A stretch of DNA of 64,000 nt from Georgenia satyanarayanai. Its GTDB lineage: Bacteria; Actinomycetota; Actinomycetes; Actinomycetales; Actinomycetaceae. The translations under genes were made by a program, and so were the position numbers. Of the stretch, positions 1-64,000 are shown piece after piece. The stretch covers positions 627,802 through 691,801 of the forward strand of contig NZ_UETB01000001.1 in the NCBI RefSeq assembly GCF_900116375.1, given 5' to 3'. Positions within the stretch are counted from its first letter, which is position 1. Each line of letters begins with the position of its first letter. The notes beneath the pieces are model-generated. The model was not told where the DNA came from, did no database searches, and saw only the letters and a list, made by a program, of their open reading frames with translations.

Positions 1-1143
1 TCCTGCGCGCAGGACGGCACGACGAAGTTCGTCCTCGGCCCCGTGGACGTCGAGGGGACGCAGGTCGAGTCCGCCGGCTCCGGCCTCGAGGTCACCCAGG
101 CCGGCGTGACGACCAACAACTGGGTCGTCGACATCGCGTTCAACGACGAGGGCACCGAGCTGTTCCGTGAGGTCTCCGAGCGGCTCATCGCGCAGCCGAG
201 CCCGCAGAACCAGTTCGGCATCGTCCTTGACGGTCTGGTCGTCTCCGCGCCCCGGATGAACCAGGCGATCCTCGACGGCCAGGCGCAGATCTCCGGCAGC
301 TTCACGCGCGAGAGCGCCAACACGCTCGCCAACCAGCTGAACTTCGGCTCCCTGCCGCTCAACTTCGAGGTGCAGAGCGAGGACCAGATCTCCGCGACCC
401 TCGGCTCCGAGCACCTGCGCAGCGGTCTCGTCGCCGGTCTCGGTGGCCTCCTCCTCGTGGCGCTGTACCTCCTGTGGCAGTACCGCGGCCTCGCGGTCGT
501 GGCGGTGAGCAGCCTCCTCATCGCCGCCGTCACGACCTACGGCGCGATCATCGTGCTGTCGTGGCTCCAGGGCTACCGGCTGTCCCTCGCCGGCGTCGCG
601 GGCCTCATCGTGGCCGTCGGCATCACGGCGGACTCCTTCATCCTCTACTTCGAGCGCATCCGCGACGAGATCCGTGACGGCCGCACCCTCGAGGGCGCGG
701 TCGAGCACGGCTGGGCCCGCGCCCGGCGGACGATCATCGTCTCCGACCTCGTCACCCTGCTCGCCGCGGTGATCCTGTACTTCCTCGCCGTCGGCGGGGT
801 GCGGGGCTTCGCCTTCACCCTCGGGCTCACGACGCTCATCGACCTCGTCGTCGTCTACCTCTTCACCCACCCGACCATGCAGCTGCTCATCCGCACGCGC
901 TTCTTCGGTGAGGGGCACCGGCTGTCGGGCCTCAACCCGGAGAGCATCGGCGTCGACCCCGCGCGCTACCGCGGCCGCGGTCGCGTCGGTGAGGCGCGGA
1001 CGCGGCCCCCGGCCGCCTCCCGGAAGGAGCCCGCGCGTGAGAAGCAGCCCGTGGGCGCCGGCCGCACGACCATCGCCGAGCGGCGGGCGGCCGAGCGTCG
1101 CGCCGCCGAGCAGGCGACGACCACCGAGGAGGAGGGCCGATGA
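1..1143 (+). CDS. secD: Protein translocase subunit SecD (5' truncated by window edge)
   Basis: C-terminal part of SecD, the inner-membrane subunit that with SecF uses the proton-motive force to help release proteins exported by SecYEG. The frame is open from base 1, so the true start lies outside the window. Visible are the end of the periplasmic P1 region, the SecD/SecF membrane block with five to six hydrophobic segments, and the conserved GITADSFILYFERIRDE stretch. The last 60 residues are a charged Arg/Glu/Ala tail, common in actinobacteria. The stop overlaps the secF start by 4 bp (ATGA), so the two are translationally coupled. Identification is firm; only the length is unknown. Confidence 0.96.
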   Translation, partial: SCAQDGTTKFVLGPVDVEGTQVESAGSGLEVTQAGVTTNNWVVDIAFNDEGTELFREVSERLIAQPSPQNQFGIVLDGLVVSAPRMNQAILDGQAQISGSFTRESANTLANQLNFGSLPLNFEVQSEDQISATLGSEHLRSGLVAGLGGLLLVALYLLWQYRGLAVVAVSSLLIAAVTTYGAIIVLSWLQGYRLSLAGVAGLIVAVGITADSFILYFERIRDEIRDGRTLEGAVEHGWARARRTIIVSDLVTLLAAVILYFLAVGGVRGFAFTLGLTTLIDLVVVYLFTHPTMQLLIRTRFFGEGHRLSGLNPESIGVDPARYRGRGRVGEARTRPPAASRKEPAREKQPVGAGRTTIAERRAAERRAAEQATTTEEEGR

Positions 1144-2222
1144 CCCGCCTGTCCCAGCTGGGCAACGAGCTCCACACCGGCGACCGCTCCTTCCCCTTCG
1201 TCCAGCGTCGCCGCACGTGGCTCTCCGTCGCCGCCGTGCTGGTCCTGCTCTCCGTGCTGCTCGTCGCTTTCAAGGGCATCAACGCTGGCATCGAGTTCAC
1301 CGGTGGCTCGCAGTTCACCGTCACGGGGACGCAGAACGTGGAGGAGCAGCCGGCCCACGACGTCGTCGCGGAGGTCGGTACCGGCCAGGTCGCGCGCGTC
1401 TCGACGGTCGGCTCCACCTCGGTGCGCGTGCAGACCGAGGAGCTGAGCACGGAGCAGACGAGCGCCGTGCGCCAGGGGCTGGCCGAGGCCTACGGCGTGC
1501 CGGAGGCGGACGTCACCTCCACCTTCGTCGGTCCCTCCTGGGGCCAGGACATCACCCGGCAGGCGCTGCAGGGACTGATCGTCTTCATCGTGCTCGTGAC
1601 GATCGTGCTGTCGGTGTACTTCCGCAGCTGGCAGATGGCCGGGGCCGCGCTCGTGTCGCTGGTCAACGACCTCATGCTCACGGTCGGGGTGTACGCCCTC
1701 ATCGGGTGGGAGGTGACGCCGGCCACCGTCATCGGTCTGCTCACGATCCTCGGGTACTCGCTGTACGACACCGTCGTCGTGTTCGACAAGGTCCGCGAGA
1801 ACACCCAGGAGCTCGCCGAGCAGCACGAGAGCACCTACGCCGAGCTGTCGAACCTCGCGGTCAACCAGACCCTCGTGCGCTCGATCAACACCTCGCTCAC
1901 CTCGCTGCTGCCCGTGGGCTCGATCCTCTTCGTCGGGGCGATCCTGCTCGGCGCCGGGACGCTGCGGGACATCGCGCTCGCGCTGTTCGTCGGCATGTTC
2001 GTCTCCACCGTCTCCTCCGTCTTCGTCGCCACGCCCCTGCAGGTAGCCCTCCAGGAGCGCAACGCGGAGATCCGTCAGCACACGGACGACGTCCTCCAGC
2101 GCCGCAGCCGCCGGACGGGCAAGGACACCGTGGCGGTTGGTGCCGCAGCCGAGGAGAGCACTGTCGCAGGGACCCACCGTGGCCAGGCATCCCAGCCCAA
2201 GCGCCGGAAGGGGCGACGATGA
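1140..2222 (+). CDS. secF: Protein translocase subunit SecF
   Basis: A 360-residue inner-membrane protein that pairs with SecD in the Sec accessory complex. It has one N-terminal membrane segment (about residues 29-46), a periplasmic domain beginning with GIEFTGGSQF, then five membrane segments including the family signature LGYSLYDTVVVFDKVREN. The C-terminal 50 residues are a basic cytoplasmic tail. ATG overlaps the secD stop (ATGA), and its own stop overlaps the apt start in the same way, giving a secD-secF-apt operon. Length and motifs are normal for the family. Confidence 0.97.
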   Translation: MTRLSQLGNELHTGDRSFPFVQRRRTWLSVAAVLVLLSVLLVAFKGINAGIEFTGGSQFTVTGTQNVEEQPAHDVVAEVGTGQVARVSTVGSTSVRVQTEELSTEQTSAVRQGLAEAYGVPEADVTSTFVGPSWGQDITRQALQGLIVFIVLVTIVLSVYFRSWQMAGAALVSLVNDLMLTVGVYALIGWEVTPATVIGLLTILGYSLYDTVVVFDKVRENTQELAEQHESTYAELSNLAVNQTLVRSINTSLTSLLPVGSILFVGAILLGAGTLRDIALALFVGMFVSTVSSVFVATPLQVALQERNAEIRQHTDDVLQRRSRRTGKDTVAVGAAAEESTVAGTHRGQASQPKRRKGRR

Positions 2223-2755
2223 CAGACTTCCCGCAGGAGCTGACCCGGCTCCTCGACTCCCACGTCCGTGAGGTCCCCGACTTCCCCGAGCCGGGTGTCC
2301 TCTTCCGTGACATCACGCCGCTCCTCGCCGACGGTCCCGCCTTCGCCGCGCTCGTCGACGCCCTCGCCGAGCGCTACCGCGGGAAGATCGACGCCGTCGC
2401 CGGACTGGAGTCTCGCGGCTTCATCCTCGCGGCCCCCCTCGCGCACGCGCTGGGCGTCGGGATGATCACGATCCGCAAGGCCGGTCGCCTCCCGGGCCCC
2501 GTCACCGGTGTGGACTACACCCTCGAGTACGGCACGGCGCGTCTGGAGCTGCGCCCGGAGACGGTCGCGCCGGAGCAGCGGGTCCTCATCATCGACGACG
2601 TCCTCGCCACCGGCGGCACCGCGAGAGCCGCGATCGAGCTCATCGAGGGCGCCGGTGCCCGCGTGGCGGGCCTGACGATGCTCCTCGAGCTCGACGAGCT
2701 GCGCGGCCGCGAGCAGCTGACCGACTACCCGCTGGACAGCATCCTGCGCTACTGA
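2219..2755 (+). CDS. apt: Adenine phosphoribosyltransferase
   Basis: Salvages adenine to AMP using PRPP in the cytoplasm. The ATG at 2219 overlaps the secF stop by 4 bp and gives a 178-residue protein of normal APRT length. The PRPP-binding motif VLIIDDVLATGGT is intact, and the N-terminal FPEPGVLFRDITPLL block is typical of APRT. An upstream extension of the open frame is out-of-frame noise over secF and was discarded. It is followed 47 bp later by rel, the conserved actinobacterial secDF-apt-rel order. Confidence 0.97.
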   Translation: MTDFPQELTRLLDSHVREVPDFPEPGVLFRDITPLLADGPAFAALVDALAERYRGKIDAVAGLESRGFILAAPLAHALGVGMITIRKAGRLPGPVTGVDYTLEYGTARLELRPETVAPEQRVLIIDDVLATGGTARAAIELIEGAGARVAGLTMLLELDELRGREQLTDYPLDSILRY

Positions 2756-2790
2756 CGCACCCCGGTGCTCGGATCTGCCGACACGCTGCC

Positions 2791-2796
2791 TAGAAT
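2791..2796 (+). promoter_or_regulatory. -10 hexamer of rel (leaderless)
   Basis: TAGAAT followed by 6 nt and then the ATG at 2803, with no Shine-Dalgarno sequence. This spacing puts the transcription start at or next to the A of ATG, as in actinobacterial leaderless mRNAs. Confidence 0.65.
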
Positions 2797-2802
2797 GGGG
2801 CG

Positions 2803-5103
2803 ATGGCGGAGGAGACGGCTACCGGCGCAGGCCCGGACGCACGCGGACCGCGGGTGCGGTCGCGTTTCGCGCTGCTCGGCTCGCGCGGGCACTCCGCGTC
2901 GCCCGCGATCGAGCCGGTCCTCCACGCGCTGCGGTCCAACCACCCGCGGGCCGACACAGCACTGATCGAGCGAGCCTTCACGGTCGCCGAGCGCGCCCAC
3001 CGCGGGCAGATGCGCAAGAGCGGTGACCCGTACATCACCCATCCCGTCGCGGTGACGACGATCCTCGCCGAGCTCGGGATGACGGTGCCGACGCTCGCGG
3101 CCGCCCTGCTCCACGACACCGTCGAGGACACCGACTACTCCCTGCAGCAGCTGCGCAGCGAGTTCGGGGAGGAGATCGCCCTCCTCGTCGACGGCGTCAC
3201 CAAGCTCGACAAGGTCACCTACGGCGAGGCCGCCGAGGCCGAGACGGTCCGCAAGATGGTCGTGGCGATGGCGCGCGACATCCGCGTCCTCGTCATCAAG
3301 CTCGCCGACCGGCTTCACAACGCCCGCACGTGGAAGTACGTCTCGGCGAAGTCCGCCGGGCGCAAGGCCCGCGAGACCCTGGAGATCTACGCACCGCTCG
3401 CGCACCGGCTGGGCATGAACACGATCAAGTGGGAGCTGGAGGACCTGTCCTTCGCCACCCTCTACCCCAAGGTGTACGACGAGATCGTCCACCTCGTCGC
3501 CGAGCGGGCACCGGCGCGGGACGAGTACCTGTCCACGGTGCGCGGCCAGATCGAGTCGGACCTGCGCTCGAACAAGATCCGCGCGACGGTCACCGGCCGG
3601 CCCAAGCACTACTACTCGATCTACCAGAAGATGATCGTGCGCGGCCGCGACTTCGACGACATCTTCGACCTCGTCGGTGTGCGGGTCCTCGTCGACTCGG
3701 TCAAGGACTGCTACGCCGTCCTCGGCACGATGCACGCCCGCTGGAACCCCCTGCCCGGGCGGTTCAAGGACTACATCGCGATGCCGAAGTTCAACCTCTA
3801 CCAGTCGCTCCACACGACCGTCATCGGTCCGGGCGGCAAGCCGGTGGAGATCCAGATCCGCACCCACGACATGCACCGCCGTGCCGAGTACGGTGTCGCG
3901 GCGCACTGGAAGTACAAGGAGGCCGCGCGGGGACGCACGGTCGACGCTCCCAAGGGTGCCGAGGAGATGGGCTGGCTGCGCCAGCTCGTCGACTGGCAGC
4001 GCGAGACCGCCGACCCCGGTGAGTTCCTCGACTCGCTGCGCTTCGAGATCTCCGGCTCGCAGGTCTACGTGTTCACCCCGAAGGGTGACGTCATGGCCCT
4101 GGCTCCCGGCGCGACGCCCGTCGACTTCGCCTATGCCGTCCACACCGAGGTGGGGCACCGGACCGTGGGTGCGCGCGTCAACGGACGCCTCGTGTCCCTG
4201 GAGTCACGCCTGGAGAACGGCGACACCGTCGAGGTCTTCACCTCCAAGTCCGAGTCGGCCGGCCCGAGCCGTGACTGGCTCAACTTCGTCACCACCCCGC
4301 GCGCCCGCAACAAGATCCGGGCCTGGTTCACCAAGGAGCGTCGCGAGGAGGCCATCGAGGGCGGCAAGGGCCTCATCGCCCGGGCGATGCGCAAGCAGAA
4401 CCTGCCGATCCAGCGCCTCATGTCCCACGACAGCCTCACCGCCCTCGCGCACGAGATGAACTACGCCGACGTGTCGGCCCTCTATGCCGCGGTGGGCGAG
4501 AGCCAGGTGTCGGCATCGAACGTCGTCCAGAAGCTCGTCCAGTCGATGGGCGGGGAGTCGGGCGCCGAGGAGGACCTCGCCGAGGCCACCATGCCGGGGG
4601 AGACCCGGCCGCGGCTGCGCTCGGGGGACCCGGGGATCGTCGTCAAGGGCATGGACTCCGGAGACCTGTGGGTCAAGCTCGCCCGCTGCTGCACGCCGGT
4701 TCCGGGCGACCCCGTCGTCGGCTTCGTCACCCGTGGCTCGGGCGTGTCGGTGCACCGCACCGACTGCGGAAACCTCGAGAGCATGCGCAACGAGCCCGAG
4801 CGCATGGTGGACGTGGAGTGGTCGCTGCACGGCCAGAGCTCCTTCCTCGTCCAGATCCAGGTCGAGGCGCTGGACCGCGCCGGGCTGCTCTCCGACGTCA
4901 CCCGGGTGCTGTCGGACAACCACGTCAACATCCTCTCGGCCTCGGTCCAGACGAGCCGCGACCGGGTGGCGCTGTCGAAGTTCGTCTTCGAGATGGCCGA
5001 GCCGTCCCACCTCGGGCACGTCCTGTCCGCCGTGCGGCGCATCGACGGCGTCTTCGACGTCTACCGGATCACCGGCGCCCGGTCCGAGGCCCGGCTGAAG
5101 TAG
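2803..5103 (+). CDS. rel: Bifunctional (p)ppGpp synthetase/hydrolase Rel
   Basis: A 766-residue long RSH enzyme that makes (p)ppGpp from ATP and GDP/GTP and also hydrolyses it, controlling the stringent response from the ribosome. The N-terminal hydrolase domain has the HD pair at residues 104-105 (LLHDTVEDT), so hydrolysis should be active. The synthetase domain carries the [13 protein letters not shown] and [19 protein letters not shown] blocks. A TGS domain follows around residue 415, then a conserved CC-containing segment ([14 protein letters not shown]) and a C-terminal ACT domain. The start is chosen from a leaderless promoter 6 nt upstream. A single bifunctional Rel is usual in actinobacteria. 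Confidence 0.97.
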
Positions 5104-5198
5104 CCGGCTCCTCCACAGGGCCGGCCCGCCGACGCTGCCGTCCACAGCACCGGGTGGTGCCTCAGCGGCCCGTCCGGTCGCGGGGGCACTCTCGGGGC

Positions 5199-5768
5199 AT
5201 GACGAAGGCGCTGGCGTGGCTGGAGGCGCCGCGGCCCACTCCGGTCGCGGCGGTGCTGCCGGCGCCTGGCGGCCTCGCCGGTGAACGGTACGACGGGCTC
5301 CTCGTGGCCACGCCCGGCGGCGGGCTCGCGCCCGTGGACGTGCTCGCACGTCCGGCGAGCAGGGCGTGGTCGCTGCGTGACGCCGTGCCGGCGGGGGCGG
5401 CGCTGTCACGCATCGCGGCGGTGTGGGTCCACACGGGTCGGCTGTGCCCGGAACGGGTGGAGGTGGTCGTCGACCCGGGCCGGCGGCTGCACGCCGGTGC
5501 CGTCGTGCACAGGCAGCAGCTGGAGGAGGCCGACGTCGTGGTCCTCGGCGGCGTGCCGACGACGACGCCGCTGCGCACGGCCGTCGACCTCCTGTGCTTC
5601 ACGGAGGAGCAGCTCGCCGTCGCGGGCGCGTGCGCGCTCGTCCTCGGCGGGCTCGCCCCGCCGCTCGTGCACGAGGCGCTCACACGTCCCGGCCGCCGGG
5701 CGCCGGTCCGGCGCGCCATGGCCCTCCTCGCGGCGGCCGAGGACGCGGCGAGGCGGCGACGTCCATGA
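5199..5768 (+). CDS. AbiEi-like antitoxin/regulator family protein (function unproven)
   Basis: A 189-residue protein. Its central pattern (ALSRIAAVWVHTG, a run of valines, then HRQQLEEADVVVLGGVPTT followed by PLRTAVDLLC) resembles the C-terminal part of actinobacterial AbiEi-type proteins, annotated as type IV antitoxins. The usual N-terminal winged helix is not evident, and no AbiEii nucleotidyltransferase-like toxin gene is next to it. The ATG is preceded only by a weak GGGG tract. It stands alone between rel and the convergent DUF349 gene. The coding call is good from codon bias; the family call is from pattern memory and is moderate. Confidence 0.6.
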   Translation: MTKALAWLEAPRPTPVAAVLPAPGGLAGERYDGLLVATPGGGLAPVDVLARPASRAWSLRDAVPAGAALSRIAAVWVHTGRLCPERVEVVVDPGRRLHAGAVVHRQQLEEADVVVLGGVPTTTPLRTAVDLLCFTEEQLAVAGACALVLGGLAPPLVHEALTRPGRRAPVRRAMALLAAAEDAARRRRP

Positions 5769-5788
5769 CGCCGCCGCCTCGCTCGGGC

Positions 5789-7759
5789 TCAGGACCCCGT
5801 GGATCGCAGGATCTGGTCGAGCCAGGACTTCCGCGCCTCGAGCGCCGCGGCCGCCTCCTTCTCGGCCCGGGGGTCACCAGCGGCGCGCGCCTGCGCCAGC
5901 TGCTGCTCGAGGCCGTCGATCGCCTCGTAGAGCTGGGCCGCCGCGCCCTCGGCGCGGGCCTTCTTCTCCGGGTCGCTGCGGCTCCACCGCTCCTGGTCCG
6001 CGTCGCGCACGGCCTGCTCGACCGCCCGCATCCGGCCCTCGACCCGCTGGACGTCGCTACGCGGGACCTTGCCCGCCTCGTCCCACTTGTCCTGGATCGG
6101 GCGCAGGGCCGCCTTCGCGGCCTCCGGGTCGGTGACCGGGAGCAGCGCCTCCGCCTGCTCGAGCAGCGCGAGCTTCACCTCGAGGTTGGCCGCGTACTCG
6201 GCGTCGATCTGGGCGTTCTCGTTCTCCCGGGCCTCGTAGAAGGCCTGCCGGGCGGCGCGGAAGCGCGCCCACAGGGCGTCGTCCTCCTTGCGGCTGGCGC
6301 GGCCGGCGGCCTTCCACCGGTCCATCAGGTCCCGGTACGCGGCGGACGTGCGCCCCCAGTCCTTCGAGGTCGACAGCGCCTCGGCCTCGGCGATGAGCTG
6401 CTCCTTGGCCCGCTTGACCTCCGACTGCGTGGCGTCCAGCTGGGAGAAGAAGTGGCCCCGGTTGCGGTCGAAGGTCGTCCGCGCGCGGGAGAACCGCTTC
6501 CACAGCGCGTCCTCGGTGGGACGGTCCAGACGCGGGCCCGAGCGCTGAGCCTGCTTCCACTGGTCCAGGAGCGCGCGGAGCTCGTCACCGCTGGAACGCC
6601 AGTGGGTGCTGGCCGGGTCCGCGGCGGCGATGGCCTCGGCGCGCTCGACGACCGCCGTGCGCTCCTCGAGCGCCTTGGCCTTGGCGGCCTCGCGCTCGGC
6701 GCTGATCTCCTTGCGGCGGGCTGCCGCGCGCTCCCGCAGCGTCTCCACGCGGGCGCGCAGACCGTCGAGATCCCCGACGGCCGCCGGCTCGGCCAGCGCC
6801 TCGGTGAGCGTGGCCAGGGTCTGGTCGATCTCCTTGGTCTGCAGCTGGGGCAGGCGGGTCTCGAAAAGCAGCATCTGTGCCTGGAGGTCGAGGAAGCGGC
6901 GGACGTAGAAGGCGAGGGCCTCGTCCATGTCGGCGCCGGTGTACTGGCCAACGGTGCGCTCCCCGGCGGCCTCGCGCACCCAGACGGTGCCGTCCGGGTC
7001 CACCCGACCCCAGGCGGCCGCCGCTGCGGCCTCCTTGGCGTCGTCGAGGACGGGAGCGACCACGGCCGGCGCGGGCGCCGCGCCCGGTGCCTGCGCCGCG
7101 GGCTTGCGCAGGGCGGAGGGCTTGGGCAGCGGCCGGGGCCGGGGGACCGCCGTGGGCCGCGGTGCGGGCGCGGGTGCCTCGGCGGCCTCGGCCTCGATCG
7201 CGCCACCGGGCTCCGCCGAGGCGGGCTCGGTGTCCGCCTGCACCGCGGGTGCCTCGGGCTGCTCGGCGGGGGCGTCTGCCTGCTCGGCGGGTGCGTCTGC
7301 CTGGTCCGCGGGGGCGTCTGCCTGCTCGGCGGGTGCGTCTGCCTGGTCCGCGGGTGCGTCCGCCTGCTCGGCGGGTGCCTCGGGCTGCTCGGCGGGGGTG
7401 TCCGCCTGCTCGGCGGGTGCCTCGGGCTGCTCGGCGGGTGCCTCGGGCTGCTCGGCGGGGGTGTCCGCCTGCTCGGCGGGTGCCTCGACCTGCTCGGCGG
7501 GGGCGTCGGCCGGCCCGGTGGCGGCCTCCGGCTCCTCGGCGGCCTCTGCGGGCGCCGCAGCCTGCTCGGAGGGTGCGTCGGCGCCGGCGTCCGGCTGCGA
7601 GGGGGACTCCTCGACCGGCTCGGCGTCGGCCTGCTCGACGGGAGCGCCCTGCGTGGCAGCAGGAGCAGGCGGCAATCCCCCCTGCTCCGTCAGCGCCACG
7701 CTCTCGATCGCGTCCGCTGTCGGCTCGTCCGCGGGGTGCGGGGTCTGCTGCTCAGTCAA
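5789..7759 (-). CDS. DUF349 protein with long Pro/Ala/Glu/Gln heptad repeat
   Basis: A 656-residue cytoplasmic protein. The N-terminal ~260 residues are low-complexity and acidic, with 13 tandem heptads of the type PAEQADA/PAEQPEA (residues 87-177). The rest is helical, with at least three DUF349 repeats recognisable by conserved Trp positions (THWRSSGDELRALLDQWK, SKDWGRTSAAYRDLMDRWK, ALRPIQDKWDEAGK). The start is TTG, preceded by AGGAG 6 nt upstream. It overlaps the ppiA stop by 8 bp, so translation is probably coupled. DUF349 next to a cyclophilin gene and hisS is a conserved actinobacterial arrangement. The biochemical role is unknown. Confidence 0.93.
   Translation of the reverse strand: MTEQQTPHPADEPTADAIESVALTEQGGLPPAPAATQGAPVEQADAEPVEESPSQPDAGADAPSEQAAAPAEAAEEPEAATGPADAPAEQVEAPAEQADTPAEQPEAPAEQPEAPAEQADTPAEQPEAPAEQADAPADQADAPAEQADAPADQADAPAEQADAPAEQPEAPAVQADTEPASAEPGGAIEAEAAEAPAPAPRPTAVPRPRPLPKPSALRKPAAQAPGAAPAPAVVAPVLDDAKEAAAAAAWGRVDPDGTVWVREAAGERTVGQYTGADMDEALAFYVRRFLDLQAQMLLFETRLPQLQTKEIDQTLATLTEALAEPAAVGDLDGLRARVETLRERAAARRKEISAEREAAKAKALEERTAVVERAEAIAAADPASTHWRSSGDELRALLDQWKQAQRSGPRLDRPTEDALWKRFSRARTTFDRNRGHFFSQLDATQSEVKRAKEQLIAEAEALSTSKDWGRTSAAYRDLMDRWKAAGRASRKEDDALWARFRAARQAFYEARENENAQIDAEYAANLEVKLALLEQAEALLPVTDPEAAKAALRPIQDKWDEAGKVPRSDVQRVEGRMRAVEQAVRDADQERWSRSDPEKKARAEGAAAQLYEAIDGLEQQLAQARAAGDPRAEKEAAAALEARKSWLDQILRSTGS
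7229..7501 (-). repeat. 21-bp tandem coding repeat, 13 units
   Basis: Thirteen in-frame 21-bp units inside the DUF349 gene, each coding a PA(E/D/V)Q plus three-residue heptad. The last triplet of residues alternates between ADA, ADT, PEA and VEA. Near-identical units at the DNA level make it a candidate variable-number repeat. Confidence 0.9.
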
Positions 7760-8534
7760 TGGTCACTCCTTCGATGGTGACGGGAAGGGCCGGCTGCTCT
7801 GTGCCCTCGACGGTGCCCGCCGAGCCGACCTGCTGGAGGATGTCCAGCCCTTCGGTCACACGACCGAAGACGCTGTAACCGCCGGCGTTGTCCGACGGAA
7901 GTGGGACGTCGGCGAACACCATGAAGAACTGGCTGCCCATCGACTCTGCATTTCCTGACTGTCGTGCCATGGCGAGCGTGCCCGCCGGGTAGAGGTCGTC
8001 CTCGGGGGCGTTCTCCACCGGCCCGAAGCTGTAACCGGGCCCACCCGTGCCGGTGGCGGTCGGGTCGCCGCACTGGAGCAGCGAGTCGGGCAGCAGCCGG
8101 TGGCAGGCCGTGCCGTCGTAGAAGCCGTCACGCGCGAGGCGCAGGAAGTTCGCCGCCGCCTGCGGGGCGTTCTCCCCGTCGATCTCCATCCCGATGTCGC
8201 CGGCGCTCGTCTGCACGGTCACCTGCCACGTGCGGCCCTCGGCCTCCGCCGGGTCGGGCGCGGCGTCGTAGAGCTCGGGGTCGGTCGTCGGCAGGGGAGC
8301 GGCCTCCTCGGCGGGCGCCGTCGTCGGGGTGTCCGTCGGCTGCACGTCGGGCTCGTCCTCGGGCCGGTTGATCAGCAGCAGGGCGATGACGGCGGCCACG
8401 ACGGCGAGGCCGACGATCGTGGCGACGACCATCGTCGTGCGGCGCCGGCGCGCGGCCTTCTCGCGGCTGCGCTTGTCCCAGCTCTCCTGCCGACGCTTCT
8501 GGTACGCGCGCTCCTGCTTGCTGCTGCGGGTCAC
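7752..8534 (-). CDS. Membrane-anchored peptidyl-prolyl cis-trans isomerase (cyclophilin)
   Basis: A 260-residue protein with a basic cytoplasmic N-terminus (many Arg/Lys), one membrane segment (MVVATIVGLAVVAAVIALLL), a Pro/Thr linker and an extracytoplasmic cyclophilin domain. Core motifs include NFLRLARDGFYDGTACHR, GGPGYSFGPVEN and MGSQFFMVFAD. The catalytic Arg in the CHR motif is present, although the FxRxxP signature is altered to CHRLLP. The GTG at 8534 is chosen because AGGAGA lies 4 nt upstream; a longer frame up to 8564 lacks such a site. It heads an operon with the DUF349 gene, driven by a TAGACT -10 at 8586-8591. Confidence 0.93.
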   Translation of the reverse strand: MTRSSKQERAYQKRRQESWDKRSREKAARRRRTTMVVATIVGLAVVAAVIALLLINRPEDEPDVQPTDTPTTAPAEEAAPLPTTDPELYDAAPDPAEAEGRTWQVTVQTSAGDIGMEIDGENAPQAAANFLRLARDGFYDGTACHRLLPDSLLQCGDPTATGTGGPGYSFGPVENAPEDDLYPAGTLAMARQSGNAESMGSQFFMVFADVPLPSDNAGGYSVFGRVTEGLDILQQVGSAGTVEGTEQPALPVTIEGVTID

Positions 8535-8585
8535 GAGTTCTCCTGGTGGTGGTGCCGGCGGCACCGCGACGAACGAACGCCGACA

Positions 8586-8591
8586 AGTCTA
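8586..8591 (-). promoter_or_regulatory. -10 hexamer of the ppiA-DUF349 operon
   Basis: TAGACT on the minus strand, about 52 nt before the GTG at 8534. It leaves a short leader that includes the AGGAGA ribosome binding site. Confidence 0.5.
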
Positions 8592-8672
8592 GGCGGAACC
8601 CGAGCCCGCCGTGACCGTCCTCACGCCGGAGTGGCGCCGGGCCCGTCGTCGGGCGCCGTCCGGGCCGCTGGC

Positions 8673-8678
8673 TAAGGT
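8673..8678 (+). promoter_or_regulatory. -10 hexamer, leaderless
   Basis: TAAGGT, 6 nt, then ATG at 8685. There is no Shine-Dalgarno sequence. Confidence 0.6.
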
Positions 8679-8684
8679 GGTCGG

Positions 8685-9395
8685 ATGCTCCTCCACGGCC
8701 TGCGTTCGCCGGTCTTCGGCACCAACACCCTGGTCCTCGCGGCGGGGTCGGACGGGCCCGCCGTCGTCGTCGACCCAGGGGCCGGCTCGGCCCCCCTCGT
8801 CGGCGAGGTGCTGCGCCGTCACGGCCTCCACGTGGGCGCCGTCGTCCTCACCCACGGGCACGCCGACCACCTGTGGGACTGTGCCGCGGTGGCGGGCGAC
8901 GCGCCCGTGCTCATCGGCGCCGACGACGCCGACCGGCTCGCTGACCCGGGCGCCCACCTCGGCGTCGTCGGCAGCGCCTTCGCGAGCCTCGCGGGCGCAC
9001 CGTGGCAGCCGGTGAGCGACGTGCGACCTGTCGGGCCCGGAGCCCACGAGCCGGTCCCCGGCGTCGTCCTGCACGCCGTCGCGGCGCCCGGCCACACGCC
9101 CGGCAGCACGCTGTGGCGACTCGACGGCGTCACCGCCCTCGACGGGCCGGCCTTCGCCGAGGCCGGGGTCGCCTCCCACGACGGCCCCGTCGTCCTCACC
9201 GGGGACGTCGTCTTCGCCGGCTCCGTCGGGCGCACCGACCTCCCGGGCGGGGACGAGGCCATGATGCGCCGCACCCTGCGCGAGCTCGCCTCCTCGCTGC
9301 CCGCCGGCGCCCTCCTCGTCCCCGGGCACGGACCCGCGACGACGACGGCGCGCGAGCTCGCGACCAACCCGTTCATCGCCCGCGCACTGGCCTGA
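8685..9395 (+). CDS. MBL-fold metallo-hydrolase (glyoxalase II-like)
   Basis: A 236-residue cytoplasmic metallo-beta-lactamase-fold hydrolase. The zinc motif THGHADH (about residue 57), the second metal His in APGHTPGS, the Asp in LTGDVVF and the final His in VPGHGP are all present, so it should be active. The overall pattern fits the hydroxyacylglutathione hydrolase-like group found in actinobacteria between the cyclophilin gene and hisS. The substrate is unknown. Start set by the leaderless promoter 6 nt upstream. Confidence 0.92.
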   Translation: MLLHGLRSPVFGTNTLVLAAGSDGPAVVVDPGAGSAPLVGEVLRRHGLHVGAVVLTHGHADHLWDCAAVAGDAPVLIGADDADRLADPGAHLGVVGSAFASLAGAPWQPVSDVRPVGPGAHEPVPGVVLHAVAAPGHTPGSTLWRLDGVTALDGPAFAEAGVASHDGPVVLTGDVVFAGSVGRTDLPGGDEAMMRRTLRELASSLPAGALLVPGHGPATTTARELATNPFIARALA

Positions 9396-9421
9396 GCACC
9401 GGCCCACCGCCCGAACCTCAC

Positions 9422-9427
9422 TAGGAT
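9422..9427 (+). promoter_or_regulatory. -10 hexamer of hisS, leaderless
   Basis: TAGGAT, 6 nt spacer, ATG at 9434. No ribosome binding site. Confidence 0.65.
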
Positions 9428-9433
9428 CGCCCC

Positions 9434-10759
9434 ATGGCCCGTCCCACCCCCCTGTCCGGCTTCCCCGAGTGGCTGCCCGCCGAGCGCGCGGTCGAGACCC
9501 ACGTCCTCGACGTCCTGCGCCGCACCTTCGAGCTGCACGGCTTCGCGGGCATCGAGACCCGCGCCGTCGAGCCCGTCGAGGAGCTCCTGCGCAAGGGGGA
9601 GACCTCCAAGGAGGTCTACGCGGTCAGCCGCCTGCACGACGAGGACGGCGCCTCCTCGGAGAAGCGCCTGGGCCTGCACTTCGACCTCACCGTGCCGCTC
9701 GCCCGGTACGTGCTCGAGCACGCCGGCAAGCTCGTCTTCCCCTTCAAGCGCTACCAGATCCAGAAGGTGTGGCGCGGGGAGCGCCCGCAGGAGGGCCGCT
9801 TCCGGGAGTTCACGCAGGCCGACGTCGACGTCGTCGGCTCCGAGACGCTGCCCTTCCACTACGAGGTCGAGCTGCCCCTGGTCATGGCCGAGGCCCTGTC
9901 CACGCTGCCGATCCCGCCCGTGCGCATCGCGGTCAACAACCGCAAGATCGCCGAGGGCTTCTACACGGGCATCGGGCTCACCGACGTCGAGGGGGCGCTG
10001 CGCGCCATCGACAAGCTCGCCAAGATCGGCCCCGACGCCGTCGCCGAGCTCCTGGAGAAGGACGCCGGCGCCACGCCCGAGCAGGCCCGCCAGGCCCTCG
10101 AGCTCGCCGCGGTCAACGGCATTGACGCGAGCGTCGCCGAGCGCGTGCGCGCCCTGGGCGTGAGCACCCCGCTGCTGGAGGAGGGCCTGTCCGAGCTCGT
10201 CGCGCTCGTCGAGGCGGCCGAGGAGCGCGTCCCGGGCACCGTCGTCGCCGACCTCTCGATCGCCCGCGGCCTGGACTACTACACGGGCTCGGTCTACGAG
10301 ACGACGCTCGTCGGCCACGAGGACCTCGGCTCCATCTGCTCCGGCGGCCGCTACGACTCCCTCGCCTCCGACGGCTCGCGCACCTACCCCGGCGTCGGGC
10401 TGTCCATCGGCGTGTCGCGACTGGTCGCCCGCATCCTCGGCGCCGGGCTGGCCACCGCCAGCCGCGCGGTGCCCACGGCCGTGCTCGTCGCCGTCGGCTC
10501 GGAGGAGGAGCGCCGCCGCAGCGAGGACGTCGCCGCCGCCCTGCGCGCCCGCGGCATCCCCACCGACGTCGCCCCCACCGCCGCGAAGTTCGGCAAGCAG
10601 ATCCGCCACGCGGACCGGCTCGGCATCCCCTTCGTCTGGTTCCCGGGCGCCGAGGGCGACGAGGTCAAGGACATCCGCTCCGGGGACCAGGCGCCCGCCG
10701 ACCCCGCGAGCTGGGCCCCGCCCGCCGAGGACCTCCTGCCGTCGGTGCAGCGGACCTGA
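9434..10759 (+). CDS. hisS: Histidyl-tRNA synthetase
   Basis: Charges tRNA-His; class II synthetase of 441 residues. Motif 2 is seen as KRYQIQKVWRGERPQEGRFREFTQ, the histidine-binding block as VADLSIARGLDYYTGSVYE, and motif 3 as GVGLSIGVSRL. The C-terminal anticodon-binding domain contains TAVLVAVGSEEE and KFGKQIRHADRLG. Length and order are normal. The GTPase gene starts 1 nt after its stop, so the three genes 9434-14074 are likely one transcript. Confidence 0.97.
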   Translation: MARPTPLSGFPEWLPAERAVETHVLDVLRRTFELHGFAGIETRAVEPVEELLRKGETSKEVYAVSRLHDEDGASSEKRLGLHFDLTVPLARYVLEHAGKLVFPFKRYQIQKVWRGERPQEGRFREFTQADVDVVGSETLPFHYEVELPLVMAEALSTLPIPPVRIAVNNRKIAEGFYTGIGLTDVEGALRAIDKLAKIGPDAVAELLEKDAGATPEQARQALELAAVNGIDASVAERVRALGVSTPLLEEGLSELVALVEAAEERVPGTVVADLSIARGLDYYTGSVYETTLVGHEDLGSICSGGRYDSLASDGSRTYPGVGLSIGVSRLVARILGAGLATASRAVPTAVLVAVGSEEERRRSEDVAAALRARGIPTDVAPTAAKFGKQIRHADRLGIPFVWFPGAEGDEVKDIRSGDQAPADPASWAPPAEDLLPSVQRT

Positions 10760-10760
10760 G

Positions 10761-12506
10761 ATGACCCAAGTCTCCGGCGAGCCGCGCGACGACGTCGTCG
10801 CGGGCCTGCGCACGCTGGACGAGCGGCTCGCGCGCACGGCCCTGCCGCTCGACCTGCCCGGCGTGGAGGAGGCCAGGCGGCTGCAGCGTGGCCTCGTCGA
10901 CCAGCTCGAGGACTACGTCCTGCCCCGCGCCGAGCGGCTGGACGCGCCCCTGCTCGCCGTCGTCGGCGGCTCCACGGGTGCGGGCAAGTCGACGCTCGTC
11001 AACTCCCTCGTGGGCCAGGAGGTCTCGCGCGCGTCGGCGATCCGGCCGACCACCCGGCGCCCCGTCCTCGTCCACCACCCCGACGACGCCGCCTGGTTCA
11101 CCGGCGACCGCGTCCTGCCCGGGCTCGCCCGGGTCCAGGGGGCCGCACCGGCCACGCCGCACGCCGCCGAGGAGGACCCGATCACCGAGCTCGGCCTCGT
11201 CGCGGCCGACACCGTCCCGCGAGGGCTCGCGCTCCTCGACGCGCCGGACATCGACTCCGTCGTCGCCGCCAACCGGCGTCTGGCCACCCAGCTCCTCGCG
11301 GCCGCCGACCTGTGGATCTTCGTCACGACGGCGGCCCGCTACGCCGACGCCGTCCCCTGGGAGCTGCTGCGCGAAGCAGCGGCCCGGCGCGTCGTCGTCG
11401 CCGTCGTCCTGGACCGGGTGCCGCCCGGCACGGCCGGGGAGATCCGTGCCGACCTCGCCGAGCGACTCGAGACGGAGGGGCTCGCGCACGCGCCCCTGTT
11501 CGTCGTCTCCGAGCAGCCCGCCGGCGCGGCGCGCCGCCTGCCCGACGCCGACATCGGCCCCGTGCGCACCTGGCTCACCGGTCTCGTCGCCGACGCCGGC
11601 ACCCGCGCGAGTGTCGCGCGCCAGACCCTCGCCGGTGCGGTCGCCGGGGTGCTGCGGGGGGCCGCCGACGTCGCCGCTGCCGCACGCGCCCAGGCGCAGG
11701 CCGCCGACGGTCTCACGCAGGCCGCCGTCGAGCACCACGCGGCGGCGGCACGCGCCGTCATGGAGGCCACCGAGGACGGCACGCTGCTGCGCGGGGAGGT
11801 CCTCGCCCGGTGGCAGGAGTTCGTCGGCACGGGGGAGTGGCTGCGGGGAGTCGAGGCCGCCGTCGGTCGCCTGCGTGACCGGGTCGCCGGCTTCCTGCGC
11901 GGACGGCCACCCACCCAGGCCCGCGCGGAGGAGGCGATCGAGAGCGGGCTCGTCACGCTCGTCGTCTCCGAGGTCGAGCACGCCGAGCGCGAGACCCGCC
12001 GCGCCTGGCAGGGCCTGCCGGGTGGGACCACGGCCCTCGAGGGCCTGCCGCCGCGGCCGGCCGCCGCCGACCGTCCCCGGCTCGCCGAGGAGGTCGCCGC
12101 CGAGGTGCGCGACTGGCAGCGGGCTCTCCTCGAGCGGGTCCGCGCCGAGGGGGAGGACCGGCGTGTACGCGCCCGGATGCTCTCGCTGGGCGTCAACGCC
12201 TCCGGGGTCGCCCTCATGCTCGTCGTCTTCGCCTTCTCCGGCGGGCTCACCGGTATCGAGGTGGGCGTGGCCGGCGGCACCGCCGTCGTGGGCCAGAAGG
12301 TCCTCGAGATGGTCTTCGGGGACCAGGCCGTCCGCGAGCTCGCCCGGCACGCCCAGCGCGACCTCGGCGAGCGGGTGGACCGGCTCCTCGAGGAGCACCG
12401 GCGCCCCTGGCTGGAGCGCGTGGCAGGACTCGGCGTGGACGCCGACGCCGCGGACGGCCTGCACGCGGCAGCCGACGCCGTGCGCACCGGCGAGGCGGGC
12501 CGATGA
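10761..12506 (+). CDS. Dynamin-like/ABC-type GTPase with C-terminal membrane segment (pair member A)
   Basis: A 581-residue P-loop GTPase. G1 is GSTGAGKST (residues 70-78), the G2-like segment is PTTRRP (about 97) and G3 is LLDAPDID (about 159). A clear G4 [NT]KxD is not seen; VVVAVVLDRVP sits at its usual place. A long alanine-rich helical region follows, then a glycine-rich hydrophobic stretch near residues 475-510 (GVALMLVVFAFSGGL). This layout (GTPase, coiled coil, membrane insert) is like bacterial dynamin-related proteins. It overlaps the next GTPase gene by 4 bp, so the two products probably act together at the membrane. Function not established. Confidence 0.85.
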   Translation: MTQVSGEPRDDVVAGLRTLDERLARTALPLDLPGVEEARRLQRGLVDQLEDYVLPRAERLDAPLLAVVGGSTGAGKSTLVNSLVGQEVSRASAIRPTTRRPVLVHHPDDAAWFTGDRVLPGLARVQGAAPATPHAAEEDPITELGLVAADTVPRGLALLDAPDIDSVVAANRRLATQLLAAADLWIFVTTAARYADAVPWELLREAAARRVVVAVVLDRVPPGTAGEIRADLAERLETEGLAHAPLFVVSEQPAGAARRLPDADIGPVRTWLTGLVADAGTRASVARQTLAGAVAGVLRGAADVAAAARAQAQAADGLTQAAVEHHAAAARAVMEATEDGTLLRGEVLARWQEFVGTGEWLRGVEAAVGRLRDRVAGFLRGRPPTQARAEEAIESGLVTLVVSEVEHAERETRRAWQGLPGGTTALEGLPPRPAAADRPRLAEEVAAEVRDWQRALLERVRAEGEDRRVRARMLSLGVNASGVALMLVVFAFSGGLTGIEVGVAGGTAVVGQKVLEMVFGDQAVRELARHAQRDLGERVDRLLEEHRRPWLERVAGLGVDADAADGLHAAADAVRTGEAGR

Positions 12507-14074
12507 GGCGCCGCTCGCGTGCGCCCCTCCTCGAGGATCGCGTCACCGCCCTGACGACGGCGGTCGAGCTCGGCGAGGGGGTCGTGCCGCCGGCCCGCCT
12601 GCTGCCCGCCCGCGAGGTCCTCGAGCGGTCCGGCGCCCGCAGCGCACTCGCGCCCGGCGTGACCGTCGCGGCGCTCCTCGGCGCCACGGGCTCGGGCAAG
12701 TCGAGCCTGTTCAACGCGCTCGTCGGGGAGCCGCTGGCCGCCGTCCACGCGCGCCGTCCCACCACCACGCAGCCCTTGGCCGCCGTCTGGGAGGCGCCGG
12801 GCGTCACCGGGCTCCTCGACTGGCTCGAGGTCCCCGACCGGCGGCTGCGGCCCGCCGACCCGACGCTCTCGGGCCTCGTGCTCCTCGACCTCCCGGACAT
12901 CGACTCCACCCGGGTGGAGAACCGCGCCGTCGCCGCGCGCCTCGCCGACCGGGTCGACGCCCTCGTGTGGGTGCTCGACCCGCAGAAGTACGCCGACGCC
13001 GTCGTCCACGAGGAGTACCTGCGCCCGCTGCGCGAGCACGCGTCGGTGAGCGTCGTCGTCCTCAACCAGGTCGACCGGCTGCCCGCCGAGGAGCTGCCCG
13101 GCGTGCTCGCCCACCTGCGTCAGATACTGGCCGACGACGGGGTGGGCGACGTCGAGCTCCTCACCACCTCCGCCCGCACGAGCGCCGGCGTGCCCGAGCT
13201 CAGTGCCCGCCTCGCGCGCCTGGCCGCGGAGGGTCGCGCGGCGCGCGACCGGCTCGAGGCCGACGTGCGCACCGTCGCCGCGACCCTGCGGGACACCACC
13301 GGCGGTGAGGCCTCGGCCCCGGACGCCGGCCGCCTCGTGGACGCCTGCGCGTCGGCCGCCGGGGTGCGAGAGGTCGTCACCGCCGTCGAGCGGTCCTACC
13401 GGCGCCGCGCGGGCCGGCACGTCGGCTGGCCACCGCTGCGCTGGCTGGGACGGCTGCGCCCGGACCCGCTGCGCCGCCTGCACCTCGAGTCGCCGGCAGC
13501 CGGCGCCTCGTCCCTGCCCGCACCCACCCCGGCGCAGGAGGCGGGCGTGCGCACCGGCGTCCACGACCTCGCGTGGAGCGCAACCGAGGGGATGGCCGAG
13601 CCCTGGCGGGGCGCGGTCACCCAGCGGGTCGAGGACCGGGTCCCGGTGCTCGTCGACGCGCTCGACACCGCCGTCGCCCGCACCGACCTGGGCGCCGAGC
13701 ACCGTCCGCGGTGGTGGCGGCTGTGGGCCGTGCTCGGGGTGCTCCTCTTCACGACGGCGCTGGCCGGGGCCGCGTGGCTGGGCGCGCTGGCCCTGTTCGG
13801 CTACCTGAGGCTGCCCGAGCCCGAGACGCCGATGGCGGGGCCGCTGCCGTGGCCGACGGCGCTGCTCCTCGGTGGCCTGGCCGCCGGGCTGCTCCTCGCC
13901 GTCGCGGGGCGGCTGCTCGCGCGGGTCGGCGCCCGCCGGGCGGCCCGGCGCGCCCGCGGCCGGCTCGCGGCTGCCGTCGAGGACGCCGCCACCCGGGTCA
14001 TGGTCGAGCCGCTCCGCGCGGACCTCGACCGCTACCGGGAGTTCTCCGCCGCCGTGGAGCTCGCCGCCCGGTGA
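12503..14074 (+). CDS. GTPase with two C-terminal membrane segments (pair member B)
   Basis: A 523-residue GTPase related to, but distinct from, its upstream partner. G1 is GATGSGKSS (residues 60-68), the TTTQP segment corresponds to G2, G3 is LLDLPDIDS and G4 is LNQVD. Unlike member A, all GTPase motifs are readable. Two strong membrane segments follow near residues 410-435 and 455-475, then a basic tail. ATGA overlap with member A implies coupled synthesis and probably a hetero-oligomer. A role in membrane remodelling or cell division is inference from fold and topology only. Confidence 0.85.
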   Translation: MRRRSRAPLLEDRVTALTTAVELGEGVVPPARLLPAREVLERSGARSALAPGVTVAALLGATGSGKSSLFNALVGEPLAAVHARRPTTTQPLAAVWEAPGVTGLLDWLEVPDRRLRPADPTLSGLVLLDLPDIDSTRVENRAVAARLADRVDALVWVLDPQKYADAVVHEEYLRPLREHASVSVVVLNQVDRLPAEELPGVLAHLRQILADDGVGDVELLTTSARTSAGVPELSARLARLAAEGRAARDRLEADVRTVAATLRDTTGGEASAPDAGRLVDACASAAGVREVVTAVERSYRRRAGRHVGWPPLRWLGRLRPDPLRRLHLESPAAGASSLPAPTPAQEAGVRTGVHDLAWSATEGMAEPWRGAVTQRVEDRVPVLVDALDTAVARTDLGAEHRPRWWRLWAVLGVLLFTTALAGAAWLGALALFGYLRLPEPETPMAGPLPWPTALLLGGLAAGLLLAVAGRLLARVGARRAARRARGRLAAAVEDAATRVMVEPLRADLDRYREFSAAVELAAR

Positions 14075-14215
14075 ACGGCGAGAGCCGGCCCGCCCGCGAG
14101 ACGTAGCTGTCCACCTGCTGGTCTACCCGCTTGTCGTCCGAGCTCCCTCGCCCGCTCAGCCCCGGCTGAGGTGAACCGGGTAGCTCACGGCGCCGCGCCG
14201 CCCACACATGCCGAG

Positions 14216-14249
14216 AGCCGGCCGCCCGCTGCTGCGGACGACCGGCTCC
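14216..14249. terminator. Hairpin between convergent genes
   Basis: Arms GAGCCGG and CCGGCTC enclose a smaller CCGC/GCGG stem. It lies between the ends of the GTPase gene and the DEAD-box gene. No T tract follows on either strand, so it would act as an intrinsic hairpin only. Confidence 0.4.
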
Positions 14250-14265
14250 CGGTGACGCTGAGGTG

Positions 14266-16038
14266 TCAGCGGCGCGGCTTGCGCGGGCCGGGGCCCGTGT
14301 CGGGACGGATCTTCAGCGGGCGGCCGGCGACGCGCGCGGCGGCGATGCGCCGGCTCGTCTCCGGGCTGAGCTCCTGGCTGATCTCCACGAGGGAGAAGCT
14401 CGGGAAGATGTCGATCTTGCCGAGGTCCTGGCCACGCAGACCTCCCTCACCGGTGATCGCGCCGACGATGGCGCCCGCCTGGACGCCGTCGCGGTGGCCG
14501 ACCTCGACGCGGTAGCGGGTGCCGGAGCCGTCGCGGTGACGCGAGCGGGTGCCGGCGCGGCCGGTGCGCGGGCCGGTGTGACGGTGGCTGTTGTCGCGGC
14601 CCTCCTCGAAGGTGGCGCCGACGAACTCACCGGAGGAGTCGTAGCGCTCCTCGCGGCGCTGGCGAGGGCCGGCGTCCTCGACGCTGCGCTCCTCGCGGGG
14701 CGCGGGGCCGTCGTCGCCGACTGCGATCGCGAGCAGGGCGGCGGCCATCTCGCGCAGGTCGTGCTCGGAGCCGTCGAGGATCTCGCGGTAGAGGTCCAGA
14801 CGGCCGGCGGCGAGCCGGTCCCCGACCTTGGCGAGCATGGAGCTGGCCCGGTGGGCGGAGACGTCCGCCGGGCTGGGGATGACGGCCTCCTGGAGCCGGC
14901 TGCCCGTGGCGCGCTCGATCTGGCTCAGCTGCCCCCGCTCGCGGGGGGTGAGGAAGGTGAGGGCGCGGCCGCTGCGGCCGGCGCGGCCGGTACGGCCGAT
15001 GCGGTGCACGTAGGTCTCGGTCTCGCGGGGCACGTCGAAGTTGACGACGAGGCCGATGCGCTCGACGTCGAGGCCGCGGGCGGCGACGTCGGTCGCGACG
15101 AGCACGTCGAGCGTGCCCGAGCGGAGCCGGTCGATGAGCTTCTCGCGGTCCTTCTGCGCGACGTCGCCGGAGATCGCGGCGGCCTGGATGCCGCGGCCGG
15201 CGAGCTCGATGGCGACCTCGTCGGCGGCGGACTTGGTGCGGACGAAGACGATGGCGGCGTCGGCGTCGCTGATCGCGAGGACGCGGGCCAGGGCACCGGT
15301 CTTGTGACGGAACGGCACGACGGCGTAGGTCTGCTCGATGTTGCTCACCGTCGACGACGCCGGGGTGACGCTGACGCGGACCGGGTCGGTGAGGTGGGTG
15401 GCGGCGACGCGCTTGATCGCGGCCGGCATGGTCGCGGAGAAGAGGGCGGTGCGGCGGCCGGCGGGGACGCGGGCGGCGATCTGCTCGACGTCCTCGGCGA
15501 AGCCCATCCGGAGCATCTCGTCGGCCTCGTCCAGGACGAGGAAGCGGACGTTCGACAGGTCGAGGCTGCCCTTCTCCATGAGGTCCATGACGCGGCCGGG
15601 CGTGCCGACGACCACCTGGGCGCCGTCGCGCAGGCCGCGCAGCTGCGGCGTGAAGCTCGAGCCGCCGTAGATCGGCAGCACCGTGAGGCCGCGCTGGTGC
15701 GAGGCGAAGGTCGCGATGGCGTCGCTCACCTGGAGCGCGAGCTCACGGGTGGGGGCCAGGACGAGGGCCTGGACGGCGCGGAGCTTGGGGTCGACGGCGG
15801 CGAGGAGCGGCAGGCCGAAGGCGGCCGTCTTGCCGGTACCCGTCTGGGCGACGCCGACGACGTCGCGGCCGGCGAGCAGCAGCGGGATCGCCTCGGTCTG
15901 GATGCCGGTGGGGGTGGTGAAGCCGAGGTCGGTGACCGCGGAGAGGAGGTCGTCCGGCAGTCCGAGGTCGGCGAAACCGGTCTCCGGGCGTGCGGGGGCA
16001 AGGTCATTGAGGACAGCAGTCAAGAAAAGACAACCCAT
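14266..16038 (-). CDS. DEAD-box ATP-dependent RNA helicase (DeaD/CsdA type)
   Basis: A helicase of about 590 residues that unwinds structured RNA. The motifs are in order: Q motif near TTPTGIQTEAIP, I AQTGTGKT, Ia PTRELA, Ib TPGR, II DEAD (VLDEADEML), III SAT, IV VFVRTK, V VATDVAARGLD and VI HRIGRTGR. The C-terminus ends in a DbpA-like RNA-binding fold (AGAIVGAITGEGGLRGQDLGKIDIF) and a basic tail, as in cold-shock helicases. The ATG at 16038 has no ribosome binding site; TTG at 16023 is an alternative. It follows a 113-nt leader containing a short cysteine-rich frame that overlaps its start. Confidence 0.94.
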   Translation of the reverse strand: MGCLFLTAVLNDLAPARPETGFADLGLPDDLLSAVTDLGFTTPTGIQTEAIPLLLAGRDVVGVAQTGTGKTAAFGLPLLAAVDPKLRAVQALVLAPTRELALQVSDAIATFASHQRGLTVLPIYGGSSFTPQLRGLRDGAQVVVGTPGRVMDLMEKGSLDLSNVRFLVLDEADEMLRMGFAEDVEQIAARVPAGRRTALFSATMPAAIKRVAATHLTDPVRVSVTPASSTVSNIEQTYAVVPFRHKTGALARVLAISDADAAIVFVRTKSAADEVAIELAGRGIQAAAISGDVAQKDREKLIDRLRSGTLDVLVATDVAARGLDVERIGLVVNFDVPRETETYVHRIGRTGRAGRSGRALTFLTPRERGQLSQIERATGSRLQEAVIPSPADVSAHRASSMLAKVGDRLAAGRLDLYREILDGSEHDLREMAAALLAIAVGDDGPAPREERSVEDAGPRQRREERYDSSGEFVGATFEEGRDNSHRHTGPRTGRAGTRSRHRDGSGTRYRVEVGHRDGVQAGAIVGAITGEGGLRGQDLGKIDIFPSFSLVEISQELSPETSRRIAAARVAGRPLKIRPDTGPGPRKPRR

Positions 16039-16138
16039 CAGATAGCGGAGTGGGGCTTACGCACGCCAGGCAGGCGACGCACCCTCCGCGATGGGCCCCG
16101 ACCAGCGACACTTCCGCACGGGACCTGAGGCGGCACAT
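16004..16138 (-). CDS. Putative Cys-rich leader peptide (uORF) of the DEAD-box gene
   Basis: A 44-codon frame with ATG at 16138, preceded by GGAG 5 nt upstream. It begins MCRLRSRAEVSL and carries six cysteines, including CVACLAC and a terminal DCC. Its stop lies 35 bp inside the helicase frame, so its translation must affect helicase initiation. A TAGTCT -10 at 16158-16163 would put it first on the transcript. No homolog is recalled. It is plausible as an attenuator or coupling peptide, but a chance frame is possible. Confidence 0.4.
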   Translation of the reverse strand: MCRLRSRAEVSLVGAHRGGCVACLACVSPTPLSDGLSFLDCCPQ

Positions 16139-16157
16139 ACACACTCCAGGAGCCACC

Positions 16158-16163
16158 AGACTA
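16158..16163 (-). promoter_or_regulatory. -10 hexamer of the DEAD-box unit
   Basis: TAGTCT on the minus strand, 20 nt before the uORF ATG and about 120 nt before the helicase ATG. It implies a long leader. Confidence 0.45.
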
Positions 16164-16216
16164 CCGGCAGGGTGCCGCGCGCGGTCGGCGGGGCGCGGTG
16201 ACGCTCGGCACAGGGT

Positions 16217-16274
16217 CGGTCGGCTCACGCGTCGGCGTCGCTCAGGCGTCCGCCGGTCGGCTCACGCGTCGGCG
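16217..16274. repeat. Direct repeat pair at the end of the MFS gene
   Basis: The 21-bp sequence CGGTCGGCTCACGCGTCGGCG occurs at 16217-16237 and again at 16254-16274. The second copy contains the MFS stop codon and its last codons; the first copy lies just downstream. Confidence 0.85.
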
Positions 16275-17641
16275 AGAGCCGAGCTGTTCCTCGGGGCGCG
16301 GGCACCGGCGGCCGTGGCGAGGAGGCCGACGGCCGTGGCGAGGAGCAGCCCGGCGAGGTAGGCGACGGTCCCGCCCGAGTCGATGAGCGCGAGGACGATC
16401 GCCCCCGACGCCGCCAGGCCGGTGGCGGCACCGAGCGCGTCGGCCACCTGGAGGGAGGCGCTGACCTCCCCGTGCTGCGCGGCGGGCGTGAGCCGCAGCG
16501 CGAGGACGGTGAGCGCCGGGTAGACCATCCCGATGCCCAGGCCGGCGACCGCCGAGCCGGGCACCGCCAGCCAGGGGCTCGCGCCCGGCAGCGCCGCGCC
16601 GGCCGTCACCAGCGTCCCGACGGCGAGGACGAGCGGCCCGGCCCACGTGAGGCGTGCCCGCCCGGCCTCGCTCGCCACGCGGCCCTGGACGAAGGCGCCG
16701 ACGGCCCAGGTGAGGGAGGAGACGGCGACGACGAAGCCGGCCGCCGTCACCGACCAGCCGTACTCGCGGACGAGGAGGAGGGGGAGGAAGGTCTGGCTCG
16801 TCATGAAGGTGGCGTTGAGCAGCGCGCGGCAGGCGACTGCGGCGGGCACGCCGGCCCGCAGGCGCACCGTGCCGGAGGGCAGCAGCCGCGGCAGGCACAC
16901 GGCCAGGACGGCGAGCGCCATCCCGACCGCGGGCAGCGACCACCCCTGCTGGGCGCTGCCCGCCACCTGGAGGACGGCGACGGCGGCGCCCGCGCCCGTG
17001 GCGGCGAGGACGAGCCCGCGCACCGCGGGGCCGGACGCGTGGGCCGTCCCGCGGGCGGGCATGTGGCGCAGGAGCGGGGTGAAGGAGAGGGCGGCCGTGC
17101 CCACGAGGACCGCCGCGCCGAGGAACACCCAGCGCCACGACGCGTGGTCCACGACGAGCCCGGTGAGCGCCGGCCCGCCGAGCGCCGGCACCACCCACGC
17201 CGCGGAGAACCACGCGAAGAAGCCCGGTTGGCGCGCGGGCGGCACGATGGCCCCCACGAGGACGTACAGCGGCACGATGAGGAAGCCGCCGCCCAGACCC
17301 TGCACCCCCCGCCCGAGGGCGAGGACCTCCATCGTCGGGGCGGTCCCCGCGAGGACGAGGCCGAGCGGGAAGAGGACGAGCCCGAGCAGGAGGACCGGTC
17401 GGGGGCCGCGGGCGTCGGCCCACCGCCCGGCCACCGCCGTCGCGACGAGCTGCGCCGCCAGGGGCGCGCCGGCGGCCACCGGGTACAGACGCAGGCCCTC
17501 GAGCTCCTCGCTCACCGCGGGCAGGGCGGCGCTGGCGGCGAGGTTCTCGAAGGCGACGAGGGTGATGAGGACGACGGAGGCGACGAGGAGCAGCCGCACG
17601 AGGTCGGGCGGGGCCGTCGCCCGGGCGGACGCACGGGTCAT
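16262..17641 (-). CDS. MFS transporter, drug:H+ antiporter (DHA2-like)
   Basis: A 459-residue inner-membrane protein with about 14 hydrophobic segments, consistent with the 14-helix multidrug exporters. It has the MFS loop 2-3 motif ([16 protein letters not shown]) and [22 protein letters not shown], similar to the antiporter signature region. The substrate cannot be told from sequence. It is transcribed divergently from aspS and sits alone. Identification as MFS is firm, subfamily moderate. Confidence 0.9.
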
Positions 17642-17697
17642 ACCCGGATCATCGCGCCTCGCGGACCTCCGGTGGTAGCCGGGCCCGGCGGGCCAAC

Positions 17698-17703
17698 TAG
17701 GAT
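17698..17703 (+). promoter_or_regulatory. -10 hexamer of aspS
   Basis: TAGGAT with a predicted start near 17710, giving a leader of about 46 nt that ends in the GGAAGGA ribosome binding site before GTG 17756. Confidence 0.5.
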
Positions 17704-17755
17704 TGGCCGAGCGCCCGCCCGTCTAGCGGTGCGCCCGACCAAGGGAAGGATCCTC

Positions 17756-19543
<1,788 letters not shown>

Positions 19544-19544
19544 G

Positions 19545-20270
19545 GTGGGGCGCCACCTCTTCCTCCGCGCCAACGCCAGCCGCTGGCAGGAGGAGCGGGC
19601 CTGGCACGCCGACGGCGCGACGCTCCTGCTCGTGCGGGTGCGTCGCCCGTCGGGGGAGCGGCAGCAGCTCGTGGGCGCGGGCGAGCCGGACGCACTCGCG
19701 TCCGCGCTCTCCCGCGCCGCCGCCGACGGCGTGCCCGCCGTGCCTTTCGGCCTGCTCACGCGCGGCACGTGGGAGCTCGTCCCGGCGGACGCACGCGAGC
19801 GGCTCGGCCTGCGGGCCGGGCCGGTGTGGGACTGGATGTGGTCGGCCGAGGTGCCGCCGCTCCAGCCGGGGGAGGAGCGCGTCGGCCCGGTGACGGGACC
19901 CGACGCCGCCGAGGAGGTGCGCGCCTGCCTGTCGCGCGCCAACCCGGACACGAGCGCCGACCCCGCCGACCCCGACCTCCGGTGGTGGGGCTACCGGGAC
20001 GAGGACGGGGTCCTGCGCGGCGTCGTCGCCGTCAACGCACCCGCCGGCGGCCCGGTGCACCTCTCGGGGCTGGGCACGGACACGAGCTGGCGCCGCCGGG
20101 GCGTCGGCGGCGCGATGATGGCCGCGGTCACCCGGTGGGCGCTGACCGAGCACCCGCTCGTCCACTACGGCATCTGGACCGACAACGACGCCGCCCGGCG
20201 CATCTACACGCGCCTGGGCTACGCCGTCGGCCAGGAGATCGAGAACGTCGTCGCGAAGCCCACGGCCTAG
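19545..20270 (+). CDS. GNAT-family N-acetyltransferase
   Basis: A 241-residue protein whose C-terminal ~110 residues are a GNAT domain. The acetyl-CoA loop reads RRRGVGGAMMAAVTRWAL, followed by the typical IWTDNDAARRIYTRLGYA end. The N-terminal half is a less conserved domain with conserved-looking Trp residues (WDWMWSAEVPPL). GTG lies 1 nt after the aspS stop, so it is probably co-transcribed with aspS. The substrate is unknown. Confidence 0.85.
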   Translation: MGRHLFLRANASRWQEERAWHADGATLLLVRVRRPSGERQQLVGAGEPDALASALSRAAADGVPAVPFGLLTRGTWELVPADARERLGLRAGPVWDWMWSAEVPPLQPGEERVGPVTGPDAAEEVRACLSRANPDTSADPADPDLRWWGYRDEDGVLRGVVAVNAPAGGPVHLSGLGTDTSWRRRGVGGAMMAAVTRWALTEHPLVHYGIWTDNDAARRIYTRLGYAVGQEIENVVAKPTA

Positions 20271-20290
20271 ATCCGGGCAGGTCAAGGCCT

Positions 20291-20316
20291 GAGGCTTGGT
20301 GCCCCCAAGGAGCCTC
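20291..20316. terminator. Hairpin 1 between convergent genes
   Basis: Arms GAGGCT and AGCCTC with an inner TTGG/CCAA-like stem. It is the first of two hairpins between the acetyltransferase and the MMPL gene. Confidence 0.45.
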
Positions 20317-20324
20317 CGGCTCGA

Positions 20325-20361
20325 TGTGGGATTCTCGGCCGCGGAGGCCGGAGATCCCACA
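20325..20361. terminator. Hairpin 2, likely bidirectional terminator
   Basis: Outer arms TGTGGGAT and ATCCCACA and inner arms CGGCC/GGCCG around a GCGGA loop, with only minor mispairs. It sits between two convergent genes. Confidence 0.6.
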
Positions 20362-20387
20362 CCTTGGCGAGCAGGGCGCCTCGGCCG

Positions 20388-22649
20388 TCAGTGCGTGATG
20401 CCGATGCGGTCGTGGACGCGGCGCAGCGCCGCCGGCGCCCACCAGTTCCACCTGCCGAGGACCGTCATCGTCGCGGGGACGAGGAGCATCCGGACGAGGG
20501 TCGCGTCGACGAGCACCGTGACCGCCAGGGCGAGGCCCACCTGCTTGATCACCATGAGCTCACCGGCGACGAAGCCGAGGAACACGAGGGTGATGATGAG
20601 CGCGGCCGAGGTGATGATCCGCCCCGAGCGCTGCAGCCCGTGCTCGACGGCGGCGTCGTTGTCGTGCCCCGTGTCCCAGTACTCCTTGATGCGGGCGAGG
20701 AGGAAGACCTCGTAGTCCATCGCCAGCCCGAAGCCGAAGGCGATGACGACGACCACGACGTAGGTCTCCAGCCCGCCGATCGGCGTGAACCCGAGGAGGC
20801 CCGAGAGGTGCCCCTCCTGGAAGACCCAGGTCGTGACCCCCAGCGCCGCGGCGAGGCCGAGCGCGTTGACGAGCACCGCCTTGACCGGGATGAGGACCGA
20901 ACCCGTCATGAGGAAGAGGAGGACGGCGACGGCGAGCAGGACGAGCCCACCGGCGAGCGGCAGCCCCTCGCCGACCGCCGTGAGGAAGTCGACCTGGTTG
21001 GCGGCCTGTCCCACCACCCACGTGGGGAAGCCCGGGTCGAGCTCGCGCAGCGCGTGGACGACGTCGGTCGCCACCTCACCGCCGGCGTCGGTGGACGCGA
21101 TGTCGACGCCGAGGACGACGTGCTCGCCGGACTCCGTGGGTGTCACCTCGCCCACGCCCGTGACGTCGGGCAGCGCCGCGACCTCCTGCGCCCAGGTCTG
21201 CGCGGTGGCGACGTCCGTGTCGGCGACGACGAGGACGGGCGGGGTGGTCGCTCCCGGGTAGTCCTCGCCCAGCACGGTGATGAACTCGCGCTGGTCGGAG
21301 CTGGCCGGGATGAGGTCGGTCGTCGAGTTGCGCAGCTGCAGGCCCAGTACGGGTGAGGCCAGCAGCCCGAGCACGGCGACCGTGCCGACGATGACGAGCC
21401 ACGGGCGGCGGTGGACGCCGCGCGCCAGCCGCGCGAACACGCCGTCCTCCGGGGCGACGTCACCGAGGCGGCCGAGCAGCCGGTCGAGCGCGGGCACTCG
21501 GGTCAGCACGGAGGGCCGCTGCAGCCGCTCGCCGAGCAGGACGAGGAGCGCGGGCACGAGCGTGAGCGCCGTGGCGAGGGCGATGACGACGACGGACACC
21601 CCGGCCGCGCCGAGGGAGCGCAGGATGTCGGGGGACAGGAGCATGAGGGCGCTGATCGCGACCGCGATCGTCACCGCCGAGAACGTGACGGTCCGGCCCG
21701 CCGTGCGCACCGTGCGGCGCACCGCCTCCTCGACGACCGCCCGCCCGTGGGTGCGACGCCGCCGGCGCCGCAGCGGCAGGCCGGTGCTCGCGGTGGAGGC
21801 GACGAGGTCGGCGGCCTCCTCGCGGTACCGGGAGACGATGAGCAGCCCGTAGTCGATCGACAGTCCCAGCCCGAGCACCGTGACGACGTTGACGACGACG
21901 GCGTCGAGCTCGATGACCCGGGCGAAACCGAGCAGCGCTCCGAGCCCGCCGGCGATCGAGGCGACGGCGCCGACGAGCGGCATGCTCGCGGCGAGGAAGC
22001 CGCCGAAGACCACCACCATGACGAGGAGGGACAGCGGCAACGCGATGGCCTCGCCGCGGGCGAGGTCGGCCTCCACCCGGTCGGTGACGGCCGAGACGAC
22101 CCGCTCGTTGCTCGAGACGATGCCGCTGGCGTCCGGCGCCACGTCGGCGAGCTCGGCGGGCACCTCCTCGAGACGGTCCTCGACGGCCGTGCGGGCAGCG
22201 CCGCCGTCGTCGAGCCCGGGCTCGAGCTCGGCGATGAGGAGGAACCCGTCGTCCGCGGCGGAGACGAGGGAGGCGACGAGCGGGTCCTGCGGCCCCTCCG
22301 GGGCGAGGAAGGGGTCGAGGACGGTGGCCACGCCGTCGAGGCTCTCGACGTCCTGGCGCACCGGGATGAGCGCCGCGGCGAGCCCCGCTGAGACCTCGGG
22401 GTCGCCGAGGTCGGTGCCCTGGACGAGCAGCGTCACCTCCTCACCGTTCTCGGGCGACGCCGCGAGGATGTCACGCCCCTCCTGGCTCTCGGCCCCGGGC
22501 ACCCTCGGCTCGCCCGAGTGGAGGCTGGCGAACAGGCCGTCACCGACCGCTCCGAGGGCGAGCGCGAGGCAGGAGAGGACGAGGACGGTCCACACGGCGA
22601 GGGTGGTCCGGGGGCGACGGATGACGCCGCGGGCGAGTGCATCGAACAC
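20388..22649 (-). CDS. MMPL/RND-family transporter
   Basis: A 753-residue inner-membrane protein with two halves, each with one membrane segment, a large extracytoplasmic domain and a cluster of five more segments, the MMPL layout. Signature stretches are GLGLSIDYGLLIVSRYREE in the first half and FGFGLAMDYEVFLLARIKEYW in the second, containing the DY pairs needed for proton coupling. GTG 22649 was chosen because the longer open frame runs into the divergent ThrE gene; the protein then starts VFDALARGVIRRPR, as family members do. A lipid or hydrophobic-compound exporter is likely; the substrate is unknown. Confidence 0.92.
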   Translation of the reverse strand: MFDALARGVIRRPRTTLAVWTVLVLSCLALALGAVGDGLFASLHSGEPRVPGAESQEGRDILAASPENGEEVTLLVQGTDLGDPEVSAGLAAALIPVRQDVESLDGVATVLDPFLAPEGPQDPLVASLVSAADDGFLLIAELEPGLDDGGAARTAVEDRLEEVPAELADVAPDASGIVSSNERVVSAVTDRVEADLARGEAIALPLSLLVMVVVFGGFLAASMPLVGAVASIAGGLGALLGFARVIELDAVVVNVVTVLGLGLSIDYGLLIVSRYREEAADLVASTASTGLPLRRRRRRTHGRAVVEEAVRRTVRTAGRTVTFSAVTIAVAISALMLLSPDILRSLGAAGVSVVVIALATALTLVPALLVLLGERLQRPSVLTRVPALDRLLGRLGDVAPEDGVFARLARGVHRRPWLVIVGTVAVLGLLASPVLGLQLRNSTTDLIPASSDQREFITVLGEDYPGATTPPVLVVADTDVATAQTWAQEVAALPDVTGVGEVTPTESGEHVVLGVDIASTDAGGEVATDVVHALRELDPGFPTWVVGQAANQVDFLTAVGEGLPLAGGLVLLAVAVLLFLMTGSVLIPVKAVLVNALGLAAALGVTTWVFQEGHLSGLLGFTPIGGLETYVVVVVIAFGFGLAMDYEVFLLARIKEYWDTGHDNDAAVEHGLQRSGRIITSAALIITLVFLGFVAGELMVIKQVGLALAVTVLVDATLVRMLLVPATMTVLGRWNWWAPAALRRVHDRIGITH

Positions 22650-22721
22650 GGCGGTCAGTCTCTCACCGTGGAGGCCGTCACAGCGTGCCCTGGGCCCTCG
22701 TCGCGGGGCGTGCTGGTGACG

Positions 22722-22727
22722 TAGCGT
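22722..22727 (+). promoter_or_regulatory. -10 hexamer that decides the thrE start
   Basis: TAGCGT lies 1 nt before the in-frame ATG at 22729 and 7 nt before the in-frame GTG at 22735. Leaderless spacing favours the GTG. Confidence 0.5.
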
Positions 22728-22734
22728 CATGGCC

Positions 22735-24195
22735 GTGGCGACGACTCCCGAACACGAGACCGCGCCCCTCGGCGCGCCACGCGCCGAGGGGCACGTCCGC
22801 CGCGAGTCGATCCTGCGTGAACGGGCGCGACGGGTGGTCGCCGGCAGCGGACCGCCCACCCTGGCCCTGTCCGCACGCCGCCGGCAGTCCGACCTCGCGG
22901 CCGAGACCGAGCGCTCCGTCCTCGACCTCGTCCTGCGGGTGGGCGAGGCGATGATCGCCACGGGCGCGCCCGTGGCCGACGTCACCGCGGCCCTGCTGCG
23001 GCTGGCCGCCTCCTACGGCGTGACGAACTGCCACGTCGACATCACCTTCATCTCGATCTCCGCGTCCATCGACCGCGATGACGACCCCATCACCAAGATG
23101 CGGGTCATCAACGTCCGCACCTCCGACTACAGCCGCCTCGCCGACCTCTTCGCCATGGTCGACGCCGCGGCTGCGGGCCGCCTGTCACTCGAGCGCGCCC
23201 ACACCCGCCTGGAGGACGTCCTCGACTCGCCGCACCCCTACCGGCGCTGGGTCGTCACCCTGGCCCTGGGCGTCATGGCCGCCGGTGTCGCCGGGCTGCT
23301 GGGTGGTGGGTGGCAGGTGGCCATCGTCGCCGCCGGTACGACGGCGCTCATCGACCGTGCGCTGCGTGTGCTGCGCCGCTGGGGGCTGCCCTATCTCTTC
23401 CAGCAGGCCGTGGGCGCCGGCATCGCGACCTTCGTGGCGATCGCGCTGCTGTGGGGGCAGGACACGTTCGGCTGGGACCGGGCGCTGCTGCCGCCGTCGC
23501 TCGTCGTCGCCTCGGGCATGGTCGTCCTGCTCGCCGGGATGCAGCTCGTCGGCGCCGCGGAGGACGCGATCTCCGGCTACCCGCTCACCGCGGCCGCCAA
23601 GTCCTTCGAGGTGGCGCTCTACACGGTGGGGCTCGTCGTCGGGATCGGTTTCGTGCTGGACCTCGGGCGGCGGCTCGGGGTGCCGCTGTACATCGGGGAC
23701 GTCTTCGGCAACGCGCCGCCGGGTCTGGTGCAGATCGCCTGCGGCGCGGTCATCGCCGGGTCGTGGGCGGTGGCGTCCTACACGCGGGCGGCCAACATCT
23801 GGCTCATCTCGCTCGTCGGCGCGGTCGCGGCCGGCATCTACTACGCGGTCGACGCCCTGTGGCTCGGGCCGGCGGGAGCCGCCTTCTTCGCCGCGCTCCT
23901 CGTCGGACTGCTCGCCGGCGTCATCGGGGACCGCGGGCGCCTGCCGAGTCTCGTCGTGTCGGTGTGCGGGGTCACTCCGATGCTGCCGGGCCTGTCGATC
24001 TACGCCGCGATGTTCGACTTCATCGAGGGCGGTGACGTCATCGGGGGCGGACAGCTGGCGATCCGGGCGCTGTCGGTCGGCCTCGCCCTCGCGGCGGGAG
24101 TCACGCTGGGGGAGTTCCTCGCCTTCTCGCTGCGCTCGGAGATGGACCGCTGGGAGCGCCGGGCCCGCAGCCGCGCGCGCGGCGCCCGCATCTGA
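22735..24195 (+). CDS. Threonine/serine exporter family protein (ThrE-like)
   Basis: A membrane protein of about 486 residues with the two ThrE-family parts in one chain. The first is an N-terminal soluble region ([26 protein letters not shown]) leading into membrane segments. The second is a C-terminal membrane block ([32 protein letters not shown]). Around ten hydrophobic segments are seen. The family exports threonine and serine by proton antiport in Corynebacterium; the substrate here is inferred. It is divergent from the MMPL gene, with 85 bp between starts. Confidence 0.88.
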
Positions 24196-24209
24196 CCACC
24201 CCACCTCCC

Positions 24210-24325
24210 GCCGAGAGCTGACTCACCCCCCTCCCGCCGACAGCGCACTTGTCGCCGACCGCCGACCTCCCGCCGACAGCGCACTTGTCGCCGACAGCGC
24301 ACTTGTCGCCGACAGCTGAATCACG
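24210..24325. repeat. Upstream 18-bp repeat array flanking rarA
   Basis: Three exact copies of GCCGACAGCGCACTTGTC at 24236, 24272 and 24290, with a degraded unit at 24254 and a variant unit ending TGAATCAC at 24308, all on an 18-bp period. A further variant (TGACTCAC type) lies at 24210. The array stops 28 bp before the rarA -10. Confidence 0.9.
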
Positions 24326-24353
24326 CCCGACGCACCCACCGCGCGGCGCGACG

Positions 24354-24359
24354 TAGGCT
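24354..24359 (+). promoter_or_regulatory. -10 hexamer of rarA, leaderless
   Basis: TAGGCT, 6 nt, GTG at 24366. No Shine-Dalgarno sequence. Confidence 0.62.
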
Positions 24360-24365
24360 CCGGGC

Positions 24366-25703
24366 GTGGACCTCTTCGACTCCGTGGGCGCCGACGACGC
24401 CGGCACCCCCGCCGCCCGTCCGGACGCGCCGCTCGCCGTGCGGATGCGTCCCGCCTCTCTCGCCGAGGTGGTCGGCCAGGAGCACCTGCTCAAGCCGGGC
24501 GCGCCCCTCCGGCGGCTCGTCGAGCCGGGCGGTACCTCCCGTGCGTCCTCGGTCATCCTCTGGGGGCCGCCGGGTACGGGGAAGACGACGCTGGCCTACC
24601 TCGTCGCCCACGCCTCCGGGCGTCGCTTCGTCGAGCTCTCCGCCGTGACCGCCGGCGTCAAGGACGTCCGACAGGTCGTCGAGGACGCCCGGCGGCGCCT
24701 CGTGAGCACCGGCGGGGAGACGGTCCTGTTCATCGACGAGGTGCACCGCTTCTCCAAGACCCAGCAGGACGCGCTCCTGCCGTCGGTCGAGAACGGATGG
24801 GTCACCCTCGTGGCGGCGACGACGGAGAACCCGAGCTTCTCCGTCATCTCCCCGCTCCTGTCCCGCTCCCTGCTCCTCACCCTCCAGCCGCTGGAGGAGG
24901 AGGACATCCGCGCGCTGGTGGCACGGGCACTGGAGGACGAGCGCGGGCTGGGCGGGCGCTACGAGCTCGCCGACGACGCCCTGAACCACCTCGTGCGGCT
25001 GGCCGGTGCCGACGCGCGCAAGGCGCTGACCATCCTCGAGGCCGCGGCCGGCGCCGCGGACGACGCCGGGACGATCGACCTGCCGACGATGGAGCGCGCC
25101 ATCGACGTCGCAGCGGTGCGCTACGACCGCGACGGCGACCAGCACTACGACGTCACGAGCGCCTTCATCAAGTCGATGCGGGGTTCGGACGTCGACGCCG
25201 CGCTCCACTACCTCGCCCGGATGATCGTCGCGGGGGAGGACCCCCGCTTCATCGCGCGGCGCATCGTCATCGCGGCTGCCGAGGAGGTCGGCATGGCCGA
25301 CCCGACGGCGCTCCACACCGCCGTCTCCGCCGCGGACGCCGTCGCATTCATCGGGATGCCCGAGGGTGCGCTCGTCCTGGCCCAGGCGGTCGTCCACATC
25401 GCGACGGCGCCCAAGTCGAACGCCTCCTACCGGGCCATCGGCGAGGCCATCGCGGACGTCCGCGCCGGGAAGGCCGGGCCGGTGCCGCCGCACCTGCGCG
25501 ACTCGCACTACGCGGGGGCGAAGAAGCTCGGCCACGGCACCGACTACGTCTACGCCCACGACGTCCCCCACGCCATCGCCTCCCAGCAGTATCTGCCGGA
25601 CGAGCTCGTCGGACGCCGGTACTACGAGCCCCGCCCACGCGGGCTGGAGCGGGACATCACCACCCGCCTCGAGCGCATCCGCGACATCCTCGGCAACGGC
25701 TGA
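24366..25703 (+). CDS. rarA: Replication-associated recombination protein A (AAA+ ATPase)
   Basis: A 445-residue AAA+ ATPase that acts at stalled replication forks and on single-strand DNA-binding protein. Walker A is GPPGTGKTT (about residues 67-75), Walker B FIDEVHRF, sensor 1 ATTENPSF and sensor 2 region [12 protein letters not shown]. The C-terminal MgsA tetramerisation domain contains [20 protein letters not shown]. Length is normal. It is unusual in being bracketed by two inverted arrays of an 18-bp repeat, one just before its promoter and one 25 bp after its stop. Confidence 0.96.
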
Positions 25704-25727
25704 CGTCCCGGCGCCGGTGCCCCCGTC

Positions 25728-25835
25728 CGGCGGGAAGTGCGCTGTCGGCGGGAAGTCCGCTGTCGGCGGCAAGTGCGCTGTCGGCGGCAAGTGCGCTGTC
25801 GGCGGGAAGTGCGCTGTCGGCGGGAAGTGAGTGGG
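25728..25835. repeat. Downstream 18-bp repeat array flanking rarA (inverted relative to the upstream array)
   Basis: Six units on an exact 18-bp period from 25728. Five are CGGCGGGAAGTGCGCTGT or differ by one base (units 2, 3 and 4), and the sixth is degenerate. The reverse complement ACAGCGCACTTCCCGCCG matches the upstream array unit at 16 of 18 positions. Confidence 0.92.
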
Positions 25836-25836
25836 C

Positions 25837-25860
25837 GGGTGCGGGTGCGGGTGCGGGTGC
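25837..25860. repeat. GGGTGC hexanucleotide repeat, 4 copies
   Basis: Four perfect GGGTGC units directly after the 18-bp array. The 317-bp gap between rarA and rpsD is thus filled by the array, this repeat, and the rpsD promoter and leader. Confidence 0.85.
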
Positions 25861-25905
25861 GGCGGAGGTCACAGGGGGGCTACGCCGACGCCGGGAGGGC
25901 GCTGG

Positions 25906-25911
25906 TAGGCT
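25906..25911 (+). promoter_or_regulatory. -10 hexamer of rpsD
   Basis: TAGGCT with a predicted start near 25918, giving a leader of about 100 nt. Confidence 0.55.
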
Positions 25912-25917
25912 TGTCCG

Positions 25918-26013
25918 GTTGCCTTCGGGCAGCCACCTGGGGTCCCAGCCTTCGACGGTCGGCCCCGCGCGAGGGGAGTCCTCCCACTCGCGTGACGTCA
26001 CAACGACAGGAAG
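25918..26013 (+). promoter_or_regulatory. Structured 5' leader of rpsD
   Basis: Two hairpins: GUUGCC-UUCG-GGCAGC at 25918-25933, which starts at the predicted first nucleotide, and a long stem at 25968-25992 (arms CGCGAGGGGAG and CTCCC-A-CTCGCG). AGGAAG at 26008-26013 is the ribosome binding site. S4 often represses its own mRNA, so an S4-binding leader is plausible but untested. Confidence 0.5.
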
Positions 26014-26020
26014 TACACGC

Positions 26021-26653
26021 ATGAGCAAGAACAACCAGGCACGGTCGCGCCGCCAGGTGCGCCTGTCCCGCGCCCTCGGCATCGCGCTGACCCCCAAGGC
26101 GGTCAAGCACTTCGAGAAGCGCCCCTACCCGCCCGGTGAGCACGGCCGCGCCCGTCGTCGGACCGAGTCCGACTACGCCGTCCGCCTCAAGGAGAAGCAG
26201 CGTCTGCGCGCGCAGTACGGCCTGCGCGAGGCCCAGATGACGCGCGTCTTCGAGGAGGCCCGCAAGGAGTCCGGCCTGACCGGTGAGTCGCTGGTCGAGC
26301 TGCTCGAGATGCGTCTGGACGCCCTCGTGCTCCGCGCCGGCTTCGCCCGCACGATCGCCCAGGCGCGCCAGGCCGTCGTGCACCGCCACATCCTCGTGGA
26401 CGGCAAGCTCGTGGACCGCCCCTCCTTCCGCGTGAAGCCCGGCCAGGTCGTCCAGGTCAAGCCGAAGAGCCAGACCATGACGCCGTTCCAGATCGCCGCC
26501 GCCGGTGCGCACCGCGACGTCCTGCCGGACGTCCCGGGCTACCTCGACGTCGCGCTGGAGAAGCTCCGCGTCCAGCTCGTCCGTCGCCCCAAGCGCGACG
26601 AGGTCCCCGTCACCTGCGACGTGCAGCTGGTCGTCGAGTACTACTCGCGCTGA
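26021..26653 (+). CDS. rpsD: 30S ribosomal protein S4
   Basis: A 210-residue primary 16S rRNA-binding protein that nucleates 30S assembly. The S4 RNA-binding domain is clear (ESLVELLEMRLDALVLRAGFARTIAQARQAVVHRHILVDGK), and the protein ends in the usual VEYYSR. The N-terminal zinc cysteines of some S4 proteins are absent (C-minus type), as in many actinobacteria. ATG is supported by AGGAAG 7 nt upstream. It stands alone rather than in the ribosomal alpha operon, the usual actinobacterial position near alaS. Confidence 0.98.
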   Translation: MSKNNQARSRRQVRLSRALGIALTPKAVKHFEKRPYPPGEHGRARRRTESDYAVRLKEKQRLRAQYGLREAQMTRVFEEARKESGLTGESLVELLEMRLDALVLRAGFARTIAQARQAVVHRHILVDGKLVDRPSFRVKPGQVVQVKPKSQTMTPFQIAAAGAHRDVLPDVPGYLDVALEKLRVQLVRRPKRDEVPVTCDVQLVVEYYSR

Positions 26654-26671
26654 CCCACCCTGCTCGACTCT

Positions 26672-26708
26672 GCGCCCCGGGCGCCGGCCACGCCGGTACC
26701 CGGGGCGC
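26672..26708 (+). terminator. Hairpin after rpsD
   Basis: Ten-bp outer stem GCGCCCCGGG/CCCGGGGCGC with an inner CCGGC/GCCGG stem. No T tract. Confidence 0.6.
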
Positions 26709-26721
26709 GGACATTTCCGGG

Positions 26722-26727
26722 TAGCCT
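26722..26727 (+). promoter_or_regulatory. -10 hexamer of the DUF948-alaS unit
   Basis: TAGCCT, followed about 23 nt later by the AAGGAG ribosome binding site at 26750. Confidence 0.5.
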
Positions 26728-26762
26728 TCCCCGCAGCACCCGCCCGACCAAGGAGCCAGCAG

Positions 26763-27110
26763 ATGAACATCGGCGACATCGCCGGGATCGTGGCCGCCGT
26801 CGCGTTCCTCGCGCTCGTGGCTTTCCTCGCCGTCCCCCTCCTCAAGGTCGGCAAGGTGCTCGACGCCGCGACCGACTCGGTCCGTGAGGTCACCGCCCAC
26901 GCGCTGCCGGTCGTCGACGAGGCCGCGGCCACCATCGCGGCGAGCAACGCGCAGCTGGCCAAGGTCGACGCCGTCACCACGGCCGCCACCGAGGTCTCGC
27001 AGAACGTCTCGGCCCTCACGACGCTCGTCTCCGCGACCGTCGGTGGCCCGCTCATCAAGGTGGCCGCCTTCTCCTACGCCGTGCGGCGGGCCTTCCGGCG
27101 GGGCGCCTGA
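26763..27110 (+). CDS. DUF948-like membrane protein
   Basis: A 115-residue protein with one N-terminal membrane helix (IAGIVAAVAFLALVAFLAVPLL) and a helical, Ala/Val/Thr-rich remainder suggestive of a coiled coil, as in DUF948. AAGGAG lies 7 nt before the ATG. The next small gene starts within its stop codon (TGATG). Small DUF948 proteins sit just before alaS in many actinobacteria; their role is unknown. Confidence 0.82.
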   Translation: MNIGDIAGIVAAVAFLALVAFLAVPLLKVGKVLDAATDSVREVTAHALPVVDEAAATIAASNAQLAKVDAVTTAATEVSQNVSALTTLVSATVGGPLIKVAAFSYAVRRAFRRGA

Positions 27111-27343
27111 TGCGTCGCACCGCCGTCGTCGGCGTGACGGTCGTTGCCGTCCTCGTGCTCGCCACCCCGGCCGTCCGCCGCGGAGTCGGAGCCCGGCTCG
27201 AGTCCGCCGCCGCCGGCGTCCGGGCCCGCGTCGAGGGCTTCCGTACCGACTACGCCGCCCGCGAGGCCGAGCTGCGTGAGCGGCTGCTGCCGGACGACGC
27301 CGTCGTCGAGGCCGCGGCCCGCGCCCGCGACGACCGCCACTGA
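27110..27343 (+). CDS. Small hypothetical membrane-anchored protein
   Basis: A 77-residue protein with a hydrophobic N-terminus (VVGVTVVAVLVLATPAV) and a charged C-terminal half. It overlaps the DUF948 stop by 1 nt, so it is co-translated with it. The conserved position before alaS supports a real gene. No domain is recognised. Confidence 0.7.
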   Translation: MRRTAVVGVTVVAVLVLATPAVRRGVGARLESAAAGVRARVEGFRTDYAAREAELRERLLPDDAVVEAAARARDDRH

Positions 27344-27379
27344 CACTCCGTCCCTCCCGACCCTTCCCCCGAGGTCCCA

Positions 27380-30072
<2,693 letters not shown>

Positions 30073-30076
<4 letters not shown>

Positions 30077-30567
30077 GTGACCAGGCACCCGCCTTCGCCC
30101 GCGGCGCCCGCATCGGCGTCGACGTCGGTGCGGTGCGGGTCGGCCTCGCGCGCAGCGACGCCGACGGTCTGCTCGCCACCCCGGTCGAGACCGTGACCGG
30201 GGACCGCCCCGCGCAGCTGCGGCGGGTCGTGGAGATCGTCCGGGAGGTGGAGGCCGCGGCCGTCGTCGTCGGCCTGCCCCGGCAGCTGTCCGGCGCCGAA
30301 GGGCATGCTGCGGCGCTGGCGCGGGAGTACGCTGTGGACCTGGCGCGAGCGTGCGACCCCGTGCCCGTCAGGCTCGTCGACGAGCGGCTGACGACCGTCA
30401 GTGCCCACCAGGCGCTGCACCGGTCGGGCCGACCGGGGCGGCGCCACCGGGCGGTGGTCGACCAGGTCGCCGCCGTCATGATCCTCCAGGCTGCCCTGGA
30501 CCAGGAGCGCCGGACAGGTCAACCGGCGGGGGAGCTCGTCGACCACGGAATGGAGGCAGACGCGTGA
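30073..30567 (+). CDS. ruvX: Putative pre-16S rRNA nuclease / Holliday junction resolvase-like (YqgF)
   Basis: A 164-residue RNase H-fold protein. It opens with the active-site strand RIGVDVGAVRVGLARSDADG and has VVVGLPRQLSGAEG and LVDERLTTVSAHQ, carrying the expected acidic residues. The E. coli homolog matures the 16S rRNA 5' end. ATG overlaps the alaS stop and its TGA overlaps the mltG GTG, so all three are coupled. Confidence 0.92.
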
Positions 30568-31733
30568 GCGACCTCTTCGACCAGGCCCTGCTGGCCGATG
30601 AGCCCGAGCCGCGCTCGTCCGTCGAGCGACGCTCCGCACGACGTGACCGTGCCGAGCGGAAGCGGCGCCGCCGTCGGCGGACCGCCGTCGCGGTCGTGCT
30701 GAGCCTCCTGCTCGTCGCCGCTCTCGTCGTCGGGGCCTTCCTCGTCCTGCGCCCCCTCTTCGACGGCACCGACACCCCCGCGGCGGACGACTACCCCGGC
30801 CCGGGCTCGGGCAGCGTGCCCGTCGTCATCGAGGAGGGCGCCACCGGCGCCGCGATGGGCAGCACGCTCGTCGAGGCCGGTGTCGTCGCCTCGCAGCAGG
30901 CCTTCGTCGATGCCTTCAGCGCCAACCCCGACGCCGCGCAGATCCAGCCCGGCACCTACGAGCTCATGGCCGAGATGCGCGCCGAGGACGCTGTCAGCGC
31001 ACTGCTCAACCCCGCGAACAAGTCCGAGCTGCGCATCACCGTGCCCGAGGGCTGGCGCGCCGAGCAGATCTTCGAGCGTGTCGCCAGCGTCGCCCAGATC
31101 CCCCTCGAGGACGTCGAGGCCGCCGCGGAGGACCGGGAGGCGATCGGCCTGCCCGAGCAGGCCGCGGAGAACCCCGAGGGCTGGTTCGCCGCCGCGACGT
31201 ACACCCTGGAGCCCGACGCCGACGCCACCGCGATCCTCGCCGCCATGGTCGAGCAGACGACGAGCACCCTGGAGTCGCTCGACGTGCCCGCCGACGAGCA
31301 GCACGAGGTCCTCACCCGCGCCTCGATCATCGAGCACGAGGTCAACCGCGAGGAGGACCGCGGGAAGGTCGCGCGGGTCCTGGAGAACCGTCTGCAGAAC
31401 TGCAGCGACGACGGCCTCATCGGCATGGACTCGACGATCAACTACGGCCTGGGCCGCTCCGGCGGCGTGCCCGAGCGCTCCGAGCTCGACAACGCGGACA
31501 ACCCGTACAACACCCGGATCCACCCGGGGCTGCCGCCCACGCCGATCGGTGCCCCGGGCGTCGCCGCCATCGAGGCCGTGCTCGACCCGCCCGAGGGCGA
31601 CTGGTGCTACTTCGTCACCGTCAACCTCGACACCGGCGAGACACGCTTCACCGGGGACTACTCCGAGCACCTGCAGAACCAGGAGCTCTTCCGCGAGTGG
31701 CTGGCGACGAACCCCACCGACGACGAGGGCTGA
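30564..31733 (+). CDS. mltG: Endolytic murein transglycosylase MltG (YceG-like)
   Basis: A 389-residue protein that cleaves nascent peptidoglycan strands near the membrane. There is a basic cytoplasmic tail of about 40 residues, one membrane segment (AVAVVLSLLLVAALVVGAFLVL), then a LysM-like region and the YceG domain. The catalytic Glu lies in LTRASIIEHEV, and NTRIHPGLPPTPIGAPG is the conserved C-terminal motif. GTG overlaps the ruvX stop (GTGA) with GGAGG 7 nt upstream. The long Arg-rich cytoplasmic tail is an actinobacterial feature. Confidence 0.94.
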   Translation: MSDLFDQALLADEPEPRSSVERRSARRDRAERKRRRRRRTAVAVVLSLLLVAALVVGAFLVLRPLFDGTDTPAADDYPGPGSGSVPVVIEEGATGAAMGSTLVEAGVVASQQAFVDAFSANPDAAQIQPGTYELMAEMRAEDAVSALLNPANKSELRITVPEGWRAEQIFERVASVAQIPLEDVEAAAEDREAIGLPEQAAENPEGWFAAATYTLEPDADATAILAAMVEQTTSTLESLDVPADEQHEVLTRASIIEHEVNREEDRGKVARVLENRLQNCSDDGLIGMDSTINYGLGRSGGVPERSELDNADNPYNTRIHPGLPPTPIGAPGVAAIEAVLDPPEGDWCYFVTVNLDTGETRFTGDYSEHLQNQELFREWLATNPTDDEG

Positions 31734-31735
31734 GC

Positions 31736-32671
31736 GTGAGCGGTGGTGAGCCGGGCGGCCCCGCGCTGCCCACCTACGACGTGCACCCGGCCGGCGCCCT
31801 GCCGGCCGGGGCGCGGCGGGCCGCCGTCCTCGGCACGCCGGTCGGGCACTCGCTGTCGCCCGTCCTCCACGGCGCCGCCTACGCCGCCCTGGGGCTGGAG
31901 TGGGTGTACGGGCTCGCGGAGGTCGACGCCGACGAGCTCGCCGGTGTCGTGGCCTCCCTCGACGGGGAGTGGGCGGGGCTCTCGCTCACGATGCCGCTCA
32001 AGCACGTGGCCCTCGAGGTGGCCGACGTCGTCGACCCGCTCGCCGAGGTCGTCGGCGCCGTCAACACCCTCATCGTCCAGCCCGGCCCCGGGCGGGGGCT
32101 GGTGGTCGCGGCGAACACCGACGTCCACGGTGTCGTCGCCGCCCTGCGTGAGGCGTCCGGGCGGGAGGGCTGGCGCCCGAGCAGCGCCGTCGTCCTCGGG
32201 GGAGGGGCCACCGCGGCGTCCACGCTCGCCGCGCTCGCGGAGCTGGGTGTCACCGCCTCCCTCGTCCTCGTCCGCAACCCGGCCCGGGCCGGTGCGCTGC
32301 AGCGCGCGGCCCACCGGATGGGCGTCCACGTCACGGTGCGCCGCTGGTCCACGGTGGAGCAGGCCGCCGACGCCGTGACGTCCGCGGACGTCACCGTCTC
32401 CACCCTGCCCGCGCGCGCGGGCGACGAGCTGGGTGACCACCTCGCCTCGGTGGGCGGCACGACCGGGCGTGTCCTCCTCGACGTCGCCTACGACCCGTGG
32501 CCCAGCCGCCTCGCCGCGGGCTTCACCGGCGGGGGCGGCACCGTCGCGCCGGGCTGGGCGATGCTCCTCCACCAGGCCGCGGAGCAGGTGCGCCTCATGA
32601 CGGGGCGTCCGGCCCCCCTCGAGGCGATGCGGGCGGCGCTCTCCGACGCCCTCGCCCGCCGTGGCGGCTGA
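31736..32671 (+). CDS. aroE: Shikimate dehydrogenase
   Basis: A 311-residue enzyme reducing 3-dehydroshikimate to shikimate with NADPH. The substrate-binding motif is GHSLSPVLHGAAY. The catalytic Lys is in LTMPLKH, a variant of the usual NVTxPxK where Asn is replaced. NTD and the nucleotide-binding loop VVLGGGATAAST are present. GTG 2 nt after the mltG stop, with GAGGG upstream, gives the start. The N-terminus is about 30 residues longer than E. coli AroE. It begins the shikimate block with aroC, aroK and aroB. Confidence 0.93.
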   Translation: MSGGEPGGPALPTYDVHPAGALPAGARRAAVLGTPVGHSLSPVLHGAAYAALGLEWVYGLAEVDADELAGVVASLDGEWAGLSLTMPLKHVALEVADVVDPLAEVVGAVNTLIVQPGPGRGLVVAANTDVHGVVAALREASGREGWRPSSAVVLGGGATAASTLAALAELGVTASLVLVRNPARAGALQRAAHRMGVHVTVRRWSTVEQAADAVTSADVTVSTLPARAGDELGDHLASVGGTTGRVLLDVAYDPWPSRLAAGFTGGGGTVAPGWAMLLHQAAEQVRLMTGRPAPLEAMRAALSDALARRGG

Positions 32672-33248
32672 GCCGGCCGCCACCGCACGTTGGTGGCAGG
32701 CCCCGGGCGTGCTGGCCGGGGCCTGCGCCGTCGCCGTCGCGCTCACCCTGCTCGTCCACGGCTGGCGGGCCGACCTGCCCGCTGCTCTGCTCCTCGCCGT
32801 CGCCGGTGTGCTTCTGGCCACCGAGGACCTCGCCAGCCACCGGCTGCCCAACGCCGTCCTCGCGCCCACGGCCGTCGCCCTGGCGCTGCTCCTCGTCGTC
32901 GCCTCCCTCGCCACCGGGGAGTGGGACGCACTGCTGCGCGCCGTCCTCGCCGCCGTGGCGAGCGGCGTCGGCTACCTCCTCCTCGCCCTTTTGCGGCCGG
33001 CCGGCCTGGGCATGGGGGACGTCAAGCTCGGGGCGCTGCTCGGCGCCTGGCTGGGGTGGCTGGGCTGGGGGGCCGCCGTGCTCGGGGTGCTGGCCGGCTT
33101 CGTCCTCGGCGGCGTGGCCGGGCTGGTCCTCCTCCTCGCCGGGCGCGCGACACGGACGACGGCGATCGCCTTCGGCCCGTGGATGCTCCTCGGTGCCGCC
33201 GTGGCCGGCGGCGTCACCGTCCGCCTGGGACCCGTGCTCGGGATGTGA
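32661..33248 (+). CDS. A24-type prepilin peptidase-like protein
   Basis: A 195-residue membrane protein with about six hydrophobic segments. The two aspartyl protease positions appear as [11 protein letters not shown] and the strict GMGDVKLG motif (GxGD). It lacks the N-terminal methylase/zinc domain of full PilD, as small TadV/ComC-like peptidases do. It overlaps aroE by 11 bp. No pilin gene lies in the window, so its substrate must be encoded elsewhere. The position inside the aro cluster is conserved in many actinobacteria but not explained by shikimate synthesis. Confidence 0.85.
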
Positions 33249-33307
33249 GCGCGCCGTCTGCCGGACGCCTGCCGGGCGTGTCGGTGGGGCGTGGCAGGAT
33301 GCCAGAC

Positions 33308-34519
33308 ATGCGTTGGTTGACAGCAGGGGAGTCCCACGGCGAGGCGCTCGTCGGTGTGGTCGAGGGCGTGCCGGCGGGTGTCGCACTGGGCACCGAGGAG
33401 CTGCGCACGGTGCTCGCGCGGCGTCGGCTCGGCTACGGCCGCGGGGCCCGGATGAAGTTCGAGCAGGACGAGGTCCGGCTCCTGGGCGGGGTGCGTCACG
33501 GCCGCACGATGGGTGGGCCGGTCGCCATCGAGATCGGCAACTCCGAGTGGCCCAAGTGGCAGACCGTGATGTCGGCCGACCCCGTGGACCCCAGCCTCCT
33601 CGAGGTGGACGCCGGCACCGGGGACCAGCGCGAGATCGCCCGCAACCGGCCCCTCACGCGGCCGCGGCCGGGCCACGCCGACCTCGTCGGCATGACGAAG
33701 TACGCCCTGGACGACGCCCGGCCGGTCCTCGAGCGTGCCAGCGCCCGCGAGACCGCCACGCGCGTGGCTCTCGGGGCCGTCGCCTCGGCGGTCCTCGAGC
33801 AGATAGCCGGCGTGCGGCTCGTCTCCCACGTCGTCGCCGTCGGTCCCGTCGACGTGCCCGACGACGCCCCCGCTCCCGGTCCCGACGACGTCGCCGCGCT
33901 CGACGCCGACCCCATCCGCTGCTTCGACCCCGCCACCTCGGCCGCGATGGTCGAGGAGATCGACGCCTGCCGCAAGGACGGCGACACTCTCGGCGGCGTC
34001 GTCGAGGTCCTCGCCTACGGTCTGCCGCCCGGCCTGGGCTCCTTCGTCCACGGCGACCGCAAGCTCGACTCGCGTCTCGCGGGGGCCGTCATGGGCATCC
34101 AGGCGATCAAGGGCGTCGAGGTCGGGGACGGCTTCCGCACCGCCCGCCGCCGCGGCTCCCTCGCCCACGACGAGATCGTCCGCGAGGCCGACGGTGTGCA
34201 CCGCACCACCAACCGCGCCGGCGGCGTCGAGGGCGGGATGAGCAACGGCGAGGTGCTGCGCGTGCGCGCCGCGCTCAAGCCCATCTCCACCGTGCCCCGC
34301 GCCCTGCGGACCATCGACGTGTCCACGGGCGAGGCCGCCACGGCCATCCACCAGCGCTCGGACGTCTGCGCGGTGGCCCCGGCCGCCGTCGTCGCCGAGG
34401 CGATGGTGGCACTCGTCCTCGCCGAGGCGCTGCTGGAGAAGACCGGCGGCGACTCCGTGGCCGAGTGCTCGCGCAACCTCGCGGCCTACCTCGAGTCGAT
34501 CCCGGAGGGCATGCGATGA
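33308..34519 (+). CDS. aroC: Chorismate synthase
   Basis: A 403-residue FMN-dependent enzyme making chorismate from EPSP, the last shared step to aromatic amino acids. Signatures are [42 protein letters not shown] and [19 protein letters not shown]. The ATG at 33308 has no ribosome binding site; a CAGGAT hexamer 7 nt upstream resembles the window's leaderless promoters with a C at position 1. Its stop overlaps the aroK start by 4 bp. Confidence 0.97.
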
Positions 34520-35061
34520 GCGGGCCCGCCTCCCGTGCCCGTGTCGTCCTCGTGGGCCCGCCCGGTGCGGGCAAGTCCACGGTCGGCCAGGTTCTCGCGC
34601 GGCTGCTCGCCGTCGAGCTCCTCGACACCGACGACGCCGTCGAGCGCCGTGAGGGCCGCACCATCAGCGACATCTTCATCGAGGACGGCGAGCCGCACTT
34701 CCGCGCGCTCGAGCACGCCGAGGTGCTGCGGGCGCTGGCCGAGCACGACGGCGTCGTGGCGCTGGGCGGGGGAGCGGTCGAGCACCCCGACACCCGTGAG
34801 GCCCTGCTCACCGTGCCTGTCGTCTACCTCGAGGTCTCCATGGCCAAGGCGCTGCCGCGTGTCGGTCTGTCCGGCGCGCGCCCGCTGCTCGTCGAGAGCC
34901 CCCGCGCCCGGTGGAAGGCCCTCATGGACTCTCGCCGTCCGCTGTACCAGGAGGTCGCCGGCCTCGTCGTCGACACCGACACCGAGCCCGTCGAGCGGCT
35001 CGCCACCCTCGTCGCCGAGGCGCTCGAGCGCGGCGACCTGCGCCCGCGGAGCGAGGCGTGA
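34516..35061 (+). CDS. aroK: Shikimate kinase
   Basis: A 181-residue P-loop kinase phosphorylating shikimate. Walker A is GPPGAGKST (about residues 14-22), the shikimate-binding [18 protein letters not shown] and GGGAVEHP motifs are present, and the lid Arg is in the expected region (LSGARPLL). ATGA overlap with aroC and overlap with the aroB GTG make aroC-aroK-aroB one coupled block. Confidence 0.96.
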
Positions 35062-36137
35062 TCGAGGCGCGCGTGCCGGTCCGGGCCGAGCACGAGTACG
35101 AGGTCGTCATCGGCCGCGGCCTGGACCGTGAGGTCGCCGCCGCCGTGGGCGGTGAGCCGCGGCGTGTGCTCCTCGTCCACCAGGCCCCGCTCGCCGAGCG
35201 GGCGGGGCGCCTGGGCGCCGCCCTCGAGGCCGCGGGACACGAGGTGCACCCCGCGCTCGTGCCGGACGGTGAGCAGGCCAAGACGGCCGCCGTCCTCACC
35301 GAGCTGTGGTCGCGTCTGGGCCGGGCCGCCTTCACCCGTCAGGACCTCGTCGTGGGGCTGGGCGGGGGAGCGGCCACGGACCTCGCCGGCTTCGTCGCGG
35401 CCTCCTGGCTGCGCGGGGTCGCCGTCGTCCACGTGCCCACGACCCTCCTCGGCATGGTCGACGCCGCCGTCGGCGGCAAGGCCGCGATCAACACCCCCGA
35501 GGGCAAGAACCTCGTCGGTGCCTTCCACTCCCCGCGTGCCGTCGTCTGCGACCTCGACACCCTCGCCACCCTCCCGCCCGAGGACCACGCCGCCGGGCTG
35601 GCGGAGGTCGTCAAGGCCGGGTTCATCGCCGACCCCCGCATCCTCGAGCTCGTCGAGGCGGACTCCGGTGCCGCCGCGCGTGACGCGGGCTCCGACGTGC
35701 TGGCCGAGCTCGTCCGCCGGGCGGTGCAGGTCAAGGCGGAGGTCGTCTCGGAGGACCTCCGGGAGGCCGGGCGGCGAGAGTTCCTCAACTACGGGCACAC
35801 GCTGGCCCACGCCATCGAGCTGAGCGAGGACTTCCGCTGGCGCCACGGGGACGCCGTGGCCGTCGGCATGGTCTTCGCCGCCGAGCTCGGCCGGGCCGCC
35901 GGACGGCTGCCCGACGCCGACGTCGCTCGGCACCGGGACGTGCTGCGCTCCCTCGGCCTGCCCACCGGCTACCGCCAGGACCGTTGGCCCGAGCTCCTCG
36001 AGGCCATGGGTCGCGACAAGAAGACCCGCGGTGCCACCCTGCGTCTCGTCGTCCTCGACGGCATCGGCCGACCCGGGCGCCTCGAGGGCCCAGACCCCGC
36101 CCTGCTCGAGGCCGCCTACGCCACGCTCGCCCAATGA
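35058..36137 (+). CDS. aroB: 3-dehydroquinate synthase
   Basis: A 359-residue NAD- and Zn-dependent enzyme converting DAHP to 3-dehydroquinate. NAD-binding DGEQAKT and GLGGGAATDLAGFVA, PTTLLGMVDAAVGGKAAIN, and the metal-binding NYGHTLAHAIE and WRHGDAVAVGM motifs are intact. The GTG start overlaps the aroK stop. Normal length. Confidence 0.97.
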   Translation: MIEARVPVRAEHEYEVVIGRGLDREVAAAVGGEPRRVLLVHQAPLAERAGRLGAALEAAGHEVHPALVPDGEQAKTAAVLTELWSRLGRAAFTRQDLVVGLGGGAATDLAGFVAASWLRGVAVVHVPTTLLGMVDAAVGGKAAINTPEGKNLVGAFHSPRAVVCDLDTLATLPPEDHAAGLAEVVKAGFIADPRILELVEADSGAAARDAGSDVLAELVRRAVQVKAEVVSEDLREAGRREFLNYGHTLAHAIELSEDFRWRHGDAVAVGMVFAAELGRAAGRLPDADVARHRDVLRSLGLPTGYRQDRWPELLEAMGRDKKTRGATLRLVVLDGIGRPGRLEGPDPALLEAAYATLAQ

Positions 36138-36148
36138 AAGGCTGAACC

Positions 36149-36178
36149 CTTGATCTGGTCGCATCAAGCATCTAGCCT
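36149..36178 (+). promoter_or_regulatory. Leaderless promoter with palindromic operator before the SatD-like gene
   Basis: A -35 TTGATC at 36150, a 17-nt spacer and a -10 TAGCCT at 36173-36178, then 6 nt to the ATG. A perfect inverted repeat CTTGAT-N8-ATCAAG (36149-36168) covers the -35, so a dimeric repressor bound there would block the promoter. Confidence 0.65.
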
Positions 36179-36184
36179 TGTGTC

Positions 36185-36802
36185 ATGTTCGTCATGACGG
36201 CCGACCAGAAGGCCAGCCGCAGCCGCGGGGACGCCGTGCCCGGGCTTCTCCACGCCGTCTCCGAGTGGTGTGGGCGCCAGTCGGCCGACCCCTTCGTCCT
36301 GCCGCTCGAGCGGACCGTGGGCGACGAGGTGCAGGGCGTGCTCGCCGACCCGCACGCCGTCGTCGGCCTCGTTCTGCTGCTCCAGCGGCTGGGCGGGTGG
36401 AGCGTGGGCGTCGGCGCCGGTCCGGTCGTCGAGCCGCTGGCCGAGTCCGCGCCCGCCAGCGCCGGGGAGGCCTTCATCCTCGCCCGCGCCGCCGTCGAGC
36501 GGGCCAGGGGGCGCTCCGTGAGCGTGCCGCTCGCCGTCGACGGCGTGGCCACGGGCGCCGCGGAGGAGGCCGAGGCCCTGCTCCAGCTGCTCGCGGCCGT
36601 CGTGCGCCGCCGCAGCGACGCCGGCTGGGAGGTTGTCGACCTCCTCGCCGAGGGCGGCACCCAGCGCGCGGCCGCGGAGCGTCTGGGGATCAGTGCCCAG
36701 GCGGTGAGCCAGCGCCTGGACGCCGCCCTGTGGCAGGAGGAGGTGCGGCTGCACCCGCTCGCCGCCCGGCTGCTCACTGCCGCCGAGGGGGTGGCCGCGT
36801 GA
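36185..36802 (+). CDS. SatD-like protein with C-terminal helix-turn-helix
   Basis: A 205-residue protein. The N-terminus (MFVMTADQKASR, then LERTVGDEVQGVL) matches the pattern of SatD-family proteins, whose signature is a GDxxxSR start and a GDEFQG motif. The C-terminal ~60 residues form a helix-turn-helix (TQRAAAERLGISAQAVSQRL), so it should bind DNA and may bind the palindrome in its own promoter. It is translated without a leader and overlaps the next membrane-protein gene by 4 bp (GTGA). Biological role unknown; the family call is from pattern memory. Confidence 0.72.
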   Translation: MFVMTADQKASRSRGDAVPGLLHAVSEWCGRQSADPFVLPLERTVGDEVQGVLADPHAVVGLVLLLQRLGGWSVGVGAGPVVEPLAESAPASAGEAFILARAAVERARGRSVSVPLAVDGVATGAAEEAEALLQLLAAVVRRRSDAGWEVVDLLAEGGTQRAAAERLGISAQAVSQRLDAALWQEEVRLHPLAARLLTAAEGVAA

Positions 36803-37170
36803 GCTGGGCCGGTGCCGGAGTCGTCGTCGCGGCGCTCGTCGTCTCCGTCCTCCTCGGACGGGTGGTGACGGGTCTGGTCCTGCGCCGCGTGCAGTCCAGC
36901 CCGCCCGCGAACGGGGTGCTGCGGGGCGGCACCTGGATCGGGATGCTCGAGCGTGCGGCGATCACCGGCGCCGTCCTCGCCGGCTTCCCCGAGGGCGTCG
37001 CCGTCGTCCTCGCGGTCAAGGGCCTGGGCCGCTACCCGGAGCTGCGCGAGAGCCACCCCGACAAGGTGAGCCCCGCCGCCGAGCGCTTCATCATCGGCAC
37101 GCTCATCTCCTACACCTGGGCCGGGGCGTGCGCCGTGCTGGGTCTGTGGGGGCTCGACGAGTTAGGCTGA
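36799..37170 (+). CDS. Small membrane protein paired with the SatD-like regulator
   Basis: A 123-residue protein with three to four hydrophobic segments and a conserved-looking core ([20 protein letters not shown], then [12 protein letters not shown], then [14 protein letters not shown]). This resembles the C-terminal part of DUF3307-type membrane proteins, often found beside SatD-like genes. GTG overlaps the upstream stop, so the two are made together. Function unknown. The efp promoter hexamer lies across its last codons. Confidence 0.7.
37163..37168 (+). promoter_or_regulatory. -10 hexamer of efp
   Basis: TAGGCT inside the last codons of the preceding gene, with a leader of about 24 nt ending in AAAGGA before GTG 37199. 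Confidence 0.5.
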
Positions 37171-37198
37171 CTGCCGCTCTCTCGAAAGGAAGACCTCA

Positions 37199-37762
37199 GT
37201 GGCCACCACGAACGACCTCAAGAACGGCATGGTGCTCGTCATCGACGGGAACCTCTGGTCCGTCGTCGAGTTCCAGCACGTCAAGCCCGGCAAGGGCCCC
37301 GCCTTCGTGCGCACCAAGATCAAGAACGTGCTCTCCGGCAAGACGATCGACAGGACCTTCAACGCCGGCGTCAAGGTCGAGACCGCCACGGTCGACCGCC
37401 GCGACATGCAGTACCTGTACCAGGACGGCGCGGACTACGTGTTCATGGACACCTCCACCTACGACCAGATCCTCGTCGGTGCCGATGTCGTGGGGACCGC
37501 CGCCAACTTCCTCCTCGAGGGCCAGATCGCCACCGTCGCCACGCACGAGGGCCGGGTCCTGTACATCGACCTGCCCGCCTCCGTGGTCCTCGAGATCACC
37601 TACACCGAGCCGGGCCTCCAGGGAGACCGCTCCTCCGCGGGCACCAAGCCCGCCACCGTCGAGACCGGCTACGAGATCCAGGTGCCGCTCTTCCTCGAGC
37701 AGGGGACCAAGGTCAAGGTCGACACGCGCTCCGGGGACTACCTCGGCCGCGTGAACGACTGA
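37199..37762 (+). CDS. efp: Elongation factor P
   Basis: A 187-residue three-domain translation factor that rescues ribosomes stalled on polyproline. The functional loop reads [10 protein letters not shown], with the palindromic PGKGP tip reported for actinobacterial EF-P that works without lysine modification; no epmA/epmB or ymfI gene is nearby. GTG start with AAAGGA 8 nt upstream. nusB starts 1 nt after the stop, a conserved efp-nusB operon. Confidence 0.97.
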
Positions 37763-37763
37763 C

Positions 37764-38192
37764 ATGGCGGCACGCACCAAGGCGCGTACGCGCGCCGTCG
37801 ACGTCCTCTACGAGGCCGACCAGCGCGCGCTGGCCGGGTGGGAGGTCGAGCTGCGCGAGCTGCTGGCCCAGCGCCTGCAGCACACGGCGGCGCAGACGGC
37901 ACTGCCGCAGTACGCGGTCGAGATCGTCGAGGGTGTGGCCGACCACGCCACCGAGATCGACGAGCTCATCACCACCTACGCCCAGGACTGGACCCTGCCG
38001 CGGATGCCCGCGGTCGACCGGGCCATCCTGCGCCTGGGCGTCTGGGAAGTGATGTTCAACGACGACGTACCGGGCGCCGTCGCGGTCGACGAGGCGGTGG
38101 CCCTGGCCACCAAGCTCTCGACCGACGAGTCGCCCCGCTTCGTCAACGGCCTTCTCGGCCGCATCCTCCAGCTGGAGGCCGGCGGCCGCTGA
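37764..38192 (+). CDS. nusB: Transcription antitermination factor NusB
   Basis: A 142-residue all-helical protein that with NusE (S10) binds boxA and supports rRNA antitermination. Signature stretches are ARTRAVDVLYEADQRA, PAVDRAILRLGVWEVMF and VAVDEAVALATKLSTDESPRFVNGLLGRI. The ATG follows the efp stop by 1 nt. A strong hairpin 12 bp downstream closes the unit. Confidence 0.96.
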   Translation: MAARTKARTRAVDVLYEADQRALAGWEVELRELLAQRLQHTAAQTALPQYAVEIVEGVADHATEIDELITTYAQDWTLPRMPAVDRAILRLGVWEVMFNDDVPGAVAVDEAVALATKLSTDESPRFVNGLLGRILQLEAGGR

Positions 38193-38203
38193 GCCGTCAC
38201 CGG

Positions 38204-38228
38204 AGCCGGGTCCCCGAGGGGCCCGGCT
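38204..38228 (+). terminator. Hairpin after nusB
   Basis: Arms AGCCGGG and CCCGGCT extended by CCCC/GGGG with one bulged T. No T tract. Confidence 0.55.
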
Positions 38229-38248
38229 GCTGCCGTCCCCGCCGGCGG

Positions 38249-39121
38249 TCAGCGTGCCGGTCGCACGAGGCGGACGTTGCGGGCGTACGGGCGGAACCCC
38301 ACCGCCTCGTAGGTGGCGCGGGGGGCAGGGTCGGCGGCACCGTCGCGGGCGCACACCCGGGCGTGGGTGGCCCCGAGCTCGACCGCGGCGCCGAGCACGG
38401 CGAGGACGCAGGCACGCGCGAGCCCCCGGCGGCGGAACCGCGGGTCGGTGCCCACCGGCTCGAGGGCGAGCACGCCGCTGCGCGGGTCGAGCCAGCCGAG
38501 CGCGGCGGCGGCCGGCGTGCCGTCGGGCGCGACGACGAACCGGTCGAGGGCAGGGCGGTAGGACGGGTGCGCCATGACCGCCCGGTAGGTGGCTGTGGCG
38601 GGCTCGGGGGTGGCGAACGCGGCTCGGTGGAGCCCGGTCCGGGCGTCCGCGTCCTGCGCTCCGACCACCGAGCGCAGGACGTAGCCGGGAGGCAGGGGCG
38701 CCGGCGGTGACGCCGCAGCCAGGCGGCGCCGCAGGTGGAGGAAGCTCGGCGCGTCGACGTCCGGGGAGTAGCCCCGGGACAGCAGGACCTCGCGCAGGAG
38801 GCTCTCGCGCTCGAGCACGGTGACCGCGAGGTCGTGGCCGGCCGCACCGTCCTCGAACCAGTCGAGCACGGCGGGGGTGAGCCCGTCGTGAGCGGTGTCG
38901 ACCTGGAGGTCGAGGCGTCCCGGAACCGTCGACCGCGCCCACGCGAGGGTCCGGCCACCGGCGCGCCAGCTCGCCGTGCGCCAGCTCGCGACCCCGGGCC
39001 CGGCGGCGCGCCAGAGCCAGGCCAGCTCTCCCGGGTGCCACCGGCTCGACCAGCTCCACAGGCGGCCGGCGAGATCCTCCGCGGCAGCGGCGTCCGCCCC
39101 CTCGACCATCTCGACCCTCAC
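38249..39121 (-). CDS. GNAT-family acetyltransferase (two-domain)
   Basis: A 290-residue protein. The C-terminal half is a GNAT domain with the acetyl-CoA loop [18 protein letters not shown] and the end [11 protein letters not shown]. The N-terminal half (about residues 1-130) looks like a degenerate second GNAT-like domain. GTG 39121 is chosen because GGAGG lies 5 nt upstream. It is divergent from gltB. It is not MshD by motif; the substrate is unknown. Confidence 0.82.
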
Positions 39122-39159
39122 GTCCACCTCCGTGCCCGACGTCTTCCCACGCGGCCGTG

Positions 39160-39171
39160 TCTGTGCACAGA
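39160..39171. promoter_or_regulatory. 12-bp palindrome between divergent acetyltransferase and gltB
   Basis: TCTGTGCACAGA is a perfect palindrome in the 216-bp divergent region, 39 bp before the acetyltransferase start and about 70 bp before the gltB -35. A possible operator. Confidence 0.35.
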
Positions 39172-39241
39172 ATGCTGCTCCGGGCGGTGTCGGGTACATC
39201 GTCCAGCATGCAAGACAGCGCGCGTGTCGGGGGCCGATGAG

Positions 39242-39270
39242 TTCACCATCGAGTCACCGGGGAGTAAAGT
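39242..39270 (+). promoter_or_regulatory. gltB promoter
   Basis: -35 TTCACC at 39242-39247, a 17-nt spacer, -10 TAAAGT at 39265-39270. The leader is about 60 nt, with AAGGGGA 7 nt before the ATG. Confidence 0.55.
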
Positions 39271-39337
39271 TCCCGCTCGCTGGGTCAACGGCGCCCCACT
39301 TCTGGTCAAGTCAGTCACGGAACAAGGGGAATGCACC

Positions 39338-42300
39338 ATGGGCCCGATCCACGGAACCACGCCGCAGCCGGGGGCGCCGCCGCGCCAGGGTCTCTACGAC
39401 CCCTCGTACGAGCACGACGCCTGTGGCGTCGCCTTCGTCGCCACGCTGCGGGGCACTCCGGGCCGCGACATCGTCGACGCCGCTCTCACCGCCCTGGCGA
39501 ACCTCGACCACCGCGGAGCCGTCGGCGCCGAGCAGGACACCGGCGACGGTGCCGGCATCCTCCTCCAGGTCCCCGACGCCTTCCTCCGCGAGGAGCTCCC
39601 CTTCGAGCTGCCCGACACCGGACGCTACGCCGTCGGCATGGCCTTCCTCCCGGGCGGCAACAGCGCGTCCACCGAGCGGGCCGCTGCCGTCGCCACGATC
39701 GAGCGGATCGCGGCGGAGGAGGGGCTGCGCGTCCTCGGCTGGCGTGAGGTGCCCGTCGTCGAGCACCTCGTCGGGCAGATGGCCCGGTCGACGATGCCCG
39801 CCTTCCGCCACCTCGTCGTCACGGACGCCGACGGGGAGCGTTCCGGCGTCGCCCTCGACCGCCTCGCCTACCGTCTGCGCAAGCGCGCGGAGCACGAGCT
39901 CGGCGTCTACTTCGCCTCGCTGTCCTCCCGCACGCTCGTCTACAAGGGCATGCTCACGACCGAGCAGCTGGCGGAGTTCTTCCCGGACCTGCGCGACGCG
40001 CGCCTGGTCAGCACCCTCGCGCTCGTCCACTCCCGCTTCTCGACGAACACCTTCCCGTCGTGGCCGCTGGCCCAGCCCTTCCGGATGGTCGCCCACAACG
40101 GCGAGATCAACACCGTGCGCGGCAACCGGAACTGGATGGGCGCGCGTGAGGGCGTGGCCTCGAGCGAGCTGCTCGGCGACCTCGAGCCCCTCCTGCCCGT
40201 CTGCCCGCCCGGAGCGAGCGACTCCGCCTCCTTCGACGAGGTCCTCGAGCTCCTCCACCTCGGTGGCCGGTCGCTGCCGCACGCGGTGCTCATGATGATC
40301 CCGGAGGCGTGGCAGAACCACGCCGAGATGGACGAGGCCCGCCGCGCGTTCTACGAGTACCACGCGACGATCATGGAGCCGTGGGACGGTCCCGCGGCGA
40401 TGACCTTCACCGACGGCAGCCTCATCGGTGCCGTCCTGGACCGCAACGGACTGCGCCCCGCGCGCTACGTCGTCACCGAGGACGGTCTGGTGGTGCTCGC
40501 CTCGGAGTCCGGTGTCCTGGAGATCGACCCCGCCACCGTCGTGCGCAAGGGCCGCCTCGAGCCGGGACGGATGTTCCTCGTCGACACCGCCGCGGGCGAG
40601 GTCGTCGACGACGAGGCCCTCAAGGACGAGCTCGCGGCCGCCGCCCCGTACGCGGACTGGCTGGCCGAGCACACGCTCCACCTCGCCGACCTTCCCGACC
40701 GCGAGCACGTGCTGCACTCCCGGTCCTCGGTCACGCGGCGTCAGCAGGTGTTCGGCTACAGCGAGGAGGAGCTGCGCATCCTGCTCGCGCCGATGGCGCT
40801 CACCGGCGCGGAGGCGCTCGGCTCGATGGGCACCGACACGCCCCTCGCCGTGCTCTCCACCCGGCCCCGGATGCTCTTCGACTACTTCGCCCAGCAGTTC
40901 GCCCAGGTGACGAACCCGCCGCTGGACTCCATCCGCGAGGAGCTCGTCACGTCCCTCGGCGGGGCGATCGGCCCCGAGCCGAACCTCCTCGCCGAGGACC
41001 CCGAGCACGCCCGCAAGCTCGTCCTGCCCTTCCCGACGATCGACAACGACCAGCTCGCCAAGGTCGTCAACGTCGGCAGCGCACGCGCCGGCAAGGGCCT
41101 GCGCTCCGTCGTCGTCTCCGGGCTCTACCCGGTCGCGGGCGGGGGAGCGGCGCTCGAGCAGCGGCTGGAGGAGATCTTCGCGGAGGTCGACGCGGCGATC
41201 GAGGACGGTGCCAGCTTCATCGTCCTGTCCGACCGTCACTCGACGGCGGCCCTCGCCCCGATCCCCTCGCTCCTCCTCACGGCGGCGGTGCACCACCACA
41301 CGCTGCGCCGGCGCACCCGCACCAAGGTCAGCCTGCTCGTCGAGGCGGGGGACGTGCGCGAGGTCCACCACGTGGCGCTCCTTGTCGGCTACGGCGCTGC
41401 CGCGGTCAACCCCTACCTCGCCATGGAGAGCGCCGAGGAGCTCGTCCACACGGGCGTCGTCACCGGGCTGAGCCCCGAGCAGGCGGTCTCCAACGTCATC
41501 CGCGCCCTCGGCAAGGGCGTGCTCAAGGTGATGAGCAAGATGGGGATCTCGACCGTCTCGTCCTACCGCGGTGCGCAGGTCTTCGAGTCGCTGGGCCTGT
41601 CCCGCGAGCTCGTCGCCCGCTACTTCACCGGCACCCCCGCCCCGCTCGACGGCGTCGACCTGGACGTCCTCGCGGCCGAGGTGGCAGCCCGGCACGCGAC
41701 CGCCTACCCGCCGTCGGGCATCTCGCCCGCACACCGCAGCCTGCGCAGCGGCGGGGAGTACCAGTGGCGGCGGGACGGCGAGCCGCACCTCTTCGACCCG
41801 GAGACGGTCTTCCGCCTCCAGCACGCGACCCGCTCCCGCCGGATGGACGTGTTCCGCGACTACACCCGCCGGGTGGACGAGCAGTCCGAGCGCCTCATGA
41901 CCCTGCGCGGCCTGTTCCGGCTGCGCGAGCGCGCCCCCGTCCCGGTGGACGAGGTCGAGTCGGTCAGCGAGATCGTCAAGCGCTTCTCCACCGGCGCGAT
42001 GTCCTACGGCTCGATCTCCGCCGAGGCGCACGAGACCCTCGCGATCGCGATGAACTCCCTCGGCGCGAAGTCGAACAGCGGTGAGGGCGGGGAGGACGCC
42101 GACCGGCTCCACGACCCGCGGCGCCGCTCGGCGATCAAGCAGGTCGCCTCTGGCCGGTTCGGCGTGACCGCGGACTACCTCACGAGCGCGGACGACATCC
42201 AGATCAAGGTCGCCCAGGGCGCCAAGCCCGGGGAGGGCGGACAGCTGCCCGGCACCAAGGTCTACCCGTGGGTCGCCGACACCCGCCACTCCACCCCGGG

Positions 42301-43901
42301 CGTCGGGCTCATCTCCCCGCCGCCGCACCACGACATCTACTCCATCGAGGACCTCGCCCAGCTCATCCACGACCTCAAGAACGCCAACCCCGAGGCGCGG
42401 GTGCACGTCAAGCTCGTGAGCGAGGTCGGCATCGGCACGGTCGCGGCCGGTGTCGCCAAGGCGCACGCCGACGTCGTCCTCGTCTCCGGCCACGACGGCG
42501 GGACGGGCGCGAGCCCGCTCACCTCGCTCAAGCACGCGGGCGGACCGTGGGAGCTCGGGCTGGCCGAGACGCAGCAGACGCTCATCGTCAACGGCCTGCG
42601 CGACCGGATCGTCGTGCAGACCGACGGGCAGCTCAAGACCGGGCGTGACGTCGTCATCGCGGCGCTGCTCGGTGCGGAGGAGTACGGCTTCGCGACGGCG
42701 CCGCTCGTCGTCGCCGGCTGCATCATGATGCGCGTGTGCCACCTGGACACCTGCCCGGTCGGCATCGCGACGCAGAACCCCGAGCTGCGCGAGCGCTTCA
42801 CCGGCAAGGCCGAGCACATCGTCGCCTTCTTCGAGTTCATCGCCCAGGAGGTGCGCGAGCTGCTCGCCTCGCTCGGCCTGCGCTCGCTCGACGAGGCGGT
42901 GGGCCGGGCCGACCTGCTCGACACCGGCGAGGCCGTCGGCCACTGGAAGACGGCGGGCCTGGACCTCTCCCCGATCCTCGCGGACATCGACCCGGCGCCC
43001 GGCTCCGCCCGCCGCCGCATCCGCGAGCAGGACCACGGCCTGGAGAAGAGCCTGGACGTCACGCTCATCGAGCAGGCGCGTCCCGCGCTCGACGACGGCA
43101 CCGCGGTGCAGCTCGAGCTCCCGGTCCGCAACGTCAACCGCACCGTCGGCACGCGTCTGGGCCACGAGGTCGTCAAGCGCCACGGCGCGGCGGGCCTGCC
43201 CGACGGCACGATCGACATCACCCTGCGCGGGACCGCCGGCCAGTCCTTCGGCACGCTCCTGCCGCCGGGGATCACGCTGCGCCTGCTCGGCGACGCGAAC
43301 GACTACGTCGGCAAGTCGCTGTGCGGAGGGCGCGTCGTCGTGCGGCCGGAGGAGGAGTCGCGGCTCGTCGCCGCGGACAACACCATCGCCGGCAACGTCA
43401 TCGGCTACGGCGCGACGTCGGGGGAGCTGTTCCTCTCCGGACGGGTCGGTGAGCGCTTCTGCGTGCGCAACTCCGGCGCGACCGCCGTCGTCGAGGGGGT
43501 GGGCGACCACGCCCTCGAGTACATGACCGGCGGCACCGTGCTCATCGCCGGGCCCACCGGCCGCAACCTCGGCGCGGGCATGTCGGGCGGCACCGCCTAC
43601 GTCCTCGACCTCGACCGCGGGCGCGTCAACGCCCCCGCCGTGGCCGACGGCGAGCTCCTCCTCGTCGACCTCGACGCCGAGGACCGCTCCATCGTCCTCG
43701 ACCTGCTCCGTCGCCACCACGAGCACACCGGCTCCACCGTGGCCGCCGAGCTCCTTGCCGACGCCGACGCCGCGTGCGCCCGCTTCGTCAAGGTCCTGCC
43801 CCGCCGCTTCGCGGCCGTCTCCGCCGCCCTCGCCGACGCCGCCCAGGAGGGTCTGGACGCCGGTTCCCCGGACGTGTGGAGCACCATCCTGGAGGTGTCC
43901 A

Positions 43902-43909
<8 letters not shown>
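39338..43909 (+). CDS. gltB: Glutamate synthase (NADPH) large subunit
   Basis: A 1523-residue enzyme transferring the amide of glutamine to 2-oxoglutarate with GltD. The catalytic Cys of the Ntn glutaminase domain is residue 29 ([16 protein letters not shown]), so a 28-residue propeptide is removed. A central domain follows, then the FMN domain with [12 protein letters not shown] and the 3Fe-4S cysteines in [15 protein letters not shown], and the C-terminal beta-helix domain ([21 protein letters not shown]). The long upstream open frame belongs to the shadow of the divergent acetyltransferase gene and was cut at ATG 39338 on the strength of its ribosome binding site. Confidence 0.97.
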
Positions 43910-45398
<1,489 letters not shown>

Positions 45399-45406
45399 CC
45401 GAGCGG

Positions 45407-45435
45407 GAGGGACGTTCGCCGGGCGAACGTCCCTC
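45407..45435 (+). terminator. Terminator hairpin after gltD
   Basis: Perfect 13-bp stem, arms GAGGGACGTTCGC and GCGAACGTCCCTC, loop CGG. It lies 21 bp before the pyk -10. Confidence 0.7.
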
Positions 45436-45456
45436 TCGCGAGGACGGATCGGGCGT

Positions 45457-45462
45457 TAGGCT
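45457..45462 (+). promoter_or_regulatory. -10 hexamer of pyk, leaderless
   Basis: TAGGCT, 7 nt, ATG at 45470, no ribosome binding site. Confidence 0.62.
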
Positions 45463-45469
45463 GATCACC

Positions 45470-46894
45470 ATGCGTAGAGCAAAGATCGTGTGCACCCTTG
45501 GCCCGGCTACAGAGTCGGCCGACCAGATTCAGGCGCTCGTCGACGCCGGCATGGACGTGGCCCGGATCAACCGAAGCCACGGCTCCGCTGCCGAGCACGA
45601 GGCCGTCTACAACCGCGTCCGGGACGCCGCCCAGGCTTCCGGCCGCGCCGTCGCCGTCCTCGTCGACCTCCAGGGGCCGAAGATCCGGCTCGGGCGGTTC
45701 GTCGAGGGGGAGGTCGAGCTCAGCGAGGGCCAGACCTTCACCATCACCACCGAGGACGTCCCCGGCACCGCGGAGATCGCGTCGACGACGTACGCGGGCC
45801 TGCCCGGTGACTGCACCCCCGGCGACCGCATCCTCATCGACGACGGCCGCGTGGCCGTGCGGATCCTCGAGGTCGACGGCCCCCGCGTCGTCACCCGCGT
45901 CGAGGTCGCCGGCCCCGTCTCCAACAACAAGGGCCTCAACCTGCCCGGCGTCGCCGTGAGCGTCCCGGCCCTGTCGGACAAGGACAAGGAGGACCTGCGC
46001 TGGGCGCTGCGCCTCGGCGCCGACGTCATCGCGCTGTCCTTCGTCCGCTTCGCCGCCGACATCGACGACGTCCACGCGATCATGGACGAGGAGGGACGCC
46101 GCGTCCCGGTCGTCGCCAAGATCGAGAAGCCGCAGGCCGTGGAGAACCTCGTCGAGATCGTCGACGCCTTCGACGGCATCATGGTCGCCCGCGGCGACCT
46201 CGGCGTCGAGCTGCCGCTCGAGGAGGTCCCGATCGTCCAGAAGCGGGCCGTCGAGCTCGCCCGCCGCAACGCCAAGCCGGTCATCGTCGCCACCCAGGTG
46301 CTCGACTCGATGATCACCAACCCGCGCCCCACCCGCGCGGAGGTCTCCGACTGCGCCAACGCCATCATCGACGGCGCCGACGCGGTCATGCTGTCCGGTG
46401 AGACCTCGGTGGGCCAGTTCCCGATCGAGGCCGTCCGCACCATGGCCCGCATCGTCGAGCACACCGAGGAGGAGGGCAGCGAGCGCATCGCGCCGCTGGG
46501 CACCACGCCGCACACCCGCGGTGGTGTCATCACCAGGGCCGCCGCCGAGATCGGTGAGCTGCTCGGCGTGAAGTACCTCGTCACCTTCACCCAGTCCGGC
46601 GACTCCGCGCGCCGCATGTCGCGGCTGCGCTCCTCGATCCCGCTGCTCGCCTTCACCCCGCTCACGGCCACGCGCAGCACGCTGGCGCTGAGCTGGGGCG
46701 TGCAGACCTACGAGGTCCCCGAGGTCGCCCACACCGACGAGATGGTCGCCCAGGTGGACAAGGTCCTCACGAGCTCGGGCCTCGCCGAGGACGGGGACCG
46801 CATCGTCATCGTCGCGGGCATGCCCCCGGGCCAGGTCGGCAGCACGAACTCCATCCGGGTCCACAAGGTCGGCGAGCTGCCCAGCTCCAACTGA
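45470..46894 (+). CDS. pyk: Pyruvate kinase
   Basis: A 474-residue glycolytic enzyme making pyruvate and ATP. Motifs: AKIVCTLGPAT, the active-site Lys in KIEKPQAVENL, and DGIMVARGDLGVELPLEEVP. The usual NFSHG near residue 35 reads NRSHG. The C-terminal allosteric domain is present. Leaderless promoter and strong flanking hairpins make it a monocistronic unit. Confidence 0.97.
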   Translation: MRRAKIVCTLGPATESADQIQALVDAGMDVARINRSHGSAAEHEAVYNRVRDAAQASGRAVAVLVDLQGPKIRLGRFVEGEVELSEGQTFTITTEDVPGTAEIASTTYAGLPGDCTPGDRILIDDGRVAVRILEVDGPRVVTRVEVAGPVSNNKGLNLPGVAVSVPALSDKDKEDLRWALRLGADVIALSFVRFAADIDDVHAIMDEEGRRVPVVAKIEKPQAVENLVEIVDAFDGIMVARGDLGVELPLEEVPIVQKRAVELARRNAKPVIVATQVLDSMITNPRPTRAEVSDCANAIIDGADAVMLSGETSVGQFPIEAVRTMARIVEHTEEEGSERIAPLGTTPHTRGGVITRAAAEIGELLGVKYLVTFTQSGDSARRMSRLRSSIPLLAFTPLTATRSTLALSWGVQTYEVPEVAHTDEMVAQVDKVLTSSGLAEDGDRIVIVAGMPPGQVGSTNSIRVHKVGELPSSN

Positions 46895-46916
46895 CCCGCG
46901 GTCGCCTGACGACTGC

Positions 46917-46958
46917 ACGACACAGCCCCGCCGGGCCAGCCCGGCGGGGCTGTGTCGT
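46917..46958 (+). terminator. Terminator hairpin after pyk
   Basis: Perfect 20-bp stem (arms begin ACGACACAGCCCC and end GGGGCTGTGTCGT) with a CA loop. It is the strongest hairpin in the window. Confidence 0.75.
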
Positions 46959-47006
46959 CCCGCGAGGGCGGGCGACGACGGCCTGGGCCGGCGAGCGTGC
47001 GGGCGG

Positions 47007-47417
47007 TCAGGCGGTCGTCGCCTCGCCGGCCGCCGGCGGCGACCCGAGCGCTCCCGCAATGCGCTGCTCGACGGCGTCGGTGGCACCGGTGGGCAGGACG
47101 ACGAGGCCCTCGAGCTCGCGCGTGGCCCGGCGGTAGGCGGACTGCCGCTCGGCGTGGCCGGCACCCGGGTCCTCCGCCAGCGCGAGGAATCGCTTGGCGC
47201 GCAGGAGCGCCTGCTGCTCGGCGGGGGAGAAGTCCGAGGTGCGCCGCCGGCGTGCCTCCTGCTCGGCCCTGTCGAAGGCTGTCTCGTAGCGGCGGACCGC
47301 CTCCCGGTAGGCGGCGAGGTCGGCGGGCTCGGTGAGCAGCTGGTCGGGGTCGTCGGGCCGGGCGGCCTCGGCGTCGCGCCGCGCCCGGTGGAAGTCGACC
47401 GTGAGCGGTTCCCGCAT
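47007..47417 (-). CDS. Hypothetical helical protein
   Basis: A 136-residue protein with no recognised domain, mostly charged helix (RRYETAFDRAEQEARRRR, then SPAEQQALLRAKRFLALAED). No membrane segment and no signal peptide. Its start codon overlaps the 5' edge of a truncated oxidoreductase frame on the other strand, so it may mark the rearrangement that removed that gene's front. Codon bias supports coding, but a homolog is needed to be sure. Confidence 0.5.
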   Translation of the reverse strand: MREPLTVDFHRARRDAEAARPDDPDQLLTEPADLAAYREAVRRYETAFDRAEQEARRRRTSDFSPAEQQALLRAKRFLALAEDPGAGHAERQSAYRRATRELEGLVVLPTGATDAVEQRIAGALGSPPAAGEATTA

Positions 47418-48322
47418 GCACCCGCATCGGCTACACCGACCTGGTCCTCGCCCCCGGCCTCGAGCCGGACGTCGCGGCGACCCCAGGGCTGACGGAGGCG
47501 ATCGAGCTGGGCTGGTCTCGCACCTCCTACCTGCGCGACACGGTCGAGGCCACGTGGGACGCCATCCGGGAGACCGGCAGCGGGCGCGTCGTCTTCACCG
47601 TCCCGCCCGAGCCGTCCCCCGCCGGCGGCACAGCCCTCAAGCCACTCTTCCTCGCCTGCGACCACTGGCGGGCGCGCGGCGTCCTGGACCGCGTCGACGT
47701 CCACCTCGTCACGCCCTACGACGCCGTCCTCGACCTGCCCTTCCTCGACCGGCACCTCGAACCCGCGCTCGAGCGCTTCGGCGTCACGGTCCACCACCGC
47801 GCGACGGTGGCGGCCGTCGACGCCGCGCGCCGCACCGTCACCCTCTCGAGCGACAACGGCACCCGTGAGCTCGACGGCGTCGGCTGGGCGTCGGTGGTCC
47901 CGCACTACCGGGCCCCGGAGTGGGTACGCCCGTTCGCGGGGGAGCACCCCGCGGGGCTGGTCGACGTCGACCCCGAGACGCTCGCGCACCGCACCGTCCC
48001 GCGGCTGTGGAGCCTGGGGGACGTCGCCGACACCGGCACGCGCCCCTCCGGTGGCGCGCTGCGCCGCCAGGTCCAGATCCTTGCCGACAACATCCAGGCC
48101 GCGCGCAAGGGCCGGCCGCTGCGGCGCTACGACGGGTACACGGTCATCCCGATCACCGTGGACCGCCGGCGGCTGCTGCTCGCCGAGTTCGACCGTCACG
48201 GCGCGCCCACGCCGAGCATCAGCGCGGTCGACCTCACCGTCCCGCGCCGGCCGCTGTGGTTCTTCGACCGCTACGTCGAGCCGGTGGTCTACTACCGCCG
48301 CCTGCTCAAGGGCAAGGTCTGA
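47405..48322 (+). pseudogene. 5'-truncated sulfide:quinone reductase-like flavoprotein
   Basis: An open frame of about 305 codons matching the middle and C-terminal parts of SQR-type FAD oxidoreductases (YTDLVLAPGLEPD, VFTVPPEPSPAGG, VPRLWSLGDVAD, RRYDGYTVIPITVDRR, ending FDRYVEPVVYYRRLLKGKV). A stop codon at 47402 lies just before it and the N-terminal ~90 residues with the GxGxxG FAD loop are missing. The first possible in-frame ATG or GTG is at 47807, far into the protein. It is therefore read as a deletion remnant with an otherwise undamaged frame. No promoter seen. Confidence 0.8.
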
Positions 48323-48336
48323 ACCTGCGCGCCTGG

Positions 48337-48410
48337 TGCCCCGGGCGGGACTTGAACCCGCACTGTGCTGATTTTGAGTCAACCGCCTCTGCCAATTGGG
48401 CTACCGGGGC
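48337..48410 (-). tRNA. tRNA-Leu (anticodon CAA), short variable loop
   Basis: Read on the minus strand: 7-bp acceptor stem GCCCCGG/CCGGGGC, discriminator A and an encoded CCA (complement at 48334-48336). The anticodon arm GTTGA-CTCAAAA-TCAGC gives anticodon CAA, and the T arm is GCGGG-TTCAAGT-CCCGC. The variable loop is only 5 nt (ACAGT), unlike the long variable arm of normal tRNA-Leu. The D stem is short. The anticodon call is clear; the amino-acid identity rests on it. Confidence 0.85.
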
Positions 48411-48531
48411 GAGCGCACCGTCACCTTAGCGGGCGCGTCTGCCAGGGCCCAACCCGCACCGCCGTGCGGAAGATGCGGTGGATCACTGGATCCGCCGGAG
48501 CGCCGTCGGGCGGTCCGGGCGGGCGGGCGAG

Positions 48532-48537
48532 TAGTCT
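48532..48537 (+). promoter_or_regulatory. -10 hexamer of pdtaR, leaderless
   Basis: TAGTCT, 7 nt, GTG at 48545. No ribosome binding site. Confidence 0.6.
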
Positions 48538-48544
48538 TGGCGCC

Positions 48545-49216
48545 GTGAGTGAGAACAACGAAGCCGGCCCGGTCGAGGCTGCCACTGCCGATGACATCGT
48601 CCTGCCCGTCCGCGAGGACCTGCCGAAGGCCCCGGAGGGCGACGCACGCCGCGTCGTCGTCGCCGAGGACGAGACGCTCATCCGGCTCGACATCGTCGAG
48701 ACGCTGAAGGAGGCGGGCTTCGACGTCGTCGGCGAGGCGCCGGACGGGGAGACCGCGGTGCGGCTCGTCTCCGAGCTGGAGCCCGACGTCGTCGTCATGG
48801 ACGTCAAGATGCCCGGGATGGACGGCATCTCGGCGGCCGAGAAGATCATGGCCGACCGCACCTGCGCCGTCGTCATGCTCACCGCCTTCTCCCAGGCCGA
48901 GCTCGTCGAGCGGGCGCGTGACGCCGGGGCGATGGCCTACGTCGTCAAGCCCTTCACGACGGCGGACCTGCTGCCCGCGCTCGAGATCGCCATCTCGCGC
49001 TTCCAGGAGATCAGCTCCCTGGAGTCGGAGATCGCCGACCTCAACGAGCGCTTCGAGACCCGCAAGCGCGTGGACCGCGCCAAGGGCCTCCTCATGACGA
49101 AGATGGGCCTCAGCGAGCCGGAGGCCTTCCGCTGGATCCAGAAGACGTCGATGGACCGCCGCCTCACCATGCGCGAGGTCGCCGACGCCGTCATCGACCA
49201 GGTCGGCGCGAAGTAG
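48545..49216 (+). CDS. pdtaR: ANTAR-domain response regulator (PdtaR-like)
   Basis: A 223-residue two-domain regulator. After a ~37-residue acidic lead, a receiver domain carries the phosphoacceptor Asp in VVVMDVKMPGMDG, the Thr in MLTAF and the Lys in VVKPF. The C-terminal ANTAR domain (RAKGLLMTKMGLSEPEAFRWIQKTSMDRRLTMREVA) binds RNA hairpins and prevents termination. The usual partner kinase PdtaS is not in the window. Position before polA is conserved in actinobacteria. Confidence 0.94.
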   Translation: MSENNEAGPVEAATADDIVLPVREDLPKAPEGDARRVVVAEDETLIRLDIVETLKEAGFDVVGEAPDGETAVRLVSELEPDVVVMDVKMPGMDGISAAEKIMADRTCAVVMLTAFSQAELVERARDAGAMAYVVKPFTTADLLPALEIAISRFQEISSLESEIADLNERFETRKRVDRAKGLLMTKMGLSEPEAFRWIQKTSMDRRLTMREVADAVIDQVGAK

Positions 49217-49230
49217 TCGCCGTCGGCCGC

Positions 49231-49653
49231 CTACGGGCGGTCGACGAGCATGCACGTGAGACGGGCGGTGCACACGCGCCGCCCGTCCTCGTCGGTGACG
49301 GTGACGTCGTAGGTCGCCAGCCGCCCGCCCAGGTGCAGCGGGGTGGCGACGGCGGTGACGAAGCCGGAGCGGACCGCGCGGTGGTGCGTGGCACTGAGGT
49401 CGACGCCGACCGCCCCGCGTCCCTGCCCGGCGTGGAGCGTCGCCGCCACGGAGCCGACCGTCTCCGCCAGCGCGGCCGACGCGCCCCCGTGGAGCAGCCC
49501 GACGACCTGTGTGTTGCCCTCCACCGGCATCCGGGCCGACACGTGCTCGGGGCCCGCCGTGAGGAACTCGATGCCGAGCCGCTCGGTGAGCGTGCCCAGG
49601 CCGCCGACGGAGTCCTGGAGGCGCGCGAGGAGGTCGGGGTCGGTGCTCGTCAT
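49231..49653 (-). CDS. Hotdog-fold thioesterase (PaaI/MenI-like)
   Basis: A 140-residue single hotdog-domain protein. The family signature VGLLHGGASAALAETVGS holds the usual catalytic region. It probably hydrolyses an acyl-CoA; the substrate is unknown. ATG 49653 is preferred over a longer frame because a CAGGCT hexamer lies 6 nt upstream, the leaderless spacing seen elsewhere. Convergent with pdtaR with 14 bp between stops. Confidence 0.88.
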   Translation of the reverse strand: MTSTDPDLLARLQDSVGGLGTLTERLGIEFLTAGPEHVSARMPVEGNTQVVGLLHGGASAALAETVGSVAATLHAGQGRGAVGVDLSATHHRAVRSGFVTAVATPLHLGGRLATYDVTVTDEDGRRVCTARLTCMLVDRP

Positions 49654-49721
49654 GGGCCCAGCCTGCCACGGTGATCCCGCGCACCGGCCCGCCACTGGAG
49701 CGCGGTGTCGGTGGCGCCGCC

Positions 49722-49727
49722 TAGGGT
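49722..49727 (+). promoter_or_regulatory. -10 hexamer of polA, leaderless
   Basis: TAGGGT, 6 nt, GTG at 49734. No ribosome binding site. Confidence 0.6.
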
Positions 49728-49733
49728 TGGGGC

Positions 49734-52412
49734 GTGAGCACGAGCACCGACCGCCCCCGCCTCCTCGTCGTCGACGGCCACTCCATGGCCTTCCGCGCCT
49801 TCTACGCGCTGCCCGTGGAGAACTTCTCGACGACGACCGGCCAGCCGACCAACGCCGTCTTCGGCTTCACCTCGATGCTGATCAACCTGCTGGCGGCGGA
49901 GGAGCCCACCCACATCGCCGTCGCGTTCGACGCCGGGCGGACCACCTTCCGCACCGAGCAGTACAGCGAGTACAAGGCCACGCGCGACCAAACCCCCGAG
50001 CCCTTCCGCGGCCAGGTCGCCCTCATCGTCGAGGTGCTCGACGCCATGGGCATCCCGCACCTCACCAAGGAGGGCTTCGAGGCGGACGACATCATCGCCA
50101 CCCTCGCAACCCAGGGCGCGGCCGACGGGCTCGACGTCCTGGTCATCTCCGGGGACCGGGACACCTTCCAGCTCGTCCGTGACGACGTCACCGTCCTCTA
50201 CCCGGTGAAGGGCGTCTCCTCCCTCGCGCGGATGACCCCGCAGGCGGTCCTCGACAAGTACGGCGTCCCGCCCGAGCGCTACCCCGACCTCGCCGCCCTC
50301 GTCGGCGAGACGAGCGACAACCTCCCGGGCGTGCCGGGCGTGGGCCCGAAGACGGCCGCGAAGTGGATCGGCGCCTACGACGGGCTCGAGGGCATCCTCG
50401 CGCGCGCCGAGGAGGTCACCGGCAAGGCCGGGCAGTCGCTGCGCGACCACCTCGAGCAGGTGGCCCTCAACCGCAAGCTCAACCGCCTGCTCACCGACGT
50501 CGAGCTGCCGGTCAAGGTGGACGACCTCGGCCGCAAGGCGGTGGACCGTGAGGCCGTCCACTCGGTCTTCGACGCCCTCGAGTTCGCGGTGCTCCGCGAG
50601 CGGCTCTTCGCCAACCTGCCCGCCGAGGCGGCCCCCGCGGCCGAGCAGGGTGTCGACGTGACCGTCGCCGCCCTCGGAGCCGGCGAGCTCGCCGGCTGGC
50701 TCGAGCCGCGCCGCGGCCAGCTGCTCGGCCTCGAGGTCACCGGCACCGCCGCGCAGGGCACCGGGGACGCGTGGGCCATCGCCCTCGCAGACGACGCCGC
50801 CACCGCGGCCACGCTCGACCTCACCTCGATCACCCCGGAGGACGACGCCATCCTCGCCGCCTGGCTGGCCGACCCCACCGCCGCCAAGACCCTCCACGAC
50901 GCCAAGGCCGCCGCCCACGCGCTGTCCGGGCGCGGCCTCACCCTCGCCGGCATCGCCTTCGACACCGCCGTCGCCGCCTACCTGTGCCGCCCGGACCAGC
51001 GCCGCTACGACCTCGCCGACCTCACGCTGCGCCACCTGCGCCGCGAGCTCGTCGCCGAGGAGGACGCCGGCGGCCAGGGCATGCTCGTCCTGGACGACAG
51101 TGCCGCCGGCCGGCAGGCCGGGGTGCGCGCCGTCGCCGTCCGCGACCTCACCACCGTGCTCCAGGGCGAGCTCGAGGACCGCGGCGCCGGCCACCTGCTC
51201 GCCGACCTCGAGCTGCCCGTCCTCGGGGCCCTGTCCCGCATGGAGCGGGCCGGGATCGCCGCGGACCTCGAGTACCTCCGCGAGCTCGAGGACCGCTTCG
51301 GGACCGCCGTCGAGGACGCGGCCGCCGCCGCCTACGGCGTCATCGGCCACGAGGTCAACCTCTCCTCCCCGAAGCAGCTCCAGGAGGTGCTCTTCACCGA
51401 GCTGGAGATGCCCAAGACGAAGAAGACCAAGACCGGCTACACGACCGACGCCGACGCCCTGGCCGACCTCTTCGCCAAGACCGAGCACCCCTTCCTCGCC
51501 CACCTGCTCGCCCACCGCGACGCGATCCGGCTGCGGCAGACGGTCGAGGGGCTGCTCCGCTCGGTGGCGCCCGACGGTCGCATCCACACGACCTTCCACC
51601 AGACGATCGCCGCGACCGGCCGTCTCAGCTCGACCGATCCCAATCTCCAGAACATCCCGGTGCGCACCGAGGAGGGCCAGCGGATCCGCCGTGGATTCGT
51701 CGTCGGCGAGGGCTTCGCCAGCCTGCTGACCGCCGACTACTCCCAGATCGAGATGCGGATCATGGCGCACCTGTCGGGGGACCCGGGCCTCATCGACGCC
51801 TTCCGCAGCGGGGAGGACCTCCACTCCTACGTCGGCTCGCGCGTCTTCGAGGTGCCCACCGACCAGGTGACCAGCGCGATGCGCGCGAAGATCAAGGCGA
51901 TGAGCTACGGCCTGGCCTACGGCCTGTCCGCCTTCGGGCTCTCGCGTCAGCTGCGGATCGAGGTCGGTGAGGCCCGCACGCTCATGGACGACTACTTCGA
52001 GCGCTTCGGCGGGGTGCGCGACTACCTCGCCGGGGTGGTCGACGAGGCACGCCGCACCGGATACACCGAGACGATCATGGGCCGGCGCCGCTACCTGCCC
52101 GACCTCACCAGCGACAACCGGCAGCGCCGCGACATGGCCGAGCGGATGGCGCTCAACGCGCCCATCCAGGGCAGCGCCGCCGACATCATCAAGGTGGCGA
52201 TGGTCGAGGTCGAGCGCGGCCTCGACGCCGCCGGGCTGCGTTCCCGCCTCCTGCTCCAGGTCCACGACGAGCTCGTGCTCGAGGTCGCGCCGGGGGAGGA
52301 GGAGGCCGTGGAGGCCCTCGTCCGCGAGCGGATGGCAGCCGCCGCCGAGCTCCAGGTGCCCCTCGACGTCTCGGTCGGTCACGGCCGGTCCTGGCACGAG
52401 GCCGCCCACTGA
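49734..52412 (+). CDS. polA: DNA polymerase I
   Basis: An 892-residue repair/replication polymerase. The N-terminal 5'-3' nuclease domain is intact (VVDGHSMAFRAFYALP, EADDIIATLA, SGDRDTFQL, GVPGVGPKTAAKW). The middle 3'-5' exonuclease domain is degenerate: where active enzymes have a DxE motif it reads GLEVTGTA, so proofreading is probably lost. The polymerase domain has motif A DYSQIEMRIMAHLSGD, the O helix KAMSYGLAYG with Tyr at the position that sets dideoxynucleotide discrimination, and motif C QVHDELVLE. GTG start set by the leaderless promoter. Confidence 0.97.
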   Translation: MSTSTDRPRLLVVDGHSMAFRAFYALPVENFSTTTGQPTNAVFGFTSMLINLLAAEEPTHIAVAFDAGRTTFRTEQYSEYKATRDQTPEPFRGQVALIVEVLDAMGIPHLTKEGFEADDIIATLATQGAADGLDVLVISGDRDTFQLVRDDVTVLYPVKGVSSLARMTPQAVLDKYGVPPERYPDLAALVGETSDNLPGVPGVGPKTAAKWIGAYDGLEGILARAEEVTGKAGQSLRDHLEQVALNRKLNRLLTDVELPVKVDDLGRKAVDREAVHSVFDALEFAVLRERLFANLPAEAAPAAEQGVDVTVAALGAGELAGWLEPRRGQLLGLEVTGTAAQGTGDAWAIALADDAATAATLDLTSITPEDDAILAAWLADPTAAKTLHDAKAAAHALSGRGLTLAGIAFDTAVAAYLCRPDQRRYDLADLTLRHLRRELVAEEDAGGQGMLVLDDSAAGRQAGVRAVAVRDLTTVLQGELEDRGAGHLLADLELPVLGALSRMERAGIAADLEYLRELEDRFGTAVEDAAAAAYGVIGHEVNLSSPKQLQEVLFTELEMPKTKKTKTGYTTDADALADLFAKTEHPFLAHLLAHRDAIRLRQTVEGLLRSVAPDGRIHTTFHQTIAATGRLSSTDPNLQNIPVRTEEGQRIRRGFVVGEGFASLLTADYSQIEMRIMAHLSGDPGLIDAFRSGEDLHSYVGSRVFEVPTDQVTSAMRAKIKAMSYGLAYGLSAFGLSRQLRIEVGEARTLMDDYFERFGGVRDYLAGVVDEARRTGYTETIMGRRRYLPDLTSDNRQRRDMAERMALNAPIQGSAADIIKVAMVEVERGLDAAGLRSRLLLQVHDELVLEVAPGEEEAVEALVRERMAAAAELQVPLDVSVGHGRSWHEAAH

Positions 52413-52431
52413 GAGACCGGAGGACGGGGAC

Positions 52432-53223
52432 ATGAGCGGGGTGGGCTTCTGGGAGGTGGACCCGGCCGCCGCGGCGCGGGCGAACGGCCACTGGTGGAGC
52501 GAGAACGCCGCCGAGTACGTCGACGAGCACGGCGCCTTCCTCGGTGACGCCGACTTCCGCTGGTGCCCCGAGGGCCTGCGCGAGGAGGAGGCCGGCCTGC
52601 TCGGCGACGTCGGCGGGCTGCGCGTGCTCGAGGTGGGCGCCGGTGCCGCGCAGTGCTCGCGGTGGCTCGCCGGGCGCGGCGCGCACGTGCTGGCCACGGA
52701 CATCGCCCCCGGCATGCTCGCCCAGTCCGCCGAGCTCGACCGCCGGACGGGGAGCCGCGTGCCCGCCGTGGTCGCCGACGCCCGCGCTCTGCCGCTGGCC
52801 GACGCGAGCGTCGACCTCGCCTTCACGTCCTTCGGGGCGATCGCCTTCGTCCCCGACGCCGCCCGGATCCACGCCGAGGTGTCCCGCGTGCTGCGACCCG
52901 GCGGCCGGTGGGTCTTCGCCGTCGTCCACCCCGTGCGGTGGGTCTTCCCCGACGACCCCACCTCCGCTGGCATGAAGGTGCTGCGCTCCTACTTCGACCG
53001 CACCCCCTACGTCGAGACGGACGACGACGGCGCGCCCCTCTACGCCGAGTACCACCGGACGATCGGCGACCACGTCCGGGAGGTGACCTCCGCCGGCCTC
53101 GTCATCGACGACGTCGTCGAGCCGGAGTGGCAGGAGGACAACCGGCAGGTGTGGGGCGGCTGGGGGCCGCACCGCGGTCGGTACGTCCCGGGCACCGCCA
53201 TCGTCGTCACGCACCTGCCCTGA
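52432..53223 (+). CDS. SAM-dependent class I methyltransferase
   Basis: A 263-residue methyltransferase of the type-11 kind. SAM motif I is VLEVGAGAAQCSRWLA (about residues 66-81), followed by VLATDIAPGML, VVADARALPLADASVDLAFTSF and VLRPGGRWVFAVVHPVRW. GGAGG and GGGGA precede the ATG, 19 nt after the polA stop, so it is likely co-transcribed with polA. The substrate is unknown. Confidence 0.88.
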   Translation: MSGVGFWEVDPAAAARANGHWWSENAAEYVDEHGAFLGDADFRWCPEGLREEEAGLLGDVGGLRVLEVGAGAAQCSRWLAGRGAHVLATDIAPGMLAQSAELDRRTGSRVPAVVADARALPLADASVDLAFTSFGAIAFVPDAARIHAEVSRVLRPGGRWVFAVVHPVRWVFPDDPTSAGMKVLRSYFDRTPYVETDDDGAPLYAEYHRTIGDHVREVTSAGLVIDDVVEPEWQEDNRQVWGGWGPHRGRYVPGTAIVVTHLP

Positions 53224-53363
53224 CCGGCGCACGGAGGGAGCCGGCACACGCCAGCCGTCAGCGCGACGGGGGCGCGCGGCGAGACGGGCGGGGATCCGGC
53301 CGTCGGCGGTGGAGGCGGGTGCGGGCGGGACCTTCGGCGGCGAACGGGGCCGCGAGGCGCCGT

Positions 53364-53369
53364 TAGGGT
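53364..53369 (+). promoter_or_regulatory. -10 hexamer of pfkA
   Basis: TAGGGT with a leader of about 45 nt that ends in AGGAG, 6 nt before GTG 53421. Confidence 0.5.
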
Positions 53370-53420
53370 TGTCCGTGGTCCCGGCGCCCCCGCGCCACCC
53401 CCCGAGCCCAGGAGCCACAC

Positions 53421-54446
53421 GTGCGAATCGGTCTGCTCACCGGCGGCGGAGACTGCCCCGGCCTCAACGCGGCGATCCGAGCGGTCGTCAAGCGCGGCCT
53501 GGGGGAGTACGGGCACTCGATCATCGGCTTCCGCAACGGCTGGAAGGGTGTCGCCGAGGGGGACGTCATGCCGCTCACCCGGAACGACATCCGCGGGGTC
53601 CTCGACACCGGTGGCACGCTCCTCGGCACCGCCCGCTTCCACCCGCACTCCGCCGACGGCGGCCTGGACGCCGTGCGCGCCACGCTCGAGGCCGAGCGGA
53701 TCGAGGCGCTCATCTGCATCGGCGGCGACGGCACCCTCCACGCGGCGAGCAAGGTCGCCGAGACGGGCACGAAGATCGTCGCGATCCCCAAGACCATCGA
53801 CAACGACGTCGCCGGCACGGACCGCTCGATCGGTTTCGACACGGCCGTCCACATCGCCACCGAGGCCATCGACCGCATCCACACGACGGCGGAGAGCCAC
53901 AACCGCGTCATGGTCGTCGAGCTCATGGGCCGCTCCGCCGGGTGGATCGCCGTCCAGGCCGGGATCGCCGGCGGTGCGGAGGTCGTCCTCACCCCCGAGG
54001 AGCCCTTCGACATCGACAGGATCACGCGCTACCTCAAGCACCGTCACCGGGCCCACGCCTCCTTCTCGATCGTCGTCGTCGCCGAGGGCGCCGTCCCGGC
54101 CGAGGGCACCTCGATGGAGTGGGAGACGAAGTACGGGACGTTCGGCGAGATCGTCTCCGGTGCCGTCAGTGAGCGCGTCGCCGAGGAGATCGCCGCACGC
54201 ACCGGTTTCGACACCCGCGTCACCGTCCTGGGCCACGTCCAGCGCGGGGGCACGCCGCTGCCCTCGGACCGTATCCTCGGCTCGCGCTTCGGCGTCGCCG
54301 CGGTCGACGCCCTCCAGCAGGGCCACACGGGCGTCATGACCGCCCTGCGCGGCGAGGAGGTCGTCCTCGTGCCGCTCGAGGAGGTCGCGGGCAGGGCCAA
54401 GCCGGTGCCGGCAGAGCTCATCCAGGTGGCCAACGCGCTGGCCTGA
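53421..54446 (+). CDS. pfkA: 6-phosphofructokinase
   Basis: A 341-residue group A phosphofructokinase. The phosphate-donor loop is TGGGDCPGLNAAIR, then CIGGDGTLHAA and PKTIDNDVAGTDRSIG with the catalytic Asp. Gly in GGDGT matches ATP-using enzymes, while Lys in PKTIDND (Gly in E. coli PfkA) is also found in PPi-using ones, so the phosphoryl donor is not certain. LMGRSAGWIA is the fructose-6-phosphate region. Closes with a gap to rpsA containing that gene's promoter. Confidence 0.94.
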   Translation: MRIGLLTGGGDCPGLNAAIRAVVKRGLGEYGHSIIGFRNGWKGVAEGDVMPLTRNDIRGVLDTGGTLLGTARFHPHSADGGLDAVRATLEAERIEALICIGGDGTLHAASKVAETGTKIVAIPKTIDNDVAGTDRSIGFDTAVHIATEAIDRIHTTAESHNRVMVVELMGRSAGWIAVQAGIAGGAEVVLTPEEPFDIDRITRYLKHRHRAHASFSIVVVAEGAVPAEGTSMEWETKYGTFGEIVSGAVSERVAEEIAARTGFDTRVTVLGHVQRGGTPLPSDRILGSRFGVAAVDALQQGHTGVMTALRGEEVVLVPLEEVAGRAKPVPAELIQVANALA

Positions 54447-54453
54447 GCGATTC

Positions 54454-54482
54454 TTGTCCCCACCGGTCGGGACGAGTAGGAT
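54454..54482 (+). promoter_or_regulatory. rpsA promoter
   Basis: -35 TTGTCC at 54454-54459, a 17-nt spacer, -10 TAGGAT at 54477-54482. It leaves a leader of about 130 nt before ATG 54618, with only a distant GGAG. Confidence 0.62.
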
Positions 54483-54617
54483 CACCCGAGGTGACGTGTG
54501 CTCGCGGCTGGCGACACCTTGGTGGACGGAGCTCCGCCGGGAGTGTGGTGGGTCGCGGTGTGCGAGCCGAACCCATCATCCGCACTATTCCCTGTCCGCA
54601 TCGGAGTCCGTAACTCA

Positions 54618-56132
54618 ATGACCATCACTACGCCCACTCAGCCGACTGCCCCGCAGGTCGCCATCAACGACATCGGGTCGGCCGAGGAGCTCCTCGCCGC
54701 TATCGACGAGACCATCAAGTACTTCAACGATGGCGACATCGTCGAGGGCACCGTCGTCAAGGTCGACCGGGACGAGGTCCTCCTCGACATCGGTTACAAG
54801 ACCGAGGGCGTCATCCTCTCCCGCGAGCTGTCGATCAAGCACGACGTCGACCCCGACGAGGTCGTCTCCGTCGGTGACCAGATCGAGGCGCTCGTCCTCC
54901 AGAAGGAGGACAAGGAGGGCCGGCTTCTCCTGTCCAAGAAGCGCGCGCAGTACGAGCGGGCCTGGGGCACGATCGAGAAGATCAAGGAGGAGGACGGCGT
55001 CGTCACCGGCACCGTCATCGAGGTCGTCAAGGGTGGCCTCATCCTCGACATCGGCCTCCGCGGCTTCCTCCCCGCCTCCCTCGTCGAGATGCGCCGCGTC
55101 CGCGACCTGCAGCCCTACGTGGGCAAGGAGCTCGAGGCCAAGATCATCGAGCTCGACAAGAACCGCAACAACGTCGTGCTCTCGCGCCGCGCGTGGCTCG
55201 AGCAGACCCAGTCCGAGGTCCGCTCCACCTTCCTGCAGACCCTGCAGAAGGGCCAGGTCCGTCAGGGCGTCGTGTCCTCGATCGTCAACTTCGGTGCGTT
55301 CGTCGACCTCGGCGGCGTCGACGGTCTCGTCCACGTCTCCGAGCTGTCCTGGAAGCACATCGACCACCCGAGCGAGATCGTCGAGGTCGGCCAGGAGGTC
55401 ACCGTCGAGGTCCTCGACGTCGACATGGACCGCGAGCGGGTCTCCCTGTCGCTCAAGGCGACGCAGGAGGACCCGTGGCAGGCCTTCGCCCGCACCCACG
55501 CGATCGGACAGGTCGTCCCGGGCAAGGTCACCAAGCTCGTCCCCTTCGGCGCCTTCGTGCGTGTCGAGGACGGCATCGAGGGTCTCGTCCACATCTCCGA
55601 GCTGGCCGTGCGCCACGTCGAGGTGCCCGAGCAGGTCGCGAAGGTCGGTGACGAGGTCTTCGTCAAGGTCATCGACATCGACCTCGAGCGTCGCCGGATC
55701 TCGCTGTCCCTCAAGCAGGCCAACGAGGGTGTCGACCCGAGCAGCGACGACTTCGACCCGTCGCTGTACGGCATGGCCGCGGAGTACGACGAGCAGGGCA
55801 ACTACAAGTACCCCGAGGGCTTCGACCCGGAGACCAACGAGTGGCTCGAGGGCTACGACGCCCAGCGCGAGGCCTGGGAGGCGCAGTACGCCGAGGCCCA
55901 CTCCCGCTGGGAGGCCCACAAGCAGCAGGTCGCCGCTGCGATGGAGGCCGACGTCGAGGCGTCGACCACCACGAGCTCCAGCTCGAGCTCCAGCTCCAGC
56001 TCCAGCAGCAGCAGCTCCTCTGCCGGCGCCGGTTCGGCCACGTCCTACACCTCGGCCCCGGCCGAGGCAGCGGGCACGCTGGCCTCTGACGAGGCGCTCG
56101 CCGCGCTCCGTGAGAAGCTCACCGGTAACTGA
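54618..56132 (+). CDS. rpsA: 30S ribosomal protein S1
   Basis: A 504-residue RNA-binding protein with four S1 domains, the actinobacterial number; E. coli has six. Domain cores include GDIVEGTVVKVDRDEVLLDIGYKTEG, GTVIEVVKGGLILDIGLRGFLP, GVVSSIVNFGAFVDLGGVDGLVHVSE and GKVTKLVPFGAFVRVEDGIEGLVHISE. The tail (after about residue 370) is acidic/aromatic and then holds 16 consecutive serines coded mostly by AGC and TCC. The long leader could allow autoregulation. A strong hairpin follows. Confidence 0.96.
   Translation: MTITTPTQPTAPQVAINDIGSAEELLAAIDETIKYFNDGDIVEGTVVKVDRDEVLLDIGYKTEGVILSRELSIKHDVDPDEVVSVGDQIEALVLQKEDKEGRLLLSKKRAQYERAWGTIEKIKEEDGVVTGTVIEVVKGGLILDIGLRGFLPASLVEMRRVRDLQPYVGKELEAKIIELDKNRNNVVLSRRAWLEQTQSEVRSTFLQTLQKGQVRQGVVSSIVNFGAFVDLGGVDGLVHVSELSWKHIDHPSEIVEVGQEVTVEVLDVDMDRERVSLSLKATQEDPWQAFARTHAIGQVVPGKVTKLVPFGAFVRVEDGIEGLVHISELAVRHVEVPEQVAKVGDEVFVKVIDIDLERRRISLSLKQANEGVDPSSDDFDPSLYGMAAEYDEQGNYKYPEGFDPETNEWLEGYDAQREAWEAQYAEAHSRWEAHKQQVAAAMEADVEASTTTSSSSSSSSSSSSSSSSAGAGSATSYTSAPAEAAGTLASDEALAALREKLTGN
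55974..56021 (+). repeat. Poly-serine tract in S1 (16 codons)
   Basis: Sixteen uninterrupted Ser codons, largely alternating AGC and TCC, just before the last 35 residues of ribosomal protein S1. Confidence 0.9.
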
Positions 56133-56144
56133 CCCGAGCTGACC

Positions 56145-56178
56145 GACGGCCCGTCACCCGAGAGGGTGGCGGGCCGTC
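56145..56178 (+). terminator. Terminator hairpin after rpsA
   Basis: 15-bp stem, arms GACGGCCCGTCACCC and GGGTGGCGGGCCGTC (one G-U pair), loop GAGA. Confidence 0.7.
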
Positions 56179-56196
56179 CGTCCGTGGGCCGGGCGT

Positions 56197-56202
56197 TACG
56201 CT
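56197..56202 (+). promoter_or_regulatory. -10 hexamer of pcp, leaderless
   Basis: TACGCT, 6 nt, GTG at 56209. Confidence 0.55.
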
Positions 56203-56208
56203 CGCCCG

Positions 56209-56823
56209 GTGCGTACCGTCCTCGTCACCGGCTTCGGCCCGTTCTCCGACCACGCGGACAACCCCTCCGCCCTCGCCGTCGACGCCCTCGCCCGTGAGTG
56301 GCCGGCTCCCGACGGCGTCGCCCTCGTCACCCGGACCCTCCCGGTCTCCTTCGCCCGCGCCACCGAGCGCGTGCGGACGCTCGTCGCCGAGCACCGCCCG
56401 GCCGTCGTCCTCGGCGTGGGCCTTGCCGCGGCGCGGGACCGGATCTCCCTCGAGCGTGTCGCCCTCAACCTCCTCGACGCCCGCATCCCCGACGTCGACG
56501 GCGCGCAGCCGGTGGACGTCCCCGTCAACCCGGGCGAGCCGCTCGCCCGCGCGGCCACGCTGCCCGTCAAGGCCGCGCTCGGTGCCCTGCGCGACGCCGG
56601 GCTGCCGGCCGAGCTCTCCCTCTCCGCCGGCACCTACGTGTGCAACGCCGTCATGTACGCCGCGCTGGCGGCCGTGCCCGACGGCGTCCCCGCCGGCTTC
56701 GTCCACGTCCCCGCCGCCGACGTCGTCCCCGTCGCCGACGTCGTCACCGCGCTGGGCATCGTCCTCGACACCGTGCTGACGAACCCGGTGGACGTCGTCG
56801 TCCCCGGCGGACGGGAGGACTGA
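56209..56823 (+). CDS. pcp: Pyroglutamyl-peptidase I
   Basis: A 204-residue C15 cysteine peptidase removing N-terminal pyroglutamate. The catalytic Glu lies in ISLERVALN, the Cys in GTYVCNAVMY and the His in GFVHVP, so all three are present. It opens VLVTGFGPFSDHADNPS, typical of the family. coaE starts 1 nt after its stop. Confidence 0.94.
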   Translation: MRTVLVTGFGPFSDHADNPSALAVDALAREWPAPDGVALVTRTLPVSFARATERVRTLVAEHRPAVVLGVGLAAARDRISLERVALNLLDARIPDVDGAQPVDVPVNPGEPLARAATLPVKAALGALRDAGLPAELSLSAGTYVCNAVMYAALAAVPDGVPAGFVHVPAADVVPVADVVTALGIVLDTVLTNPVDVVVPGGRED

Positions 56824-56824
56824 G

Positions 56825-57430
56825 GTGCTCCGGCTCGGACTCACCGGAGGCATCGGCGCCGGGAAGTCGACGGTGGCGCGGGAGCTCGAGCGGCTCGGCG
56901 CCGTCGTCGTCGACGCCGACGCGGTCGCGCGTGAGGTCGTCGCGCCCGGCACACCGGGGCTCGCCGCCGTCGCCGCGGAGTTCGGCGAGGAGGTCCTGGC
57001 ACCGGACGGTGCGCTCGACCGCGCCGCACTCGGGCGCGTCGTCTTCGCCGACCCCGCCGCCCGGGCGCGCCTGGAGGAGGTCACCCACCCGCTCATCGCC
57101 GTGGAGACCGCCCGGCGCGTGGCCGACCTCCCGCCCGGGACCGTCGTCGTCCACGACGTGCCGCTCATCGTCGAGCGCGGCCTGGCCGACCGGTACGACC
57201 TCGTCGCCGTCGTCGGGGCGGACGAGGACGTCCGCCTTGAGCGCCTCGTGCGCGACCGCGGCATGTCCCGCCAGGATGCGCTCGCCCGGATCGCCGCGCA
57301 GGCCACCGACGCGGAGCGACGGGAGGTCGCCGACGTCTGGCTCGACAACTCCGGCAGTCCCGAGGACCTGCTCGAGCAGGTGCGCCGGCTGTGGCACGAG
57401 CGGCTGCTCCCGGAGGCGCGTCGGGACTAG
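56825..57430 (+). CDS. coaE: Dephospho-CoA kinase
   Basis: A 201-residue P-loop kinase for the last step of coenzyme A synthesis. Walker A is GLTGGIGAGKST (residues 5-16), with DADAVAREVV and VVVHDVPLIVERGL typical of CoaE. GTG start with GGAGG upstream, directly behind pcp. Some actinobacterial CoaE carry a C-terminal UPF0157 domain; this one does not. Confidence 0.95.
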   Translation: MLRLGLTGGIGAGKSTVARELERLGAVVVDADAVAREVVAPGTPGLAAVAAEFGEEVLAPDGALDRAALGRVVFADPAARARLEEVTHPLIAVETARRVADLPPGTVVVHDVPLIVERGLADRYDLVAVVGADEDVRLERLVRDRGMSRQDALARIAAQATDAERREVADVWLDNSGSPEDLLEQVRRLWHERLLPEARRD

Positions 57431-57434
57431 GCTC

Positions 57435-57463
57435 TTGTGCTGCACGTAGGTACGTGCTGTACT
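57435..57463 (+). promoter_or_regulatory. Promoter and palindromic operator of the PadR-like operon
   Basis: A perfect palindrome GCACGTA-GG-TACGTGC (57442-57457) fills the 17-nt gap between a TTGTGC -35-like and a TGTACT -10-like hexamer, 7 nt before GTG 57471. An overlapping GTAC-N5-GTAC repeat is also present. The -10 is not canonical. Confidence 0.55.
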
Positions 57464-57470
57464 TAGAAAC

Positions 57471-57824
57471 GTGACCGACACGAACGAGCCGCGCTGGCCC
57501 GCACCGTGGGTGCGTGCCGCGCTCCCGACCGCGGTCCTCGCCTCGCTCGAGGACGGCGCCCTGCACGGCTACGGCATCGCCCAGCGGCTCGCCACCCAGG
57601 GCCTGGGCCGCCCCCGGGGCGGCTCCCTGTACCCGTTGCTGAGCGCGCTCGAGGCGGACGGGGCGGTCACGGCGTCCTGGGACCAGGGGGAGAGCGGCCC
57701 CGGCCGCCGCAGCTACGCCCTCACCGCGGACGGAGCCGAGCGGCTCCGTCGGGAGCGTGCGGCCTGGGCGGCCCTCGTCGACGCACTGAGCCGATCTCAC
57801 CTCTCGGAGGACCGTCATGGCTGA
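57471..57824 (+). CDS. PadR-family transcriptional regulator
   Basis: A 117-residue winged-helix repressor. The PadR core reads VLASLEDGALHGYGIAQRLA, GGSLYPLLSALEADGAV and GPGRRSYALTADG, all typical. It very likely binds the palindrome in its own promoter. It overlaps the next membrane-protein gene by 8 bp, the standard PadR/membrane-partner arrangement. The effector is unknown. Confidence 0.92.
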   Translation: MTDTNEPRWPAPWVRAALPTAVLASLEDGALHGYGIAQRLATQGLGRPRGGSLYPLLSALEADGAVTASWDQGESGPGRRSYALTADGAERLRRERAAWAALVDALSRSHLSEDRHG

Positions 57825-58869
57825 CCCCGTTCTCGACCTCGCCGACGACTTCGCCACCGCCCGAGGTGTCCCCGACGACGTCGAGTGGGCCCGGACGGCC
57901 GCCGCCCGGCTGCTCCTCGAGGGGGTCCGCCCCGCCCTCGCGCGGCGGGGCCTCGCCGCGGCCCGCGAGCAGGTCGCCGAGACGGGGGAGTCGCCCGGGG
58001 AGCTGTTCGGCCACCCCCTCGAGTGGGTCAGCGAGCAACGCGAGGCCTGGCGTGCCGAGGAGGAGCCGCTGACCGAGCCGCCACGCGCCACCCCGGTGCG
58101 GGAGCTGGCGCTGGTGAGCCTCGTCGGTGCGGCGTGGATCGCCGTCCTCATCCTCGTCGTCGCCCTCGTCCAGCGAGAGTGGCGCCAGCCCTACACGTGG
58201 CCGCTCATCCTCGCCCCGCTCCTCCTCGCGACGGCGGGCCAGGTCCTGCGGGGCGTCTATGAGCGCGTCGGACGTGCCCGCTCCCAGCGCGCGGCGGTGG
58301 TGGCCACCGGTCTGGGCCTCGTCGTGCTCGCGGTGGGTATCGCCGGGTTCTTCCTCGGCACCCAGGACGCGGTGGTCGTCGAGGCGAGCACGCTGTGGCT
58401 GCTCGCGTCAGCGGCCGTCCACGCCGCCCTGGCCGTCCTCCTCGCGAGGCTGTGGCCCGCGCCGCAGCGGCGCGACGTGACCGCGGCGCCGGCGTCGTCG
58501 TCCGACGTCGCCTGGTTCGCCGAGCTCGGTGCCACGCTCCGGCAACGGGGCGACATGACCGACCGGCGGGTCGAGCAGATCCTCGCGGAGACACGTGGCC
58601 ACGCGGCGGACGCCGGCACCCCGGTGGCGGCGGAGTTCGGGCCGGCCGCCGAGTACGCCGCCCGCTTCCCGGCGGACGAGCCGGTCGCCGCCCGGCGGCG
58701 TGCCTGGTTCTTCAGTGCCCTGTCCCTCGCGCCCGCTGCGCTGCTCGTCGGCTACACCCTCGAGGAGGGGTGGCGGTGGGGCTCCCCGCACCTGTCCGCC
58801 CTGCTGTGGCTGCTGCTCGCGGGCGGTGCCGCCGTGGCGGGCTGGCGCAGGGTGCTGCGCTCCCGCTGA
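57817..58869 (+). CDS. Integral membrane protein partner of PadR (HAAS-like)
   Basis: A 350-residue protein with a soluble helical N-terminal region (about residues 1-90), a cluster of four hydrophobic segments (about 95-215), a second soluble helical region (VAWFAELGATLRQRGDMTDRRVEQIL) and two C-terminal segments. The helical soluble parts resemble the HAAS-type domains found in membrane proteins next to PadR genes. Overlap with padR indicates coupled expression. Role unknown; possibly envelope stress sensing. Confidence 0.7.
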   Translation: MADPVLDLADDFATARGVPDDVEWARTAAARLLLEGVRPALARRGLAAAREQVAETGESPGELFGHPLEWVSEQREAWRAEEEPLTEPPRATPVRELALVSLVGAAWIAVLILVVALVQREWRQPYTWPLILAPLLLATAGQVLRGVYERVGRARSQRAAVVATGLGLVVLAVGIAGFFLGTQDAVVVEASTLWLLASAAVHAALAVLLARLWPAPQRRDVTAAPASSSDVAWFAELGATLRQRGDMTDRRVEQILAETRGHAADAGTPVAAEFGPAAEYAARFPADEPVAARRRAWFFSALSLAPAALLVGYTLEEGWRWGSPHLSALLWLLLAGGAAVAGWRRVLRSR

Positions 58870-58920
58870 GCCGGCGTCCGCCCCTCGCGAAGTCGTCCCG
58901 CCGATGTCGGTGGCCCGACG

Positions 58921-58926
58921 TACCGT
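58921..58926 (+). promoter_or_regulatory. -10 hexamer of uvrB, leaderless
   Basis: TACCGT, 6 nt, ATG at 58933. No ribosome binding site. Confidence 0.58.
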
Positions 58927-58932
58927 TGTGCC

Positions 58933-61026
<2,094 letters not shown>

Positions 61027-61070
61027 CGGGCCTCACCGGACGGCTACGTGCCGGGGTGCCGGACATGTCG

Positions 61071-61076
61071 TAAGGT
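61071..61076 (+). promoter_or_regulatory. -10 hexamer of the terC riboswitch transcript
   Basis: TAAGGT, with a predicted start near 61083, the first base of the riboswitch aptamer. Confidence 0.5.
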
Positions 61077-61082
61077 TGCGCG

Positions 61083-61225
61083 GCGGAGGGGAGTATTCCC
61101 CAACGGTGGTGTCGTCATCACAGCGGGTCAGTACCCGCTCGGTGCCACCGGCGCACGACGGCGGACCCACCGCCGCCACGTGCGCGGAAGAGACCTCCGG
61201 TACCTCGCCATCTACGTACCGGAGG
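61083..61225 (+). ncRNA. yybP-ykoY manganese riboswitch with SD-sequestering platform
   Basis: The 5' strand GGAGGGGAGTATTCCCC, GTCGTCATCACA, GGGTCAGTACCC and AGAGACCTCCGG are the hallmarks of the yybP-ykoY aptamer. P1 pairs CGGAGG (61084-61089) with CCTCCG (61194-61199). The same 3' strand, extended to CCTCCGGTAC, is perfectly complementary over 10 bp to GTACCGGAGG (61216-61225), which contains the terC ribosome binding site. Mn2+ binding should stabilise P1 and free the site, turning translation on. Confidence 0.85.
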
Positions 61226-61229
61226 CACA

Positions 61230-62234
61230 GTGGACGTCCATGCCATTGCCTGGATCGCCCTCATCGGCATCATCCTCACGATGATCACCGTCGACATCGT
61301 CGGCCACGTCAGGACCCCGCACGCACCGACGCTGCGGGAGGCCGCCTGGTGGTCGGTCGCCTACGTCGCCATGGCGCTCGTGTTCGGCGTCATCGTCTGG
61401 TTCGTCTGGGGATCGACGTACGGCGGGGAGTACTTCGCCGGCTACATCACCGAGAAGAGCCTGTCGGTCGACAACCTCTTCGTCTTCGTCATCATCATCG
61501 CGGCCTTCCGTGTCCCCCGGAACTACCAGCAGGAAGTGCTGCTGGCCGGCATCGTCATCGCCATCGTCCTGCGCGGCGTGTTCATCGCCCTGGGCTCCGC
61601 CGCGATCGACAACTTCTCCTGGGTCTTCTACCTCTTCGGCGCCTTCCTCGTGTGGACGGCGATCTCCCAGGCACGGCAGGGCGTGGAGACGGTCTCGGAG
61701 GACGAGGAGTACCAGGAGAACGGGTTCGTGCGCCTCGTGCGCCGCTTCGTGCCGGTCACCGAGGACTACGTCGGCGGCAAGCTCGTCACCAAGATCGACG
61801 GCAAGCGGATGATCACCCCGATGCTGCTCGCGATCCTCGCCATCGGCAGTGCGGACATCCTCTTCGCGGTCGACTCCATCCCGGCGATCTTCGGCCTCAC
61901 GCAGGAGCCCTACCTCGTCTTCGCGGCCAACGCCTTCTCGCTCCTCGGCCTGCGCCAGCTGTACTTCCTCATCGACGGCCTCCTCGACAAGCTGGTCTAC
62001 CTCCACTACGGCCTGGCGGCGATCCTCGGCTTCATCGGCGTCAAGCTCATCATCCACGCCCTGCACACCAACGAGCTGGGCTTCATCAACGGCGGTGAGG
62101 AGTGGCACGGCCTGCCCGAGCCGGGCATCGTCGTCTCGCTGCTGTGGATCATCGGTGTGCTCGCCATCACGGTGGTCGCCAGCATCGCCAGGAACAGGAA
62201 GGACGCACGCGAGGCGGGCCAGCCCGCCCGCTGA
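61230..62234 (+). CDS. terC: TerC-family membrane protein (probable Mn2+ exporter)
   Basis: A 334-residue inner-membrane protein with eight to nine hydrophobic segments. The family motifs EKSLSVDNLFVFVIIIAAF and GSADILFAVDSIPAIFGLT hold the metal-binding acidic residues. The Mn2+ riboswitch ahead supports a role in manganese export, possibly for metalation of secreted proteins; the TerC name itself comes from tellurite resistance. GTG start with GGAGG 4 nt upstream, the site hidden by the riboswitch. Confidence 0.93.
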   Translation: MDVHAIAWIALIGIILTMITVDIVGHVRTPHAPTLREAAWWSVAYVAMALVFGVIVWFVWGSTYGGEYFAGYITEKSLSVDNLFVFVIIIAAFRVPRNYQQEVLLAGIVIAIVLRGVFIALGSAAIDNFSWVFYLFGAFLVWTAISQARQGVETVSEDEEYQENGFVRLVRRFVPVTEDYVGGKLVTKIDGKRMITPMLLAILAIGSADILFAVDSIPAIFGLTQEPYLVFAANAFSLLGLRQLYFLIDGLLDKLVYLHYGLAAILGFIGVKLIIHALHTNELGFINGGEEWHGLPEPGIVVSLLWIIGVLAITVVASIARNRKDAREAGQPAR

Positions 62235-62242
62235 CGCTTCCC

Positions 62243-62279
62243 GACGGCCCGGTAGCCCCGTGGGGCACGCCGGGCCGTC
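62243..62279. terminator. Bidirectional terminator between terC and the metallo-hydrolase
   Basis: Outer 10-bp stem GACGGCCCGG/CCGGGCCGTC plus inner GCCCC/GGGGC. It lies between two convergent genes. Confidence 0.65.
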
Positions 62280-62282
62280 GTG

Positions 62283-62915
62283 CTACCAGCCGCGCTCCCG
62301 CCACTCCGCGAGGTGCGGCCGCTCCACCCCGAGCGTCGTCGGGAGCCCGTGGCCGGGCCATACCACGGTGTCGTCCGGGTAGACGGCGAAGAGCCGCTCC
62401 TCGACGTCGTCGAGCAGGCTGGTGAAGTCCGCCGCGCCGGAGGTCCTGCCGACCCCGCCGGGGAAGAGGCTGTCCCCGGTGAGCAGGTGGACACGGCCCG
62501 GCCGAGGGGCGTCGACGGGCTCGGTGAGCGCGAGGGCCACCGAGCCAGGGGTGTGGCCGCGCAGGGCGACGACGTCGAGCTCCAGCTCCCCGACCGTGAG
62601 GCGGTCGCCGTGGGCGAGGTGCTGGTCGACCCGCACCGGGAGGTCCGCGACGTCCGCGGCACCGGCCGCCGTCCGCGCACCCGTCGCGGCGACCACGGCG
62701 GGCAGCGCGCGGTGGTGGTCCCAGTGGCCGTGGGTGGTGACGACGGTCCGCAGCGCGCCCGTGCCGACCATCGCGAGGATCGCCTCGGCGTCGTCCGCGG
62801 CGTCGACGAGGAGCTGCTCGCCGGTCCGTGCGGTGAGGAGGTAGACGTTGTTGTCCATGGCGGAGACGGCCAGCCGCTCCAGCCTGGCGCCGCCCAGCGG
62901 GGTGAGGTCGCTCAT
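62283..62915 (-). CDS. MBL-fold metallo-hydrolase
   Basis: A 210-residue metallo-beta-lactamase-fold hydrolase. Zinc ligands are THGHWDHH, LRGHTPGS, LTGDSLFPGGVGR and WPGHG, all intact. It resembles glyoxalase II-like hydrolases placed beside uvrA in many actinobacteria. It differs from the 8685-9395 enzyme in sequence. A CAGGAT hexamer 7 nt before the ATG suggests leaderless expression. Substrate unknown. Confidence 0.9.
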   Translation of the reverse strand: MSDLTPLGGARLERLAVSAMDNNVYLLTARTGEQLLVDAADDAEAILAMVGTGALRTVVTTHGHWDHHRALPAVVAATGARTAAGAADVADLPVRVDQHLAHGDRLTVGELELDVVALRGHTPGSVALALTEPVDAPRPGRVHLLTGDSLFPGGVGRTSGAADFTSLLDDVEERLFAVYPDDTVVWPGHGLPTTLGVERPHLAEWRERGW

Positions 62916-62951
62916 GACCCCGATCCTGCCAGCCGCGACACGCCCGTGACG

Positions 62952-62967
62952 TCGAACACACGTACAG
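62952..62967. promoter_or_regulatory. Possible degenerate SOS (LexA) box before uvrA
   Basis: TCGAAC-ACAC-GTACAG keeps one perfect half of the actinobacterial TCGAAC-N4-GTTCGA box; the other half matches at three positions. It lies upstream of the uvrA -10. Confidence 0.35.
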
Positions 62968-62988
62968 GCGCCCCGGCGGCTGGGCTCG

Positions 62989-62994
62989 TATCAT
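62989..62994 (+). promoter_or_regulatory. -10 hexamer of uvrA, leaderless
   Basis: TATCAT, 6 nt, GTG at 63001. No ribosome binding site. Confidence 0.62.
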
Positions 62995-63000
62995 CGCCGG

Positions 63001-64000
<1,000 letters not shown>

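Follow-up and report, generated by a model that had tools for sequence, protein, structure and literature searches.

The window, a 64,000-nucleotide stretch of DNA, contains rarA (mgsA), a gene for an AAA+ ATPase that is bracketed by two arrays of 18-bp units pointing towards each other. The gene product matches the Pfam families MgsA_C, AAA_assoc_2, and AAA, and the nearest named RarA proteins, from Cellulomonas, Actinotalea, Isoptericola, and Antribacter, are 72–75% identical. The locus comprises the following features:

24196..24235, + strand: 5' leader of the upstream array, C-rich and outside the bracket, recognised from sequence
24210–24227, + strand: outlying variant unit GCCGAGAGCTGACTCACC inside the upstream leader, recognised from sequence
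24236..24325, + strand: upstream array of five 18-bp units with a degenerate 3' end
24354..24359, + strand: TAGGCT, probable -10 element of rarA, from sequence and comparison
24366..25703, + strand: rarA (mgsA), encoding an AAA+ ATPase and lying between the arrays; begins with GTG at 24366
25714..25731, - strand: last unit of the downstream array, at its 3' end and degenerate, recognised from sequence
25732..25821, - strand: downstream array, five units of GCCGACAGCGSACTTSCC, convergent with the upstream array
25822..25864, - strand: outer leader of the downstream array, rich in C when read on the - strand, from sequence and a TRF period of 6

The upstream array has exact copies of GCCGACAGCGCACTTGTC at 24236, 24272, and 24290 and variant units at 24254 and 24308, as a sequence-only reading of this DNA had claimed. 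That reading also counted six downstream units, five of which are in register (25732–25821, - strand), whereas the sixth is degenerate; TRF reports 5.7 copies with a 95% match. Upstream and downstream units differ at 2/18 positions, in agreement with the reported 16/18 reverse complement, and the two arms are 85% complementary over 93 nt at a distance of 1,424 nt. The window contains eight unit matches (up to three mismatches) versus 0.21 expected from shuffled sequences, and 0/100 shuffles reach eight. Both arrays carry the C-rich leader on their outer side, which the sequence-only reading had overlooked together with the genome-wide spread of the family and the conservation of the bracket in the genus; the downstream leader reads (GGGTGC)n on the + strand with a quadruplex-type motif. 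The directional arrays, the leader, and the degenerate far-end unit recall CRISPR, but the period of 18 bp is continuous, spacers are absent, and there are dozens of arrays per genome. TAGGCT sits between the upstream array and rarA and is kept in the closest relatives, and we infer from its sequence a promoter role for rarA; a generic promoter scan found no sigma-70 site there, and Rfam gave no convincing family at the locus. An unrelated 21/63-bp coding tandem repeat, (PAEQADA)n-like, occurs at 7232–7542 of the window in a 656-aa - strand ORF (5789–7759).

The rarA locus is one array site among many. When at most two mismatches are allowed, the 18-mer has 77 + 41 matches throughout the genome of the window (G000, 3.9 Mb) versus 1 + 2 for the reversed control, which amounts to at least 118 units in about 40 arrays, and a sister motif, M (CCGASNGCTGAGTTGTT), is present in 129 + 125 copies (254). 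The comparison set consisted of G000 and five other species of the genus (G001 to G005); the reversed-sequence control was unusable for G005, whose unit is too similar to its reversed form. Genes were called by a custom script rather than by standard gene-finding software. Because the G000 DNA was in large part taken from around known arrays, unbiased rates come from G005 and the syntenic regions. Apart from single chance-like matches, searches covering 213 genomes from the family and 297 from the order place the repeats in this genus alone, and none of 80 other actinobacteria has such an array beside rarA. Searches of an open-access literature collection found no account of this repeat system, nor of AbiEi with DUF559.

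Arrays lie upstream (+) and downstream (-) of rarA in G000, G001, G002, G004, and G005, and G003 has the downstream array only; the unit varies by species, and G002 and G004 have an upstream period of about 51 bp and, downstream, a hairpin-type element. Measured by the earlier reading's own refuting condition, the repeat is dispersed and shows no preference for rarA, although rarA bears arrays in 6/6 species. The suggested site acted on by RarA is not supported, given the 80 array-free rarA flanks and the many unrelated genes that are bracketed, and we rejected a RarA-specific function because arrays bracket many other genes; rarA itself is no part of the repeat system. The arrays had further been proposed to form an invertible switch, in which recombination between them flips rarA. 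The 85% complementary inverted arms are suited to this, but the orientation of rarA relative to both arrays is constant in the species compared and inversion was seen at none of the bracketed genes examined; flipping is rejected because the orientation is conserved, and we give it almost no credence.

Other orthologous intergenic regions likewise have arrays at shared sites, mostly in unchanged orientation (with one exception, site 168/169), and the sequence changes from species to species. Each species has its own dialect of the unit, and the dialects are built on a 13-bp core (CGASAGCNNRNTT). In syntenic regions, exact GCGCACTT occurs 18 times in G000 and 0 times elsewhere, and exact CGASAGCCGASTT occurs 62 times in G005, 34 times in G001, and 0–1 times elsewhere. 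Whole +/- elements were gained in single lineages, some being found in one species only. Dispersed, amplified, and gained by lineage, the family fits the earlier idea of an inverted mobile or amplifying repeat. Units differ less within an array (2.67 differences) than between arrays (3.71), and we found no pair-specific homogenisation, as paired arrays are not more alike than unpaired ones. At site (227,228), G000 carries an 18-bp array, but G002 and G004 carry direct and inverted copies of another repeat, GACGCACCTCC. A further hairpin dialect, CGAGCGCTGGATC, for which no matching nuclease was seen, occurs at sites (85,86) and (124,125) of G005 and may survive from a family that has since been lost.

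The arrays are polar, with a C-rich leader, then the units, and a ragged 3' end. The 5' edge is sharp and follows a C-rich tract (mean C 0.72 in intergenic arrays of G005, 0.65 in G000, and 0.57 in G001; background 0.36), and a quadruplex-type motif is found on the opposite strand in 56% of G005 5' flanks versus 3% of 3' flanks and 2.2% of background. A degenerate extra unit marks the 3' edge in 38–56% of arrays. In the inner units of G005, a single base reaches a frequency of at least 95% at nine or ten positions, and positions 6, 10, and 13 are C/G mixtures. Arrays within genes are mostly in the sense direction and in a single reading frame that encodes (A-D/E-S-x-L-x)n. Several in-gene 18-bp arrays of G000 (L146 9879–9995, L157 3441 and 10346, L158 9867, and L143 9950) are sense and in one frame, giving the proteins (ADSALT)n-type linkers; one of these genes is a probable TrmH/SpoU-type methyltransferase.

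Placement was assessed in a 1.08-Mb stretch of G005, in which 28 of 449 intergenic regions bear arrays. Convergent gene ends are enriched (13/28 array-bearing regions versus 71/449 overall, p = 7e-5), and divergent regions are depleted (1/28 versus 131/449, p = 9e-4). A gene-sense rule for intergenic arrays was rejected, with 8 sense and 8 antisense arrays between co-directional genes in G005.

Of 14 pairs of neighbouring arrays separated by 450–2,500 bp, 13 are +/-, 0 are -/+, and 1 is same-direction; the 13 convergent pairs represent about 11 distinct sites. This polarity is common to gene-bracketing pairs, the rarA pair included, and to close pairs. M motifs within 200 bp of each other are +- 19 times and -+ 3 times among the matches listed. 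Minimal hairpins fold at -40 and -36 kcal/mol, and at site (219,220) the minimal hairpin of G004 has a counterpart in G002 whose identical outer arms enclose expanded arrays. Some arrays are therefore amplified hairpin arms, and this accounts for the polarity of the close pairs. One convergent pair is present at an orthologous FAD-dependent-type gene in both G000 (L170 6227–6840) and G005 (gene 772), with one array upstream and the other antisense within the reading frame.

Polarity and placement could also reflect transcription boundaries, in which the arrays are directional terminators, the C-rich leader serving as Rho entry ahead of the array, and convergent pairs shield the gene between them. 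The enrichment at convergent gene ends (13/28 versus 71/449), the leader 5' of the arrays, the convergence of gene-bracketing pairs, and the hairpins of -36 to -40 kcal/mol all agree with such a role. However, site (120,121) already has a strong GC hairpin ahead of its array, sense and antisense arrays are equally frequent between co-directional genes, some arrays lie within open reading frames, and both the dialects and the nuclease link described below would be left unexplained. We regard this role as quite unlikely.

Outside the window, a gene bracketed by arrays (G000:C20:84375-85289) codes for an AbiEi_4/AbiEi_1 protein whose C-terminus is MTES_1575/DUF559-like. AbiEi_4 and AbiEi_1 match 7/7 members of this group, PADLOC AbiEi models also give matches, and the C-terminal matches of member 1 are below the Pfam cut-offs (MTES_1575 20.5 bits versus 38.2; DUF559 13.7 versus 20.6). 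Residues of the D-E-x-D-H type are invariant across the nuclease alignment, and comparison with solved structures matched none. Arrays adjoin 9/9 close nuclease copies, from six species, versus 0/11 distant homologues (p = 6e-6); two of the nine are partial, at contig ends, and may be one broken gene, and the seven complete copies give p = 3e-5. Where both flanks are readable, arrays occur on both sides in 5/7 copies, always convergent, and the G001 and G003 genes have an array on one side only. The earlier suggestion of a protein-binding array is compatible with this link to a nuclease with a DNA-binding domain, and the earlier interpretation as a whole is partly supported.

The arrays flanking each nuclease carry the matching dialect: G000 has two nuclease genes and two dialects, one each, and so does G004. 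The second G004 nuclease, of the M dialect, is broken at two contig ends (C10:79-768 and C27:75-305; L310 and L311), with an inserted element as the probable cause. In the nuclease tree, copies cluster by dialect and not by species. M nuclease copies of G000 and G004 are 96% identical and GGATT copies of G002 and G004 are 95% identical, compared with 62–73% between the two copies within one genome; the ACTT group has weak support (71/66) and spans three dialects. Genomes with an M nuclease have 254 and 195 M copies versus 31, 6, 0, and 0 in those without, and, as predicted beforehand from the M pattern, GGATTCC is abundant in G002 (168) and G004 (137) versus 22, 15, 1, and 0 elsewhere, although these comparisons of dialect and copy number are not fully independent because the six species are related, and copy numbers partly reflect ancestry. 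The nuclease genes occupy at least four loci, one of which holds different clades in G003 and G000. A GTGCTCCACA-like element is conserved 5' of the nuclease genes in every copy read (L303–L310) and is a possible promoter or operator. Close full-length homologues, often in 2–4 copies, are found in other Actinomycetales families (E down to 1e-95) and stand clearly above the generic background of about 1e-26 to 1e-32. In plasmids, phages, and viral contigs, homologues are distant or lacking.

Neutral minisatellites would need no dedicated enzyme: arrays would expand by slippage beside quadruplex-prone tracts, ordinary gene conversion would keep them similar, and the nuclease genes would be bystanders. 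The sharp leader edge and ragged far edge, the C-rich leaders with quadruplex-type motifs, and the greater likeness of units within arrays (2.67 versus 3.71 differences) suit this account, which we nevertheless judge very unlikely given the 9/9 versus 0/11 association, copy numbers that track the presence of the nuclease, fixed core positions, and the convergence of 13/14 long-range pairs. The AbiEi-type protein may instead act chiefly as a DNA-binding regulator or nucleoid protein, with the arrays as its operator clusters, kept matched by selection, with a nuclease domain that spreads nothing. Autoregulation of AbiEi through inverted repeats in its own promoter (PMC7319586), arrays upstream of most nuclease genes, constrained core positions, and sites conserved between species speak for such a regulon. 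It is unlikely, as only 1/28 array-bearing intergenic regions of G005 is of the divergent, promoter-containing type, many arrays lie within coding sequence or downstream of genes, and whole elements are present in one species only.

The AbiE type IV toxin–antitoxin system (PMC7319586) has the same N-terminal AbiEi DNA-binding domain and repeats that flank its own gene, but the proteins described here join AbiEi to a nuclease-like domain, and their putative sites are genome-wide. DNA uptake sequences of Neisseriaceae (PMC3630211) similarly form species-specific dialects around a conserved core, which is what recommends reading the arrays as uptake signals. Uptake sequences number thousands of single copies, whereas G000 has about 118 units and 254 M copies, hundreds that are concentrated in tandem arrays and between genes, and one genome can have two unrelated dialects, each with a matching nuclease gene; we consider this reading extremely improbable. 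Measured against a MITE or transposon, inverted ends are present, and no target-site duplication was recognisable at the few filled and empty sites inspected.

Among known systems, the best-studied short dispersed bacterial repeats with a dedicated enzyme are the REPIN–RAYT systems, whose enzyme is an HUH transposase. They consist of REP doublets with REP-associated tyrosine transposases (PMC3116915). As in these systems, the repeats described here are short, dispersed, and mainly extragenic, form inverted hairpin pairs and tandem clusters, and fall into several sequence classes per genome, each adjoining its own enzyme gene, with enzyme and repeat classes that co-evolve. The partner, however, is AbiEi–DUF559-like and not a Y1/HUH transposase, and the unit is no palindrome but is arranged in polar 18-bp arrays with a C-rich leader and in long-range convergent pairs that bracket genes. 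The RAYT domain Y1_Tnp (PF01797) is absent from all six genomes, and control genomes were positive.

The family, its polarity, its dialects, its conserved sites, and the nuclease–dialect match are established, and the match points to a repeat system that propagates itself and centres on a novel class of enzyme. We favour, with moderate confidence, the explanation that these are genus-specific dispersed repeats whose trans-acting partner, an AbiEi-type winged-helix/DUF559/MTES_1575-like nuclease matched to the dialect, spreads the arrays. The AbiEi domain would bind the 13-bp core, which is plausible by analogy because known AbiEi proteins bind promoter inverted repeats and so autoregulate (PMC7319586). 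The nuclease domain would then nick or cut at or near the core, and repair would copy in array sequence from another site, so that cutting and copying would together spread the arrays and hold one dialect genome-wide. Arrays would lengthen by local tandem duplication beside the C-rich leader, and loss of the nuclease would leave hairpin relics. Copying of single arrays does not directly explain the gene-bracketing pairs, and the rarA pair would be a convergent pair that has long resided at a site where it is tolerated, RarA having no specific part in it.

The broader proposition, that AbiEi–DUF559-like nucleases are the engine of a transposase-independent, self-spreading repeat system in which enzyme and dialect co-evolve, is put forward tentatively, at slightly less than an even chance. 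The two dialects and two nucleases of G000 and G004 make the idea directly testable. If it is true, part of a large, uncharacterised actinobacterial nuclease family would acquire a role, and the close homologues in other Actinomycetales families would make the system widespread. A second, unrelated enzyme following the REPIN–RAYT logic would then mean that such a genome lifestyle evolved more than once.
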